Shown here: positions 1 through 52,244 of the stretch, one piece after another
Numbering within the stretch: the first letter of the stretch is position 1
How the letters are laid out: every line of letters begins with the position of its first letter
Source of the DNA: an uncultured Neglectibacter sp.
Lineage (GTDB): Bacteria > Bacillota > Clostridia > Oscillospirales > Acutalibacteraceae
Assembly (NCBI GenBank): GCA_904374805.1
Contig: CAJFEW010000010.1
Location: 1-52,244 of the forward strand
Direction: 5' to 3'
Length of the DNA: 52,244 nt
Made by a program: the position numbers and the translations under genes
The notes under the pieces: model-generated
Told to the model about the DNA's origin: nothing
The model's database searches: none
What the model saw: only the letters and a program-made list of their open reading frames with translations

Positions 1-24
1 GACTCGTCTCCTTTCGGGAGGTAC

Positions 25-53
25 TTGGATTTGTGGTAAAACCATTGTACCAT
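25..53 (+). promoter_or_regulatory. Possible sigma-A promoter of the GH2 gene
   Basis: TTGGAT, a 17-base spacer, then TACCAT lie about 70 bases before the GH2 start codon. The match to the sigma-A consensus is weak. A short inverted repeat GGTA...TACC overlaps the -10 side and could be a regulator site. The window begins only 24 bases upstream, so the full regulatory region cannot be judged. Confidence 0.3.
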
Positions 54-121
54 CTGGGCTGACGGGTCCTCAACTTTCATTTAACTTTACAGTCCGCAAA
101 AAAACTAAAGGAGCGATCTCT

Positions 122-1888
122 ATGAACATACCCCGTGCGGAACACCCCAATCCTCAATGGGAACGGAAAAACTGGCGGAATTTAAACGGCCTTTGGGAAT
201 TTGAATGGGACTATGGCTGCAGCGCTGTCCAGCGGCGGCTGTGGGAAAAGGAAACCTTTGCCCACACCATTCTGGTGCCCTTCTGCCCGGAAAGTAAACT
301 TTCCGGCCTGGCACACACGGACTTTATTCCAGGCGTGGCCTATCGCCGGACCTTTTCCCTAAGTGAGCAGGAACTCTCCGGCCGGGTGCTCCTCCATTTC
401 GGCGCGGTGGATTATGAGGCCTGGGTCTACGTCAACGGACAGCCGGCAGGCACCCACAAGGGAGGATACACCTCCTTCTCCCTGGATGTGACCCCCTATG
501 TGACCGCAGGAGAAAACACCTTGTTTGTAGCGGCGCGGGACGACGTGCGCAGCGGCCTGCAGCCCAAGGGCAAGCAGGCGGACCAGTACTACTCCTCCGG
601 CTGCGACTACACCCGGACCACCGGCATCTGGCAGACCGTTTGGCTGGAATTTGTCCCGGAAACCTACCTGCAGTATGCCCGCTATTATCCGGACCCGCAA
701 AACGGCTGTGTGACCGTCTCTGGCCTGGCAAAAGGAGAGGGCACGCTGCGCCTTACCGCCCTGTGGGAGGGAAAGCCGGTAGGCGAGAAAACCATCGCGG
801 TGCAAGACGGCTTTTTCACCACCCAGCTGGACCTGGAGGAAATCCACCTGTGGGAAGCTGGGAAAGGCGGCCTGTACACTTTGCTCCTCTCTTTGGAAAA
901 CGATCAGGTGAGCAGCTATTTTGGCCTGCGCACCGTGGCGTTTCAGGGGCGGAAATTCCTGCTCAACGGCAAGCCACTTTTCCAGCGCTTTGTGCTGGAC
1001 CAGGGGTTCTATCCCGATGGAATCTACACCGCTCCCACCGAGGAGGATCTGATCCAAGACATCACCCTCTCCTTTGCAGCAGGCTTTAATGGGGCGCGGC
1101 TGCACGAAAAGGTCTTTGAGCCCCGGTTCCTCTACCACTGCGACCGGCTGGGTTACCTGGTGTGGGGCGAGTTCCCCAACTGGGGCCTGGACCATTCTCA
1201 TCCCCTGGCCACGGAGATTGTCCTCAACCAGTGGAGCGAAGCCGTGGAGCGGGACTGCAACCACCCGGCCATCATCGGCTGGTGCCCCTTTAACGAGACC
1301 TGGGGCTACCATGAGGAAAAAGAACAGAACGCCCTGCTCAGCAGCCTGTATAAGCTGACCAAGCGTCTGGACCCCACCCGCCCCTGCATCGACGCCAGCG
1401 GCAATTTCCGGGTGCTTTCGGAGGTCTACGACATTCACGACTACGACCAGAACACGGAAACCTTCCGCCAGCGGTGGGATTCCTTCACAGAAAAGATCCG
1501 GGAAAACGGCGGCTCCATTCCCAAAGACGACCCCTTCTTCCAGGACCTTCCCTGGGGAGAACACGGCAAGGGGCCCTTCTTCCAGCAACCTTACCAGGGC
1601 CAGCCCATCTTTCTCAGCGAATACGGCGGCATCCGCTGGGTGGAAAACACGGTGGAAGGCTGGGGCTATGGGAACGCTCCCACCACGGCGGAGGAATTCT
1701 TCGCCCGGTATAAAGGCCTGACCGAAGCGCTGCTGCAAAACCCGGAGATCTTCGGGTTCTGCTACACCCAGCTGTACGACATTGAACAGGAGATTAACGG
1801 CCTGTACACCTACGACCGGAAAGAGAAATTCCCCATTTCCATCATCCGGGAAATCAATCAGCAGAAGGCCGCCTGCGAGGAGGAGTAA
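122..1888 (+). CDS. Glycoside hydrolase family 2 protein (beta-galactosidase/beta-glucuronidase type)
   Basis: Retaining GH2 glycosidase of 588 residues. The N-terminal jelly-roll sugar-binding domain (about residues 1-170) and Ig-like domain (to about 275) precede a TIM barrel from about residue 280. The acid/base region reads RDCNHPAIIGWCPFNETWG, placing the catalytic Glu at residue 392, and the nucleophile lies in LSEYGG at Glu500; both follow the GH2 pattern. There is no signal peptide, so it should act in the cytoplasm on imported oligosaccharides or glycosides. It is shorter than LacZ and lacks the extra C-terminal domains. ATG122 follows AAAGGAG. It is monocistronic and ends at a strong terminator. 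Substrate (galactoside, glucuronide or other) cannot be decided from sequence. Confidence 0.88.
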   Translation: MNIPRAEHPNPQWERKNWRNLNGLWEFEWDYGCSAVQRRLWEKETFAHTILVPFCPESKLSGLAHTDFIPGVAYRRTFSLSEQELSGRVLLHFGAVDYEAWVYVNGQPAGTHKGGYTSFSLDVTPYVTAGENTLFVAARDDVRSGLQPKGKQADQYYSSGCDYTRTTGIWQTVWLEFVPETYLQYARYYPDPQNGCVTVSGLAKGEGTLRLTALWEGKPVGEKTIAVQDGFFTTQLDLEEIHLWEAGKGGLYTLLLSLENDQVSSYFGLRTVAFQGRKFLLNGKPLFQRFVLDQGFYPDGIYTAPTEEDLIQDITLSFAAGFNGARLHEKVFEPRFLYHCDRLGYLVWGEFPNWGLDHSHPLATEIVLNQWSEAVERDCNHPAIIGWCPFNETWGYHEEKEQNALLSSLYKLTKRLDPTRPCIDASGNFRVLSEVYDIHDYDQNTETFRQRWDSFTEKIRENGGSIPKDDPFFQDLPWGEHGKGPFFQQPYQGQPIFLSEYGGIRWVENTVEGWGYGNAPTTAEEFFARYKGLTEALLQNPEIFGFCYTQLYDIEQEINGLYTYDRKEKFPISIIREINQQKAACEEE

Positions 1889-1912
1889 CTCTCCCGGCAG
1901 GACCTAAAAAAG

Positions 1913-1943
1913 AGACTGTTGCCTCTGGCAGCAGTCTTTTTTT
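1913..1943 (+). terminator. Rho-independent terminator of the GH2 gene
   Basis: AGACTGTTGCC and GGCAGCAGTCT form an 11-base-pair stem (one G-U pair) with a three-base loop, followed directly by a run of T. It lies 25 bases after the GH2 stop codon and separates it from the convergent gene. Confidence 0.85.
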
Positions 1944-1970
1944 GCAGCCTTCTCTTGGGCGCAGACAAGG

Positions 1971-3092
1971 TCAATCCTCTTGCTGCAGCACAAAATGGCC
2001 CCTTTTTCCCTGGGCGTCCCGGAAAACAGGCAGCCAGGCAGCAGGCTCCTCCCGCTGGAATCGCAGGGCGGAAAAGGCCGTGTGACGCCGAGGGTCCTCG
2101 TCATCCCGAAGGAAAATGGCGGTGGGTCCGTCTGCTCCGCCGATAATGCCGATGGACGCAGCCTCCGGCTGGGCCGTGACAAAAGCGGCAGTGGAGCCGC
2201 CTTCCCCACTCCTATCCCCTCTGCCAGTCTCCGGGCGGGGCTTGGGCCGGGGACGGTCTCCCTCCTCCCCATCCTCTATGGTGAGGCCGGGTACCTCCGG
2301 CTCCACGGCGTAGGTAAACCGCCACAGGTGGTTGGGAAATTCCCATTCCTCCCTGCCGGGGATGCGGTCACTGTCCAGGGCGTCCCTCTGGAAATCCCGG
2401 ACGGTGAGGGTGCAGCTCTCCCCGGTTCTGGGGTGGATCAGCTCCACCTGTTCCCCCGCCTGTTTCACCTGAAAAGGGGTTCCAGGCCAACGGGCGCGGT
2501 CTGTTTGCAAGGTCAGGGAGAGTGTGTTCACCTGTTTGCGCCGGCCCCAGGGGAACACATACCGCCACAAGTTCCAACCCGTTTCTTGGTTTAAACCGTA
2601 GTGCTTCGCCACAGCCTCCCCCGTCAGATCGCTGCCCGGCCATTCCAGCTTGGCGCAGTAGAATAAACCTGTGCCCCGCCGGTAAGGGTGCTCCCGGCCG
2701 TTGACCACCGCCGTTGGGGAGACTTCCAGCTCCAGGGGATTTTCCGCCTCCATCTCCATGCGCTGGGCCTTGGAGAAACAGTCTATGTCGTCGTTCTCCA
2801 GGGTCAGGTTCCACTTTTGGATAAAATCCTGGATGGCCTGGAGGGGCACTTCCCGGCAGAGGTCCACCACCAGCGCCTTGGCGGTGGAGTACACCCCCGG
2901 CACCAGCCAGCGGTACCCTGCAAAGGAGAACTCCCCGGAAAAAGGCAGCTGCACCCCGGGGCGCTCCCGGTGGCTCACGGGAAAGAACTCCCCGCTGCTG
3001 GTGACATACCACACCGAAAAGTCCGGCCCCCGGTATCCTTTGGGAAAACGAAAGGGCTCCAACCTTGCCTGTCCCTCATCGATGTATTCCAT
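1971..3092 (-). CDS. Unknown protein with C-terminal IGIIGGADGPTAIF motif
   Basis: Protein of 373 residues that I cannot assign to a family by its body (residues 1-290), which is polar and has no predicted membrane segments or signal peptide. A low-complexity Arg/Pro/Glu/Gly linker follows, then residues 314-327 read IGIIGGADGPTAIF, followed by a charged tail of about 46 residues. This motif is the signature of the beta subunit of sodium-pumping decarboxylases (OadB/GcdB/MmdB), where its Asp is in the sodium path, but nothing else here resembles that integral membrane protein. An automatic name of decarboxylase beta subunit would therefore be wrong. ATG3092 is preceded by AAGGAGGAG at good spacing and by a sigma-A promoter, which rules out starts further upstream. 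Transcribed alone, convergent with the GH2 gene. Confidence 0.75.
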   Translation of the reverse strand: MEYIDEGQARLEPFRFPKGYRGPDFSVWYVTSSGEFFPVSHRERPGVQLPFSGEFSFAGYRWLVPGVYSTAKALVVDLCREVPLQAIQDFIQKWNLTLENDDIDCFSKAQRMEMEAENPLELEVSPTAVVNGREHPYRRGTGLFYCAKLEWPGSDLTGEAVAKHYGLNQETGWNLWRYVFPWGRRKQVNTLSLTLQTDRARWPGTPFQVKQAGEQVELIHPRTGESCTLTVRDFQRDALDSDRIPGREEWEFPNHLWRFTYAVEPEVPGLTIEDGEEGDRPRPKPRPETGRGDRSGEGGSTAAFVTAQPEAASIGIIGGADGPTAIFLRDDEDPRRHTAFSALRFQREEPAAWLPVFRDAQGKRGHFVLQQED

Positions 3093-3114
3093 GAAGCATC
3101 TCCTCCTTTTCCCC

Positions 3115-3143
3115 ATGCTACCGCAGGCAGGCGGAATTGTCAA
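3115..3143 (-). promoter_or_regulatory. Sigma-A promoter of the IGGADGPT-motif gene
   Basis: On the minus strand TTGACA, 17 bases and TAGCAT lie just upstream of the RBS of the gene starting at 3092. The -35 is a perfect consensus. It also fixes the start of the gene, because any longer reading frame would run across the promoter. Confidence 0.65.
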
Positions 3144-3146
3144 CAG

Positions 3147-3172
3147 AAAAAGCCCCGGCAACTGCCAGGGCT
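3147..3172 (-). terminator. Terminator of the 2-oxoacid oxidoreductase operon
   Basis: Minus strand: AGCCCTGGCA, a two-base loop, TGCCGGGGCT and then a short T run. It lies about 20 bases after the stop of the gamma subunit. Confidence 0.8.
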
Positions 3173-3192
3173 GGAATCTGTGGATTTTCTGT

Positions 3193-3747
3193 TTACTGGT
3201 CCTGACCGATTTGGATGGCCTTGCGGTTGAAATCCAGCATCTGGGCCTTGCGGGCGGGAATGCACTTCTGCACCGCCTGGTCCAAAATGTCCCCGTCGCA
3301 GAACTTGTAGTCGCCGTCGGCCATGCAGACCTCTTTGAACAGCTTGCCAATGAGGATCATGTTGGACAGGCCGTTCACGCCGTTTTCATCGGCCAGCGCC
3401 GTGGAGGGCACATAGTACACGGTCACGTCGTCCCGCTCCACCTTCTTGTCGATGAGGCTGGAGTCCACAATCACCACGCCGCCGGGCTCCACCGCGTTGA
3501 TGAACTTGTCAAAGGAGGGCAGGTTCATGGCGACGAACACGTTGGGGTTGGTCACCAGGGGAGAGCCGATGGCCTCATCGGAAACGCACACGCTGCAGTT
3601 GGCGGTACCGCCCCGCATCTCCGGGCCGTAAGAGGGCAGCCAGGAGAGCTGTTTGTTGGCGATGAGGGCGGCATAGGCCACCACTTTTCCGGCGAACAGC
3701 ACGCCTTGGCCGCCAAAGCCAGCGAAGAGAATGTTCAGATTTTTCAT
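3193..3747 (-). CDS. 2-oxoacid:ferredoxin oxidoreductase, gamma subunit
   Basis: Subunit of a thiamine-diphosphate, Fe-S enzyme that oxidatively decarboxylates a 2-oxoacid to its acyl-CoA and reduces ferredoxin. The 184 residues match the POR/KOR gamma domain: the N-terminal [14 protein letters not shown] glycine-rich loop is typical, as is the [13 protein letters not shown] stretch around residues 39-51. It is the last gene of the operon ferredoxin-alpha-beta-gamma, 110 bases after the beta subunit, and is followed by a terminator. The gene order is the four-gene Clostridia arrangement often named Vor or Kor. Cytoplasmic; substrate could be 2-oxoglutarate or a branched-chain 2-oxoacid. Confidence 0.9.
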
Positions 3748-3857
3748 ACTTAGCTCCTTTCTTGTGATGAGCCGCGAAGCTGCCTAGTTCCGGCACAGCC
3801 AAGATCCCTGGCCCCAAGCCGGGGAAAGGCAACTCGCAGAAGGAAACGGCTTGCCGT

Positions 3858-4610
3858 TTACTTCTTTACACCCTCCTCCACATCTTTGTATACACCCAGG
3901 GGGTAGTAGGGGATCATATTCTCGTTGAGCCACTTCAGGGCCTCCACAGGAGACATGCCCCAGTTGGTGGGACAAGTGGAGAGCACTTCCACAATGGAAT
4001 AGCCCTTGCCCTCAATCTGGTTCTGGAAGGCCTTCTTAATGGCCTTCCGAGCGATGTTCACGTTCTTCACACAGTCCACCGTGACCCGCTGGGCCAAAGC
4101 CACACCGTCCAAAGTGGAGAGCATCTCGCACACCCGCACCGGATAGCCGGCGGTGTTGGTATCCCGGCCGTAGGGGGTGGTCTGAGTCACCTGACCCGGC
4201 AGGGAGGTGGGAGCCATCTGGCCGCCGGTCATGCCGTAAATGGCGTTGTTGATGAAAATAACGGTAATATTCTCACCCCGGGTGGCAGCGTGAACGGTTT
4301 CAGCAGTGCCGATGGCAGCCAAGTCGCCGTCGCCCTGGTAGGTGAAGATCACATTTTCAGGACGGGCGCGCTTGAGGCCGGTAGCCACTGCCTGGGCGCG
4401 GCCGTGAGGGGCCTGCACCATATCGCAGGAGAAGTAATCGTAACACATAACCGAACAGCCCACCGAGGCCACGCCCACGGTTTTGCCTTCCACACCCAGC
4501 TCCTCAATGGCCTGGGCCACCAGACGGTGGACAATGCCGTGGGTGCAGCCGGGACAGTAGTGCATGGGCGCGTCAGTCAAGGTAGACGGTTTTTGAAATA
4601 CAATAGCCAT
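3858..4610 (-). CDS. 2-oxoacid:ferredoxin oxidoreductase, beta subunit (ThDP-binding)
   Basis: Catalytic ThDP-binding subunit, 250 residues. The N-terminus carries HYCPGCTHG (Fe-S/ThDP region) and the cofactor motif GDGDLAAIG with the following NNAIYGMTGGQ, the classic GDG...N ThDP-Mg site. It pairs with the alpha subunit, whose stop codon overlaps this gene's upstream region. ATG4610 with GGAAAGG ten bases upstream is preferred; a TTG at 4616 overlapping the alpha stop as TTGA is an alternative that would add two residues and imply translational coupling. Together with gamma and ferredoxin it forms the full complex. Confidence 0.92.
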   Translation of the reverse strand: MAIVFQKPSTLTDAPMHYCPGCTHGIVHRLVAQAIEELGVEGKTVGVASVGCSVMCYDYFSCDMVQAPHGRAQAVATGLKRARPENVIFTYQGDGDLAAIGTAETVHAATRGENITVIFINNAIYGMTGGQMAPTSLPGQVTQTTPYGRDTNTAGYPVRVCEMLSTLDGVALAQRVTVDCVKNVNIARKAIKKAFQNQIEGKGYSIVEVLSTCPTNWGMSPVEALKWLNENMIPYYPLGVYKDVEEGVKK

Positions 4611-4612
4611 AG

Positions 4613-5659
4613 TCAATTCGCCTTTCCAATCTGTTCCAGCACTTCAGCGGGAGTGGGGATCATGCCGCCGGTGCGGCCGTAGAAGTGCACGGGCACCTTG
4701 CAGTCGATGGCCAGCTTCACGTCGTCCACCATCTGGCCCATGCTCATCTCCACCACCAGGAAATTTTTGGCGTGGCTGGCAGCCCGTTGCAACGCCTGGG
4801 TGGGGAAGGGCCACAAAGTGATGGGCCGCACAAGGCCTGCCTTAATGCCCTTTTCCCGGGCCTTGTTCACGGCGCTGCGTGCCACACGGGAGGAGGCGCC
4901 GTAGGCCACCAGCACAATGTCTGCGTCCTCGGTCAGGTACTCCTCAGCCATCTGCTCGTTGGCTTTGACCTTCTCATAGCGGGCAAAGCGCTCCTTGACC
5001 AGCTCTTCCAGCTTTTCGGGGGTCAGATACAGGGAGTTGATAATGTTGTGGGCCCGCTTGCCCCCGTGGCCGCTGGCAGCCCAGGGCTTTTCCGGCAGCT
5101 GAGCAGAGCCCTCTTCCGGCAGCTCCACCGGCTCCATCATCTGGCCCAGCATGCCGTCCGCCAAAATCATGGCAGGCATGCGGTACTTGTCGGCGGTGTC
5201 AAAGGCGTGGGAGATCAGATCCACCATCTCCTGCACCGTAGAGGGAGCAAACACCAAAATCTGGAAGTCCCCGTGGCCGGTGGCCTTGGTGGCCTGCCAG
5301 TAGTCCGCCTGGCTGGGCTGAATGCCGCCCAAACCAGGGCCGCCCCGCTGCACATTGATAATCACAGCAGGCAGGTCGGAACCGGCCATATAGGAGATGC
5401 CCTCGCCCTTCAGGCTGATGCCGGGAGAGGAGGAGGAGGTCATGGCGCGGATGCCGGCCGCAGAGGCGCCCAGCACCATGTTGATAGCCGCAATCTCCGA
5501 TTCCGCCTGGAGATAGGTGCCGCCCACTTTGGGCATACGTTTGGACATATACGCCGCCAACTCCGTCTGGGGCGTAATGGGATAGCCGAAGAAGTGATGG
5601 CAGCCCGCGCGGATGGCAGCTTCTGCCAGCGCTTCGTTGCCCTTCATCAAAACCTTCAT
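4613..5659 (-). CDS. vorB: 2-oxoacid:ferredoxin oxidoreductase, alpha subunit (VorB/KorA type)
   Basis: Alpha subunit of 348 residues without the extra N-terminal gamma domain seen in fused KorA proteins. GYPITPQTELAAY near residue 25 is the pyrimidine-binding pyruvate-flavodoxin/ferredoxin signature, and SSSSPGISLKGEGISY near residue 75 and IQRGGPGLGG-like text near residue 105 fit the family. ATG5659 is chosen because AAGGAAGG sits upstream; a GTG at 5689 would overrun that RBS. The gene lies between the ferredoxin (114-base gap) and the beta subunit. The VorB name (2-oxoisovalerate) is the usual label for this four-gene Clostridia set; 2-oxoglutarate is an equally reasonable substrate. Confidence 0.9.
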   Translation of the reverse strand: MKVLMKGNEALAEAAIRAGCHHFFGYPITPQTELAAYMSKRMPKVGGTYLQAESEIAAINMVLGASAAGIRAMTSSSSPGISLKGEGISYMAGSDLPAVIINVQRGGPGLGGIQPSQADYWQATKATGHGDFQILVFAPSTVQEMVDLISHAFDTADKYRMPAMILADGMLGQMMEPVELPEEGSAQLPEKPWAASGHGGKRAHNIINSLYLTPEKLEELVKERFARYEKVKANEQMAEEYLTEDADIVLVAYGASSRVARSAVNKAREKGIKAGLVRPITLWPFPTQALQRAASHAKNFLVVEMSMGQMVDDVKLAIDCKVPVHFYGRTGGMIPTPAEVLEQIGKAN

Positions 5660-5773
5660 AAGTACATTCCTTCCTTTCTCAGGAGGCACACCGGCCCCCG
5701 GATCGATGATTCTTTTCCGCTCCCCTAGGGCAGCGGCGGGAAAAGGCTTTACAAGGCCTTTTCAAAAAGAGGC

Positions 5774-5980
5774 TTACCGTTCTACCGTAATAGCCGTATC
5801 CGGGCACATAGTGGCGCACGAGGCGCAGCCTACGCACTTGTCGGGCTCCACCAGCTGCGCAGGGTGGTATCCCTTGGCGTTGAGGCGAGTCTTATCCAGG
5901 GCGATGATCTTCAGCGGACATGCGTGCACGCACATCCCGCAGCCCTTGCAGACCTTCTCATCCACAATGATTCTTGCCAT
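5774..5980 (-). CDS. 4Fe-4S ferredoxin, delta subunit of 2-oxoacid oxidoreductase
   Basis: Dicluster ferredoxin of 68 residues with CKGCGMCVHACP and CVGCASCATMCP, each binding a [4Fe-4S] cluster. It passes electrons from the ThDP site of the oxidoreductase to external ferredoxin. It is the first of the four complex genes; the RBS GGAGGG precedes ATG5980. A TTTTGT-17-TATAAA sequence about 20-50 bases upstream may be an internal promoter letting the complex be made without the upstream ATPase. Confidence 0.93.
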   Translation of the reverse strand: MARIIVDEKVCKGCGMCVHACPLKIIALDKTRLNAKGYHPAQLVEPDKCVGCASCATMCPDTAITVER

Positions 5981-6098
5981 ATGGTTTTCCCTCCTTCAGG
6001 AATTTTCTTTTACTTTATACAGTAGGTCCTTTTCAAACAAAACAGGGGGCATTTTGCCCGATTCGCCCAGGGCAGACTTCCAACAGGAAGCCTTTCCC

Positions 6099-6767
6099 TT
6101 ATTCCCACAGGAATTTTACATAGCGCTTTACGAGTTTGAACCCCTCTGGCAGCGCTTCCCCCTCCTGCAGGGAAAAGTCTGGAGCGGTGGAGTACAGCAG
6201 GGGCAGGCCAGTGAGCTCCGCAGTCCTCTTTGCAAACTCCAGGGCATCCAGCAGGTCTTGCCTCTTGGTCTCCACCCCCAGGTGGGAGTTGTTTACCAAA
6301 GCGGTGGCCTGCAGCCGGCTGGCGGCCTGGATCTCTCCCAAGAGTGCCGCCGCTTCCTCCGGGGTCTGGGAGAGCACCCGGTACCGGTTGATGACATACA
6401 GCATGTCATACCCTGCCTCTTCCAACAGGGCGTGCATGCCTCCCAGGGCGGTGACCCCTGCGTCATCCCCACCGGCGTCTATAAACACACGGCCCGACTC
6501 CGGCTCGAAAAGGGAGTACAGCTCCGGGGGCAGCGTGGGGGTATCCAAAGTGGTGCCCGCAAACACAGGGGCGATCAGCCGCACCCCATGGCCCTCCAGC
6601 AGGCCTCCGTATTCGGAAGAACGGAAATAGGGGTTGACAATGTCCAGGTCTGCCACCGTGACTTTCTCCCCTGCGGCCGCCGCTTCCAGGGCCAGGTTCA
6701 GAGTGAGGTTGGTTTTCCCGCAGCCATAATGGCCGCAGATCACCGTGATGCGCTGCTGTTCCCTCAT
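6099..6767 (-). CDS. P-loop ATPase of the MinD/ParA-like (SIMIBI) group
   Basis: Predicted soluble nucleotide-binding protein of 222 residues. GHYGCGKT near residue 11 is a Walker A loop, VTVADLDIVNPYF near residue 40 resembles the deviant switch region of SIMIBI ATPases, and FIDAGGDDAG near residue 105 fits Walker B. ATG6767 is chosen because GGGAGGAAAT lies just upstream; a longer frame has no RBS. It is the first gene of the minus-strand run leading into the 2-oxoacid oxidoreductase, 118 bases before the ferredoxin, so a role in metallocentre assembly or enzyme maturation (as for CooC-like ATPases) is a reasonable guess. No direct evidence for the client protein. Confidence 0.75.
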   Translation of the reverse strand: MREQQRITVICGHYGCGKTNLTLNLALEAAAAGEKVTVADLDIVNPYFRSSEYGGLLEGHGVRLIAPVFAGTTLDTPTLPPELYSLFEPESGRVFIDAGGDDAGVTALGGMHALLEEAGYDMLYVINRYRVLSQTPEEAAALLGEIQAASRLQATALVNNSHLGVETKRQDLLDALEFAKRTAELTGLPLLYSTAPDFSLQEGEALPEGFKLVKRYVKFLWE

Positions 6768-7283
6768 GGATTTCCTCCCGCGTGTCGAATTCTCTCCGTG
6801 CAGGGAGAACCACAGTTTCTTGCATTTTCTCCGTTTCTCCCTTACGGATATCCTATATCTTAACACAAAAATGAAAGGGTTTCAACAAAAAAGATCACTT
6901 TACATTGGTAATCCGTGGAAGTCTCGGGAACTTTCGGCACTATCGCCAATTTTCAGAAAAAGTGCATTCAACCTCTGTTCATAAATTCCTTACGGATTCT
7001 TCAAAAACTTTCCAAGCGCTCTTCACAATTCTCCGATACACTAAGGACACTCCCACAAGAAAGGAGATGAGGCCCCTTCCAACGTCTATAGTAGCGTTGT
7101 TCACAAACAGCCGTTGGCTGCAAAACGCCTCGCAAGGGCGGCCTACCGCTTCCTTCAAATTTCTTTGCAACTGTCTATGAGGATGCAGTTTGGATCTGTG
7201 TGGAAAAAGCGGTTTCCCCCTAAGCGAAACGCCTGTCTGTGACGCAATGAAAAAAACTCTCTCTTTCTTTTTTATAACATACT

Positions 7284-7391
7284 GTCCTTCGATGGAACAA
7301 GGATTGGCAGCCGCTGATCCATGGCCAACGTTCCATCGTTGCGGCAGACCAAAAATTCTCGCTCCTGCCTCCTTTGTGCAGGAGCGTTTTT
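7284..7391 (+). ncRNA. Candidate small RNA upstream of spoIVB
   Basis: A sequence TATAAC (7273-7278) could be a -10. Downstream, CGATGGAAC (7290-7298) pairs perfectly with GTTCCATCG (7330-7338), with TTGGC/GCCAA nested inside. It ends at a strong terminator hairpin at 7360-7391. No protein frame occupies the segment and the nearest gene starts about 108 bases later. The transcript start is a guess, no convincing -35 was seen, and no known RNA family was recognised. Confidence 0.35.
7360..7391 (+). terminator. Strong intrinsic terminator before spoIVB
   Basis: CGCTCCTGC and GCAGGAGCG form a perfect 9-base-pair stem with a nine-base loop, followed by TTTTT. It terminates something transcribed rightward in the gene-poor region, which is the main reason for suspecting a small RNA. 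The reverse strand also ends in T residues, so it could act both ways. Confidence 0.75.
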
Positions 7392-7498
7392 AATTGTCAA
7401 AATAAATGCCTCTCCTTGTGACACAGTAAAACGGGGCAGAAATTTTGCAAGCTCCGCGTGAAATTTCAAATCCGCCCCGGAAAGGGATGAAAATTTCC

Positions 7499-8653
7499 AT
7501 GAAGCCTTTTTGGAAACAGGGAAACAAGCGCCGGCTGCTCCGCGCTCTGCGCCTGTTCACCGTCAGTGTGGGAACCACCGCTGTCTGCATGCTGCTTTCT
7601 CTCAGCTTTTTAAAGCTGGACAGCCCTCCCACCGCTCTGGAAGCTTCTGTGTTCAACGGGGGAAAAGAATTTTCCGCCCAGAAAGAGGAGAGCGCTCCGG
7701 CTGCCGCCAGCACCGCAAGCCCTGGGGAAGTGATTCCCTTGGGCACCGTTTTCGGCATTAAACTTTTCACAGACGGGGTCATTGTGGCCTCCCTCTCAGA
7801 CATTTACACCGAAACGGGCGTGTGCTGCCCGGCGGCGGAGGCCGGCATTGAGCCGGGCGACTATTTGCTGCAGGCCAACGGCCAGGACATTCCCGACAAC
7901 ACCGCCCTGGCCCGTGCCATTGGCCAAAGCGGCGGGGAGCCTATCACTTTCCAGGTGCGCAGGGAACAAGAGATTTTCGAAACCCAGGTCACGCCGGTTT
8001 TCGGGGAAGGTTCCTTTAAAACCGGTATGTGGGTTCGGGACAGCGCCGCTGGAATTGGGACCCTCACCTTCTATGACCCGGCCTCCGGCCTTTTTGCCGG
8101 CTTGGGCCACGGCATTTGCGATATGGACACCAGCGGCGTGATGGCCCTGAAATCCGGCGAGCCCGCGCCCATCACCCTCAGCGGCATTGTAAAGGGAGAG
8201 GAAAACAGCCCCGGCCAGCTGCGGGGCTATTTCTCCTCGGACCAGCCGCTGGGCAGCCTCCTGCAAAATAAGGACACCGGTGTGTACGGCACTTTGGATA
8301 ACCCACCGGAAGGAGAAACGGTGGAGATCCTCCCCCGGGAGGAAATCCACTGCGGCCCTGTGCAGCTGTTGGTCACGTTGGATGAAAGCGGTCCGCAGCC
8401 CTACGACGCCGAAATCCTACAAATTCTAGACCTAGAGCAAAAGACAAAAAACCTGGTGGTCCAAGTGACGGACCCCAGGCTTTTGCAGGCCACAGGCGGC
8501 ATTGTACAGGGCATGAGCGGCTGTCCCCTTTTGCAGGATGGAAAGCTGGCAGGAGCGGTCACCCATGTCTTTACAGAAGACCCCACAACTGGATATGGTA
8601 TCTGTGCCCAAACCATGTGGGAGGAAAGCCAAATATGTAGTGTGTCGAAGTAG
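7499..8653 (+). CDS. spoIVB: SpoIVB serine peptidase (S55), sigma-K checkpoint protease
   Basis: SpoIVB is made in the forespore, crosses into the intermembrane space and triggers processing of pro-sigma-K. This 384-residue protein has a single N-terminal membrane anchor (about residues 13-35), a PDZ domain (about 95-165, with the EAGIEPGDYLL core), and an S55 peptidase domain with AGLGHGI (catalytic His) and GMSGCP (catalytic Ser340) followed by GAVTHVFTEDPTTGYG. Most family members read GMSGSP; here the residue after the Gly is Cys, while the catalytic Ser is kept. ATG7499 has GGAAAGGG upstream; ATG7487 is an alternative. It lies directly before spo0A, the conserved order in spore-forming Firmicutes. 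Confidence 0.92.
   Translation: MKPFWKQGNKRRLLRALRLFTVSVGTTAVCMLLSLSFLKLDSPPTALEASVFNGGKEFSAQKEESAPAAASTASPGEVIPLGTVFGIKLFTDGVIVASLSDIYTETGVCCPAAEAGIEPGDYLLQANGQDIPDNTALARAIGQSGGEPITFQVRREQEIFETQVTPVFGEGSFKTGMWVRDSAAGIGTLTFYDPASGLFAGLGHGICDMDTSGVMALKSGEPAPITLSGIVKGEENSPGQLRGYFSSDQPLGSLLQNKDTGVYGTLDNPPEGETVEILPREEIHCGPVQLLVTLDESGPQPYDAEILQILDLEQKTKNLVVQVTDPRLLQATGGIVQGMSGCPLLQDGKLAGAVTHVFTEDPTTGYGICAQTMWEESQICSVSK
8643..8649 (+). promoter_or_regulatory. 0A box overlapping the spoIVB stop codon
   Basis: TGTCGAA is a perfect core Spo0A-binding site. It lies about 95 bases before the spo0A -35 and overlaps the last codons of spoIVB (TCG AAG TAG), so it may be coincidence. A near match, TTTGTCGGAA on the minus strand at 8722-8731, lies immediately upstream of the spo0A -35. 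Confidence 0.4.
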
Positions 8654-8737
8654 CTCGAAGGGCAAAAAACCCCGGTCTTAAGCCATTTTTCGCCGTTTTT
8701 CGGCAAGATAATTTTCCAGATTTTTCCGACAAACCAC

Positions 8738-8766
8738 TTGCCATAAGTATGATCTTATGGTAAAAT
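8738..8766 (+). promoter_or_regulatory. Sigma-A type promoter of spo0A
   Basis: TTGCCA, a 17-base spacer and TAAAAT lie 35 bases before the spo0A start codon, giving a short leader with the RBS AGGAGG. A near-consensus 0A box (minus strand 8722-8731) directly abuts the -35, a position suitable for Spo0A control of its own gene. Confidence 0.65.
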
Positions 8767-8800
8767 CTTTTCACAATAAACCAGTACCAGGAGGTTCGTC

Positions 8801-9565
8801 ATGGAAAAAGAAAGTACGATAATTATTAGTTCGGAAGACGGCGAATGGGACCGGGAACCGATCCAGAAATTATCCCAACGGGGGGTGAAAGTCCTCTTTC
8901 TAAAGCGGGATAGCAGCCTGCTTTTGGAAAAAATTCGAGAAGAACGCCCCCAGCTGGTCATGATGGAATTTCTCATGCCCGGCCTCGACGCCGTGGGAGT
9001 GATCCACGCGGTGAACCAAGACGCCTCCGTGGATAACCCCCTATACATAATCACCGCCTCTTATACCAACCCTGTCATCGAGCGGGAAATCGCCTCTGCC
9101 GGCGCAGCGTATTTCGCCCTAACCCCCTATGATCAAAACGAAATGGCTGACCGGGTGCTTTCTCTGCTCTCCATGCGGGGAAAGCACTTTGACTCGGAGC
9201 CCGCCAGCGCCAGCCTGCGCATGCAGGTTACGGAAATCCTCCACCAAATTGGCGTGCCTGCTCACATCAAGGGATATCACTACCTGAGGGACTCCATCCT
9301 CATGGCTGTGGAAGATCCTGAACTGATCAACGCCGTGACCAAACAGCTGTATCCCAGCGTGGCAAAACGCTACAACACCACCAGTTCCCGGGTGGAGCGG
9401 GCCATACGCCATGCCATTGAAGTGGCCTGGGACCGGGGAGACGTGGATGTGCTGAACTCCTACTTCGGCTACACCATTCACAACACCCGGGGAAAACCCA
9501 CCAACAGCGAATTCATCGCCATGATCTCGGATAAACTCTGTCTGCAGATGGCCAGCGCCTCCTGA
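8801..9565 (+). CDS. spo0A: Spo0A, sporulation master regulator, with degenerate receiver domain
   Basis: Response regulator that commits Clostridia and Bacilli to sporulation; 254 residues. The C-terminal DNA-binding domain (about 135-254) is highly conserved, including the recognition helix [16 protein letters not shown]. The receiver (1-120) is not: the phosphoacceptor position, in [14 protein letters not shown], is Glu56 instead of Asp; the essential Lys of the LKPFD motif is Thr108 (ALTPYD); and the acidic pair DD of the first strand is Ser-Glu (residues 11-12). Thr85 is kept. The protein therefore probably cannot be phosphorylated in the usual way; Glu at the acceptor site could mimic phosphate. 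RBS AGGAGG precedes ATG8801. Identity is secure by DNA-binding domain and by spoIVB synteny. Confidence 0.95.
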
Positions 9566-9599
9566 CAAGCTAAGGATACTATAAAACCCCTTACTAATT

Positions 9600-9606
9600 T
9601 GTCGAA
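9600..9606 (+). promoter_or_regulatory. 0A box downstream of spo0A
   Basis: TTTGTCGAAA (9598-9607) contains the perfect TGTCGAA core in an AT-rich intergenic sequence 34 bases after the spo0A stop. No gene start lies immediately to the right on the plus strand; the next feature is a hairpin at 9667. It may control a short transcript or be incidental. Confidence 0.4.
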
Positions 9607-9666
9607 ATATGAAGGATCCTCCCATTTTCTTGTAAAAAAATTGTGAACGGGCGCAATATATAGTAG

Positions 9667-9698
9667 AACTCCGGCGGATGCCATCATCCGCCGGAGTT
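9667..9698. terminator. Perfect 14-bp hairpin between spo0A and the CAT-like gene
   Basis: AACTCCGGCGGATG and CATCCGCCGGAGTT pair fully around a CCAT loop. It stands between two convergent genes, so it probably ends both transcripts, although the T run is short on the plus strand (TTTCGTCT family tail). Confidence 0.65.
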
Positions 9699-9718
9699 TC
9701 GTCTAATAAGCAAAATCA

Positions 9719-10369
9719 CTACATATTCCCTTCTGCGCCGTACAACTCCCGGTCCAGCAGCTGCTGCAGCTCTTCCACAAACCTGCAAACGTGGAACCCG
9801 TCGCACACCCCGTGGTGCACCTGTACGGCCAGCGGCAGCAACCATTTACCCTGAACCTCGTGTACCTTCCCCATGGTAAAAATCGGCAACAAATGCCGTT
9901 CTCCCCGGGGCAGGTCCAGATGAAACCCTGTAAAAGTCTGCCAGGGAATCATGGAAATGTCGCACAGGTTTTCCGGAGGATGAGGCTTTCCCCAAAACCC
10001 TTCCCTGGCGCCGTACAGCCGCAAGTCCTCCTGGTACCGGGCGCAAAACTCCCGGTAATCTGGGGAAAACTGGGTCCAAAGGCAGGAAAAAGTCTCTGTC
10101 TCCGGATGGAACACCGTGTAGCAGGGGGAAATTTCCTCAAACCATCCCAGCCTGCCTTCCCCATCAAAGGCCATGCGAAATTCCCGATGCCGGTTGGCCA
10201 CAGCGCACAGCCCATACAACAGGGCGGGATACAGCCGCTCCCCCCTCTTCTTCAGCTGTGTCACGTCCACATCCACACACATGCTGTAAAAGCAGGGGAC
10301 CTGGGAGGTATAGTGAGCAAAGTGCTCCCGCCGGTTCCAAGTCTGCAGGTCCATCTCATGGAAAATCAT
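9719..10369 (-). CDS. Chloramphenicol acetyltransferase-like (CatA family) acyltransferase
   Basis: Trimeric acetyl-CoA dependent O-acetyltransferase fold; 216 residues, the normal CatA length. The catalytic HHGVCDG motif is intact near residue 190 (VQVHHGVCDGFHVCRF), with HF at the N-terminus (RREHFAHY) and the usual Tyr/Phe-rich substrate region. If active on chloramphenicol it would inactivate the drug by 3-O-acetylation, but chromosomal family members can act on other substrates. ATG10369 is preferred: AAAGGAG lies 11 bases upstream, whereas the GTG at 10381 overlaps it. It is the last of three minus-strand genes (ROK regulator, MFS transporter, this enzyme), 40 bases after the transporter, so it is likely co-transcribed with them. 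Confidence 0.85.
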   Translation of the reverse strand: MIFHEMDLQTWNRREHFAHYTSQVPCFYSMCVDVDVTQLKKRGERLYPALLYGLCAVANRHREFRMAFDGEGRLGWFEEISPCYTVFHPETETFSCLWTQFSPDYREFCARYQEDLRLYGAREGFWGKPHPPENLCDISMIPWQTFTGFHLDLPRGERHLLPIFTMGKVHEVQGKWLLPLAVQVHHGVCDGFHVCRFVEELQQLLDRELYGAEGNM

Positions 10370-10409
10370 CCCACACCACACTCCTTTACGGGGTACAAAA
10401 CTCTGTTCT

Positions 10410-11585
10410 TTAAGCGGCTTTCCCCGCTTTTTTGTAGGAACGAACCCGCTCTGTTCCCAGGATCATCAAGGCTAAAAACACCAGCAGGTACAGGGGCAGC
10501 AGGCGAACATCCAGGGCCTCCGCCAGCAGGCCAAAAACAGGGGACACCACCGTGGTGCCCACGTAGGCGCAGGCCATCTGCACGCCCATCATGGCCTGGG
10601 AGATCTTCTTGCCAAACACCTGGGGCGTCTGGTGCAGCATGGCCGGATAGATGGGCGCGCAGCCGCCCCCAATCAAACACAGGGCCACAGGAATCCGCCA
10701 CACCGGCAGGGGAAGCAGCAGAAGCGCCACGCCGCACAAGGCCAACGCCTGCCCCACCCGGATGAGAGAGGGGCTATCCAGCTTCATGGACACAAACCCG
10801 GAAAGCAGCCGTCCCACCGTAATGCCCAAAAAGAACAGGGAGCTCCAGCTGGCGGCGGTGTGTTCGTCCACTCCATACCCGGTTACCGCATAGCTGCTGG
10901 CCCAAAGATTGGTGGTGGTCTCCACAGCACAGTAGCAGAAAAATCCCAGCAGAGCCGCTTTGGCCCGGGGAATTTGAAACACCTTCTTCAAGGAGAGGGC
11001 CACCACGGCCTCCCCGTTCTCCTCCCCTTGGGGCGCCTCCGCCCTTTTCCACAGGGGAAGGGACACTGCCAAAATCGCCACCAGCACGGTTTGCAGCAGT
11101 CCAATGGTCAGGTATCCTCCCTGCCAGTTGTTGTTTTGCTGGATCCAAAAGGCCATCACCATAGGGCCCGCCGTAGCGCCGATGCCCCAAAAGCAGTGGA
11201 GCCAGCTCATGTGCCTGGCCTTGTAGTGGAGCGCCACAAAATTGTTCAGCCCCGCATCCACAGACCCGGCCCCCAATCCCAGAGGGACGGCGCACAGGCA
11301 GAGCCACCACACAGAGGGGGAGACGGCAAATCCCAGCAGGGCCCCGGCGGTCATGGCGACGCTGACCAGCGTCACCCACCCTGTGCCAAACCGGGCCAAC
11401 AGGCGGGCGCTGAGCAAACTGGAGACCACCGTGCCGCAGGACACGATCATGGAGATCATGCCCGCAAAAGACATGGGGGCCTCCAACTCCTTCTGTATGG
11501 AGGGCCACGCCGAACCCAGCAGGGAATCCGGCAGCCCCAGGCTGATAAAAGCCACGTAAATCAAAACAAGCAGCGCAGTCATCAT
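10410..11585 (-). CDS. Major facilitator superfamily transporter
   Basis: Integral membrane protein of 391 residues with about 12 hydrophobic segments in the MFS layout. The loop after helix 2 reads LLARFGTGWV, a weak form of the MFS A-motif. The N-terminal GLPDSLLGSAWPSI and the GAGSVDAGLNNFVA stretch near residue 110 resemble the FucP-like or YfkF-like sugar/drug permease group. ATG11585 has AGGAG nine bases upstream, in the last codons of the ROK gene. Only four bases separate it from that gene, so the regulator and transporter are one transcript. Substrate unknown; a sugar or a toxic compound are both plausible given the ROK and CAT neighbours. Confidence 0.85.
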   Translation of the reverse strand: MMTALLVLIYVAFISLGLPDSLLGSAWPSIQKELEAPMSFAGMISMIVSCGTVVSSLLSARLLARFGTGWVTLVSVAMTAGALLGFAVSPSVWWLCLCAVPLGLGAGSVDAGLNNFVALHYKARHMSWLHCFWGIGATAGPMVMAFWIQQNNNWQGGYLTIGLLQTVLVAILAVSLPLWKRAEAPQGEENGEAVVALSLKKVFQIPRAKAALLGFFCYCAVETTTNLWASSYAVTGYGVDEHTAASWSSLFFLGITVGRLLSGFVSMKLDSPSLIRVGQALALCGVALLLLPLPVWRIPVALCLIGGGCAPIYPAMLHQTPQVFGKKISQAMMGVQMACAYVGTTVVSPVFGLLAEALDVRLLPLYLLVFLALMILGTERVRSYKKAGKAA

Positions 11586-11589
11586 ACTC

Positions 11590-12621
11590 TTACAGCTCCT
11601 CCTCGCTCTTCCCAAATAGAGTTTCTTTCAGCTGGGTCAAGGCCAAGGCCTGCATGCCCACTTCGTAATCGGGCCCCAGGTCCCGCCGGACTTCCAGCTC
11701 CAAGCCATACAGCCCACGGAAGCGCTCCTCCACCAAGGCGCGGATCCGCTCCGCCGCCCCGAACCGGAAAAAATCCCCGTAGAGCACCACCCGGTCTGGG
11801 GCCACATAGACACAGGCCTCCGCCACCACCCGGGCGGCGGCCCACTCCACTGCCCCGCGGTCCTCATAGTCCAAGGATTCCCAGCCCACCGTGGGCGGGA
11901 GAAAATGGAATTCTCCCACAAAGCCCCGGTGCCCTGGCCAGGGCCGTCCCTCCAGAACAAGCCCCATGCCCGGCAGAAAGCTTTGGGGAAAATAGAACCC
12001 CGCCGTCAGCCCCTGGCTTTTTTCCGGGGCCAAGCCCTGCACATAGCCCAGCATGGCGGCGTCAATGTCGTTGGCAGGCCGCACAGGCACCCCATACAGA
12101 CTTTCCCAGCGGCGGGGAATCGTCTCCCCTTCCAACACAGGGTGGTCGCAAAATACCACACGGCCTCCGTCCACTTGGCCGGGCAGCCCCAAGGCAATCC
12201 CTGCGATGCCCGGAACCCGCTCAAAGGTCCTGGCCAACAGCCGGTCCAGCAGCTCCGGACGCAGTTCCTCCATGGCCTCTCCGTCCCGGTAGACAGGATC
12301 CCCAAACAGGTTGTAAACCGTCAGCCGCACCTGGTTGCGCCCCTCCAATCGGTAGAGCCGCATGGCAGCCACTTTATGCCGCTCCCCCACGTACCGGTAC
12401 CGCACCGAGGGCCTGCCTCCCTCCGAAGGGACGCTGCCTTTTTCTTCCACCTCCCCACGCTCCTGCATGGCGGCAAGCAGCGTTCCCACCGTCATGGCGC
12501 TGAGCCCGGTCTTTTGGGCCAGCTGCTGCCGGGTGGCCTCCCGGCGTTCCAGCAAAACCTGCCGCACCACCCTTTCGTTGTGCCGCCGCACCTGCGCATT
12601 GCTGGCTGTCTTCATAGGCAT
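11590..12621 (-). CDS. ROK family transcriptional regulator
   Basis: Sugar-responsive repressor type (NagC/XylR/Mlc); about 343 residues. An N-terminal winged helix (residues about 5-70, with RQQLAQKTGLSAMTVGTLLAAM as the helix-turn-helix) is joined to a ROK kinase-like domain (GIAGIALGLPGQVDGG and GHRGFVGEFHFLP). The Cys-rich zinc motif CxCGxxGC of typical ROK proteins is missing, as is a clear kinase site, so it senses rather than phosphorylates. The start is uncertain: ATG12621 or ATG12615, with a poor RBS. It is the first gene of the operon with the MFS transporter and the CAT-like enzyme and has a near-consensus promoter. Confidence 0.85.
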   Translation of the reverse strand: MPMKTASNAQVRRHNERVVRQVLLERREATRQQLAQKTGLSAMTVGTLLAAMQERGEVEEKGSVPSEGGRPSVRYRYVGERHKVAAMRLYRLEGRNQVRLTVYNLFGDPVYRDGEAMEELRPELLDRLLARTFERVPGIAGIALGLPGQVDGGRVVFCDHPVLEGETIPRRWESLYGVPVRPANDIDAAMLGYVQGLAPEKSQGLTAGFYFPQSFLPGMGLVLEGRPWPGHRGFVGEFHFLPPTVGWESLDYEDRGAVEWAAARVVAEACVYVAPDRVVLYGDFFRFGAAERIRALVEERFRGLYGLELEVRRDLGPDYEVGMQALALTQLKETLFGKSEEEL

Positions 12622-12666
12622 CACTTCCACTAGCACTTTTTAAAACACATTGATTAAGTTACCTGC

Positions 12667-12695
12667 ACTATACCACAGCTCTGCCCGGTTGTCAA
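12667..12695 (-). promoter_or_regulatory. Sigma-A promoter of the ROK-MFS-CAT operon
   Basis: Minus strand TTGACA, 17 bases, TATAGT. The AT-rich stretch between this promoter and the ROK start (about 12640-12660) is a likely place for a ROK operator, though I found no clean palindrome. Confidence 0.75.
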
Positions 12696-12821
12696 GAAAT
12701 CCTTTGTTTTTCCGGAGAAAAAACGCCCAAAAGACAAGGCCGGCGCCTCCCTCTTCGGGAAAACACAGAATATGCCCCTGCGCCCACAGCGCAGGGTTCC
12801 TCCTCTTACAGGACAGGCGGC

Positions 12822-12860
12822 AAAAAAGCGCCGGAGGCCCCCAGGCCCCCCGCGCTTTTT
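12822..12860 (-). terminator. Terminator of the aldose epimerase gene
   Basis: On the minus strand AAAAAGCGC and GCGCTTTTTT bracket a GC-rich inner hairpin (GGCC repeats), ending in T residues. It lies 23 bases after the stop of the epimerase gene. Confidence 0.7.
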
Positions 12861-12882
12861 CCGCTTTTTTGCGCTCCCCGGC

Positions 12883-13761
12883 TTACAGAAGCTTCACCGT
12901 GAAAGCATAGTCCTTTTTCTCCCCCTGGGGCAGCAGCTGCATCCCCTTCTTCTGGGCAAAGTCGTCCCCCTCCGTGGTCAAGGTGGCGCAGCCGGTCCAG
13001 GGCTCTAGGCACACATAGGGGCCGTCGTTCTTTGCGGACCAAATGCCCAGCATGGGGAACTGGGAAAAGTCCATCTCCACCCCTTTGCCCGTGGCGGGAT
13101 GCACCACCTGCACCCAGGTGGAGCGCAGCCCCTCAAACACCAGCGCGTCGTTGTAGAACAGCTCATGCCGCAGAGGGATCTCCCGCTGGTTCTCCAGGGT
13201 ATAGGCGGTCTGGGTGGGGTCGATGAGGCAGGAATCCGCCTGGATCACCGGGCACTTCTGGGTCTCCGGCTGTTCAAACCGGATGACGTATTCCTCAAAA
13301 GAGGCCTCTTCCCCCACCGGGATGTTAAAGCCCGGGTGTCCACCCACCACAAAGGGCAGGGGCTTGTCCCCTGTGTTTTCCACCGTAAAGGCGGTGGTGT
13401 ATCCCGTGTCTGTCAGGGTATAGGTCACCGTCAAGGCGAAATCAAAGGGATAGCAGGCACGGGTGGCTTCTGTGGGCGTAAGCCTCAGGGAGAGAGTCCC
13501 CTCCCCTTGGGACTGCAGGGCAAACTCCGAACGCTTGGCAAATCCATGGCGGTTCATCTCCACCCATTGCCCGTCGATCTTCGCCCGGTTTTCCCGCAGG
13601 GCCCCCACAATGGGGAACAGCACCGGGGCATGCTCGCGCCAGTACTCCGGCTTTCCCGTCCACAGGGCTTCAAAGCCGTCGGGCCCTTTCAGGGAAACCA
13701 GCTGGGCGCCCAGGGAATCCACCTGGGCTGTGTACGTTCCGTTGGTCAGCGTGTAAAGCAT
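12883..13761 (-). CDS. Aldose 1-epimerase family protein (GalM/LacX-like)
   Basis: Beta-sandwich mutarotase-like protein of 292 residues. GGHPGFNIP near residue 150 carries the family His, and LEPWTGC near residue 258 carries the likely catalytic Glu. The N-terminal APVLFPIVGALREN stretch with an Arg fits the LacX/YphB group of GalM homologues, which act on free or phosphorylated sugars. ATG13761 follows a good AAGGAGGAG; upstream frame extension has no support. Transcribed alone from a sigma-A promoter divergent from dtd, and ended by a terminator. Cytoplasmic; exact sugar unknown. Confidence 0.88.
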   Translation of the reverse strand: MLYTLTNGTYTAQVDSLGAQLVSLKGPDGFEALWTGKPEYWREHAPVLFPIVGALRENRAKIDGQWVEMNRHGFAKRSEFALQSQGEGTLSLRLTPTEATRACYPFDFALTVTYTLTDTGYTTAFTVENTGDKPLPFVVGGHPGFNIPVGEEASFEEYVIRFEQPETQKCPVIQADSCLIDPTQTAYTLENQREIPLRHELFYNDALVFEGLRSTWVQVVHPATGKGVEMDFSQFPMLGIWSAKNDGPYVCLEPWTGCATLTTEGDDFAQKKGMQLLPQGEKKDYAFTVKLL

Positions 13762-13854
13762 GAAAACTCCTCCTTCTCCTGCGCAGGCCCTGCCGGGGTT
13801 GCCCCAGGGAAATAGGGCGCCGGTTTCCGGGGACAAGGCCTACCTTTACATTCT

Positions 13855-13883
13855 ATTATAGCAGGCGTTCTTCCCCAGCGCAA
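13855..13883 (-). promoter_or_regulatory. Sigma-A promoter of the aldose epimerase gene
   Basis: Minus strand TTGCGC, 17 bases and a perfect TATAAT. It is divergent from the dtd promoter about 30 bases away. Confidence 0.65.
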
Positions 13884-13912
13884 GAAAGGCCTTGCATTTC
13901 CTGTCAACGGCA

Positions 13913-13941
13913 TTTACTCCGGGGAAAAAATATGCTAGGAT
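13913..13941 (+). promoter_or_regulatory. Sigma-A type promoter of dtd
   Basis: TTTACT, 17 bases and TAGGAT precede dtd by about 30 bases. The match is moderate but the spacing and position are right. Confidence 0.5.
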
Positions 13942-13973
13942 AGAACCACCAAACAAAGGGGGAGTGTATGCCC

Positions 13974-14429
13974 ATGCGAGCTGTAATCCAGCGCGTCAGC
14001 CGCGCGGAGATCACCATAGACCACAGAGAAACCCGAAGCATCGGCCCCGGACTGGTTGTCTTTTTGGGCGTGATGCAGGGAGACGGAGAGGCCCAGGCGG
14101 ATTTCCTGGCGGAAAAAGTCCACGGGCTGCGGGTCTTTACCGACGAAAACCAGAAGATGAACCTGTCCCTGGAGGACGTGCAGGGAGAGCTGCTGGTGGT
14201 GTCCAACTTCACCTTGGGCACAGACTGCAAAAAAGGCCGGCGGCCTTCCTTTGACCTGGCGGCCCCGCCCCAGGAGGCGGACCGGCTGTACCAGCGCTTT
14301 GTGGCGCATGCCAAGGAACAGGGCATCCGCAAGGTGGAGACCGGGGAGTTTGGCGCTCACATGGATGTGCTCTGCGCCAACGACGGCCCGGTCACGCTGA
14401 TCATCGACACGGAAAAAATAGGGAAATAA
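13974..14429 (+). CDS. dtd: D-aminoacyl-tRNA deacylase
   Basis: Removes D-amino acids and glycine wrongly attached to tRNA, a proofreading step in translation. The 151-residue protein has the two family signatures: SNFTLGTDCKKGRRPSF (the SQxTL...KGxRPSF motif) and NDGPVTL, the Gly-cisPro type motif that completes the active site across the dimer. MRAVIQRVSRA is the usual N-terminus; ATG13974 has GGGGGAG nine bases upstream, while ATG13968 is too close. It begins a three-gene plus-strand run with the acyltransferase-like and DUF5655 genes. Confidence 0.95.
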   Translation: MRAVIQRVSRAEITIDHRETRSIGPGLVVFLGVMQGDGEAQADFLAEKVHGLRVFTDENQKMNLSLEDVQGELLVVSNFTLGTDCKKGRRPSFDLAAPPQEADRLYQRFVAHAKEQGIRKVETGEFGAHMDVLCANDGPVTLIIDTEKIGK

Positions 14430-14459
14430 CCGTTTATGGAAACAGGGGAGGAACGTTCT

Positions 14460-15368
14460 ATGAACCGTGACTTTTTAGAGCTTTTTATGGAGAAAACCAG
14501 CTTTCCAGAAGAGGCCCGGCAGGAGCTGCGCCGCTGCAACCAGCTGCTGGACGGAGCCGGCTTAGGGGAGGCGCTGCAGGGGGCAGTGTCCTTTTTCTAC
14601 CACAGCCAGTGCTCTGTCAAAGCGGTGGAGCCTTTGCTGCAGGGGGTCGCCGCCTCCAGCGGCATCTCTGTGTACACCGTGTGGCTTCTGTTCCTGATGC
14701 AGGCAGCCCAGCGGGCCCGCAGGGATTACCTGGCCCAGGGCGTCTGTGAGGAAATTTTCTGGGACACCTTCTGCGACCTGCGGTACAAGCTGCTGGAGTG
14801 CAAAACCATCCACGGGGTGTGGGGAAACTTTGTGGCCTCTTGGTACCCCATCTTCTACACCTGCCAGATTGTCAAGCTGGGGCGGCTGGAGTTTGAAAAC
14901 GCCGTCTACGAAGAGGAGGAACCTTATGAGGGCCACGGAATTCTTCTGCGAAAAGGGGATCCTGTCAAGAGCATCCACATCCCCTCCAGCGGGGAGCCCT
15001 TTGGATTGGAGGCCCGGTTGGACTCCTACCGGCGGGCCTATGCGTTTTTCCAGGAGGAACTGCAGGGGAAACCTCTGGTCTGCACCTGCCACTCCTGGCT
15101 GCTCTATCCTCCCTACAACCAAGTCTTTTCCCCCACCGGAAACACGGCGGACTTCCGAAAGGACTTTCAGATTTTGGGCGGGGAGGCCCAAGAGACCTTC
15201 CACGACGCCTGGCGGGTGTTCGGGGCGGACTATCAAAAGCCGGTGGAGGAGCTTCCTGAAAAAACCTCCATGCAGCGTGCCTTTAAGGCGTGGCTTTCAG
15301 CGGGCCAAAAGCCGGGAGAGGGCTTCGGCGTGCTGGTCTTTGACGGAGAGCGCCTGCTGACCCGCTGA
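14460..15368 (+). CDS. Acyltransferase domain-containing protein (GNAT_C/DUF5596 type)
   Basis: Protein of 302 residues matching the Firmicutes family with an N-terminal all-helical DUF5596 region and a C-terminal GNAT-like acyltransferase domain. The features I recognise are KSIHIPSSGEPF near residue 172 and the CTCHSWLLYPPYNQ stretch near residue 214. Its biochemical role is not known to me. ATG14460 has GGGGAGG upstream. It lies 30 bases after dtd and 13 before the DUF5655 gene, so the three are probably one operon, ended by the terminator at 15808. Confidence 0.7.
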   Translation: MNRDFLELFMEKTSFPEEARQELRRCNQLLDGAGLGEALQGAVSFFYHSQCSVKAVEPLLQGVAASSGISVYTVWLLFLMQAAQRARRDYLAQGVCEEIFWDTFCDLRYKLLECKTIHGVWGNFVASWYPIFYTCQIVKLGRLEFENAVYEEEEPYEGHGILLRKGDPVKSIHIPSSGEPFGLEARLDSYRRAYAFFQEELQGKPLVCTCHSWLLYPPYNQVFSPTGNTADFRKDFQILGGEAQETFHDAWRVFGADYQKPVEELPEKTSMQRAFKAWLSAGQKPGEGFGVLVFDGERLLTR

Positions 15369-15381
15369 GGAAACCTGCCTT

Positions 15382-15762
15382 ATGAACCCGGATCTTTTGT
15401 TTTTCTTTGAAAAAGAGCCAGGCGCCTTACAACTGTACCAGGTGCTGGAAGCCCGCCTGAAGGCGCTCCTCCCGGAAATGGGAGTCAAAGTGGGGAAAAG
15501 CCAGATCACCTTTACCCTGCACCGGCAATTCGGCTGTGCGTCCCTGCTAAAAGTGGGCAGAGCCGCCCAGCGGCCCCATCCCTATCTGACGGTAACCTTC
15601 GGGCTGGACCATCCCGTGGAAAGTCCACGAATCGCTGGAAAAACCGAACCCTATCCCCGCCGCTGGACCCACCACGTGCTGGTGGGCACACCGGAAGAAG
15701 TGGATGCGGAACTGCTGGGCTGGCTGCAGGAAGCAGCCTGGTTTTCCGCATCCAAACGGTGA
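15382..15762 (+). CDS. DUF5655 domain protein
   Basis: Small soluble protein of 126 residues that resembles DUF5655 proteins: a hydrophobic core with VGKSQITFTLHRQFGCASL and a TVTFGLDHPVESPRI strand-turn, ending in a W-rich C-terminal helix (LLGWLQEAAWF). Related proteins are often annotated as predicted transport proteins, but no transport evidence exists here and there is no membrane segment. Third gene of the dtd operon; followed within 50 bases by a terminator. Confidence 0.65.
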   Translation: MNPDLLFFFEKEPGALQLYQVLEARLKALLPEMGVKVGKSQITFTLHRQFGCASLLKVGRAAQRPHPYLTVTFGLDHPVESPRIAGKTEPYPRRWTHHVLVGTPEEVDAELLGWLQEAAWFSASKR

Positions 15763-15807
15763 TCTTCCGTGCTGTGAGATGGCAGGGCATCGGCAAACAC
15801 TGAAAAG

Positions 15808-15835
15808 GGCCGCTGCGTTTTGCAGCGGCCTTTTT
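15808..15835 (+). terminator. Terminator of the dtd operon
   Basis: GGCCGCTGC, loop GTTTT, GCAGCGGCC, then TTTTT. Confidence 0.88.
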
Positions 15836-15916
15836 CTTCCCTCGAACACAGCTGGAACCGGCCTTTGCAGGTTCCGGCCGCACCACATGGGGAAAGCTAT
15901 CTTATTCCACTGATCG

Positions 15917-17029
15917 TCAGCGCCAGCCTTGAAACCCGTCGAACCGCTGGGAGACGGTTTTTAAGTGGGTGCGGATGGGCAGATGCTGGGGACAGTGGCT
16001 CTCACACAGGCCGCACTGGATGCAGTCCCCCGCCCGCCCATTCTTCTGGGCCAGGTTAAAGTAGTAGACCACCTGGGTGGTGGAGTGCCCCTCTTGCAGC
16101 AAAGAGAGATAGTCCGGGATGGGAATGTTCTTGGGACAGGTCACCGTGCAGTACCGGCAGCCTGTGCAGGGGATCATGGCGGACTGCTGAATGATGCGGG
16201 CCGCCTGTTCCACCACCTGCAGCTCCTGTTCCGTCAAGGGCTGGGGGTCGTCCAGCGCGTCCATATTGTCCTGGAGCTGTTCCATGGTGTTCATGCCGGA
16301 AAGCACCGCCATCACCCCTGGATGGCCGGCGGCAAACCGCAGGGCCCACGCCGCCGGGCTCCAATCGGGATGGACCGCCCGCATCAGCTGCTCCGCCTCT
16401 TCAGGCACCTTGGCCAAGGTGCCCCCTTTGATAGGTTCCATCACCAGCACCGGTTTGTTGTGCTTGCGGCAGACTTCGTAGCACTTGCGGGACTGAATGC
16501 TCTCGTTGTCCCAGTCCAGGTAATTGATCTGCAGCTGCACCACATCCAGCTCTGGGTGGTCGGTGAGGATCTGATCCAAAAGCTCGGCGTTGTCGTGGTA
16601 CGACATGCCGATGTGTTTGGCATACCCCTTCTCCTTCAGGCTCTGGATAAAGGCAAAGCTGTCCAGCTCCTGGGAGACCTTGTAGTTGACCGCTCCCTGG
16701 TTGTGCAGCAGGTAGTAGTCCACATAGTCCACACCCAGCTTCTCCATCTGCCGGCGAAACGTCTCCCCCTGCTCCTCCTGGGTGTGCATAAACTCGTTGG
16801 AGAGTTTGGTGGTCAGCACATAGCTCTCCCGGGGATACCGGTCCACCAATGCCCGGCGGATGGCCTCTTCGCTGTTGCCGCCACAGTACTTAAAGGCCGT
16901 GTCAAAGTAGCAAAAGCCCCGCTCCATATAGGCGTCCACCAACTCTTTGACCTTTTCATAGTCCACAGCCGACCGGTCCTGCGGGTCGGTAGTGGGCAGG
17001 CGCATAAAACCAAAACCAAGTTTTTTCAT
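15917..17029 (-). CDS. Aldo/keto reductase with C-terminal 2x[4Fe-4S] ferredoxin domain
   Basis: 370 residues: an AKR TIM barrel (about 1-280) followed by a ferredoxin-like domain. The AKR tetrad is present: Asp in CYFDTAFKY, Tyr in the same segment, Lys in TTKL and His in YYLLHN. The C-terminal half has CTGCRYCTVTCP (near residue 288) and CIQCGLCESHCP (near 340), predicting two cubane clusters. Such AKR-ferredoxin fusions are common in strict anaerobes and may couple carbonyl reduction to ferredoxin rather than only NADPH. It follows the flavoprotein gene by 27 bases on the same strand. ATG17029 has AGGAGGAT upstream. Confidence 0.9.
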   Translation of the reverse strand: MKKLGFGFMRLPTTDPQDRSAVDYEKVKELVDAYMERGFCYFDTAFKYCGGNSEEAIRRALVDRYPRESYVLTTKLSNEFMHTQEEQGETFRRQMEKLGVDYVDYYLLHNQGAVNYKVSQELDSFAFIQSLKEKGYAKHIGMSYHDNAELLDQILTDHPELDVVQLQINYLDWDNESIQSRKCYEVCRKHNKPVLVMEPIKGGTLAKVPEEAEQLMRAVHPDWSPAAWALRFAAGHPGVMAVLSGMNTMEQLQDNMDALDDPQPLTEQELQVVEQAARIIQQSAMIPCTGCRYCTVTCPKNIPIPDYLSLLQEGHSTTQVVYYFNLAQKNGRAGDCIQCGLCESHCPQHLPIRTHLKTVSQRFDGFQGWR

Positions 17030-17056
17030 AGGTATCCTCCTCCTGTACCCTGTAAG

Positions 17057-17617
17057 TTACACCGATTTTCCCATTTCATAGGCTTTTTCCATCCACACTG
17101 GCTGCTCCCGGATGGTCCCCGGGGCATAGGCGCCCCCGGCGTTGAGAATGCCTCCCTCTTCCACCTGGCGCAGGCAGCGGAGAAAGCCCCGGAAGGTGCC
17201 GTTGGCGGCCTCATGGTTTTCCGCGTGCTCCGGGGAGATGGGCGCGGCAGACACCGTGATGAAATAGGCCTTCTTTCCCCGGGACTGGCGCATATAGAGC
17301 TCCCCGGCGATAAACCGGTCCATAAACACCTTCAGCTGGGCGCTGACCGACATAAAGTAAATGGGCGTGGCCAGCACCAGCACATCTGCAGCGTGGACCT
17401 TTGCAAGCAGCTGGGCCATGTCGTCCTGCTGCATGCAGCCTTTCCCCGTGCGGACACAGGCCTCGCAGCCTTTGCAAAAGCCAATGTCCTTCTCCCGCAG
17501 GGAGACCAGCTCCACCTGGCAGCCGGCGTCCTGGGCGCCCCTGGCAAACTCCTGGCACAAAATCTCACTGTTGCCTCCCGCCACAGGCGTCGAGGACAGA
17601 AGCAGCACTTTTTTCAT
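17057..17617 (-). CDS. NADPH-dependent FMN reductase-like (iron-sulfur flavoprotein) protein
   Basis: Flavodoxin-fold protein of 186 residues. STPVAGGNSEIL near residue 9 is the FMN phosphate-binding loop, FCKGCEACVRTGKGC near residue 47 has the cysteine spacing of iron-sulfur flavoproteins, and ATPIYFMSVSAQLKVFMDR near residue 83 is the second flavin loop with the family's PIYF/MDR features. It probably transfers electrons between flavin and a [4Fe-4S] cluster. It shares a transcript with the Fe-S aldo-keto reductase downstream and has its own promoter. Confidence 0.88.
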   Translation of the reverse strand: MKKVLLLSSTPVAGGNSEILCQEFARGAQDAGCQVELVSLREKDIGFCKGCEACVRTGKGCMQQDDMAQLLAKVHAADVLVLATPIYFMSVSAQLKVFMDRFIAGELYMRQSRGKKAYFITVSAAPISPEHAENHEAANGTFRGFLRCLRQVEEGGILNAGGAYAPGTIREQPVWMEKAYEMGKSV

Positions 17618-17649
17618 GGTTGGTTCCTCCCGTTGCTTTTCTGTCTTCC

Positions 17650-17678
17650 ATGGTACCGGGTTCTGCCCAAAAGAGCAA
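17650..17678 (-). promoter_or_regulatory. Promoter of the flavoprotein-AKR operon
   Basis: Minus strand TTGCTC, 17 bases, TACCAT, 30 bases before the flavoprotein start. Moderate match. Confidence 0.5.
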
Positions 17679-17730
17679 TTCCAATTTCCTCAGGTTTCCA
17701 TAAGCTGCACTTATCCATGCCCTTCTCAGA

Positions 17731-17764
17731 CAAAGACAAAGGGCTGCCGTTTTCCCGGCAGCCC
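17731..17764 (-). terminator. Terminator of the LysR gene
   Basis: Minus strand GGGCTGCCG, six-base loop, CGGCAGCCC, then TTTGTCTTTG, 50 bases after the LysR stop. Confidence 0.7.
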
Positions 17765-17813
17765 CACAGGCTCTCCCTGTTGCAGCCTATCCCTGTCCCG
17801 GCTGCTTCTGTCT

Positions 17814-18722
17814 CTAGCTCTGCACCGTCTCCTCCGGAAAAGAGAGCAAAAACTGCTCCCGGAGGATCTCCCCAAACAGGGGCAGGTCCTGGTTGCCGTT
17901 ATCCTTGCGCCAAAAGGCGCAGTAGCGGCGGCGAATCTGCTCTCCGTCCCGGGTCAAGGGCAGCCGGCGGATGGTCCCCTCTTCCCCGTCGCCGCCCCCT
18001 TCCAGAGGGAAGATCCCCCGGTTTCCCGACACCAGAAGCCTGGCTGCCTCCAGCGTGGGGGCGAACAAATAGCGGCTGCCAAAGCCCAAGGTGTCCCGAT
18101 AGTAGCCCTTCTCATGTTCCTGTTGGCCGGGAGAGGCCACCAGCACACAGGGATATCCCCGGGCTTCCTGCAAAGAAAGGGACGTCCGCTGGGCCAGCCC
18201 GCCCTGGGCGGAGACCTCCACAAAACAGGGGCAGTAGGCCAAATGGAGATTCACATACACCTGGGAAAAGGCGCGCCTTTGGTCGTTGATCACCAAGTCC
18301 GCCCCGTCAAACCGGAGCAGGTCGTACAGCTCCTCGTGGGTGCCGCTGACCGTCTGGACCACCGCCCCCGGGTACCGGGCGGAAAAGGCAGCCACCGCCC
18401 GGTGCAGTTCCTGGCCGGCATAGTTTCCCGGATAGGCCACCCGCAGCAGCCGCTCGGTCCGGCTGGCCCGATGATGCGTCTCCCGGCACACCCGGTCCAG
18501 CTCCTCCAGCACCACCTTGCCCTGGCGGTAAAAATACTCCCCTGCCGGCGTCAGGGAAAAGCGCCTTCCCTCCCGCAGCAGCAGCTGTGCCCCCAGCTCC
18601 TCTTCCAAAGCCTTGATCTGCTGGGAAATGGCGGATTGGGAGATAAAACAGGCCTCTGCCGCCTGGGTAAAGCTTCCCCGGTCCACCACTTCCATAAAGT
18701 ATCGCATCTGCCGCAGCAGCAT
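17814..18722 (-). CDS. LysR-type transcriptional regulator
   Basis: 302 residues with the N-terminal LTTR winged helix (residues 1-60; SFTQAAEACFISQSAISQQIKALEEELGAQLLLRE is split here as SFTQAAEACFISQ and SAISQQIKALEEELG) and a periplasmic-binding-like effector domain. ATG18722 follows GGGAGGGAAGGAG. It is divergent from the aldo/keto reductase at 18897 with 174 bases between start codons, the standard LysR arrangement, so it probably controls that gene and itself. The effector is unknown. Confidence 0.92.
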   Translation of the reverse strand: MLLRQMRYFMEVVDRGSFTQAAEACFISQSAISQQIKALEEELGAQLLLREGRRFSLTPAGEYFYRQGKVVLEELDRVCRETHHRASRTERLLRVAYPGNYAGQELHRAVAAFSARYPGAVVQTVSGTHEELYDLLRFDGADLVINDQRRAFSQVYVNLHLAYCPCFVEVSAQGGLAQRTSLSLQEARGYPCVLVASPGQQEHEKGYYRDTLGFGSRYLFAPTLEAARLLVSGNRGIFPLEGGGDGEEGTIRRLPLTRDGEQIRRRYCAFWRKDNGNQDLPLFGEILREQFLLSFPEETVQS

Positions 18723-18761
18723 TTCTTCTCCTTCCCTCCCGTTTGCATACTCTTTGGGAAA

Positions 18762-18791
18762 AGTATAGCACACGCCCCCGCTAAGAGACAA
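18762..18791 (-). promoter_or_regulatory. Promoter of the LysR gene
   Basis: Minus strand TTGTCT, 18 bases, TATACT. It lies back to back with the aldo/keto reductase promoter, leaving about 45 bases between the two -35 elements for LysR binding. Confidence 0.55.
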
Positions 18792-18834
18792 GGGATCCAT
18801 TAGCGGAACTTATAGAAAAGTCCGAAAAACAGAA

Positions 18835-18863
18835 TTGCTCTCCCCTGCAAATCCCTGTATACT
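18835..18863 (+). promoter_or_regulatory. Promoter of the second aldo/keto reductase
   Basis: TTGCTC, 17 bases, TATACT, followed after 25 bases by the RBS AGGAGG. Confidence 0.65.
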
Positions 18864-18896
18864 GAGGGCAAATCCATTCGCAAGGAGGACTGCATC

Positions 18897-19883
18897 GTGC
18901 AAGTCAGAACACTGGGCAATACAGACCTGCAAATCTCTGCAGTGGGCTTGGGCTGCATGGGCCTGAGCCACGCTTTCGGCACCCCTCTGGAACGGGCGGA
19001 AGCGGCCGAAAAAGTCCGCAAGGCTTTCGACCTGGGCTACACCTTTTTTGACACGGCCGAGTGCTACACCGGCACCAACCCGGACGGCACCACCGCCTAC
19101 AACGAGGAGGCCGTGGGAGACGGGATCCAGGGGATCCGGGACAAAATTGTGCTCTGCACCAAGTGCGGCGTGCGCCACTTGGGAGATCACCTGGAGATGG
19201 ACAGCCGCCCGGAAACCATCCGCAAGTCCTTGGAAGGAAGCCTCCGGCGCCTGAAGACCGACTACATCGACCTGTACTACCAGCATCGGGTGGACCCCCA
19301 GGTGGAGCCTGAAGTGGTGGCTGACACCATGGCCCAGCTGATCAAAGAGGGAAAAATTCGGGCTTGGGGCATCTCCGCCGTCAGCGAAGAGTACCTGCGT
19401 CGGGCCCACAAAGTGTGCCCCGTCTCCGCTGTACAGAACATGTACAACTTGATCGACCGGGATACGGAGTCGCTCTTCCCCACGTTGGAGGAACTGGGCA
19501 TCACCTTGGTGGCCTACACCCCTCTGGCCAAAGGGTTCCTCTCCGGCTCCTATCTGGAGCGGCCCACCTTCGACCATCCGGAGGACAACCGCTCCGGCCG
19601 GTACCAATTCTCCGAAGAAGGTTTCCGCTACTACCAGGCAGCCCTGGACCTGCTGCGCTCCATCGCCCAGGAGAAAAACGCCACCATGGCCCAAATTGCC
19701 CTGGCCTGGATGCTGTGCAAAAAGCCGTGGATTGTGCCCATTCCCGGCACCCGAAACGTCTCCCGCATGGAGGAAAACGCCAAGGCTTCCGACCTGACTT
19801 TGCTCCCCCAGGAAGTGGAGCAGATCGACGCCGCTTTGGACCGGCTTCACTTGGCCAGCACCTCCAGCCGGCGCCTGCATTGA
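18897..19883 (+). CDS. Aldo/keto reductase (soluble NADPH type)
   Basis: 328-residue TIM-barrel oxidoreductase of the AKR13/YajO-like group. The tetrad is visible: Asp and Tyr in FFDTAECY, Lys in CTKCG and His in YYQHRVD. PGTRNVSRMEEN near residue 280 is the NADP 2'-phosphate binding loop. It reduces aldehydes or ketones, or works as a sugar or quinone reductase. The start is GTG18897 with AGGAGG nine bases upstream. It is controlled, by inference, by the divergent LysR protein. The 3' region holds a structured segment (about 19894-19929) before the terminator. Confidence 0.9.
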   Translation: MQVRTLGNTDLQISAVGLGCMGLSHAFGTPLERAEAAEKVRKAFDLGYTFFDTAECYTGTNPDGTTAYNEEAVGDGIQGIRDKIVLCTKCGVRHLGDHLEMDSRPETIRKSLEGSLRRLKTDYIDLYYQHRVDPQVEPEVVADTMAQLIKEGKIRAWGISAVSEEYLRRAHKVCPVSAVQNMYNLIDRDTESLFPTLEELGITLVAYTPLAKGFLSGSYLERPTFDHPEDNRSGRYQFSEEGFRYYQAALDLLRSIAQEKNATMAQIALAWMLCKKPWIVPIPGTRNVSRMEENAKASDLTLLPQEVEQIDAALDRLHLASTSSRRLH

Positions 19884-19954
19884 GAAGACGTCCCCGCTAG
19901 AGACTCCACCAAGGAGCTTGTTCTAGGGGCGAAACAAAAAACTCCTCCCACTGG

Positions 19955-19995
19955 GCGGGCACGCGGCAAGGTTCTTTGCCGTGGGCCCGCTTTTT
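19955..19995 (+). terminator. Terminator of the aldo/keto reductase gene
   Basis: GCGGGCACGCGGCAA and TTGCCGTGGGCCCGC form a long imperfect stem, followed by TTTTT. Confidence 0.8.
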
Positions 19996-20149
19996 GCCGC
20001 TGCCTTTCCCGCAGCTTCAGGAAAAAGCAACTTCACCTAGTCCAATTTTCCTATTATTTTGTGCATCCTCTTTAAAAAATTCTCCCCATTTTCTGCGGGA
20101 CGTCCCGGCATTTTTTCGGAAAAATCTACATAAAATAGCCTTTTTTCCG

Positions 20150-20178
20150 TTGCACATTCCCTTGTTTTCCTGTATACT
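20150..20178 (+). promoter_or_regulatory. Sigma-A promoter of the Fic gene
   Basis: TTGCAC, 17 bases, TATACT, about 40 bases before the start codon. Confidence 0.65.
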
Positions 20179-20218
20179 GTTTCCATAATTCTTCAGGATT
20201 ACAAAGGAGGTGCCCCCC

Positions 20219-20950
20219 ATGAGCACCTATACTTCGATTCTCAACTGGTGGCAATCCCACCAGCTTCGCTGCCCCTGCGATTTGGACAGGCTCCTGCAAC
20301 GGTTTAACCCCCGTTTTGTGCGGGAATCCTGCCTGTTGGAGGGGTGGGACATTCCCCTGGACACGGCGGAAGAAGTGTTCCGCAGCGGGACGGTTTCCCA
20401 ATTTTCCGGGGATCCCAAGGCGCTGCTGCAGCTGTACACCCAAAAGCAGTGCTACGAGTACCTGCGGGAGAAAATCATGGCCCGGGACGATATGGACACC
20501 TTTCTTGTGTTGGAAATTCACCGTATTCTGACCAGCGGCACCTACGCAGAACCCTACTACCTGGCCAGCGGGGAACGGGCGGGGGAATTTAAAAAGCAGG
20601 ATTACGTCACCGCAGTCAACGCGGTGGGGGTTCCCGCCCGGGATGTGGGCAAAGAACTAGATCAGCTCATGGAGGAGGTCAGCGGCTACTGCGGGTCAGA
20701 TCTGCTGCGGGCCGCCGCCTATTTGCACGCCCGGTTTGAAAACATCCATCCCTTTGCCGCCGGCAATGGGGCCGCCGGAAGAGTGCTGGTCAACTTTTTC
20801 CTGCTGACCCGGGACCATCCGCCCCTGCTGGTCTTTTCCCAAGACCAGGACCGCTACTACGCGTGCCTGACAACCTTCGACCAGCAAAAAGACGCCCGTC
20901 CCCTGGCGGACTTCTTCCAAGAACAGCTGGAAAAGTTTTGGAAGCAGTGA
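20219..20950 (+). CDS. Fic family protein with altered active-site motif
   Basis: 243-residue Fic-fold protein. Fic enzymes usually transfer AMP to target proteins using HxFx(D/E)GNGRxxR. Here residues 177-188 read HPFAAGNGAAGR: the His is kept, but the Mg-binding acidic residue is Ala181 and the first Arg, which contacts the phosphates, is Ala185. Residues 37-42 read SCLLEG, which fits the inhibitory (S/T)xxxE(G/N) helix of class II Fic proteins. So the regulatory helix is present while the catalytic loop is changed, suggesting a different reaction, very low activity, or a binding role. ATG20219 follows AAAGGAGG. No antitoxin-like partner is adjacent; the gene stands alone under its own promoter. 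Confidence 0.85.
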   Translation: MSTYTSILNWWQSHQLRCPCDLDRLLQRFNPRFVRESCLLEGWDIPLDTAEEVFRSGTVSQFSGDPKALLQLYTQKQCYEYLREKIMARDDMDTFLVLEIHRILTSGTYAEPYYLASGERAGEFKKQDYVTAVNAVGVPARDVGKELDQLMEEVSGYCGSDLLRAAAYLHARFENIHPFAAGNGAAGRVLVNFFLLTRDHPPLLVFSQDQDRYYACLTTFDQQKDARPLADFFQEQLEKFWKQ

Positions 20951-21068
20951 AAGCTTTCCCGGCGTCCTCCAGTTCTTCCCGCCGCCCCACCCTTTGGATC
21001 CCTTGTCAAACCGGACGTTTCCTGGTAAGATAGGTTTCCCTTGATTTTTTAGAAAGAAGGTTGTTTCC

Positions 21069-21419
21069 ATGCTTTTTGTCTGCTATCCCAAGTGCTCCAC
21101 CTGCAAAAAAGCCCAAGCCTGGCTGGACGCCCACAGCCTCTCCTACCAGGTGCGGGATATCAAAACCCAAAACCCCACCCAAGAGGAGCTGCGCCTGTGG
21201 CATCAGAAGAGCGGGCTGCCCCTCAAGCGCTTTTTCAACACCAGCGGCCAACAGTACCGGGCGCTGGAGCTGAAGGACAAGCTGCCCACCCTGACGGAGG
21301 AGGAACAGTTTTCCCTGCTGGCCACGGACGGTATGCTGGTGAAACGTCCCCTGCTGGTAACAGAGGACCGGGTCCTGGTGGGCTTTAAAGAGGCAGAGTG
21401 GGCCGCCGCCCTGCTGTGA
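21069..21419 (+). CDS. ArsC/Spx/YffB family protein
   Basis: Thioredoxin-fold protein of 116 residues with the N-terminal YPKCSTCKKAQAWL: a CxxC pair and the family Cys. RFFNTSGQQYRALELKD and LLVKRPLL-like text (MLVKRPLLVTEDRVLVGFKE) follow the ArsC-like pattern, including the conserved Arg-Pro. It could be an arsenate reductase-like thiol protein or a Spx-like regulator; the lack of any ars gene nearby favours neither. AGAAGG lies upstream of ATG21069. Its stop codon overlaps the next start (TGATG), so the two are translationally coupled. Confidence 0.85.
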   Translation: MLFVCYPKCSTCKKAQAWLDAHSLSYQVRDIKTQNPTQEELRLWHQKSGLPLKRFFNTSGQQYRALELKDKLPTLTEEEQFSLLATDGMLVKRPLLVTEDRVLVGFKEAEWAAALL

Positions 21420-21961
21420 TGCGCCTATTCTACGGGCTCCGGCTCCCTTCGGAGGCCTTGCATTCCATGGAGCAGCTGCAAAATCAGCTGCGGGCGCAGT
21501 TTCCCAGGGCCCGGTTTCCTGCGCCGGAAACGTTTCATGTGACCCTGGCTTTTTTGGGAGACACCCCTGTGCAGCGGCTGGACACTGCGAAGAGAGTGGT
21601 GAACGCCCTCCTGCCCGCTCCTTTGGACCTGCAGGTTTCCCACTGGGGCACGTTTCCCCAAGAAAAAGGGGAGGTTCTTTGGCTGGGCTTGGACCCCTCC
21701 CCGGAGTTGGACCGTTTGCACCGCCTTTTGGCCCACCGGCTGCAGGAAGCAGGGTTTCCCTTGGAAAGCCGCCGGTTTCAGCCCCATGTGACCTTGGCCC
21801 GGCAGGTGCCCTTTGCTTCTCCGGACACACCCCGGAAGCTGCCGGCTTTTTCCCCTTTCCCCCTCCCCTGCGAAACGGTCAGCCTGCTGCGCTCCCATCT
21901 CCTCCCTCAGGGGGCCCGGTATGAGGAGCTGGCCTGCTGCAGCAGCAAGTCCCCTGTGTGA
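21419..21961 (+). CDS. thpR: RNA 2',3'-cyclic phosphodiesterase (LigT/2H family)
   Basis: 180-residue 2H phosphoesterase. The two HxTx motifs are clear: FHVTLAFLG near residue 41 and QPHVTLARQV near residue 125. The family opens 2',3'-cyclic phosphates on RNA ends in vitro and is named ThpR. ATG21419 overlaps the stop of the preceding ArsC-like gene by one base, so the earlier in-frame start is not needed. The C-terminus (YEELACCSSKSPV) is normal for the family. Confidence 0.92.
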   Translation: MRLFYGLRLPSEALHSMEQLQNQLRAQFPRARFPAPETFHVTLAFLGDTPVQRLDTAKRVVNALLPAPLDLQVSHWGTFPQEKGEVLWLGLDPSPELDRLHRLLAHRLQEAGFPLESRRFQPHVTLARQVPFASPDTPRKLPAFSPFPLPCETVSLLRSHLLPQGARYEELACCSSKSPV

Positions 21962-22069
21962 AGTATATAACCTTTACACCGGAAACGTTTCGCGGAGCGA
22001 TCCCCCTTGGAAAGGCCAAGCACACCGGGAATTTTCCCTGGCCAGCCAGGCGTTTTCAAGGATCTACCG

Positions 22070-22114
22070 AAAAAGCACATCCCCTCGCCTCACAGTGGCA
22101 AGGAGATGTGCTTT
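22070..22114 (-). terminator. Terminator of the MarR gene
   Basis: Minus strand AGCACATC and GATGTGCT enclose a paired inner arm (CCTTGCC/GGCGAGG) and are followed by TTTTT. About 20 bases after the MarR stop. Confidence 0.75.
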
Positions 22115-22132
22115 ACACTTTTCTTGACAGTT

Positions 22133-22570
22133 TCACTCTTTTAAGTGGGCCCGGATTTTTTCGCAAATGGTTAAAAAGGTGGCCTTCTCCTCTGGGGTCA
22201 GACACTGGGACAACCGGTCTTCCACCTGGCGAATACTCCGCTCCACCCGTTCGTGCAGTTCCACGCCTCGGGGGGTCAGCTCCAGCTTTTTCAGCCTGGC
22301 GTCCCGCTCTACAGAACTGCGGGTGATCAGCCCATTGCGTTCCATCAGCTGTAAAATACCTGTCACCGTGGAACGCCGGATGGAAAAATGCTCTTGAATG
22401 TCCCGCTGGAAGATTTCCCTGCCTTGGTTTTCATAGAGATAGCCGAGGATCCATCCCTGTACGCCCGTAGGATGATCGTCCTGCTCGGCAAAAGCCACCT
22501 GATCCACGGTGCGCTTGACAAGGTGGGACAGCGTGCGAATTTGAAAACCTATATCCTCTCGATACTCCAT
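22133..22570 (-). CDS. MarR family transcriptional regulator
   Basis: 145-residue winged-helix regulator. The DNA-binding core is IFQRDIQEHFSIRRSTVTGILQLMERNGLITRSSVERDARLKKLELTPRG, split by helix and wing, with the conserved Asp-Arg wing tip (ERDARLKK). Flanking helices would form the dimer. ATG22570 follows AAAGGAAG. Overlapping the promoter is a set of GTTAG/CTAAC inverted repeats, the typical place for MarR self-repression. No gene is co-transcribed, so the regulon must be elsewhere. Confidence 0.92.
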   Translation of the reverse strand: MEYREDIGFQIRTLSHLVKRTVDQVAFAEQDDHPTGVQGWILGYLYENQGREIFQRDIQEHFSIRRSTVTGILQLMERNGLITRSSVERDARLKKLELTPRGVELHERVERSIRQVEDRLSQCLTPEEKATFLTICEKIRAHLKE

Positions 22571-22593
22571 GGGGAAAGCTTCCTTTGCAATTT

Positions 22594-22613
22594 GTTAGGT
22601 TACTAACAGTTAG
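22594..22613 (-). promoter_or_regulatory. Probable MarR operator
   Basis: Three half sites in a row: GTTAG (22594), CTAAC (22603) and GTTAG (22609), giving two overlapping inverted repeats across the -10 and transcription start of the MarR gene. Confidence 0.6.
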
Positions 22614-22640
22614 TATACCGGATTTTCCGCCTTTTGTCAA
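22612..22640 (-). promoter_or_regulatory. Sigma-A promoter of the MarR gene
   Basis: Minus strand TTGACA, 17 bases, TATACT. The -10 touches the operator. Confidence 0.8.
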
Positions 22641-22669
22641 CGGAGGCCCGGCAGTTTTGCAAAGTCCCC

Positions 22670-23473
22670 TCAGCGGCAGGGGTGGTTCCCCTCTCCCAGG
22701 TCCGTAGCCTTGGGCGGGAAGAATTCGCTGGTGGGAAACTCAATGCGGCGGAACAGCTCGCAGGGATTGTCGCTGGAAGCCACGCACTCTTTTTCCGGCA
22801 CACAGAAGTCGTAAGCGGGAATCAGCATCTGCACATTGCGCACAATCTGCACAATGATGAACAGGCCAATGGTGGCGTACACCACATTTTTTGGCTGGCA
22901 TGTTTCGAACTCTCCCCCATAGCGCTGGCAGATGGATTCGGGAATGCGGCAGTAGGGCTCGCAGCCGCAGGCGGGATACTCACACAACCTGGCGGACAAT
23001 GCCACAGGTTCCGCCACCTGCACCGTGGCCTTGGGCAAAATGCGGGCGTCTTCCGCCTGGAGATCGTCCAGGGAGCACCCGGAGGTGAACAGCTTCACGT
23101 TGCCCTCGCTGCCGTAGAGAATGACCTTCTTGTTGAAGACCGCCACCCCGTTGATGGGCACCGGGCAAGAGGTGGGCCCACCGAACAGGTCCAAGGCAAC
23201 GTCAAAGAAAAAGGTCATGTCCACCGAGTAAAAGCCCTTGTTAAAGGGAATTGGCTGCAAATCCATGTACACGGTGATCACGCTTACGTCCCGGATGCGC
23301 ACATTGGTGGCGCTGTCTACCAAGGGCTGCCGCGCCGCGGGAAACAGCACCCGTATGTCTTCCAAACAATCCTTATCGCTGCAGGAGTCGTACACCCGCT
23401 GGGCGTCGATGCAAACTGCTTCTTTGAAATAGTCCCGGCAATCGTAGGCGGGGACGCTTTCATTTTCGGCCAT
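22670..23473 (-). CDS. Cys-rich conserved protein, possible spore coat component
   Basis: 267-residue protein I recognise only as a conserved Clostridia unknown. Near the N-terminus it has CRDYFKEAVCIDA and RVYDSCSDKDCLEDIRV, and near residue 180 a cluster CEYPACGCEPYCRIPESIC; in all about 15 Cys. It has no signal peptide; one hydrophobic stretch (YATIGLFIIVQIVRNVQML) sits near residue 210. The promoter region carries a CATACAAT element typical of mother-cell sigma-E/sigma-K promoters, so a role in the spore coat or exosporium is a reasonable inference. ATG23473 follows AAAGGAGG. Confidence 0.7.
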   Translation of the reverse strand: MAENESVPAYDCRDYFKEAVCIDAQRVYDSCSDKDCLEDIRVLFPAARQPLVDSATNVRIRDVSVITVYMDLQPIPFNKGFYSVDMTFFFDVALDLFGGPTSCPVPINGVAVFNKKVILYGSEGNVKLFTSGCSLDDLQAEDARILPKATVQVAEPVALSARLCEYPACGCEPYCRIPESICQRYGGEFETCQPKNVVYATIGLFIIVQIVRNVQMLIPAYDFCVPEKECVASSDNPCELFRRIEFPTSEFFPPKATDLGEGNHPCR

Positions 23474-23503
23474 GAAATCTCCTCCTTTGGGGTTTCTCCT
23501 TCC

Positions 23504-23532
23504 ATTGTATGACCCCCAAAGGATTTGGTGCC
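23504..23532 (-). promoter_or_regulatory. Possible sigma-E/sigma-K promoter of the Cys-rich gene
   Basis: Minus strand CATACAAT (23504-23511) matches the mother-cell -10 consensus CATA---T. About 15 bases upstream GGCACC contains the AC element expected for sigma-K. No sigma-A promoter was seen in the same interval. Confidence 0.4.
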
Positions 23533-23560
23533 AACAAGCCCGCCCCTTGTGGAACTGCCG

Positions 23561-23600
23561 CACAAAGCGGCGCCGCTTCTTTCCAAAAGCAGGCGCCGCT
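23561..23600 (-). terminator. Terminator of pcrA
   Basis: Minus strand AGCGGCGCC and GGCGCCGCT pair across a 17-base loop and are followed by TTTGTG. It lies within 50 bases of the pcrA stop. Confidence 0.6.
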
Positions 23601-23609
23601 GGGAACGGA

Positions 23610-26000
23610 TTACAGTTTGGTCAGTCTGGCAAAGTTGGCAAAGAGCTTCTTCGTACCCACCTTGTCGAAGGCAATTTCCAACAGCGTGTCGTTTGCCATG
23701 GGCGTGGCGGAGAGAATCAAGCCCTTCCCAAAGGTTTTGTGGGACACAGTGTCCCCGGGCTTGTAGGTCCCTGCCGGGGCGGGTTTGGTGGGAGAGGGAG
23801 TAAAGGCAGGCCGGAAGGGCGTCTGGGCCGTGGCTGCCTGGGGGGAACGGGCTCCGAAAGCAGGCATGGACCCCACAGAGCGGTGGGCCCACTCTCGGGA
23901 GCGGCTGTGCTCGATTAGCTCCTCGGGGATCTCCCCTGCAAAGCGGGACAGCCGGTTGCGGGAGGTGGTGCCGAAGATCATGCGGCTCTCCGCGTGGTAG
24001 ATGTAGAGCTCCTCCCTGGCCCGGGTGATGGCCACATAGGCCAAGCGCCGCTCCTCCTCCACCTCTTCCGGGTTGTACAACACCGACATGCCGGGGAATA
24101 CCCCCTCCTCCCAGCCGGGCAGAAGCACCACCGGGAACTCCAAGCCTTTGGCCGAGTGGACGGTCATCAGCACCGCAGAGTCCGCCTCCTGGTCGTAGTT
24201 GTCGATGTCTGTAAACAGGGAGACCTCCTCCAAAAAGCCGGAGAGGGAGGCCTCCTCCCCTGCCTCCTCTTCGTACCGCCGCAGCATAGAGGAAAGCTCC
24301 CGCACGTTCTCGATGCGCTCTTCCGCCTTTTCGGGCTCGTCCTGCCGGAGAAATTCCTCGTAGGAAAGCTGCTCCAGCAATTCCTCATACAGGGCGCTGG
24401 GGGAAAGCTGGCCGGATTCGTTCTGTTCCCGACACGCTTCCATCAAGGACATAAAAGGCGCCAGCTTGCCGGCCGCCCGGGACAGGGAGGGAAAGTCCTT
24501 GGGATGGGAAAACACGGCAAAAAGGCTCTCCCCAATCTGCTGGGCAATTTGGGAGGCAAGCTCTACCGTGCGCTCTCCAATGCCCCGGCGAGGCACGTTC
24601 ACAATGCGGCGCAGGCGGATTTCATCGGCGGGGTTGTTGATGACGCTCAAATAGGCGATCATGTCCCGCACCTCCTTCCGGTCGAAGAACCGGGTGCCCC
24701 CGATGATCCGGTGGGGGATCCCCTCCTTGGCAAACATGCGCTCCAGCGCCAAAGACTGGGAATTCATCCGGTACAGCACGGCGTAGTCGGAAAACTTTCG
24801 CCCTGCCGCCACTCCTTCCAAAATGGTGCGGGCGATCCGGTCGGCCTCGTCCTGCTCGTTTTCCGCCAGGTGCAGGGCGATTTTTTTCCCTGGACCGGCG
24901 GCGGTCCACAAGGTCTTCCCCTTGCGCTCCTGGTTGTTGGCAATCACCGCATTGGCTGCGTCCAGAATATTCTGGGTGGAACGGTAATTTTGCTCCAGCC
25001 GCACCACTTTGGCCCCGGGGAAGTCCTCCTCAAAGTGCAGGATGTTTTCAATGGTGGCCCCCCGGAACTTGTAGATGCTCTGGTCGTCGTCGCCCACCAC
25101 GCACAGGTTGCCGCTGCGCTGGGCCAGCAGGCTGACAAACTCGTATTGGGCGTGGTTGGTGTCCTGGTACTCATCCACCATCAGGTAGCGGAACCGGTTT
25201 TGGTAGTACTCCAGCACGTCCGGGCATTTTTGGAACAGGCGCACGGCGTTCACCAGCAGGTCGTCAAAATCCATGGCGTCCCCGTCCTCCAGCCGCCGCT
25301 GGTACAGCCGGTAGGCCCGGGCCACCTGTTTGCGCCGGAAGTCGTCCCCCGCGCTTTGGGCGTACTCCTCCGGGGAGATGAGCTGATCCTTAGCCCGGGA
25401 GATCTCCCCCAGCACCGCCCGGGGAGACAGGGCACGCTCGGAGATCTCCAGCTCCTTTAACACCTCTTTCATCAGCCGGCGGCTGTCATCCGTGTCGTAA
25501 ATGGTAAAGTGGGAGGTGTACCCCAGACGGTCCCCGTCCCGGCGGAGAATCCTGGCGCAGCTGGAGTGGAACGTGGAGGCCCACACCTCTTCGCCGCCTT
25601 CTCCCAGCATTTGGCACAGCCGGGCTTTCAACTCCCCGGCCGCCTTGTTGGTAAAGGTGATGGCCATCACCCGCCAAGGCGGGCAGGGGCTGACCGCCAG
25701 CCGGGCCCGCACCCCCTCCGAAAGCTCTCCCCCCTGCCGCAGGTACTCTTGGCAGGCCTGCACGTCCTCTTGGGTAAGGGCTTCGCTGACAAAGGGGCTG
25801 TGGTACGCCTGCCCGTAGCGCACCAGATTGGCGATGCGGTTGACCAACACCGTGGTTTTGCCGCTGCCCGCTCCGGCCAGCACCAACACCGCTCCTTCCG
25901 TGGCGAACACCGCCTCCTGCTGCCGGTCGTTCATGCGGGAGAAATCCCGCTCCATCACTTGTTTTCTCAATTGGACAAAAGTTTCCTTGGCTGTTCCCAT
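23610..26000 (-). CDS. pcrA: ATP-dependent DNA helicase PcrA/UvrD
   Basis: Superfamily 1A 3'-5' helicase for DNA repair, plasmid replication and removal of RecA; 796 residues. Motifs in order: Q-motif NDRQQEAV, Walker A AGAGSGKTT near residue 42, MVDEYQDTN (motif II), GDDDQSIYKFRGA (III), QNYRSTQNILDAAN (IV), LMTVHSAKGLEFPVV (V) and VAITRAREELYI (VI). The C-terminal Tudor-like domain (YKPGDTVSHKTFGKG near residue 748) that binds RNA polymerase in PcrA is present, separated by a low-complexity linker. ATG26000 is assigned because the helicase core begins soon after and a promoter lies at 26052-26080; the RBS is poor. Confidence 0.95.
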   Translation of the reverse strand: MGTAKETFVQLRKQVMERDFSRMNDRQQEAVFATEGAVLVLAGAGSGKTTVLVNRIANLVRYGQAYHSPFVSEALTQEDVQACQEYLRQGGELSEGVRARLAVSPCPPWRVMAITFTNKAAGELKARLCQMLGEGGEEVWASTFHSSCARILRRDGDRLGYTSHFTIYDTDDSRRLMKEVLKELEISERALSPRAVLGEISRAKDQLISPEEYAQSAGDDFRRKQVARAYRLYQRRLEDGDAMDFDDLLVNAVRLFQKCPDVLEYYQNRFRYLMVDEYQDTNHAQYEFVSLLAQRSGNLCVVGDDDQSIYKFRGATIENILHFEEDFPGAKVVRLEQNYRSTQNILDAANAVIANNQERKGKTLWTAAGPGKKIALHLAENEQDEADRIARTILEGVAAGRKFSDYAVLYRMNSQSLALERMFAKEGIPHRIIGGTRFFDRKEVRDMIAYLSVINNPADEIRLRRIVNVPRRGIGERTVELASQIAQQIGESLFAVFSHPKDFPSLSRAAGKLAPFMSLMEACREQNESGQLSPSALYEELLEQLSYEEFLRQDEPEKAEERIENVRELSSMLRRYEEEAGEEASLSGFLEEVSLFTDIDNYDQEADSAVLMTVHSAKGLEFPVVLLPGWEEGVFPGMSVLYNPEEVEEERRLAYVAITRAREELYIYHAESRMIFGTTSRNRLSRFAGEIPEELIEHSRSREWAHRSVGSMPAFGARSPQAATAQTPFRPAFTPSPTKPAPAGTYKPGDTVSHKTFGKGLILSATPMANDTLLEIAFDKVGTKKLFANFARLTKL

Positions 26001-26051
26001 ATGTACACCGTATGCCTTTCGGCTCTCCTTTTCTAGCGTTTCACTGGCCCT

Positions 26052-26080
26052 ATTGTACCCTATCCCAGCGGGGAAAGCAA
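26052..26080 (-). promoter_or_regulatory. Sigma-A promoter of pcrA
   Basis: Minus strand TTGCTT, 17 bases, TACAAT. Its position excludes the longer upstream frame for pcrA. Confidence 0.65.
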
Positions 26081-26134
26081 TGGCCCAACCGGCCCCTCTC
26101 CCATTTTTCGACCGGTTGTCCCCCTGGGAAGCAT

Positions 26135-26163
26135 TTGACAATCGCTCCCAATCCAGGTACACT
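26135..26163 (+). promoter_or_regulatory. Sigma-A promoter of the DUF1836 gene
   Basis: TTGACA, 17 bases, TACACT, 25 bases before the GTG start codon. Confidence 0.7.
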
Positions 26164-26188
26164 GAAAGGCAGAAAGGAAGGATGCCTT

Positions 26189-26740
26189 GTGGAAACAGAA
26201 CGCGCCAGGGAGGCCATCTCCCACTGGGCCCAGGAAGGGGAGTCCTTTACCCCGCCTGCCTGGGAGGACTTTCCCACCATACCCCTGTACATGGACCAGG
26301 TGATTCTCTATTTGGGAGAGAGCTTGGAGCTGTTCCAACGGGAGGAGAGCGCCAGCCTGCTCACCAGCTCCATGATCAACAACTATGTGAAACACGGGCT
26401 GCTCCCCCACCCGGAGAAGAAAAAATACAGCAGGGAGCACCTGGGCGCCCTCATGGCCATCTGTGCCCTCAAGCAGGTGCTCTCCATGCAGGATGTGGAT
26501 ACCTTGTTCGGCCAAGGCCCTCTGGACCGGGAGACCTACGCCCTGTTTCGGGAAGCCCACCAGCGGGCGGTGCGGGAGACCTGCCAGGCCTTGGAGAAGA
26601 CCTGCCGGGAGAAGGAGGATCTAAAACAGGCGGCCTTGCTGCTGGCTGTGGAGGCCAATGCCAAGCGGGCCGCGGCGGAGCGGATCCTCTGCGAACTGGG
26701 CAGGCAGGAGAAACCTGCCGGCAAGGAAAAACGAGACTGA
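26189..26740 (+). CDS. DUF1836 domain protein, predicted MerR-like DNA-binding protein
   Basis: 183-residue protein of the DUF1836 family, which carries a MerR-like winged helix: LTSSMINNYVKHGLLPHPEKKKYSREHLGALMAI, in two halves, resembles the MerR recognition region (residues about 62-95). The family is common in Firmicutes and is usually annotated only as DUF1836. The start is GTG26189, preceded by AAGGAAGG at seven bases; no in-frame ATG lies between promoter and domain. It is co-transcribed with the TIM-barrel gene 18 bases downstream. Target genes unknown. Confidence 0.85.
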   Translation: METERAREAISHWAQEGESFTPPAWEDFPTIPLYMDQVILYLGESLELFQREESASLLTSSMINNYVKHGLLPHPEKKKYSREHLGALMAICALKQVLSMQDVDTLFGQGPLDRETYALFREAHQRAVRETCQALEKTCREKEDLKQAALLLAVEANAKRAAAERILCELGRQEKPAGKEKRD

Positions 26741-26758
26741 GGAGGGGGGAACTGGCTT

Positions 26759-27553
26759 TTGCTAACCGGTATCAGCACCGCCTGCCTGTACCCCATGGAG
26801 ACAGAGCAGGCCCTGGAAAAACTGCTGCGCCTGGGGTTTCGCCGGTTTGAGGTTTTCTTAAACTGCATGGAAGAACTGCAGCAGCCCTACCTGCGGCAGT
26901 TAAAGCAGCGGGCCCAGGCCTATGGGGCCGTCTTTGTGTCCCTGCATCCCTTCACCTCGGCCATGGAATCCAGCCTTCTGTTTGGAGATTACCCCCGCCG
27001 CACGAAAGAGGCCTTTGACTTTTACCGCCGCTATCTGGCGGCCTGCGCTTACCTGGGCGGCCACTATGTGGTGATCCACGGCCAGCCGGCAGGCCACGGC
27101 GCGCTTTCCGACCAGGCGTATTGGGAGCGGTTTGGGGAGCTTTACCGCCTAGGGGACCAAGAGGGCGCCTGGCCCGCCCAGGAAAACGTGCGAAACCACC
27201 GGGCCGCCGACCCCCGCTTTTTGGAGGGCATGCGCCGCGCCTTGGGGGAGGAGTGCGCCTTTGTGCTGGACGTAAAACAGTGCCGCCTCTCCGGATACCC
27301 CCTAAAGGAAACCTGGCAGGCTATGGGAGACCGGCTGGTCCACGTGCACCTGAGCGATTGCACCCAGCAGGAACCCTGCCTGCTGCCGGGACAGGGCAAC
27401 TTCGATTTTGCCGCTTTCCGCACCCGTCTGGAACAGGGAGGATTTTCCGGAACAGCGGTCACCGAGGTGTACCGCCGGAACTTCCAACAGGAAAGCGAGC
27501 TGAAAGATTCTCTCTTTTTTACAAAAAAAGTCCTCCAATCCCCCATTTCCTGA
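26759..27553 (+). CDS. Sugar phosphate isomerase/epimerase family protein
   Basis: 264-residue xylose isomerase-like TIM barrel (AP endonuclease 2 superfamily). Features: N-terminal TGISTACLYP strand, SLHPFTSAME near residue 60, VIHGQPAGH near residue 104, and FVLDVKQC and HVHLSDC near residues 165 and 197, which supply the His, Asp and Glu metal ligands. It could be a sugar isomerase or an endonuclease IV-like enzyme. The start is TTG26759, with GGAGGGGGGAA just upstream. It follows the DUF1836 gene, which may regulate it. Confidence 0.8.
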   Translation: MLTGISTACLYPMETEQALEKLLRLGFRRFEVFLNCMEELQQPYLRQLKQRAQAYGAVFVSLHPFTSAMESSLLFGDYPRRTKEAFDFYRRYLAACAYLGGHYVVIHGQPAGHGALSDQAYWERFGELYRLGDQEGAWPAQENVRNHRAADPRFLEGMRRALGEECAFVLDVKQCRLSGYPLKETWQAMGDRLVHVHLSDCTQQEPCLLPGQGNFDFAAFRTRLEQGGFSGTAVTEVYRRNFQQESELKDSLFFTKKVLQSPIS

Positions 27554-27561
27554 CAAAATTC

Positions 27562-27591
27562 TTGCTTTTTTGCACGGTTTTCGTGTATAAT
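27562..27591 (+). promoter_or_regulatory. Promoter of nrdR
   Basis: TTGCTT, 18 bases, TATAAT, 34 bases before the TTG start codon. Confidence 0.6.
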
Positions 27592-27625
27592 GAGAGGGAG
27601 GCTAAATCATGGAGGTGTCCCGATC

Positions 27626-28090
27626 TTGAAATGTCCCTTTTGCGGCTGTGTGGAAAGCCGCGTGATAGATTCCCGCCCCACAGACGAGGGGGAACGCATC
27701 CGCCGCCGGAGAGAGTGCCTGGAGTGCGGCAAGCGCTTTACCACCTACGAAGTCATTGAAACCGTGCCCATTGTGGTGATCAAAAAGGATAAATCCCGGG
27801 AGACTTTCGACCGAAGCAAACTTTTAAACGGCCTGCTGCGCGCCTGTGAAAAACGGCCGGTCTCCATGGACACCCTGGAGCGCATTGTGGACGAAATTGA
27901 AAATTTGCTGCAAAACTCCCTGGACCGGGAGGTGTCCTCCCAGCGCATTGGCACCTATGCCATGGAAAAGCTGAAGAACGTGGACGAGGTGGCCTACGTG
28001 CGCTTCGCCTCTGTCTACCGGCAGTTCAAGGACATCAACAGCTTTATGGAAGAGCTGTCCAAAATCATCAACAGCAAAAAGGATTCCTAA
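27626..28090 (+). CDS. nrdR: Transcriptional repressor NrdR
   Basis: 154-residue ribonucleotide reductase repressor. The N-terminal zinc ribbon has CPFCG and CLECG, followed by KRFTTYE, and the ATP-cone domain (about residues 45-135) senses ATP/dATP. It represses nrd operons through NrdR boxes; no nrd genes are in this window. The start is TTG27626 (LKCPFCG), preceded by GGAGGTG eight bases upstream; the extended frame starting at 27590 would run through the promoter and lacks an RBS. Followed directly by a terminator. Confidence 0.96.
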
Positions 28091-28131
28091 GGTGCTCCTG
28101 CATCTAGGAAGAAAATACAGAACGAGCAGGG

Positions 28132-28159
28132 GGCCTCGCCCAAGGGTGGGGCCTTTTTT
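28132..28159 (+). terminator. Terminator of nrdR
   Basis: GGCCTCGCCC, two-base loop, GGGTGGGGCC, then TTTTTT. Confidence 0.88.
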
Positions 28160-28196
28160 GTCCCCTGCAACCGCTTCTAAGAAAGAGGAGATTTCT

Positions 28197-29248
28197 ATGC
28201 AAACCGCTTTGCGAAAAGACCGGGATGTAGCGGTGGATTTCATCAAAGCTTTTGCCATCCTTGGGGTGGTGCTCATCCATGTTTCTACAGGGGCCTATGC
28301 CAACCCTGTGGGATCTTTCCCCTGGTATTCCGCCGTGCTTTGGGGGTCTGTCAGCCGGGCCAGCGTGCCTCTGTTTCTCATGTGCACCGGCGTGCTGTTC
28401 TTGGGACCGGAACGGGAACTGAGTGAAAAAAGCTGTGGCTGCGCTACATTCTGCGCCTCTTGGCTGCCTTGTTTGTCTGGGCCGCCGTGTACAAAGTGTA
28501 CCACCTGGTGGACACAAACACCGTAAGCCCCAGCACCTTGCTGGCCGCAGGAAAAGAACTGGTGTTGTTTCAGCACGAGTCCCATCTCTACTACCTGCAC
28601 ATCGTGCTGCTGGTTTACGCCTTTCTCCCTTTGACCCGGCTGCTCACCTGCCGGGGAAGCAAAAGGCTTGTGGAATATTTCCTGCTTCTCTGGTTTGCGT
28701 TGGGCATCTTCTACCCCACTGTCATTCACTTTTGGCCCTTCCGGCTGCTCAGCGGCATTCCGCTCCAGTGGCGTATGAACATGACCTGGGCAGCCATTGG
28801 CTACGGGGTGCTGGGGTACTACCTCAAGCGCTATCCCATCAAGAAACGGTGGGCTGTGGCCAGCCTGGCGGTAGGCTTCGCCATGGTCTTTGGGCTTACG
28901 GTGCGCTTCTCCTTAAACAAGGGCGTTTTAGACACCCAGTTTTGGGAGGGCATGAGCGTTGGCGTCTGCTTGATGGCCGCTGGAATCTTTGCACTGTTCT
29001 ACGCCGTGCCTGCCTCTTCGGTGCCTGCTTGTCTCACCTCGGGAGCACGCTTTCTCGCCAAAGCTTCCTTCTGCGTCTATCTGTGCCACATGCTGTTTCT
29101 AAGCATATTCCGCAACTTGGGAATGGATGCCAACTGGCCCACCCCGTTGGTGGGCATTCCCCTTCTGGCCGGCCTCACCTTCCTGGCATCCCTCTTGGTG
29201 TATGGCATTCTCTCCAAAATCCCTGGGGTCAAACACTGGCTGATTTAA
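28197..29248 (+). pseudogene. Acyltransferase 3 family membrane protein, frameshifted
   Basis: Integral membrane acyltransferase (OatA/WecH/NodX type) that would O-acetylate a cell-surface sugar. The first part, from ATG28197 (RBS AAGAGGAG), reads VAVDFIKAFAILGVVLIHV, the family's N-terminal His helix, through to ELSEK. At the A6 run 28426-28431 the frame changes: the rest of the protein (KLWLRYILRLLAALFVWAAVYK onward, with eight more membrane segments to 29248) continues in the -1 frame. One extra A would restore a single frame of about 350 residues. The body has no stop codons or other damage. It could be a recent pseudogene, a sequencing error, or an expressed gene using -1 slippage on AAA-AAG. 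Confidence 0.7.
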
Positions 29249-29268
29249 ATAGGATTTGCTTGCAAAAA

Positions 29269-29300
29269 AAGCTGCTGCACACCTGTGCAACAGCTTTTTT
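29269..29300. terminator. Bidirectional terminator
   Basis: AGCTGCTGCACA and TGTGCAACAGCT pair around CC, flanked by A7 on the left and T6 on the right, so both the acyltransferase (plus) and the MFS gene (minus) end here. Confidence 0.88.
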
Positions 29301-29320
29301 CTTTTGAGATTGCCACTTTT

Positions 29321-30628
29321 TCAGCGGTCTTCCTTCTGGGAGAAATACCGGTTCCTTCCCACAAAGAGAATCATCCCGCCCACCGCGAAGAGGATGGCCA
29401 GGCTGATGACTCCCACGGAATCCCGGCCGGTAAACTGGGTGAACAGGCCCACCAGCAAAGGCCCCAGCACAGCGGCAAATTTGCCGAAAATATCGAAAAA
29501 GCCGAAGTATTCGTTGGAGCGGTCCGCAGGGATCAGCTTGCCAAAATAGGAGCGGGAAATGGCCTGAATTCCTCCCTGCACCGTGCCCACCAAAAAGGCC
29601 ATGCACCAAAACAGCACCAGGGAGAACTGAAGGGCGCCTGGGTCGCCAGGGTTCTGCTCGATGTTAAAGCCCATGAAGAAGCCCACCAAAGTGATGACAA
29701 AATAGACGCCCACCGCCCCGCACAGCAAGTTGATGGCGCCCACCTTCCCGGCAAGTTTGCCAAACAGAATGGAGAAGGGCACGGCCACAATCTGGGTGAC
29801 CAAAAGGGCCAGAATCATGCTCACATCGTCCAAGCCCAGCTTGGACCCATAGGACGTGGAGATGGAGATGATGGTGTTCACCCCGTCGATGTAGAAGAAG
29901 TAAGCGACGATAAATAGGAAGACCCGCTTGTGGGTGAAAATGTCCTGCAAGGTGCTCCAGAGATTGCGGAGGGTGGAGCGGAGCACGTGCTGCTGAGTGG
30001 GAATGTAGTGGACCTGCCGGACGTTCTTCAGCAGGGGAATGCTGAACACGCCCCACCAGGCGGTGGTCAGCACGATGATGGCCTTAAAGGCCAGGGGGTT
30101 GTCCATGCCCAGCACAAACAAAAGGACGATGGACAGCACAAAGGGGATGGTGCTTCCGCCGATGTATCCCATGGCATAGCCCCAAGAGGAGACCCGGTCC
30201 ATGCGCTCCGGGGTGGTCACATCGGTGAGAAAAGAGTCGTAAAACAGGCAGGACCCGGAAAAGCCAATGTGGGAGAGAACGTAGCCCACCAGAAGGCCCC
30301 GGTAATCGTTGGTAAAGGCGCTGAACAAGGTAAACGCCAGGCCGATTCCCAAAAACACGGCAAACAGCCGTTTTTTGTGGCCCTTGTGGTCCGCCAAAGA
30401 TCCCAGAAACGGGGCCAGCACGGCGGAGATAAAGGTGGCCACCGCGGTGCCGTAGGACCAGAGCACCAGGTTATCCGCCCCGGCGGCCTGGCACACATTG
30501 CCGAAGTAGATGGGGAAAATCACCGCGGAAATGTTGGTGGAATAGACCGAATTGGCCCAATCGTAGAGAATCCAGCTTTTCTCTGTTTTCGTAAACTTTT
30601 TCTCACGGGCCTGCAAGCCTGTTGCCAT
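29321..30628 (-). CDS. MFS transporter, UMF1/Atg22-like family
   Basis: 435-residue membrane protein with about 12 transmembrane segments. The N-terminal KSWILYDWANSVYSTNI is the typical start of UMF1-family (Atg22-like) MFS proteins, and APFLGSLADHKGHKKR near residue 73 is the loop 2-3 motif. TVQGGIQAISRSYFGKLIPADRSNEYFGF near residue 350 is also characteristic, split by the helix 10 loop. The fungal relatives export amino acids from vacuoles; bacterial substrates are not established. Transcribed alone. ATG30628 is assigned by its position before the hydrophobic start. Confidence 0.9.
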   Translation of the reverse strand: MATGLQAREKKFTKTEKSWILYDWANSVYSTNISAVIFPIYFGNVCQAAGADNLVLWSYGTAVATFISAVLAPFLGSLADHKGHKKRLFAVFLGIGLAFTLFSAFTNDYRGLLVGYVLSHIGFSGSCLFYDSFLTDVTTPERMDRVSSWGYAMGYIGGSTIPFVLSIVLLFVLGMDNPLAFKAIIVLTTAWWGVFSIPLLKNVRQVHYIPTQQHVLRSTLRNLWSTLQDIFTHKRVFLFIVAYFFYIDGVNTIISISTSYGSKLGLDDVSMILALLVTQIVAVPFSILFGKLAGKVGAINLLCGAVGVYFVITLVGFFMGFNIEQNPGDPGALQFSLVLFWCMAFLVGTVQGGIQAISRSYFGKLIPADRSNEYFGFFDIFGKFAAVLGPLLVGLFTQFTGRDSVGVISLAILFAVGGMILFVGRNRYFSQKEDR

Positions 30629-30840
30629 GAGACTTCATCCTTCCGAAATAAGAATAGGTATGAGAGTATCATGCCACATTTCTGTTAAAAACGCAAGAAC
30701 AACCTGTAAAGTCTATCGCGCGTAACCGTGGGGGAGAAACCACCCTCTTCCACGCCGCAGGGCCAGGTCCGGTACCTCTGGGGGCGTGCCTCACCCTGCC
30801 GTTTGCCAGCTCAGGGCCTGCAGCCCTGTGGGCTAATTGT

Positions 30841-30872
30841 AAGGGGGAAGCTTTTTAAAACAGCTTCCCCCT
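30841..30872 (-). terminator. Hairpin after mtaB
   Basis: Minus strand AGGGGGAAGCT and AGCTTCCCCCT form an 11-base-pair stem seven bases after the mtaB stop codon. The tail (TACAATTAG) is not a clean T run, so termination may be partial. Confidence 0.55.
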
Positions 30873-30878
30873 GAACCT

Positions 30879-32177
30879 TTACGTATCTGTGACAAGGGTG
30901 GCGACTACGCTCTCCCCCTGCACCTCCACCAAGCGCACGGGAAACACCCGGCCTCCCAGGTCTTCCCCGCTGGGGAGCAGCACATGGGTGTAATTGGGGG
31001 TGTAGCCCTCCCACAGGCCCCGGGCCTTTTGCTGCTCAAAGAGCACCTCTTCCACCTGCCCCACCTGGGCCTGGAGAAAGGCCTGCTGGGTGGCCTTGGT
31101 CACGGCGATCATCCGGCGGCTGCGCTCCTCCTTCACCCGGTTTTCCACCTGGTCCGCCATGGTGTAGGCACGGGTGCCCGGCCGGCGGGAGTAGGCAAAC
31201 ACATGCACCTTGGCAAAGGCCATCTCTTGGGCAAAGGCCAGAGAGGCCTCAAACTCCTCCTGGGTCTCCCCGGCAAAACCCACCATAATGTCGGTGGTGA
31301 TGGCGCAGCCGGGGAAGGCCTGGCGCAGATCCCTCACAATCTGCCGGTATTCCCCCGTGGTGTAGTGGCGGTTCATCCGCCGGAGGGTCTCGTCGCAGCC
31401 AGACTGCAAACTCAGGTGAAATTGGGGGCACAGCTTCTCCTGCCGGGCCATGCGGGCGATCACCGGGGGCGTCAGCTGCTCCGGCTCCAAAGAGCCCAGC
31501 CGCACCCGCCGGATACCCGGGGCTTCACAGGCAGCCTCCACGGCGTCGCACAAGTGCAGCCCTATGTCCTTGCCGTAGGCGGGCAGGTTGATGCCCGTGA
31601 GCACCACCTCTTGATAGCCCGCCGCTCCCAGCTGGGCCACCTCGGCCCGCAGGTCCTCCAGAGACTTGGAACGCACCCTTCCCCGGGCGTAGGGGATGAT
31701 GCAGTAGGAGCAGAACCGGTCGCAGCCGTCCTCGATCTTGAGAAAGGCCCGGGTGCGGCCGTGAAAAGCGGACACCGCCAGTTTCTCGAACTTCTCCCCA
31801 TTCTCATGGGGGGCAATGTCCACCACCCGCTGTTTGGAGGAGAGGTACTCCAACACCCGGGGAAGGAGATCGGCCCGGCGGGCGTTGCCCAGGACAATGT
31901 CCGCGTCCAACAGGGCGGCAGCCTCCTCCGGAAAAGCCTGGGGCATGCAGCCGGTGAGCACCGCCACCGCACCGGGGTTTTCCCGCTTGGCCCGGCGCAG
32001 GGTCTGCCGGACCTTTTGGTCGCTGGTGGCCGTAACCGTGCAGGAGTTCACCACCACCACGTCTGCCTCCTCCTGCGGACCGGCCTCCTGAAAGCCCCCT
32101 TGCAGCAGCGCCTCCAGCATGGCCTCGGATTCGTATTGATTCACCTTGCAGCCCAGGGTGATCATCTTGACTTTCAT
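30879..32177 (-). CDS. mtaB: tRNA t6A37 methylthiotransferase MtaB
   Basis: Radical SAM enzyme that turns N6-threonylcarbamoyladenosine-37 of tRNA into its 2-methylthio form (ms2t6A). 432 residues: UPF0004 domain with its three Cys in LGCKVNQYESE, VNSCTVT and TGCMPQ (auxiliary [4Fe-4S] cluster); radical SAM motif CDRFCSYCIIPYARG near residue 150; and a C-terminal TRAM domain from about residue 370. SLQSGCDETLRRMNR near residue 255 and DIMVGFAGETQEEF near 300 are family blocks. ATG32177 has AGGTG upstream. It acts in the cytoplasm on tRNAs reading ANN codons. Confidence 0.95.
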   Translation of the reverse strand: MKVKMITLGCKVNQYESEAMLEALLQGGFQEAGPQEEADVVVVNSCTVTATSDQKVRQTLRRAKRENPGAVAVLTGCMPQAFPEEAAALLDADIVLGNARRADLLPRVLEYLSSKQRVVDIAPHENGEKFEKLAVSAFHGRTRAFLKIEDGCDRFCSYCIIPYARGRVRSKSLEDLRAEVAQLGAAGYQEVVLTGINLPAYGKDIGLHLCDAVEAACEAPGIRRVRLGSLEPEQLTPPVIARMARQEKLCPQFHLSLQSGCDETLRRMNRHYTTGEYRQIVRDLRQAFPGCAITTDIMVGFAGETQEEFEASLAFAQEMAFAKVHVFAYSRRPGTRAYTMADQVENRVKEERSRRMIAVTKATQQAFLQAQVGQVEEVLFEQQKARGLWEGYTPNYTHVLLPSGEDLGGRVFPVRLVEVQGESVVATLVTDT

Positions 32178-32226
32178 GGGAACACCTCGTAAAAAAAATT
32201 CCGTGCAGAGTCACGCCCAGGGAGGG

Positions 32227-32254
32227 AAAAAGTTTTCCGCCTTTTTCAAGGCGG
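32227..32254 (+). repeat. Interspersed hairpin element, copy B
   Basis: AAAAAGTTTT followed by CCGCCTT, TTTC and AAGGCGG. It belongs to the same family as the copies at 47226, 47933 and 48029 (AAAAGTT box plus a stem whose tip reads YTTTYCAAR). On the minus strand it may also end transcription from the ABC-F gene. Confidence 0.55.
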
Positions 32255-32311
32255 CAGGGGTACGGGGAGTCTTGGGGAAACGTCCCACCGGACACCAGCG
32301 CCCCCTATTTT

Positions 32312-34249
32312 TTACTCCCTTTCCTGGTTTTCCTCCGCTTCAATTTCCTCGCTCAGCCGGCTCCACTCCTCTAGCAGGTCCTCCCCCTGCTGGTGCAGCT
32401 GGGCAATCTCTTGACTGGCGGCGGTCACCGCCTCGTAGTCCGCGGCAAAGTCCGGATCCTGCAGCTGCTCCTCCAAAGCTTTTGCCTGTTTGTCGTTTGT
32501 TTCAATCTGCTCTTCCAGGCGCCGGAGGGCGGTGCGCTTCTTCCGCAGGGCGCTCTCCCGCTCCTTGCGCAGCTTGTACAAGTTCACCTTGGGAGGCTGC
32601 GCCCCCTCTTCCGCCTGGTGCTCCCGCTCCTGCTCCTGGGCCCGCTGCTCCAGATAGGCGTCGTAGTTGCCCCGGTACAGCCGGGCACCTTGAGGGCCTA
32701 AAACGTAGATCTTATCCGCCAGCTTGTTGATCAGGTACCGGTCGTGGGACACCACAAACAAGGTGCCGTCGTAGCCGGAAAGGGCGTCTTCCAAAGCCTC
32801 CCGGGAGGAGATGTCCAGGTGGTTGGTGGGCTCGTCCAGCAGCAGGAAATTGGCTTTGGAGAGCATCAGCTTGAGAAGCAGCACCCGGGCCCGCTCCCCG
32901 CCGGACAGGGCGCCCACGGGCTTGAACACGTCCTCCCCCTTAAAGAGGAACACCGCCAAAGCGGAGCGCACCTGGGTTTGGGTAAAGCTGGGATGCTCGT
33001 CCCAAATTTCATCGATGACGGTTTTTTCGTCGTGGAGGCTCTGCTGGGACTGCTCGTAATACCCCACGTCCAGGGCGGCGCCCAGGCGCACAAAGCCTGT
33101 GTCCGGGGTGTACTGCCCCAAAAGAATTTTGAAGAGGGAGGTCTTCCCACAGCCGTTGGGCCCCAGAAGAAACACCTTCTCCCCCCGCTTGATCTCCAAG
33201 CCCACCTGTTCAAACAGCTTGGGGCCCCCAAAGGAGAGGCTCAAGTCCTCCGCCGTGAGCACGTCGTCGCCGCTGCGGCGGCTGGCGTGAAACTGAAAGC
33301 GGATGGTGTCCGGCTCCTCCTCCGGCTTTTCCAGGGTGGCCTCCAGCCGGTCAATCTGCTTTTGCTTGCTGGCGATGGTCACATAGTTGCGCTCCTGGTT
33401 CCACCGGCGCTGTTGCTCAATAATGCCCTCAATGCGGGCGATCTCCTTTTGGGTGTTTTGATATTCCCGCTCCATGGCCAAGCGGTGCTCTGCCCGCAGC
33501 TCCAAGTACCGGCTGTAGTTGCCTTTATAGGAGGTGAGGGTCTTTCCCTCCATTTCCAGCGTGCGGCCGGTGACCTTGTCCAGAAAGTACCGGTCGTGGG
33601 AAATGACAATATAGGCCCCGGTGTAAGTGGCCAAAAAGCCCTCCAGCCACTCTACGGCCTGGATGTCCAGGTGGTTGGTGGGCTCGTCCAGCAGCAGCAG
33701 GTTGGCGCCGCCCAGCAGCATCTTGGCCAGCTGCAGCTTGGCCTTCTGCCCGCCGGAAAGGACCCCCACCCGGCTCTCCAGCTGGTCCTCCGAAAAGCCC
33801 AGGCCCAACAGGGCGCTGCGGGCCCGAGACCGGCAGGTGAGGCCCCCCGCATCCACAAACCGGTCGTTGAGGTCGGTCTGGCGCAGGATGAGCCGCTCCA
33901 AGTCCTCCTCCCCAGGGTGGGCGGAGAGAAGGGCGTTCAAATCCTCCAGCTCCCGTTCCATGCGGAGCAGGGGGGCAAAGACGGTCATAACCTCCTCCAG
34001 GGCGGTCTTTTCCAAGTCCCGGCAGACGTGCTGTTCCATGTAGCCCAGCACCGTGTCCTTGCCGAACACCACCGTGCCTGTGTCGGGGGTATACTCCCCG
34101 GTGAGCACCTTAAAGAGGGTGGTTTTGCCGCTTCCGTTGACCCCCACCAGGCCCACGCGCTCCCCCTTTTGCATTTCAAAGGAGATATCCCGCAGGATGA
34201 TTTCCTCTCCAAAGCTCTGTTGTATATGGTTTACTGTTACAATCGCCAT
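32312..34249 (-). CDS. ABC-F family ribosomal ATPase
   Basis: Tandem ABC ATPase without membrane domains, 645 residues, that acts on translating ribosomes. First cassette: Walker A GVNGSGKTT near residue 37, signature VLSGGQKAKLQLAK near 150. Second: GPNGCGKTS near 360, signature ALSGGERARVLLLK near 455. The linker between them holds the long charged helices of the ABC-F tRNA-interacting arm. A C-terminal coiled coil (about 545-640; RKERESALRKKRTALRRLEEQIE and continuing Glu/Ala/Leu heptads) fits the YdiF/Uup class. ATG34249 follows GGAGTG. Could be a housekeeping translation factor; antibiotic protection cannot be excluded or shown from sequence. Confidence 0.9.
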   Translation of the reverse strand: MAIVTVNHIQQSFGEEIILRDISFEMQKGERVGLVGVNGSGKTTLFKVLTGEYTPDTGTVVFGKDTVLGYMEQHVCRDLEKTALEEVMTVFAPLLRMERELEDLNALLSAHPGEEDLERLILRQTDLNDRFVDAGGLTCRSRARSALLGLGFSEDQLESRVGVLSGGQKAKLQLAKMLLGGANLLLLDEPTNHLDIQAVEWLEGFLATYTGAYIVISHDRYFLDKVTGRTLEMEGKTLTSYKGNYSRYLELRAEHRLAMEREYQNTQKEIARIEGIIEQQRRWNQERNYVTIASKQKQIDRLEATLEKPEEEPDTIRFQFHASRRSGDDVLTAEDLSLSFGGPKLFEQVGLEIKRGEKVFLLGPNGCGKTSLFKILLGQYTPDTGFVRLGAALDVGYYEQSQQSLHDEKTVIDEIWDEHPSFTQTQVRSALAVFLFKGEDVFKPVGALSGGERARVLLLKLMLSKANFLLLDEPTNHLDISSREALEDALSGYDGTLFVVSHDRYLINKLADKIYVLGPQGARLYRGNYDAYLEQRAQEQEREHQAEEGAQPPKVNLYKLRKERESALRKKRTALRRLEEQIETNDKQAKALEEQLQDPDFAADYEAVTAASQEIAQLHQQGEDLLEEWSRLSEEIEAEENQERE

Positions 34250-34353
34250 TGTGACACTCCATTGCATTCCCGTAAAATCTACGCACAATCCTCTTTATTA
34301 TACAGGAAAGAGGGGAAAAGAGCAACCTGTGGAGCAGGGGAAAATCCCCGATC

Positions 34354-34854
34354 TCACCGCCGGATGCGGGTGTAATATTGCTGGGCGTCTTCGTGGTGGA
34401 TGGTGGCCCCGTTGTTTTTCTGGACCTGCAGGGACGCCGGGTTGTCCTTGTGGACGGACAGGTAAATCTCCTCCTCCGGAACAATCTTCCAGGCCTCCCG
34501 CAGCAGCAGGCGCAGCCCGGCGGAAGCGTAGCCCCGGCCCCGGTACTCGCTCCGAATGCCATAGCCTATGTGCCCGGCCCCTTGGCGCAGCGCGTCATTT
34601 AAGCAGTGGCGCAGGCTAAAGAGCCCCACATAGTTGTTTTGATCGTCCACCAGCACATACACGGTGCAGGGGACATACCCTTCCGGGAGCCCCCGCCCTT
34701 GGGAATAGCCCTTTTGCATCTCCACATACTGGGCAAATTCCTCCCGGGTCATGCCGTAAGCGGCGTTGACAAACCCGTTTTCCTCCGGGGGAAAACTCCT
34801 TTGCAGCTCGTAGGCCTTGTCCAAATCCACGTCCCAAAGGGGAATCAAAAGCAT
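34354..34854 (-). CDS. GNAT family N-acetyltransferase
   Basis: 166-residue GNAT with the acetyl-CoA loop YGIRSEYRGRGYASAGLRLLLREAW near residue 95 (R-G-x-G-Y-A signature) and a C-terminal LSVHKDNPASLQVQKNNGATIHHED block. The N-terminal MLLIPLWDVDLDKAYELQRSFP fits the group that acts on small molecules or proteins. ATG34854 follows GGAAGGAAGG. It is divergent from asnB. Substrate unknown. Confidence 0.88.
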   Translation of the reverse strand: MLLIPLWDVDLDKAYELQRSFPPEENGFVNAAYGMTREEFAQYVEMQKGYSQGRGLPEGYVPCTVYVLVDDQNNYVGLFSLRHCLNDALRQGAGHIGYGIRSEYRGRGYASAGLRLLLREAWKIVPEEEIYLSVHKDNPASLQVQKNNGATIHHEDAQQYYTRIRR

Positions 34855-35012
34855 AACCAGCGCCTTCCTTCCATAACTATAGTAGGATCTTATTATAGCA
34901 CGGCGCAGCGCTGTTGGGAAGACAAGGGCCCGCGGAGCTCCCACGGTTCCCGCCCCTTTTCCCTTTGCATATACTGGTATGGACTGTTTTTTGGATGGAA
35001 GGGGTTTTACGC

Positions 35013-36866
35013 ATGTGTGGTTTCGCAGGATTTAGTGACCTACAAGAAGAGTTTTCCGGCCAGGAACAGCATTGGCTGGACCTGGCCCGGCGCATGGCCC
35101 GCCGCCTGGCCCACCGGGGTCCGGACAGCCAGGGGGCGCATCTGTCCCGGCACTGCGCCCTGGCCCACGCCCGTTTGGCAGTGATGGATCCGGAGCACGG
35201 CGCCCAGCCTATGTCCCTCCCTTGGCGGGGGCAGGAGGTCACCATCGCCTACAACGGGGAGCTGTACAACGCGCCGGAACTGCGCGCCCAGCTGGAGGAG
35301 AGGGGCTTTTCCTTTCAAACCCGGTGCGACACCGAGGTGGTTCTGGCGGCCTATCTGGCCTTTGGGCCGGACTGTGTGGAGCAGTTCAACGGGATTTTTG
35401 CCTTTGCCGTGGACGATCCAGTGAACCGCCGGGTCTTTCTCTGCCGGGACCGGTTTGGCGTAAAGCCCCTGTTTTACACCTTGCAGGAGCACCGGCTGGC
35501 CTTTGCCTCGGAGATCAAGGGCCTCTTGGAGTTTCCCGGGGTCTCGCCGGTGGTGGGCCGGGAAGGCCTGTGCGAGCTCTTCGGCCTGGGGCCGGCCCGC
35601 ACGCCGGGCTGCGGGGTCTTTCAGGGCATTCGGGAGCTGCGTCCCGGCCACATGGCCGTCTTCGACCGGCTGGGATTCCGGGAAATCCCCTACTTTGACC
35701 TGGAGGCACAGCCTCATGGGGAAAGCTATCCGGAAACGGTGGAACATGTGCGGGCCCTGCTGCTGGACACCGTAGAGCGCCAGCTGGCCTCCGACGTGCC
35801 CTTGTGCACCTTTCTCTCCGGCGGGCTGGACTCCAGCGTGGTGACAGCCATTGCGGCCCAAAAGCTGCGGGAACGGGGAGAGCGCCTCTCCACCTACTCC
35901 TTTGAGTTTGAGGGAAATCAAGAGTTCTTCACCCCCTCCTCCTTCCAGCCGGACCGGGATGAGGACTGGGCCCGGCGGGTCAGCAGCCTGCTGGATACGG
36001 ACCACACCTCCCTGCTCTGCTCCAACCGGCAGCTGGCGGCCTCTTTGCAGAGCGCCGTCATCGCCAAGGACCTGCCCGGCATGGCGGACATTGACGGCTC
36101 TCTGCTGTACTTCTGCCAGCTGGTAAAGCAGCGGCACACGGTGGTCCTGTGCGGGGAGTGCGCCGATGAGATCTTCGGGGGCTATCCCTGGTTTCACCGG
36201 CGGGAGATGTTCGACGGCCGCCACTTCCCCTGGTCCAACAATCTGGACCAGCGCAGGGGCTTGCTGAAGCCAGAGCTGCAAGAGGCCCTAGGGCTGGAGG
36301 AATACGTGGCCCAGCGCCTGGAAGAATCCCTGCGCGCTGTGCCCACCTTGCTCGGAGAGACCCCGGAGCAGGTGCGCATGCGGCAGATTTCCTACCTGAA
36401 CATCCACTGGTTCATGGCCACTCTGCTGGACCGGAAAGACCGGTGCAGCATGTACAGCGGCCTGGAGGTGCGGGTCCCCTACGCGGACCACCGCATCGCC
36501 CAGTATATCTACAACGTCCCCTGGGAGATGAAGTGCCCCCGGGGAGAAGCTAAAGGGCTGCTCCGGGACGCGGCCAAAGGGCTGCTGCCGGAGGAGGTCC
36601 TCCACCGGAAAAAGAGCCCCTACCCCAAAACCCACAACCCGGGCTACGAAGCTCTCTTAAAGGAAGAGCTGTCCCATGTGCTGCGGGACAGCGCACAGCC
36701 TCTGCACAAACTCCTGTCGGAAGAGGCGGTCTCCGGCCTGCTCCATCAGACCTACGACTACGGCAAGCCTTGGTTTGGCCAGTTGATGGCCGGCCCGCAG
36801 ATGCTGGCCTACCTGCTGCAGATCAACACCTGGCTGCTCCGCTACCACATCTATGTGGACGTGTGA
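35013..36866 (+). CDS. asnB: Asparagine synthase (glutamine-hydrolysing), AsnB
   Basis: Makes asparagine from aspartate, glutamine and ATP; 617 residues. The start MCGFAGF gives the Cys1 nucleophile after Met removal, with HRGPDSQGAH, AYNGELYN and CDTEVVLAAYL completing the Ntn glutaminase (about 1-210). The synthetase domain has the PP-loop FLSGGLDSSVV near residue 270 and the CGECADEIFGGYPWF block near 385. ATG35013 is exact because the nucleophile must be residue 2; GGAAGGGG lies upstream. Length is in the AsnB range. A stable hairpin with a GAAA loop follows the stop. Confidence 0.95.
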   Translation: MCGFAGFSDLQEEFSGQEQHWLDLARRMARRLAHRGPDSQGAHLSRHCALAHARLAVMDPEHGAQPMSLPWRGQEVTIAYNGELYNAPELRAQLEERGFSFQTRCDTEVVLAAYLAFGPDCVEQFNGIFAFAVDDPVNRRVFLCRDRFGVKPLFYTLQEHRLAFASEIKGLLEFPGVSPVVGREGLCELFGLGPARTPGCGVFQGIRELRPGHMAVFDRLGFREIPYFDLEAQPHGESYPETVEHVRALLLDTVERQLASDVPLCTFLSGGLDSSVVTAIAAQKLRERGERLSTYSFEFEGNQEFFTPSSFQPDRDEDWARRVSSLLDTDHTSLLCSNRQLAASLQSAVIAKDLPGMADIDGSLLYFCQLVKQRHTVVLCGECADEIFGGYPWFHRREMFDGRHFPWSNNLDQRRGLLKPELQEALGLEEYVAQRLEESLRAVPTLLGETPEQVRMRQISYLNIHWFMATLLDRKDRCSMYSGLEVRVPYADHRIAQYIYNVPWEMKCPRGEAKGLLRDAAKGLLPEEVLHRKKSPYPKTHNPGYEALLKEELSHVLRDSAQPLHKLLSEEAVSGLLHQTYDYGKPWFGQLMAGPQMLAYLLQINTWLLRYHIYVDV

Positions 36867-37069
36867 CGCCGCCCTTTTCCGCTGGTGCCTGTTCAAGTCA
36901 AAACCACTCGGAAACGAGTGGTCGACACAAACCCCGGAGGGGACTTCCTCACAGAAACGCCGGAGCCCCTTTGTGGAACAAGTTCTTTCGCGTTTTTTTC
37001 ATCCACCATTTTTCCTGAACCATGTTTGCCAAAGCTTTTTTGTTAAGCTTGCAGGCAGCAAAAAGGAGG
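36867..37069 (+). other. Region after asnB with a small GNRA hairpin
   Basis: No gene. At 36904-36921 CCACTCG, GAAA and CGAGTGG form a perfect 7-bp stem with a GNRA tetraloop; it has no T run and may only stabilise the transcript end. AAGCTT/AAGCTT flank a T run near 37032-37050. Confidence 0.45.
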
Positions 37070-37099
37070 CCTCTGCAACAAAAGCAGCGGCCTCCTTTT
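37070..37099 (-). terminator. Terminator of the germinant receptor operon
   Basis: Minus strand AAAAGGAGGCC and GGCCTCCTTTT pair with an inner GCTG/CAGC loop and end in T4. It lies 30 bases after the gerC-type stop codon. Confidence 0.8.
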
Positions 37100-37128
37100 C
37101 ACGGGAGCCCAGGCCCTCTGCCCCTTTC

Positions 37129-38244
37129 CTACTGGACCGGCTCCCCCACCGGAACGGTGTTCTGCTCCATGCGCGCCACGCGCACTGCGCTTTGAAACTC
37201 CACAGAACAGCGGGCCATCTCCTGGTCCCAGATGTCTTCCAGTTCTTCCCACACCTGGGGAAATTGTTGCGACAGCAGGTTGCCCAGCCCCAACAGGTCG
37301 CAGTGGGAACGGCGGGCCGCCTTCTCCCACAGGGCTTCCATGCCCTCCTGCAGCTGCTGGGAAGCTGTCTCCTCCAGCCTTTGGTAAAAATCCTCCCCCA
37401 GGTCCTCTTCCCCGGAGACGGAGCTCACATCGGCGTTGACCTCAGCCTGCACCAGAAAGACGGGCTTTCCCTCCTGGGACAGGGAAACGCTCTTCTTCCC
37501 CTTCCCCCCGGAGAGGCTCAGCGTCACCGTGCCCAAGCCCGGCCCTGTCACCACCCACTCTCCTCCGGACAGGTCCCCTTGGGCGGCCAAGTAGCCCCGG
37601 GTCTCCTGCAAGGAGAGAGTGCCCGCCAGAACGTGCTCCCGAAAATAGGCGGCGCCCTCCAGGGACACCTGTTCCCCTTCCACCTGCAGCAAAGGCAGCA
37701 CCGGGGAGGACCCCGGCCTGCGGCTGCTGTTGACAAACTCCAAAAGATCTGTGGAAACAGAGGCCCCGTTTTCCTCCCCTGTTTGGCTCAAAGCCTGCAG
37801 GTCCTGCATGGGAAACAAGGCGCCGTCCTGCTCGAAGGACAGCACCTCTGCGGCGCTGCCCTGGGTGAAGTAGAGCCCCACTGCCGGGCGGGTGTTATAG
37901 TAGCGGATGAAAAAATCCAAAGAGCGGTCCAGCCCTTCTTCCCCGCAACCCTCCCCAAACACCACCAGGTAGTTGTGGGCGTAAAAGGGTTCCCGCCCGG
38001 TGGACAGGGAGAGGCTGCTCAAAGCTTCCAAAACCGTCTCTCCCCGGCAGGCAAACAGCTTCTCGCCCTGGTCTTCCGTGGAGGTGGAAGCCCGCACGGT
38101 CACTTTATAGCCCTCCGCCTCTCGGTCCACACCGATGCCCTGAATCAAAATCCGCTGGTGCAGTTCCTTGCGGGCACAGCCCCCCTGGAACACACACAGC
38201 CAAAGCGCCAGCGCCGCCGCCAACATTCTGCAGCCCCGCCTCAT
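37129..38244 (-). CDS. Spore germination lipoprotein, Ger(x)C family
   Basis: C subunit of a nutrient germinant receptor. The 371-residue protein starts with a lipoprotein signal: MRRGCRMLAAALALWLCVFQGGC, whose Cys23 would be diacylated. The rest is the Ger(x)C domain, including LHQRILIQGIGVDREAEGYKV and REPFYAHNYLVVFGEG. It anchors to the inner spore membrane with the A and B subunits. ATG38244 follows AAGGAGGA and overlaps the gerB-type stop by four bases (ATGA), showing translational coupling. Last gene of the operon. Confidence 0.92.
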   Translation of the reverse strand: MRRGCRMLAAALALWLCVFQGGCARKELHQRILIQGIGVDREAEGYKVTVRASTSTEDQGEKLFACRGETVLEALSSLSLSTGREPFYAHNYLVVFGEGCGEEGLDRSLDFFIRYYNTRPAVGLYFTQGSAAEVLSFEQDGALFPMQDLQALSQTGEENGASVSTDLLEFVNSSRRPGSSPVLPLLQVEGEQVSLEGAAYFREHVLAGTLSLQETRGYLAAQGDLSGGEWVVTGPGLGTVTLSLSGGKGKKSVSLSQEGKPVFLVQAEVNADVSSVSGEEDLGEDFYQRLEETASQQLQEGMEALWEKAARRSHCDLLGLGNLLSQQFPQVWEELEDIWDQEMARCSVEFQSAVRVARMEQNTVPVGEPVQ

Positions 38245-39329
38245 GGGCCTTCCTCCTTTCTGTACCGAACCCATCCGGCAAACAGCAAAGCCAGGGGAAC
38301 CCCCAGCCCAAACAGTCCCGTCATTCCCAGCCAAAAGCCTGTGTCCAGCAACACCCTCTGCAAGGGCAAAAGATAGGCCCCGCCCGCCGCCAAAACCACC
38401 AAAAGAGCGCCCAGACACACCACCGGCACAGCCTGGGAGCGGCTTTTGGGAAACAGCTGCGCCCAGCAGATCCGGCAGGCATACAGATCCGCGCCCACCT
38501 TGATCAGCAGGCCCATCATCCAAATGCCCACAAAAACCGGGTCCAACCGCTGCAGGGCGTGTATTTCCGTAATGGAAGCCAAGGCGTAGACCGGAAAATT
38601 CTGGGTGTAGGCGTAGGGCCCCAAACAGCCTGCCAAAAGCAGGAGCAAGCCTCCCACAAACAAAAAGGTGCCCCCCGACCAAAGGCGAAATCCCAGCCGC
38701 TTTTTTCCCTGGACAAAGGGCAGCAGCACCGCCATATCCGCAAATAGGGAGGTCCGGGAGAGAAACAAGGCCGTTCCCCGAACCAGGGGGCCTGCGCCTC
38801 CCTGCAGCATGGGCTGCAGGTTTTCCCCGGAAAACCGCTGGGACACCAAAGCAAAAACCAGGCCGGAGCCCAGCAGCAAAATCACCAGCACGCAGGCCCC
38901 GCACCGGGCCAGGGCCTCCAACCCCTGCCAGGCCCCGTACACGGCCACCGCCGTAAGGGCCGCCACAATCAGCCAGGAGGAGAAGTCGGGATGGACCGTG
39001 TCCAGCAGAAAAATCTGGAACAGGGCCAGGGAAGAGGCATTGATCAAAAGAAAATACAGAATATAGCCTAGGGAGACCACGCGTCCTCCTGTACGGCCCA
39101 GGCAGTTTGCAGCCAGTTCTCCCACAGATTGGCCGGGATACCGGCGCTGGAAGGACCACAGGGGCAAAGCGATGAAAAAGCCCAAAACCATGGCCAACCC
39201 GTAGGAGAGGATCCCGTCCAACAGGTTCTCCCCGGCGGCGTACTGGGCATTGAGGGAAATGGTGAGGGTCACCCGGGAGACAAACATCATGCCGAAAAAC
39301 TGGGCCGCGCTGATGGTGTGTTGTTTCAT
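38241..39329 (-). CDS. Spore germination protein, GerB family (endospore permease)
   Basis: B subunit of a Ger receptor, related to amino acid permeases; 362 residues with about ten transmembrane segments. ISAAQFFGMMFVSRVTLTISLN at the N-terminus and the PGQSVGELAANCLGRTGG block near residue 66 are family features. It is thought to bind germinants such as amino acids. It begins 12 bases after the gerA-type stop and overlaps the lipoprotein gene. Confidence 0.93.
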   Translation of the reverse strand: MKQHTISAAQFFGMMFVSRVTLTISLNAQYAAGENLLDGILSYGLAMVLGFFIALPLWSFQRRYPGQSVGELAANCLGRTGGRVVSLGYILYFLLINASSLALFQIFLLDTVHPDFSSWLIVAALTAVAVYGAWQGLEALARCGACVLVILLLGSGLVFALVSQRFSGENLQPMLQGGAGPLVRGTALFLSRTSLFADMAVLLPFVQGKKRLGFRLWSGGTFLFVGGLLLLLAGCLGPYAYTQNFPVYALASITEIHALQRLDPVFVGIWMMGLLIKVGADLYACRICWAQLFPKSRSQAVPVVCLGALLVVLAAGGAYLLPLQRVLLDTGFWLGMTGLFGLGVPLALLFAGWVRYRKEEGP

Positions 39330-39341
39330 AAAGGCCTCCTC

Positions 39342-40796
39342 TCACCGGTCCTGGCTGCCGGGCATGTCCTGCACCTTGGCGTCCCAGCGGGAAAGCCGCC
39401 GCCAGCCGGCCCGGAAGAACACGTCCCGCAGCACCAGCCTTCCCCGGAAGGGGGAGACCGGGGACAGCAAGGGCACCCCAAAGCTCTCCGCCCCGCACAG
39501 GTCTAAGAGCAAAAACACCAGGCCGATCATCACGCCCCACATGCCCAGGAAGTTGCCCACCAAGAGAAATCCCAGGCGCAGCAGCGCCAAAGGTTCGTAC
39601 AGCCGGGGCACCGCGTAGCCTGCAATGGCAGTCAGGGCCACCACCAGCAGGGAGGGCGCGCTCACCAGCCCCGCCGCCACTGCCGTGTCCCCCAGCACCA
39701 GCCCGCCCACAATGCTCACAGTGGCGGACAGGGACCGGGGCGCCCGGAGCCCCGCCTCCCGCAGCACCTCATAGAGGAAAAACAAGGTCAGGGTTTCGAA
39801 CATCACCGGGAACGGCGTTTTGGCCTGGGCCCCCGCCACGGTCAGCAGCAGGCTTTCCGGAAGCAGCTCCGGGTGGTGGGTCACAATGGCCACGTAGAGT
39901 CCCGGCAGAAAGGAGCTGAGAAAAAAGGCGGCCATCTTCAGCCAGCGGATAAAGGTGCCGTAGAAAGGCCGGGTCAAATAGTCGTCCAAGGTTTGGAAGT
40001 TCTCCACAAAGAGAAAGGGCAGCACAAGAACGCTGGGGGTGCCCTCCACCAGCAGGGCCACCCGGCCCTCCTCAATTTTTCCACAGACCACGTCGGGGCG
40101 CTCGGTGAGCCCCACCCCGGAGAACACCCGGCCCCGCTCCAAAAAGCCCGTGAGATACCCTGCCCCCAACACGGTCTGCAGGGAGCAGTCCTCCAGCTTT
40201 TGCCGCACCTGGCGCAAGATTTTCTCCGAAGCCACCCCCTCTATATAACAGAGCACCAGAGGCGTGTGGCTTTGGGCGCCCACTTGCAGCATTTCAAACT
40301 TAAGGGACGTGTTTTTCATCCGGCGGCGGATCATGGCCATGTTCAGCTGGTTGGACTCTGTAAAACCGTCCTTGGCCCCCCGCTGCATCACCTCGTTTTG
40401 CGGCTCCTGGGGCCCCCGGTAGGCAAACCCCTGCACGCCGAACGCTAAAGCGTCGTCCACGCCGTCCAGCAAAAGCACGGCAAAGCCGCTCATAAGCAGC
40501 TGCAGCAGGGCGTCCATCCTAGCTTCGTGCTTCAAATCCGCCGCGCTGAGCACCCGGCGCTCAATGAAAGCCAGCTGCTTCTCCGGCTCTGAGGGATACG
40601 ACCGCTCCCGCAGCAGGGGCTCCAGCACACTGAGGGTGATCACCTCCTTGTTCACCAAGCCGTCCACCGCCAACAAAGCCGCAGCACGCCCGCCCAGCTC
40701 CACCCGGCGAAGGATCAAGTCCATGGCTTTTACAAACCTCGCCTGAAAAAAAGCCAGGTTGCCCGCCAAATCCTTCGAAAGCTTTTGTTGCTCCAT
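39342..40796 (-). CDS. Spore germination protein, GerA family
   Basis: A subunit of a germinant receptor, 484 residues. N-terminal cytoplasmic domain (about 1-240) with LLLDGVDDALAFGVQGFAYRGPQEPQNEVMQRGAKDGFTESNQLNMAMIRRR, the central GerA signature, given here in two parts: the substrate loop and the RGAKDGFTES block near residue 128. About five C-terminal membrane segments follow. It forms the ion-conducting oligomer triggered by germinants. First gene of gerA-gerB-gerC, the standard order; the presence of all three intact subunits implies working spores. A forespore (sigma-G) promoter is expected but no clear one was seen. Confidence 0.94.
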   Translation of the reverse strand: MEQQKLSKDLAGNLAFFQARFVKAMDLILRRVELGGRAAALLAVDGLVNKEVITLSVLEPLLRERSYPSEPEKQLAFIERRVLSAADLKHEARMDALLQLLMSGFAVLLLDGVDDALAFGVQGFAYRGPQEPQNEVMQRGAKDGFTESNQLNMAMIRRRMKNTSLKFEMLQVGAQSHTPLVLCYIEGVASEKILRQVRQKLEDCSLQTVLGAGYLTGFLERGRVFSGVGLTERPDVVCGKIEEGRVALLVEGTPSVLVLPFLFVENFQTLDDYLTRPFYGTFIRWLKMAAFFLSSFLPGLYVAIVTHHPELLPESLLLTVAGAQAKTPFPVMFETLTLFFLYEVLREAGLRAPRSLSATVSIVGGLVLGDTAVAAGLVSAPSLLVVALTAIAGYAVPRLYEPLALLRLGFLLVGNFLGMWGVMIGLVFLLLDLCGAESFGVPLLSPVSPFRGRLVLRDVFFRAGWRRLSRWDAKVQDMPGSQDR

Positions 40797-41058
40797 AGGC
40801 CGCCTCCCCGCAAGAATCTGTCCCTTTAGCTTCTCCCGGTCCAGCCCCTTTATACACGGGACGGGCAGCTCATATTTTTCGAAAACCAGGCCAAACTAGC
40901 CCTTGTTTCCAACAGGGAAAACAGCCGGGCCGGGTTCCCAAAAATTTTGATGCAGAGGGCCTCCCCACTGGAAATACGCGGGAAGGGCCATGCGCGGGAA
41001 GGGCCATGGCACAAGCAACGCCTGGGCCTGCTGGAAAACGGGAGAAAGGAGCGATTGT

Positions 41059-41760
41059 ATGGCGGTGTCCCTCATGCGGACCTTGGTGATGTACGGGGTC
41101 ATTCTGGTGGCCGTGCGGCTCATGGGCAAGCGGCAGATCAGCCAGCTGCAAACCTCCGAACTGGTGGCAACCCTGCTGGTTTCCGAACTGGCGGTGCTGC
41201 CCATTCAGGAGATGGACCAGCCCCTGTGGAAGGGCATTATTCCCATGGGAGTGCTGGTGGGCTGCGAAATCCTGGTCTCGTTTCTCATGCTCAAAAGCGG
41301 GCGCTTCCGGCAGGCAGTGTGCGGCAGCCCGGTGGTGGTCATCCGGCGGGGGAAAGTTTTGCAGGACCAGATGCGCCGGCTGCGGCTCACCACCGAGGAC
41401 CTGTATGAACAGCTCCGGCAGAACAATGTGTTTTACCTGGAGGATGTGGCCTGGGCCATTGTGGAAACCAATGGCAGGCTCAGCGTGATCCGCCACCCGG
41501 AGGAGGAACCCCTCACTCCCCACCAGCTGGGGCTGCATCCGGAATTCCCCGGCCTGGAGGTGGTGGTGGTCAGCGACGGGGTGCTCTCCCGCCGGTCCCT
41601 GGCCCTGTGCGGCAAAGACGAGGACTGGGTCCGGCAGAAGCTGCAGGAACACCGGCTGGACTTGAGCCAGGTGTTTTTGATGGCCGCTCGCACAGACGGC
41701 ACCTGCACCCTGATAAAAAAGCAAAAAAAGGGCGCGCCGGACCATTCCGGCGCACCCTAA
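41059..41760 (+). CDS. DUF421 membrane protein (YetF/YcaP family)
   Basis: 233-residue protein with three N-terminal membrane segments and a cytoplasmic domain. GKRQISQLQTSELVATLLVSELA near residue 22 is the DUF421 signature, and SPVVVIRRGKVL with the LTTEDLYEQLRQNNVFYLEDVAWAI stretch near residue 110 forms the soluble domain. Members occur in spore formers and some are germination-linked, but function is uncertain. ATG41059 has AAAGGAG upstream. It is divergent from the germinant receptor operon, which may be relevant. Confidence 0.9.
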   Translation: MAVSLMRTLVMYGVILVAVRLMGKRQISQLQTSELVATLLVSELAVLPIQEMDQPLWKGIIPMGVLVGCEILVSFLMLKSGRFRQAVCGSPVVVIRRGKVLQDQMRRLRLTTEDLYEQLRQNNVFYLEDVAWAIVETNGRLSVIRHPEEEPLTPHQLGLHPEFPGLEVVVVSDGVLSRRSLALCGKDEDWVRQKLQEHRLDLSQVFLMAARTDGTCTLIKKQKKGAPDHSGAP

Positions 41761-41805
41761 AGCGTGCGTGCTCTCTCGCTACTGCAGGCAAAGGGCCATT
41801 CCCCG

Positions 41806-41833
41806 CAAAAAGGGGGCGCCTGCGGCACCCCCT
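41806..41833 (-). terminator. Terminator of the CarD-like gene
   Basis: Minus strand GGGGGTGCC, three-base loop, GGCGCCCCC, then T residues, 13 bases after the stop. Confidence 0.8.
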
Positions 41834-41845
41834 TCTCCCTGTCTA

Positions 41846-42355
41846 TCAGCCTGCGGCCTCCTCCAGCGCACTGTGGATATAGTCCTCCACTTCCTCCCGG
41901 GGAATTCCCAGGGCAATGGCCAGCTCCCCGTGGAGCAGGCCCTCGGCCTTTTTCCGGTAGCGCTGGTCTACCTGGCCCATTTTCCGGCCCTTCTTCTCCG
42001 TCTCTCGGGTTTTGCGGCGGATGCCCTTGATCATGCGGATCAGCTCCCGGCACTCGTGAGATTGGAGGGAAGCCTCGTAGTGAATCCGCAAATTGGCCGG
42101 GTTTCGTTCGGTGCACACATCCCCGTCGATCTCCGGGATCTGACGGATCAAATTTTGGGCCTCTTCCTTGGTCATGGCAGGCCGCATAAACACGCCGCTG
42201 TCCACTGGGGTGTAAATCCGCTCCGACTCAAACAACGGCTGCAACGTGTAATACTGCCGGTTGGGGTCCGCCGCCCGGCTTTCCAAGGCCCCAATCTGCA
42301 CCACCCGGCACACGCCGCTGCTGCCATACACCACTAAGTCTCCTTCCTGAAACAT
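41846..42355 (-). CDS. CarD family transcriptional regulator
   Basis: 169-residue RNA polymerase-binding regulator (CarD/CdnL/TRCF-RID type). The N-terminal RID domain reads FQEGDLVVYGSSGVCRVVQIG, a Tudor-like fold that contacts the beta subunit lobe; the helical C-terminal half (LIRMIKGIRRKTRETEKKGRKMGQVDQRY) is the basic DNA-contacting region. Members stabilise open complexes at promoters such as rRNA promoters. ATG42355 is the first codon of the RID domain. Transcribed alone. Confidence 0.93.
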   Translation of the reverse strand: MFQEGDLVVYGSSGVCRVVQIGALESRAADPNRQYYTLQPLFESERIYTPVDSGVFMRPAMTKEEAQNLIRQIPEIDGDVCTERNPANLRIHYEASLQSHECRELIRMIKGIRRKTRETEKKGRKMGQVDQRYRKKAEGLLHGELAIALGIPREEVEDYIHSALEEAAG

Positions 42356-42763
42356 CTAGACCGTACCTCCTTGTCCCTAGGACGGCGGGCTTTTCTCCCG
42401 GCAAACGGGCCGGGATTTCCGCCCTGCGCCTTGCACACTCTTTTCTTCTCTTGACATATAGTATACCACTTTTTTCGAGAAAAGTGTAGCGGGAAAATTG
42501 CCGATTTTTTTAGGAAATACGGGCTTTCGCAGTGGCAGGTGCCCTCTTTGTCACCCCTCCGTGGGCGCCAGAATGGTCACGGGACAATCCTCCCTCGCAG
42601 CAGAGGATTCTATACTGCCCCTTGCTTGGAAACAGATTCTCCGGAACAAACGGGGGAAGGTTCCAAGGGACAGCACACCGGTCACAAGCTGGGCAGGGAA
42701 GCCATCTGCTCTCCCTGCCCAGCCATTCCAGGGAAAACGCCCCCTTCTTCTGGATTTTGTGGG
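42356..42763. other. Intergenic region between CarD-like and DUF4097 genes
   Basis: About 400 bases with no credible gene. It holds a hairpin-forming GC stretch near 42380-42425, the probable minus-strand promoter of the CarD-like gene (TATACT at about 42461-42466, weak -35), and the terminator of the DUF4097 gene at 42688-42723. The stretch 42500-42680 shows nothing recognisable. Confidence 0.55.
42688..42723 (-). terminator. Terminator of the DUF2089-DUF4097 operon
   Basis: Minus strand GCTGGGCAGGGA and TCCCTGCCCAGC form a 12-base-pair stem with an 11-base loop; the tail TTGTGACC is a poor T run. Confidence 0.55.
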
Positions 42764-43972
42764 TTACGTGCCGCTCTCTTCCTGTTCTGCGCTGGGTGCC
42801 AAAGCCTGCAGCTCCATGCGGCCGCTGACCGTCTCCAACCGGAGCTTCGCCCCGCCTTCCCCATAGGAGGCCCGGCCGTGGCGTTTGCCCAGCTCCCCGG
42901 CCAAGGGAAACTGGCTGGAAAACCCTCCGGAGACACTCTCGTAGTCTACGGCGAACCCGGGACCCGTCCAGGGAAGGGCCAGGCCGATCTTTCCAGACAC
43001 CGTTTCCACCCGCACGCTCTGGGGATATTGCCTCACCTGCAGGGACACGGCCCCTGAAACGGTGTGCAGCCTTACCTGCTCCCCTTCGCCCCGAACGGTG
43101 AGAGCGCCGGAGACAGTTTCTCCGCACAGCTGCCGGGCCGCCACTTCCTCCAGCTCGATAGAGCCGGAAACTGTCTCCACGGAAAAATCCTCTCCCCGGA
43201 CACCGTAACAGGTGAGCGGGCCGGAAGCTGTCTCGCCCCGCACCTTGTCTGCCTGAAACCCGGTGAGATAGACGCCGCCGGAAACGGATTCCACCTTCAC
43301 CTTTTCCAAGTGGGCGTCCCGAGGCAGCTCCACCACCAGGTGTTTTTGCAGCCCCAGGCCCCCTAAAAACACCGAACCGGCGCTCCAATCGATGGAAAGC
43401 CGCCCGTTTTCCTCTCGCAGCCGCATGCGCTCCCGGGGCTTCAGGGGGCGGGAAGCGTACTCTGCCACGCGGACGGTGTCCCCCTCCCAAGGGCGTATCT
43501 CCACAGGCCCGCGGACCCATTCCACTTTGAGCCGGCTGACCGGCCTGCCAATGGGGGGCTCCTCATAGGCGTTCCCCTCCTTGGGCAACGGCAGTATACT
43601 CCCAGAGGAGACGGGCCGTTCCCCCAGAAAGTCCTCCACCACCTGGCCCACCCGGCCCCCCAGCTGTTCCAAGGCTGGGCCAGCCTGCTCCAGGGCGTTG
43701 GAAATCTCCTGGAAAAAGGGCTTGGCCCCTTCCCCCTTCAGATGGATCTCCACCCGCTGGCTGGGGCCCTGGCAGTCCTCATCGCCCTCGTGCTCTTTGG
43801 CCCACGAGCCGCCCTCCTCTGGAACCGTCTCCCGGTCGGAAGGATCCCCTGGGACAGCTTCAGAACCCACGGCGTCCTCCTCCCCCAAGGCCTCCAGCAA
43901 GCGGGCAGCGTCCTCCTGGGTGATCTTCCCCTCTTGGACCATTTCCAAGATTCTGCGTTTTTCCTCACTCAT
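42764..43972 (-). CDS. SHOCT-like/DUF4097 beta-helix protein
   Basis: 402 residues. The N-terminal EEKRRILEMVQEGKITQEDAARLLEAL is the YvlB/LiaX-like short helical domain; after an acidic linker the C-terminal 230 residues form the DUF4097 right-handed beta repeat, with VSGxxxL repeats such as VESVSGGVYL, TASGPLT, VSGSIEL, VSGALTV, VSGAVSL, VSGKIGL and VSGRMEL. Related proteins act in cell-envelope stress sensing (LiaX). It has no signal peptide. Its start overlaps the DUF2089 stop by eight bases. Role in envelope response is by analogy only. Confidence 0.85.
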   Translation of the reverse strand: MSEEKRRILEMVQEGKITQEDAARLLEALGEEDAVGSEAVPGDPSDRETVPEEGGSWAKEHEGDEDCQGPSQRVEIHLKGEGAKPFFQEISNALEQAGPALEQLGGRVGQVVEDFLGERPVSSGSILPLPKEGNAYEEPPIGRPVSRLKVEWVRGPVEIRPWEGDTVRVAEYASRPLKPRERMRLREENGRLSIDWSAGSVFLGGLGLQKHLVVELPRDAHLEKVKVESVSGGVYLTGFQADKVRGETASGPLTCYGVRGEDFSVETVSGSIELEEVAARQLCGETVSGALTVRGEGEQVRLHTVSGAVSLQVRQYPQSVRVETVSGKIGLALPWTGPGFAVDYESVSGGFSSQFPLAGELGKRHGRASYGEGGAKLRLETVSGRMELQALAPSAEQEESGT

Positions 43973-44375
43973 ATCCTTTGCCTCCCTTCAGCTGATTCAG
44001 CGCCGCAATGGCGGTATCCACGTCGATCTCGCCCTGGGAGAGCCGCTGGAGCACCTGGGCCCGTTCCTCTTTTTCCCGTAGGGCCCGCAGCTCCGGCTTT
44101 TCGTCCAGCCCCAAGGCTGTCAGTGCAGCGTCCAACATATTCTTCACCGTGGGATAGCTGACTCCCAGGGCGCGCTCCACCTCTTTGATGGACCCCCGGC
44201 ACCGGAGGAACGTCTCCACAAACCGCAGGTGCTTTTCCTCCAGCCGGCAGAACCGGCAGGGGGCAAACTCCCCGGAAAGCTCCGTGCCGCAGCGGGCACA
44301 CCGCAGCTTGGTCACCACCATATTCTCCCCGCACACCGGGCACTGGGCCGGGGCGTGGTATCTCTCTTGTTCCAT
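43965..44375 (-). CDS. DUF2089 family zinc-ribbon DNA-binding protein
   Basis: 136 residues: an N-terminal zinc ribbon (CPVCGENM and CARCGTE), a second Cys pair (CRFCRLEE), then a helix-turn-helix domain (ERALGVSYPTVKNMLDAALTALG) and a C-terminal SHOCT-like helix (RLSQGEIDVDTAIAALNQLKG). This is the usual regulator upstream of YvlB/DUF4097 genes, and the two overlap by eight bases here. ATG44375 is chosen: AGGAGAGG lies nine bases upstream. An ATG at 44408 lies inside the -10 element and cannot be used. Confidence 0.88.
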   Translation of the reverse strand: MEQERYHAPAQCPVCGENMVVTKLRCARCGTELSGEFAPCRFCRLEEKHLRFVETFLRCRGSIKEVERALGVSYPTVKNMLDAALTALGLDEKPELRALREKEERAQVLQRLSQGEIDVDTAIAALNQLKGGKGYE

Positions 44376-44406
44376 GGCCACCATCCTCTCCTGTAAACTT
44401 GCCTTC

Positions 44407-44435
44407 ATTATAAGCTTCACTTTCACAATTGTCAA
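44407..44435 (-). promoter_or_regulatory. Perfect consensus sigma-A promoter of the DUF2089-DUF4097 operon
   Basis: Minus strand TTGACA, 17 bases, TATAAT: an exact match to the consensus, so expression would be very strong unless repressed. It decides the start codon of the DUF2089 gene. Confidence 0.88.
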
Positions 44436-44544
44436 TCTTTTAATTAAAAAAATTAAGAAATCTAATTAACAATTTTAATCTTTCTTTGGATTTTTTCAAT
44501 TTCTCCTGGACAAACCCTTTCTTCAAAAAAAGAGGCCGGACCAC

Positions 44545-44573
44545 TTTTCAATTTGCACAGCGTATGCTACACT
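44545..44573 (+). promoter_or_regulatory. Possible promoter of the Zn-dehydrogenase gene
   Basis: TTTTCA, 17 bases, TACACT, about 40 bases before the start codon. Weak -35. Confidence 0.4.
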
Positions 44574-44611
44574 AAACCTATCTTAATAAAACTGCAAGGA
44601 GGCCCTACCGT

Positions 44612-45574
44612 ATGTTACAGCAAGTTATGACCGCCCCCGGCGTCATCGAATTCCGGGAAGTGTCCACCCCCCAGCCTCAGCCCGGAGAAGTGCTGGTGAA
44701 AATCCAGAAGATCGGCGTGTGCGGCTCCGACATCCACGTGTACCACGGGGAACACCCGTTCACCAAGTACCCCATCACCCAGGGGCACGAGGTCTCCGGC
44801 GAGATCGCAGCCTTGGGCGAGGGCGTCACCGGGTTCGCTTTGGGCCAGAAGGTGACCATTCAGCCCCAGGTGGTGTGCGGCAAGTGCTGGCCCTGCCGCC
44901 ACGGCAAGTACAACCTGTGCGAGGAGCTGAAGGTGATGGTGCCGGACTCCATGAGCTTTGACGAGGGCGCCATGATCGAGCCTTTGGCGGTGGCCGTACA
45001 CGCAGTGCGCCAGGCCGGGGACGTAACCGGCAAGGACATCTGCGTGCTGGGCGCGGGGCCCATCGGCATTTTGGTGGCCCAGGTGGCCAAGGGCCTGGGG
45101 GCCCGGAAGGTGATGGTCACGGACGTGTCCGACATCCGCCTGGAAAAGGCCAAAGAGTGCGGCGCCGACGTGTGCGTCAACACCCGGGAGAAGGACTTCG
45201 CCCAGGAGTTTGTCCAGTGCTTTGGCCCGGACAAGGCCGATGTGATCTACGACTGCGCCGGCAACAACATCACCATGGGCCAGGCCATTGCCAACGCCCG
45301 CAAGGGCAGCACCATTATCCTGGTGGCCGTGTTCGCCACCCGGGGAGATATTGACCTGGCGGTGCTCAACGACCACGAACTGGACCTGAACACCTCCATG
45401 ATGTACCGGAACGAGGACTACCTCACCGCCATCGACCTGGTGAACCAGGGCAAGGTGCAGCTGAAGCCCCTGATCTCCAAACACTTTGCCTTCCGGGAGT
45501 ACCTGAAGGCCTACCAGTACATCGACGAAAACCGGGAGACCACCATGAAGGTCATCATCAACGTGCAGGAGTGA
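44612..45574 (+). CDS. Zinc-dependent alcohol dehydrogenase (sorbitol/threonine dehydrogenase type), internally shortened
   Basis: 320-residue MDR-family dehydrogenase. Catalytic zinc ligands are in GVCGSD (Cys37) and GHE (His/Glu near 60); the structural zinc Cys are in CGKCWPCRHGKYNLC (near 88-102). The Rossmann fold has VLGAGPIG near residue 148. Relatives are about 340-350 residues; here LKVM (to residue 109) joins directly VPDSMSFDEGAMIEPL, where other members have some 22 more residues of the catalytic domain. The join is in frame at an ATGGTG/GTGGTG-like spot. The loss may damage the enzyme or change it. ATG44612 follows AAGGAGG. It starts the sugar-modifying group. Confidence 0.85.
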   Translation: MLQQVMTAPGVIEFREVSTPQPQPGEVLVKIQKIGVCGSDIHVYHGEHPFTKYPITQGHEVSGEIAALGEGVTGFALGQKVTIQPQVVCGKCWPCRHGKYNLCEELKVMVPDSMSFDEGAMIEPLAVAVHAVRQAGDVTGKDICVLGAGPIGILVAQVAKGLGARKVMVTDVSDIRLEKAKECGADVCVNTREKDFAQEFVQCFGPDKADVIYDCAGNNITMGQAIANARKGSTIILVAVFATRGDIDLAVLNDHELDLNTSMMYRNEDYLTAIDLVNQGKVQLKPLISKHFAFREYLKAYQYIDENRETTMKVIINVQE

Positions 45575-45596
45575 TTCTTTCCTCTGCGCCCTACAG

Positions 45597-45664
45597 AAAA
45601 GCTGTCCCACAGAAAGCGGCTCTCCCCTGTAAGGGGGGCCTGTTCCCTGTGGGACAGCTTTTTT
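45597..45664. terminator. Bidirectional terminator
   Basis: AAAAGCTGTCCCACAG and CTGTGGGACAGCTTTT form a 16-bp stem with a paired inner arm, ending in T6 rightward and T4 leftward. Ends the Zn-dehydrogenase and the convergent nitroreductase. Confidence 0.85.
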
Positions 45665-45676
45665 CTTGGATTCCTT

Positions 45677-46201
45677 TTACCACCCGTTCCAATGGACTCG
45701 GTTTTCCTCGTAGCGGCTTTCCCGAGGCCGGGCAATGTCCTCCACCGGATAGCCCAGCGCAATAATAGAATGCGGCACTACCGAGTCTGGCAAACCCAAC
45801 AGCTCCCTCTGGCGTTCTACCCGGTCCATCTGGGGCCAGGTGCCCAGCCAAACCGCTCCCAGACCTAAGGCCTGGGCGCAAAGGCACAGGTTCTGGGCCG
45901 CAATGGCCCCATCGATCACCCAATAGTCCTTGGCAGGAGGAAACGCGCGCTCCAGATCCCCGCACACAAGAATCCCTGCCGCCGCTTTCTCCAAAGGCTT
46001 GGCAGGCGCACCGTTGGCATCCGCCATCTTTTGGAGCAACTGCGGGTCCGTCACCACCACAAAGGCCCAATCTCGGGCATTGGTACAACTGGGACCGCTC
46101 ATAGCTGCCTCAAGAAGCAGATGGAGCTTCTCCTCTTCCACAGGCCGTTGGGAAAATTGACGCACACTCCTTCGCGTAAAAATCCACTCCGTTCCCTGCA
46201 T
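45677..46201 (-). CDS. Nitroreductase family protein
   Basis: 174-residue FMN-binding oxidoreductase. RRSVRQFSQRPV near residue 9 binds the FMN phosphate, SGPSCTNARDWAFVVV near residue 34 and AIAAQNLCLCAQALGLGAVWLG near residue 97 are family blocks. The family reduces nitro groups, enones or flavins with NAD(P)H. ATG46201 follows GAGGAGG. It is divergent from the TIM-barrel isomerase gene, with a perfect palindrome in between, so both may share a regulator. Confidence 0.92.
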   Translation of the reverse strand: MQGTEWIFTRRSVRQFSQRPVEEEKLHLLLEAAMSGPSCTNARDWAFVVVTDPQLLQKMADANGAPAKPLEKAAAGILVCGDLERAFPPAKDYWVIDGAIAAQNLCLCAQALGLGAVWLGTWPQMDRVERQRELLGLPDSVVPHSIIALGYPVEDIARPRESRYEENRVHWNGW

Positions 46202-46231
46202 AAAACCGCCTCCTCTCTTTTTTACAGGTCT

Positions 46232-46261
46232 ATTGTACCATGGCCGGATTCTCCCTTGCAA
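46232..46261 (-). promoter_or_regulatory. Promoter of the nitroreductase gene
   Basis: Minus strand TTGCAA, 18 bases, TACAAT, 30 bases before the start codon. Confidence 0.55.
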
Positions 46262-46266
46262 AAGGG

Positions 46267-46288
46267 AGTTTTCCCCATGGGGAAAACT
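46267..46288. promoter_or_regulatory. Perfect 22-bp palindrome, probable operator
   Basis: Each half reads AGTTTTCCCCA, so the full site is a gapless, perfect inverted repeat. It lies between two divergent promoters, six bases beyond the nitroreductase -35 and about 40 before the TATACT of the isomerase gene. A dimeric repressor or activator site is the simplest reading. Confidence 0.6.
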
Positions 46289-46374
46289 TTTCTTCATTTT
46301 CCTCTGGCATTTTTGGGAGAACATGGTATACTGAAAAAAACGCCTATATGGGCAAATTTTAGGAGGAATGTCCT

Positions 46375-47136
46375 ATGATGCACTTGGGAGCGCAGCTTTT
46401 CACTCTGCGTGACTATACGCAAACCCCCAAAGACTTGGATTACTCTCTGGGCCTGGTGGCCCAAATGGGTTACAAAACCGTACAAATATCCGCTGTAGGT
46501 CCTATTCCCGCTCCCCAGATCCGGGAGCTGTGCGACAAGCATGGCCTGAAAATTGTGCTCACCCACTGGAACCCGGACCGGATCTTAAACGACACAGAGG
46601 CGGTCATCCAAGAGCATGAGATCATGGGCTGCGATTACATCGGCATCGGCATGATGCCGAAAAAGTACTGCACCCCGGAGTGGCTGGAGCACTTTGCCCA
46701 GGACTATAAAGAGCCCGCCAAGAAGATTGCCGCGGCAGGCAAGTTGCTCATGTACCACAACCACAACATTGAGTTTCAGAAGTTTGGCGGCAAGCTGGTG
46801 ATAGACACTTTGCTGGAGAGCTTCGCCCCCGATGAGCTGGGCTTCACCCTGGACACCTACTGGGTGCAGATGGGCGGCGCCGACGTGTGCAGCTGGATTG
46901 AAAAACTGTCCGACCGGATTCCCTGCGTCCATCTGAAAGACATGGCGGTCAAGGGCTGGGATCCCATTATGGCCCCGGTAGGGGAAGGGAACCTGCCCTG
47001 GGAGAAAATCCTCCAGACCTTGGAGAAGTGCGGCAAGACCAAGTACCTTCTGGTGGAGCAGGACGTGTGCCAGGAGAGCCCCTTCACCTGCCTGGAAAAG
47101 AGCTACAACTACCTGAGCAGCCTGGGGTATAAATAA
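46375..47136 (+). CDS. Sugar phosphate isomerase/epimerase (IolE/YcjR-like TIM barrel)
   Basis: 253-residue xylose isomerase-like barrel. MLMYHNHNIEFQKFGG near residue 125 supplies His and Glu; DTYWVQMGG near 160 and HLKDMAVKGW near 185 supply the Asp and His; VEQDVC near 230 the last Glu, together a divalent metal site. Such proteins isomerise or epimerise keto sugars (inosose dehydratase, 3-keto-glucoside epimerase). ATG46375 follows GGAGGAA. Neighbours of the Gfo/Idh/MocA and Zn-dehydrogenase types suggest sugar oxidation and isomerisation. Confidence 0.85.
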   Translation: MMHLGAQLFTLRDYTQTPKDLDYSLGLVAQMGYKTVQISAVGPIPAPQIRELCDKHGLKIVLTHWNPDRILNDTEAVIQEHEIMGCDYIGIGMMPKKYCTPEWLEHFAQDYKEPAKKIAAAGKLLMYHNHNIEFQKFGGKLVIDTLLESFAPDELGFTLDTYWVQMGGADVCSWIEKLSDRIPCVHLKDMAVKGWDPIMAPVGEGNLPWEKILQTLEKCGKTKYLLVEQDVCQESPFTCLEKSYNYLSSLGYK

Positions 47137-47149
47137 ATCCGTGGCCGGA

Positions 47150-47344
47150 CGGGACAAGCCGCCTTCTTGCGTTCCGCAAGGGCGGAAAGACCGCGCGGCG
47201 CAGGGCCAAAGGCCCGAAGCCGGGTAAAAGTTTTTCGGGCGCCTTTTTTCAAAAAGGCGCGGCCTGAAAAAGCAACGCAAAGCGTTGTAAAAAGGAAATC
47301 CCGGGAAACAGCGCAGCGTCTTTCCCGTCCCTCAAGCACCTTGC
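47150..47344 (+). repeat. Hairpin-rich interspersed repeat block
   Basis: About 200 bases with four consecutive hairpins: GCCGCCTTCTTGCG/CGCAAGGGCGG (47158-47184, related to the 48-bp repeat at 51769), GGGCC/GGCCC (47203-47215), GCGCCTTTTT/AAAAAGGCGC (copy A, 47239-47260) and CAACGC/GCGTTG (47272-47287). No protein gene. It fills the space before the small membrane protein. Confidence 0.6.
47226..47260 (+). repeat. Interspersed hairpin element, copy A
   Basis: AAAAGTTTTT box followed by GCGCCTTTTT, TC and AAAAAGGCGC. Same family as copies at 32227, 47933 and 48029; the stem sequence differs while pairing is kept. Confidence 0.6.
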
Positions 47345-47374
47345 CGCCCCAAGAGCGGAGAAAGGAACAGCCCC

Positions 47375-47737
47375 ATGAGCAACAACCCGGAAAATCAGCA
47401 GCCCCCAGCGCCCCACCAGGAGGCGTTTGCCCGGCCCCAGAAAAAGTGGTCCCTGTCCCTGGACGTGACCTTGGACTGCCTGCTGTTCATTTTGCTGCAA
47501 TACATGGTCTCCTGCGTGACGCTGTCCTTTTGGATGCATCCCCTGCGGCTGATCGCCATTTTCGTTCAGTTTGGGCTGGACGCTAAATTCTTCCATGACA
47601 TGGACAAGCGGCTGGGCAAGTTTTGGCCCGGGCTGGTGTTGAGCGCAGTGTGCGTGTGCGTGGTGATCGCCCTGGTGGCCTTTGTGGGGTATTTCCCCGT
47701 GGGGGAAACCCCGGTGAGACTGCCATGGGACAGTTAA
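47375..47737 (+). CDS. Small membrane protein of unknown function
   Basis: 120 residues: a Pro/Gln-rich cytoplasmic N-terminus (1-28), then two to three hydrophobic segments (about 31-62, possibly as two, and 88-107). I recognise no family. GAAAGGAAC precedes ATG47375. It is flanked on both sides by hairpin repeats, unlike its neighbours, and may have arrived with them. Codon use looks ordinary for the window. Confidence 0.6.
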   Translation: MSNNPENQQPPAPHQEAFARPQKKWSLSLDVTLDCLLFILLQYMVSCVTLSFWMHPLRLIAIFVQFGLDAKFFHDMDKRLGKFWPGLVLSAVCVCVVIALVAFVGYFPVGETPVRLPWDS

Positions 47738-47932
47738 CACCGCGAAGCGCATAAAAAGTTTCGACCTTAAACCGGCCCAGCCCGTGAACAAGGGGCCGGA
47801 CGAATTGCAGCCAGCTTGCGGGGAGAGCCGTCCGCTCCCGCGGCTATCTGCTTCGCAGCGTGCGCCACTGTCGCTGCTTTCTCTCCCCAGCTTACGCGGG
47901 CTTTAGACCTTGGGGCGCTGCCCCAAACCCCG

Positions 47933-47961
47933 CCACCTTTGAAAAGGTGGACGAAACTTTT
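47933..47961 (-). repeat. Interspersed hairpin element, copy C
   Basis: On the minus strand: AAAAGTTTCGT, then CCACCTT, TTCA and AAGGTGG. Opposite orientation to the other copies. Confidence 0.55.
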
Positions 47962-48028
47962 ACTCGCCTTCGGCGGCGCCCGGGGTGTGGGAAGCGCGCG
48001 GTGCAGTGCCGCAGGTGCGGAGGCGCAT

Positions 48029-48065
48029 AAAAGTTCTTTAGGCGGGTTTCTTTCAAGAAACCTGC
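48029..48065 (+). repeat. Interspersed hairpin element, copy D
   Basis: AAAAGTTCTTTA followed by GGTTTCTT, TC and AAGAAACC. Adjacent to the Gfo/Idh/MocA gene start; may influence its leader. Confidence 0.55.
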
Positions 48066-48093
48066 GACCTTAAAAAAGAAAGGAGTCCTTTTT

Positions 48094-49248
48094 ATGGAAC
48101 AGATAAAACTTGGCATCATTGGCGTGGGCAATATGGGCACCACCCATGTGCAGAACATTCTGGCGGGCAAATGCCCGGAAATCACCCTGGCCGCTGTGGC
48201 CGACCGGAAGGAAGCCCGCCGCCTTTGGGCAAAGGACACTGTCCCGGAAACCGTACAGATTTTTGAAGAGGGCAGCCAGCTGATTCAAAGCGGCCTGTGC
48301 GACGCCGTGCTCATCGCCGTGCCCCACTACCAACACCCTGTCCTGGCGAAAGAGGCTTTTGCCGCCGGGCTCCACGTGGTGTGCGAAAAGCCTGCAGGCG
48401 TGTACACCAAGGCTGTGCGGGAGATGAACGAAGCCGCCGACAAAAGCGGCAAGGTCTTCGCCATGATGTTCAACCAGCGCACCAACTGCGTCTACCGGAA
48501 AATGCACGAGATGGTGCAAAACGGAGAGCTGGGGGAATTGAAGCGCGTCAACTGGATTATCACCGACTGGTACCGCACCCAGATCTACTACGATTCCGGG
48601 GACTGGCGGGCCACCTGGGCCGGAGAGGGCGGCGGCGTGCTGCTCAACCAGTGCCCCCATCAGCTGGACCTGCTCCAGTGGATCTGCGGCCTTCCCAAAA
48701 CAGTGCAGGCCTTCTGCCAGGAGGGCAAGTGGCACGACATCGAGGTGGAGGACGATGTGACCGCCTACCTGCAATTTGAAAACGGGGCCACCGGCGTGTT
48801 TGTCACCACCACCGGGGACGCCCCCGGCACCAACCGGTTTGAGGTCACCGGCACCCTGGGCAAGCTGGTGTGTGAAAACGACCGGCTCACCTTCTGGAAA
48901 CTGGAAGAGGATGAGCGGGAGTTCTGCCGCACCGCCCAGGAAGGCTTCGCCAAGCCCCCCTGCCAGGAAATCCAGGTGGAAACCGACGGGGAGAACCTGC
49001 AGCATGTGGGTATTTTGAACGCCTTTGCCGGGAACATTCTCCACGGCACGCCGTTGGTGGCCGACGGCCGGGAGGGCATCCGGGGCCTGACCCTCTCCAA
49101 CGCCATGCACCTCTCCAGCTGGCTGGGCCGCCCGGTGGACATTCCCTTTGACGAAGACCTGTTCCTCGCCGAACTGAACAAGCGCCGGGAGACCTCCCGC
49201 AAAAAGGAGACCCGCGACATCACCTTCTCCACGGAAGGCACCTATTGA
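48094..49248 (+). CDS. Gfo/Idh/MocA family oxidoreductase (first copy)
   Basis: 384-residue NAD(P)-dependent sugar dehydrogenase. GVGNMGTTHVQ near residue 9 is the dinucleotide-binding loop, CEKPAG near residue 97 carries the catalytic Lys, and GGGVLLNQCPHQLDLLQW near residue 180 carries the catalytic His/Asp. Such enzymes oxidise a ring hydroxyl, often at C3, of a glycoside or inositol. AAAGGAG precedes ATG48094. Followed by an isomerase 12 bases later and a second Gfo/Idh gene two bases after that, one operon. Confidence 0.92.
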   Translation: MEQIKLGIIGVGNMGTTHVQNILAGKCPEITLAAVADRKEARRLWAKDTVPETVQIFEEGSQLIQSGLCDAVLIAVPHYQHPVLAKEAFAAGLHVVCEKPAGVYTKAVREMNEAADKSGKVFAMMFNQRTNCVYRKMHEMVQNGELGELKRVNWIITDWYRTQIYYDSGDWRATWAGEGGGVLLNQCPHQLDLLQWICGLPKTVQAFCQEGKWHDIEVEDDVTAYLQFENGATGVFVTTTGDAPGTNRFEVTGTLGKLVCENDRLTFWKLEEDEREFCRTAQEGFAKPPCQEIQVETDGENLQHVGILNAFAGNILHGTPLVADGREGIRGLTLSNAMHLSSWLGRPVDIPFDEDLFLAELNKRRETSRKKETRDITFSTEGTY

Positions 49249-49260
49249 GGAGGAAAAACC

Positions 49261-50130
49261 ATGGAACACATCATTCTCTCCGGGTTCTCCGATGAGATCG
49301 CCCCGGAGTTGGATCTACAGCTGGCCGCCCTCCAGGAGTGGGGCGTTACCCATCTGGAGCTGCGGGCTGCCGACGGCGTAAACGTCTCGGACTTCACCCC
49401 CGAAAAAGTGAGAGAGGTAAAAGCCAAGTTGGAGGCAGCGGGGATTTCCGTCTCCTCCATCGGCTCTCCCCTTGGAAAGATCGGCATTCAGGAAGACTTT
49501 GCCCCCCACCTGGACAAGCTGAAACGCACCTTGGAGATCCAGAAGGAATTGGGGGCGCCTTACGTGCGCATGTTCAGCTTTTATATTCCCCAGGATCAAA
49601 ACCCGGCGGACTTCCGGGAGGAAGTGCTGGACCGGCTGGGCCGCATGGTGGAAGAGGCCAAAGCTTGGGACAGCGTGCTGCTCCACGAGAACGAGAAAGA
49701 CATCTACGGGGACAACGCCTCTCGCTGCAAAGAACTGATGGATGCCTTCTACGGCCCTCATTTCCAGGCCGTGTTCGACTTTGCCAACTTTGTCCAGGTG
49801 GGCCAGGAGACCCTGCCCGCCTATGAGCTGCTGAAACCCTACGTGACCTACGTCCATGTGAAGGACGCCCAGTGGGGTACGGGCACTGTGGTGCCCGCCG
49901 GCCAGGGGGACGGCCATGTGGGAGAGATCCTCGCTGATCTGATCGGCGGGGGCTGGAAGGGTTTCTTGTCCTTGGAACCCCATCTCACCGACTTCGCAGG
50001 CTTGGCTGCCCTGGAGCAAGATCCCCAGAAGCGGGGCTCCGCTTTGGACGGCAAGGCCGCCTGGAAGCTGGCTCTGGACGCTTTACATACCATTCTGGAA
50101 ACCATCCCCCAGGCAAAGGAGGCCCTGTAA
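49261..50130 (+). CDS. Sugar phosphate isomerase/epimerase family protein (second copy)
   Basis: 289-residue TIM barrel. LLHENEKDIYGD near residue 140, FDFANFVQVG near 175, YVHVKDAQWG near 198 and LSLEPHL near 240 give the Glu, Asp, His and Glu metal ligands typical of the family. RBS GAGGAAAAACC precedes ATG49261. It sits between two Gfo/Idh dehydrogenases, an arrangement seen in pathways that oxidise, epimerise or eliminate, and re-reduce sugars. Confidence 0.9.
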   Translation: MEHIILSGFSDEIAPELDLQLAALQEWGVTHLELRAADGVNVSDFTPEKVREVKAKLEAAGISVSSIGSPLGKIGIQEDFAPHLDKLKRTLEIQKELGAPYVRMFSFYIPQDQNPADFREEVLDRLGRMVEEAKAWDSVLLHENEKDIYGDNASRCKELMDAFYGPHFQAVFDFANFVQVGQETLPAYELLKPYVTYVHVKDAQWGTGTVVPAGQGDGHVGEILADLIGGGWKGFLSLEPHLTDFAGLAALEQDPQKRGSALDGKAAWKLALDALHTILETIPQAKEAL

Positions 50131-50131
50131 C

Positions 50132-51148
50132 ATGAAGACCTTTCGCGTAGGCCTGGTGGGCTGCGGCGGCATCGCCCAGGTGCACGGAGCGGTGCTGCAA
50201 GAGCTGCCTGGCGTGGAACTTGTGACCTGTGCCGACATCCGTCCGGAGCGGGCACAGGCCTTTGGGAAGACGTTTGGCGCCAAACCCTATGCATCCTTGG
50301 AGGAGATGCTGGAGGGAGAAACGCTGGACTGCCTGCACATCTGCACCCCCCACTATCTCCACACGCCCATGGCGCAGTTGGCTGCCAGCCGGGGCATCCA
50401 CGTGTTCACAGAAAAGCCTCCCGTAATGAACCGGGAACAGTGGACCCAGTTCCAGGCTCTGGAACAAGCCCCGGTGCGGGTGGGAGTCTGCTTTCAAAAC
50501 CGATATAATGCCAGCGTCCATCTGCTCCAAGAGGTGTTGGCCTCCGGAGAGGCGGGCAAGGTGCTGGGCGCTCGGGCCTTTGTCACTTGGCACCGGGAGG
50601 CCCCCTATTACACAGAGAGCGGCTGGCGGGGCAGCCTGGAAACTGAAGGGGGCGGCGTGCTCATCAACCAATCCATTCACACCTTGGACCTGCTGGTCCA
50701 GTTCCTGGGCCGTGCCGGCCAGGTGGAGGCCAGCATGGGCAACCATCACCTGAAGGGCGTCATTGAAGTGGAAGACACCTTGGAGGCCTATATCACCTTT
50801 GGAGACGCCCACGCCCTCTTCTATGCCACCACCGCTCACTGTGCCGACTCCCCCGTGCTGGTGGAGCTGGTGTGTGAGAACGCTACCCTGCGCATGGAAG
50901 AGCAGGAGGTCACCCTCTCCTGGAAGGACGGCACCAAGGAGCACTTCAGCTTGGCCCAGCCCAAGGCCCCTGCTGGGGGCAAGGCCTACTGGGGCGCCAG
51001 CCACAGCCTGTGCATTGGGGACTTTTACACCTGCCTGCGAGAGGGCAAGCCCTTCCCCAACGACATTCCCGGCATTGCCGACACGGCCCAGCTGCTGCTG
51101 GGGGTGTACGAATCCGCCCGGGAGCAGCGGGTGGTTTCTCTGGCTTAG
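50132..51148 (+). CDS. Gfo/Idh/MocA family oxidoreductase (second copy)
   Basis: 338-residue dehydrogenase. GLVGCGGIAQVHG near residue 7 is the NAD-binding loop, TEKPPVM near residue 93 carries the catalytic Lys, and GGGVLINQSIHTLDLLVQF near residue 173 the catalytic His. It begins two bases after the isomerase stop and reuses AAAGGAG in that gene's last codons as RBS. Two dehydrogenases of this type with an isomerase between them suggest sequential oxidation and reduction of one sugar. Ends at a strong terminator. Confidence 0.92.
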   Translation: MKTFRVGLVGCGGIAQVHGAVLQELPGVELVTCADIRPERAQAFGKTFGAKPYASLEEMLEGETLDCLHICTPHYLHTPMAQLAASRGIHVFTEKPPVMNREQWTQFQALEQAPVRVGVCFQNRYNASVHLLQEVLASGEAGKVLGARAFVTWHREAPYYTESGWRGSLETEGGGVLINQSIHTLDLLVQFLGRAGQVEASMGNHHLKGVIEVEDTLEAYITFGDAHALFYATTAHCADSPVLVELVCENATLRMEEQEVTLSWKDGTKEHFSLAQPKAPAGGKAYWGASHSLCIGDFYTCLREGKPFPNDIPGIADTAQLLLGVYESAREQRVVSLA

Positions 51149-51194
51149 AGAAGAGACCGGCGCACCGCGCCTAACCTATCTTTCAACAAACCGC

Positions 51195-51232
51195 AAGAGG
51201 ACTGTTGTAGCAAGCAACAGTCCTCTTATTTT
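51195..51232 (+). terminator. Terminator of the sugar operon
   Basis: AAGAGGACTGTTG, loop, CAACAGTCCTCTT, followed by ATTTTCT. Confidence 0.85.
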
Positions 51233-51358
51233 CTAGGCGCCCGCTGTCCTCTGTCTCCGCCGGCAGCACCTGGCAGAAGACGAGCAGCCCCCTTGGATGC
51301 GCTTTTGCCCTTTCGTCTTTGTCCCCTCGCCTACCCCTTTCCCGTCTTTACACAGAAA

Positions 51359-51392
51359 GCAAGAGCGCCGGTCGGTTGACCGGCGCTCTTGC
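51359..51392 (-). terminator. Hairpin ending the feoB operon
   Basis: GCAAGAGCGCCGGTC and GACCGGCGCTCTTGC form a perfect 15-bp stem around GGTT. On the minus strand it is followed by TTTCTG and lies 65 bases after the Cys-rich FeoB partner gene. Confidence 0.6.
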
Positions 51393-51457
51393 CCGTAAAA
51401 AATCTATCTAGAGAGAGAATGAAAAAGTTTGGGTCCTCTTGCACACACTGGCAAAGG

Positions 51458-51622
51458 TCAGGGCTGGGACTTGGTCACCTGCACGCCGCAGCCTCCGCAG
51501 GCCCCGCAGTTTCCACCGCAGCTGCAGCCGCCTTTCTGATGTTTGCGGTTGTAAATTCCCTTTCCCACAATGGCAAAGAAAATTACAGCCACAAGAAGTC
51601 CAATTACAAGGGTTGGAATCAT
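51458..51622 (-). CDS. FeoB-associated Cys-rich membrane protein
   Basis: 54-residue protein: an N-terminal membrane segment (IPTLVIGLLVAVIFFAIVGKG) followed by a Cys/Gly tail CSCGGNCGACGGCG. This is the FeoB_associated family encoded beside ferrous iron transporter genes in Firmicutes; the Cys may hold iron at the inner membrane face. ATG51622 is preceded by AAAGGTGGTGCGAGG. The 3' end of feoB lies upstream on the same strand, separated by a tandem repeat. Confidence 0.88.
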   Translation of the reverse strand: MIPTLVIGLLVAVIFFAIVGKGIYNRKHQKGGCSCGGNCGACGGCGVQVTKSQP

Positions 51623-52048
51623 CCTCGCACCACCTTTCTCCGCTTTCTTATAAGAAAGCTTGGCAAAGAATTTCGTTTCGCGCTTGGGGCCGCTCGCTGA
51701 CGCTCGGGCTGTGGGAACAACTCCCTCGCGTTCGCGTATTTTCCCCGCGTTTTCGTCTTGGGTCTTCCGCCCTTGCCGCAGGCAAGAAGGCGGCTTGCCT
51801 GGGGTGCAACCCCTCCGCCCTTGCCGCAGGCAAGAGGGCGGCTTGCCTGGGGTGCAACCCCTCCGCCCTTGCGGTACGCAAGAGGGCGGCTTGCCTGGGG
51901 TGCAACCCCTCCGCCCTTGCGGTACGCAAGAGGGCGGCTTGCCCGGGGTGCAACCCCTCCGCCCTTGCCGCAGGCAAGAGGGCGGCTTGCCTGGGGTGCA
52001 ACCCCTCCGCCCTTGCCGCAGGCAAGAGGGCGGCTTGTCTTGCCGGGG
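51623..52048. repeat. Repeat-filled spacer in the feoB operon
   Basis: Region of about 425 bases between feoB and its small partner. From 51660 to 51768 it is GC-rich with small hairpins (for example CGCTCGCTGACGCTCGGGC). From 51769 on it is the 48-bp tandem array listed next. No gene. Confidence 0.7.
51769..52040. repeat. 48-bp tandem repeat with hairpin units, 5.6 copies
   Basis: Six near-identical units start at 51769, 51817, 51865, 51913, 51961 and 52009. Each can fold as CCGCCCTTGCC-GCA-GGCAAGAGGGCGG. Units 3 and 4 read TTGCG-GTA-CGCAA instead of TTGCC-GCA-GGCAA, a double change that keeps the pairing. The period is a multiple of three, so all frames stay open and false proteins appear. 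The palindrome at 47158-47184 is a single related unit. Confidence 0.85.
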
Positions 52049-52244
52049 TTACCTGGCGCGTACGGCACTGACAGAGTTCAGATGCTCTCCATCGTAGGGG
52101 TTCTTACGCGCCAACAGGTAAACGATGGCAATCACAGCCAGGATGGCGATCACCGTGCCAACGCCGAAGCCGCCGCCCACAAACAGGGAGCCGATCTGGT
52201 ACACGATGAAGGAGACCACATAGGCCAGGCCGCACATGTAGCCA
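52049..52244 (-). CDS. feoB: Ferrous iron transporter FeoB, C-terminal end (partial)
   Basis: The last 64 residues of a membrane protein that runs out of the window. It ends with hydrophobic segments LAYVVSFIVYQIGSLF and GVGTVIAILAVIAIVYLLARKNPY, a Gly-rich GGGFG between them, matching the C-terminus of Clostridia FeoB, the GTP-driven Fe2+ transporter. The small Cys-rich partner downstream supports this. Without the G-domain the assignment rests on the tail and the context. Confidence 0.75.
   Translation of the reverse strand, partial: GYMCGLAYVVSFIVYQIGSLFVGGGFGVGTVIAILAVIAIVYLLARKNPYDGEHLNSVSAVRAR

Follow-up and report, generated by a model that had tools for sequence, protein, structure and literature searches.

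In endospore-forming bacteria, the response regulator Spo0A is described as switched on through a conserved Asp in every endospore former (a passage of PMC11210211) and as remarkably conserved (part of PMC6136694), and the portion of PMC3416734 that treats the protein presents a phosphorylated or conserved Spo0A as general. Sporulation is generally held to be gated by phosphorylation at this single residue. Once freed of the restraint imposed by the receiver, the isolated DNA-binding domain of Spo0A binds without phosphorylation (excerpted text of PMC3485338). Receiver domains that lack at least one of five catalytic residues are defined as pseudo-receivers in PMC12632262; Spo0A is not named in that paper (0 occurrences), and the passage of PMC4395418 that does name Spo0A concerns substituted proteins. 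Among the matches listed from the open-access literature, there was no report of a natural pseudo-receiver Spo0A or of a phosphorylation-independent one. A natural pseudo-receiver Spo0A is likewise not described in the available portions of PMC11210211, PMC6136694, PMC12632262, PMC4395418, PMC3416734, PMC12090719 and PMC11536998.

The locus considered here lies in a window, meaning the whole 52,244-nucleotide stretch of DNA that was analysed, from an uncultured Neglectibacter sp.; among its named relatives, those labelled Neglecta sp. and Acutalibacter sp. are the nearest. Its features are collected in Table 1. The spo0A gene lies directly behind spoIVB, which is presumably its neighbor in B. 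subtilis as well. The product passes the 200-bit cut-off of the Spo0A orthologue model and contains a clear Spo0A DNA-binding domain, and the DNA-binding half is thus canonical, as an earlier sequence-only reading of the window had stated. The receiver scores 25 bits with the Response_reg model, below the Pfam cut-off of 30.2. That reading had also named a second, canonical Spo0A as a case that would speak against it; the Spo0A_C model matches only once in the genome (2,274,541 bases in 100 contigs, 95.94% complete, so that about 4% was unseen by this search). Convergent to spo0A is a gene of the chloramphenicol-acetyltransferase family (window 9719-10381, minus strand; PF00302, 226.6 bits).

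Table 1. Features of the window that bear on spo0A and sporulation
Feature	Position	Strand	Basis
spoIVB, protease gene adjoining spo0A	7445..8653	+	Peptidase_S55 240.4 bits; TIGR02860 305.3 bits (cut-off 305.25)
0A-box-like site TTTGTCGGA, adjoining the spo0A promoter on its upstream side	8725..8733	-	not shared by aligned neighbors
Putative sigma-A-type promoter of spo0A, TTGCCA-N17-TAAAAT	8738..8766	+	consensus match
spo0A coding sequence, 254 aa	8801..9565	+	TIGR02875 (spore_0_A) 242.2 bits; Spo0A_C (PF08769) 159.7 bits; sole Spo0A_C match of the genome
Pseudo-receiver domain, residues 1-125	8801..9175	+	Response_reg below cut-off; AlphaFold2 (beta-alpha)5 order; Foldseek 1qmp, 5wq0
S11-E12 codons at the metal-binding Asp pair position (D10-D11 of B. 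subtilis)	8831..8836	+	170-locus alignment
Glu56 codon GAA at the phospho-acceptor Asp position	8966..8968	+	sequence, alignment
Ala86 codon, between T85 and S87, aligned with the conserved Ser/Thr	9056..9058	+	alignment to relatives; last beta4 residue in the model
Thr108 codon at the conserved Lys position	9122..9124	+	sequence, alignment
Spo0A_C DNA-binding domain, residues 143-246	9227..9538	+	PF08769 7.7e-48; 57-62% identity to 1lq1/1fc3 chains
Candidate spoIIG-type promoter antisense into spo0A, TTCGACA-N21-TATCCT	9573..9606	-	inferred; weak -10, 4 of 6
0A box TTTGTCGAA, 32 bases past the spo0A stop codon	9598..9606	+	TGTCGAA in 12/12 close relatives
G+C-rich inverted repeat after the conserved block, terminator-like	9669..9696	.	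sequence
GerA-family spore germination gene	39342..40796	-	PF03323 502.7 bits

The catalytic pocket of a receiver comprises two acidic residues, an acceptor Asp, a Ser or Thr, and a Lys, which we take to be D10, D11, D56, T86 and K108 in B. subtilis numbering. In an alignment of 170 loci, the window protein carries S, E, E, A and T at these positions, and only the second acidic position (E for D11) is still acidic. Glu56, Thr108 and Ser-Glu at the Asp pair had all been pointed out in the earlier reading, which counted three of the five residues as changed. The changes hold, but the count is too low: relatives align Ala86 with the conserved Ser/Thr, a position at which the sister proteins L010 and L031 have Ser, and four of the five catalytic positions are thus altered. 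With its acceptor Asp replaced by Glu56, the domain belongs with the Asp-less receivers, and with several of the five residues missing and the fold predicted to be kept, it falls within the pseudo-receiver definition of PMC12632262. A sequencing error at the changed codons, which the same reading had allowed for, is rejected because the changes are common to other assemblies; Glu56, for example, is also found in L004, L019/L037, L032, L035 and L119. Judged by these residues, phosphate uptake at position 56 of the window protein is very unlikely.

The loss is not confined to the window protein. The aligned loci, the window's included, were the 80 nearest to the window protein in named genomes together with 90 from the family, the latter drawn with a bias to high-scoring DNA-binding domains; because loci were picked by nearness or high score, the fractions that follow are not estimates of prevalence. 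Lys or Arg is missing from position 108 in 57 of the 170 loci, and Asp56 is missing in 31. Among the 90 family-drawn loci, 27 are without Lys/Arg at 108, 24 of them inside a single clade. This clade, listed by hand from a FastTree phylogeny built without the five pocket columns, contains 43 distinct Spo0A proteins, the window protein among them, or 53 loci when near-identical copies are included; L138, which has Arg at 108 and occupies a long branch inside the 44-row fork of that tree, was counted with the non-clade rows. None of the 53 clade loci has Lys or Arg at position 108 (S, Q, A, T, M, Y, C, L, E or I is found instead), compared with 82 of the 86 non-redundant rows outside the clade, where the four exceptions are L028, L100, L133 and L168. 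At position 56, the 31 non-redundant clade rows (<85% identity) carry Asp in 16, Glu in nine, Pro in three, Asn in two and Ser in one, against Asp in 83, Glu in two and Asn in one of the rows outside; counted by locus, 31 of the 53 clade members still have Asp56. The combination of Asp56, Ser/Thr86 and Lys108 with D, E or N at position 11 occurs in 0/31 clade rows versus 67/86 outside.

The receiver as a whole is no more variable in the clade (mean entropy 1.73 versus 2.03 bits outside). When its 121 positions are ranked by the rise in entropy within the clade, 108 and 56 come top, position 10 fifth and position 86 eighth; the clade was picked out by the missing Lys, and the first rank of 108 is therefore partly circular, that of 56 less so. 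In other families of the class, 69 loci were read from among the best-scoring of 241 genomes with a match, and the 68 with a full receiver have Lys (66) or Arg (2) at 108, with Asp56 in 67. Five further genomes, which lie outside the trees and were placed by the genus code of clade member L115 (L265-L269: G310, G173, G054, G355 and G396), widen the range of residues at position 56. Pro is found in the single-contig genomes G310 and G396 and in the two-contig genome G355, and Trp in the single-contig genomes G173 and G054; G310, G396 and G173 have one Spo0A_C match each, and G054 has two, Trp being the residue of the copy read. Mapping the Glu and Thr substitutions across relatives, a check that the earlier reading had proposed, thus reveals an absence of Lys throughout the clade and a varied position 56. 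From this distribution, aspartyl phosphorylation seems to have been abandoned clade-wide.

Glu56 is also found outside the clade with Lys kept, in L144. A separate group of seven loci with titles of Ruminococcus or Clostridiales (L065, L067, L070, L071, L076, L082 and L086) combines Glu56 with retained Lys and Ser, with position 11 being Asp in five and Asn in two. On its residues, this group is an independent, cleaner case of Asp-to-Glu replacement.

Support for the clade fork is 80 in the FastTree phylogeny; in a second tree, likewise built without the pocket columns and excluding L138, L118, L133, L127 and L139, the branch that sets the clade apart has an SH-aLRT of 85. On this second tree, at least four changes are needed at position 108, with Lys and Arg treated as one state, and at least 12 at position 56. 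L010 (from the same-genus genome G334) and L031, the closest relative of the window Spo0A at 89% identity, already lack both the Lys and the first acidic residue but have kept Asp56 and Ser86. Since the closest relatives keep Asp56 without the Lys, the Lys went first and the acceptor drifted later. Purifying selection remains on these receivers, with dN/dS of 0.08-0.22 between L001, L010 and L031; five Lys-keeping close pairs gave 0.02-0.05, by comparison with which the genus pairs are relaxed, though far from neutral.

The most coherent account of these patterns is that the window protein is the orthologous Spo0A of an Acutalibacter-like bacterium, its receiver having turned into a pseudo-receiver. 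The phosphate switch was probably given up in the common ancestor of one clade within the family. The switch Lys would have been lost first, and once in the clade, with the other pocket residues, including the acceptor Asp, drifting separately by lineage. With respect to position 56, the window Spo0A quite probably acts independently of phosphate.

AlphaFold2 predicts that the window protein retains the full receiver fold in (beta-alpha)5 order (mean pLDDT 85.2; block means as far as residue 120 are 79-95). In the model, strand beta3 ends with Glu56 and strand beta4 with Ala86; the pTM of 0.51 makes the placing of the two Spo0A domains in the model unreliable. Foldseek matches the model to the Spo0A receivers 1qmp and 5wq0 and to Spo0A DNA-binding domains. 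Across the 31 clade rows, there is little variation on the alpha4-beta5-alpha5 side (E94 in 31, R95 in 29, E96 in 28, Y104 in 29 and R118 in 29). Three of these residues are about as constant in the 86 rows outside (E94 in 78, E96 in 74 and Y104 in 80), and two are more so inside the clade than outside, namely R95 (29/31 versus 44/86) and R118 (29/31 versus 51/86), as are E14 (29/31 versus 54/86) and P91 (30/31 versus 55/86). The receiver would most likely serve as a folded dimerization and docking module with a conserved alpha4-beta5-alpha5 side, and this side may form a standing dimer.

Some of these residues also speak for the main rival account, in which the receiver senses a bound protein or small molecule in place of kinase input, as other atypical response regulators do. 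A receiver with a predicted fold and continuing selection on it, with R95, R118, E14 and P91 more constant in the clade, would suit such a role. However, no candidate partner or ligand turned up, the pocket differs among clade members, and the higher constancy could simply follow from the clade being phylogenetically narrower, as seen in its lower mean entropy. Sensing is a possible role for this receiver, if a somewhat doubtful one.

Under phosphate-independent action, Spo0A would still start sporulation, but without aspartyl phosphate; its targets and the sporulation genes are kept. SpoIIGA and SpoIVA were found in 15 of the 15 genomes searched, ten of which belong to the clade. A YGACA-N21/22-TATAAT-like promoter lies upstream of spoIIGA in all 14 genomes in which the start of the gene was placed (G334 is not among these), including nine Lys-less genomes of the clade. 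Among the genomes surveyed, G103 was classed as Lys-less via its genus-mate L154 rather than by its own Spo0A. The -10 element is perfect in ten genomes and matches at 5 of 6 bases in four, whereas only 0-2% of the 200 shuffles made for each genome gave a match of 5/6 or better. The wide spacing of 21-22 bases is presumably that of the Spo0A-activated spoIIG promoter of B. subtilis. In the window genome, the promoter reads CGACA-N21-TATAAT, and the exact pattern CGACA-N21/22-TATAMT occurs once in 2.27 Mb; a reversed control pattern gave two matches, so it is the place of the pattern, not its count, that stands above chance. The neighboring spoIVB and ger genes, which had been described as looking intact, both pass their models. 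The window genome also has the gene order spoIIAA-spoIIAB-sigF, with a SpoIIAB that passes its model (182.6 bits, cut-off 135). SpoIIAA (87.8 bits, cut-off 114.75) and SigF (205.8 bits, cut-off 321.45) are best matches that remain below their cut-offs (L172, G000 contig C47:2000-5500), and on sequence the first sporulation sigma factor of the window genome looks divergent too.

These last scores could also mean that sporulation itself is being lost, with Spo0A kept for other regulation and its receiver decaying. Relaxed selection on the receiver is in keeping with such decay (median dN/dS over wider pairs 0.37 for 118 Lys-less versus 0.26 for 95 Lys-keeping pairs, with dS often near saturation), as are the SpoIIAA and SigF scores below equivalog cut-offs and the genus Caproiciproducens, two species of which fall inside the clade and whose strains carry sporulation genes with no spores observed (according to part of PMC7873966). 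Yet SpoIIAB, SpoIIGA, SpoIVA, SpoIVB and GerA all pass cut-offs in the window genome and the spoIIG promoter is kept. Moreover, Clostridium sporosphaeroides DSM 1294, whose Spo0A (L056) belongs to the clade with Lys replaced by Ile and Asp56 kept, is tabulated as endospore-forming (PMC4148971, in its Table 2). Loss of sporulation is thus quite unlikely. The loss of receiver residues with spore genes kept makes it appear that the entry into sporulation has been rewired, as the sequence-only reading had supposed.

One mechanism raised in that reading, a Glu56 that mimics phosphate and keeps Spo0A always active, fares less well. Sporulation would in that event be controlled downstream or by expression. 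Glu is indeed the commonest change in the clade (9/15 non-Asp non-redundant rows) and is the commonest substitution in Asp-less receivers at large, at 26%, in a passage of PMC4395418, but the same passage holds that Asp to Glu alone is often insufficient and names Spo0A. In addition, the phosphate-reading Lys is gone, the sister protein at 89% identity keeps Asp, and Asn, Pro and Ser also occur in clade members without Lys, with Trp in a single-contig genome of the L115 genus. Pro and Trp provide neither an acceptor nor phosphate mimicry, which argues against Glu56 as a selected phosphomimic. Given that loss of the Lys preceded that of the Asp, that the closest relatives still have Asp, and that Asn, Pro, Ser or, by genus assignment, Trp is found at position 56 elsewhere in the clade, Glu looks like one outcome of drift, and its selection as a mimic is decidedly unlikely. 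Both phosphate mimicry and sensing are themselves other forms of phosphate-independent action, and the likelihoods given here overlap.

A near lack of orphan HisKA kinases does not explain the lost site. The window genome encodes 10 HisKA kinases, of which nine have a response regulator no more than 3.5 kb away and the tenth is truncated at the end of its contig. That tenth kinase is the only unpaired one among 59 in seven Lys-less genomes of the clade. Five Lys-keeping relatives in which both Lys and Asp56 are kept (G007, G293, G100, G020 and G116) likewise have one unpaired kinase among 41, on contig C23 of G100 about 2.6 kb from the contig end; so close to the end, it may or may not be a true orphan. 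The survey of relatives covered the HisKA class, and non-HisKA kinases were covered through the HATPase_c list of the window genome. An absence of orphan kinases, which the earlier reading had proposed to look for, therefore does not separate the two groups; this near lack is common to both and was ruled out as a discriminator. Continued phosphorylation of the receiver by a paired or a Ser/Thr kinase, at Glu56, D13 or Ser/Thr side chains, is highly improbable, for although E12 lies at and D13 just after the Asp-pair position, the kinases of the window genome could cross-talk, and Glu phosphorylation is said to be possible (a passage of PMC4395418), the pocket Lys, the Ser/Thr and one acidic residue are missing and the HisKA kinases are paired as described.

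Two other response regulators of the genome are of note. One, adjacent to a HisKA kinase, is interrupted by a TAG stop codon as assembled (G000 contig C29:13923-14252). The second, which is the only sub-threshold response regulator of the genome apart from Spo0A, is an ANTAR protein (L178, G000 contig C63:3000-6500; PF03861 50.9 bits, Response_reg 21.3 bits) that overlaps the end of a glutamine-synthetase gene, and no HisKA kinase was found on its contig.

If Spo0A acts without phosphate, its trigger would be the amount of the protein, with a bound protein or ligand as the main rival input; whether amount rather than a partner is the input is an evenly balanced question. In 12 aligned regions upstream of spo0A, the promoter elements recur, with TTGC in all 12 and TAARAT in 11 (TAAACT in L035), and the site is the best one of a scoring scan in seven. 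Autoregulation via upstream 0A boxes was set aside as a difference between groups, such boxes being present at 20/57 Lys-less versus 40/112 Lys-keeping loci.

Downstream of spo0A, 14 loci were compared, of which L111 and L112 offered too little sequence, leaving the 12 close relatives of Table 1. The 0A box opens a noncoding block of about 75 bases that is conserved in part (window 9573-9672), with counterparts at the corresponding place in L004, L010, L019, L031-L036, L038 and L119. On the opposite strand, the candidate spoIIG-type promoter faces back into spo0A, and its -10 element is a perfect TATAAT (6 of 6) in L019, L036 and L038. Across the 12 relatives, which are not independent of each other, a -10-like hexamer placed 21 bases from TTCGACA matches at a mean of 4.58 of 6 bases, versus at most 3.17 at 34 other distances (5 to 39). 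A -10 match of 5/6 or better is found in 6/12 close relatives versus 1/26 other clade loci, the single positive (L037) being a duplicate of L019, and 0/73 loci outside. These motifs suggest that, in the close relatives, a backward-facing promoter of the Spo0A type may drive antisense transcription through spo0A, and in the window genus and its nearest relatives, such transcription could limit the amount of Spo0A. A small RNA on the plus strand downstream of spo0A was set aside, as the sequence past the conserved block is not conserved. Rfam gave no match on the window, and in a phrase search for a published antisense RNA of spo0A, the one matching paper apparently concerns silencing with antisense oligonucleotides.

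Joined into one scheme, these elements would have the clade enter sporulation without phosphotransfer, with Spo0A active as made, its concentration as the signal, and, in the window genus and nearest relatives, an antisense self-limiting loop in place of kinases and phosphatases. As a whole this scheme is speculative and rather unlikely. Several observations weigh against phosphate-independent action itself. Clostridium sporosphaeroides, the sole named endospore former found in the clade, keeps Asp56, and the unobserved spores of Caproiciproducens, the low SpoIIAA and SigF scores and the moderate support of the clade fork (80 and 85) count on the same side. As work on CheY indicates, receivers without the Lys can sometimes still take phosphate. 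Moreover, because 16 of the 31 rows retain Asp56 and the commonest replacement is the conservative Glu, a degree of constraint, or a residual reaction, may persist. For the window organism, no data on expression, binding or spores were found.

With the gate dropped but the spore genes, the target promoter of Spo0A, its DNA-binding domain and a predicted receiver fold all retained, the clade would offer a natural experiment on the sporulation decision without a phosphorelay or sporulation kinases. It would also display, in steps, the conversion of a response regulator into a pseudo-receiver, with the Lys lost first and the acceptor Asp later. As the closest relative is, by its record, a chicken-associated metagenome genome, these changes may bear on how gut spore formers spread between hosts.

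Compared with known systems, the window protein resembles the Spo0A of Bacillus subtilis and the Clostridia (TIGR02875) in its domain order, its DNA-binding domain (57-62% identical) and the 21-22 base spacing of the spoIIG promoter, but differs from it in four of the five catalytic positions of the receiver. It shares with pseudo-receivers and Asp-less receivers such as RitR and ChxR a fold that is kept (here by prediction) and the loss of the acceptor or other catalytic residues; unlike in those proteins, the loss affects the master regulator of sporulation, and does so across a whole clade. Like the orphan-kinase-driven Spo0A of the Clostridia, it belongs to a setting without a described phosphorelay, none being described for the Ruminococcaceae in the pertinent part of PMC11210211. 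However, unlike that system, the window genome has no unpaired HisKA kinase other than the one at a contig end, and the acceptor site has been lost from its Spo0A.
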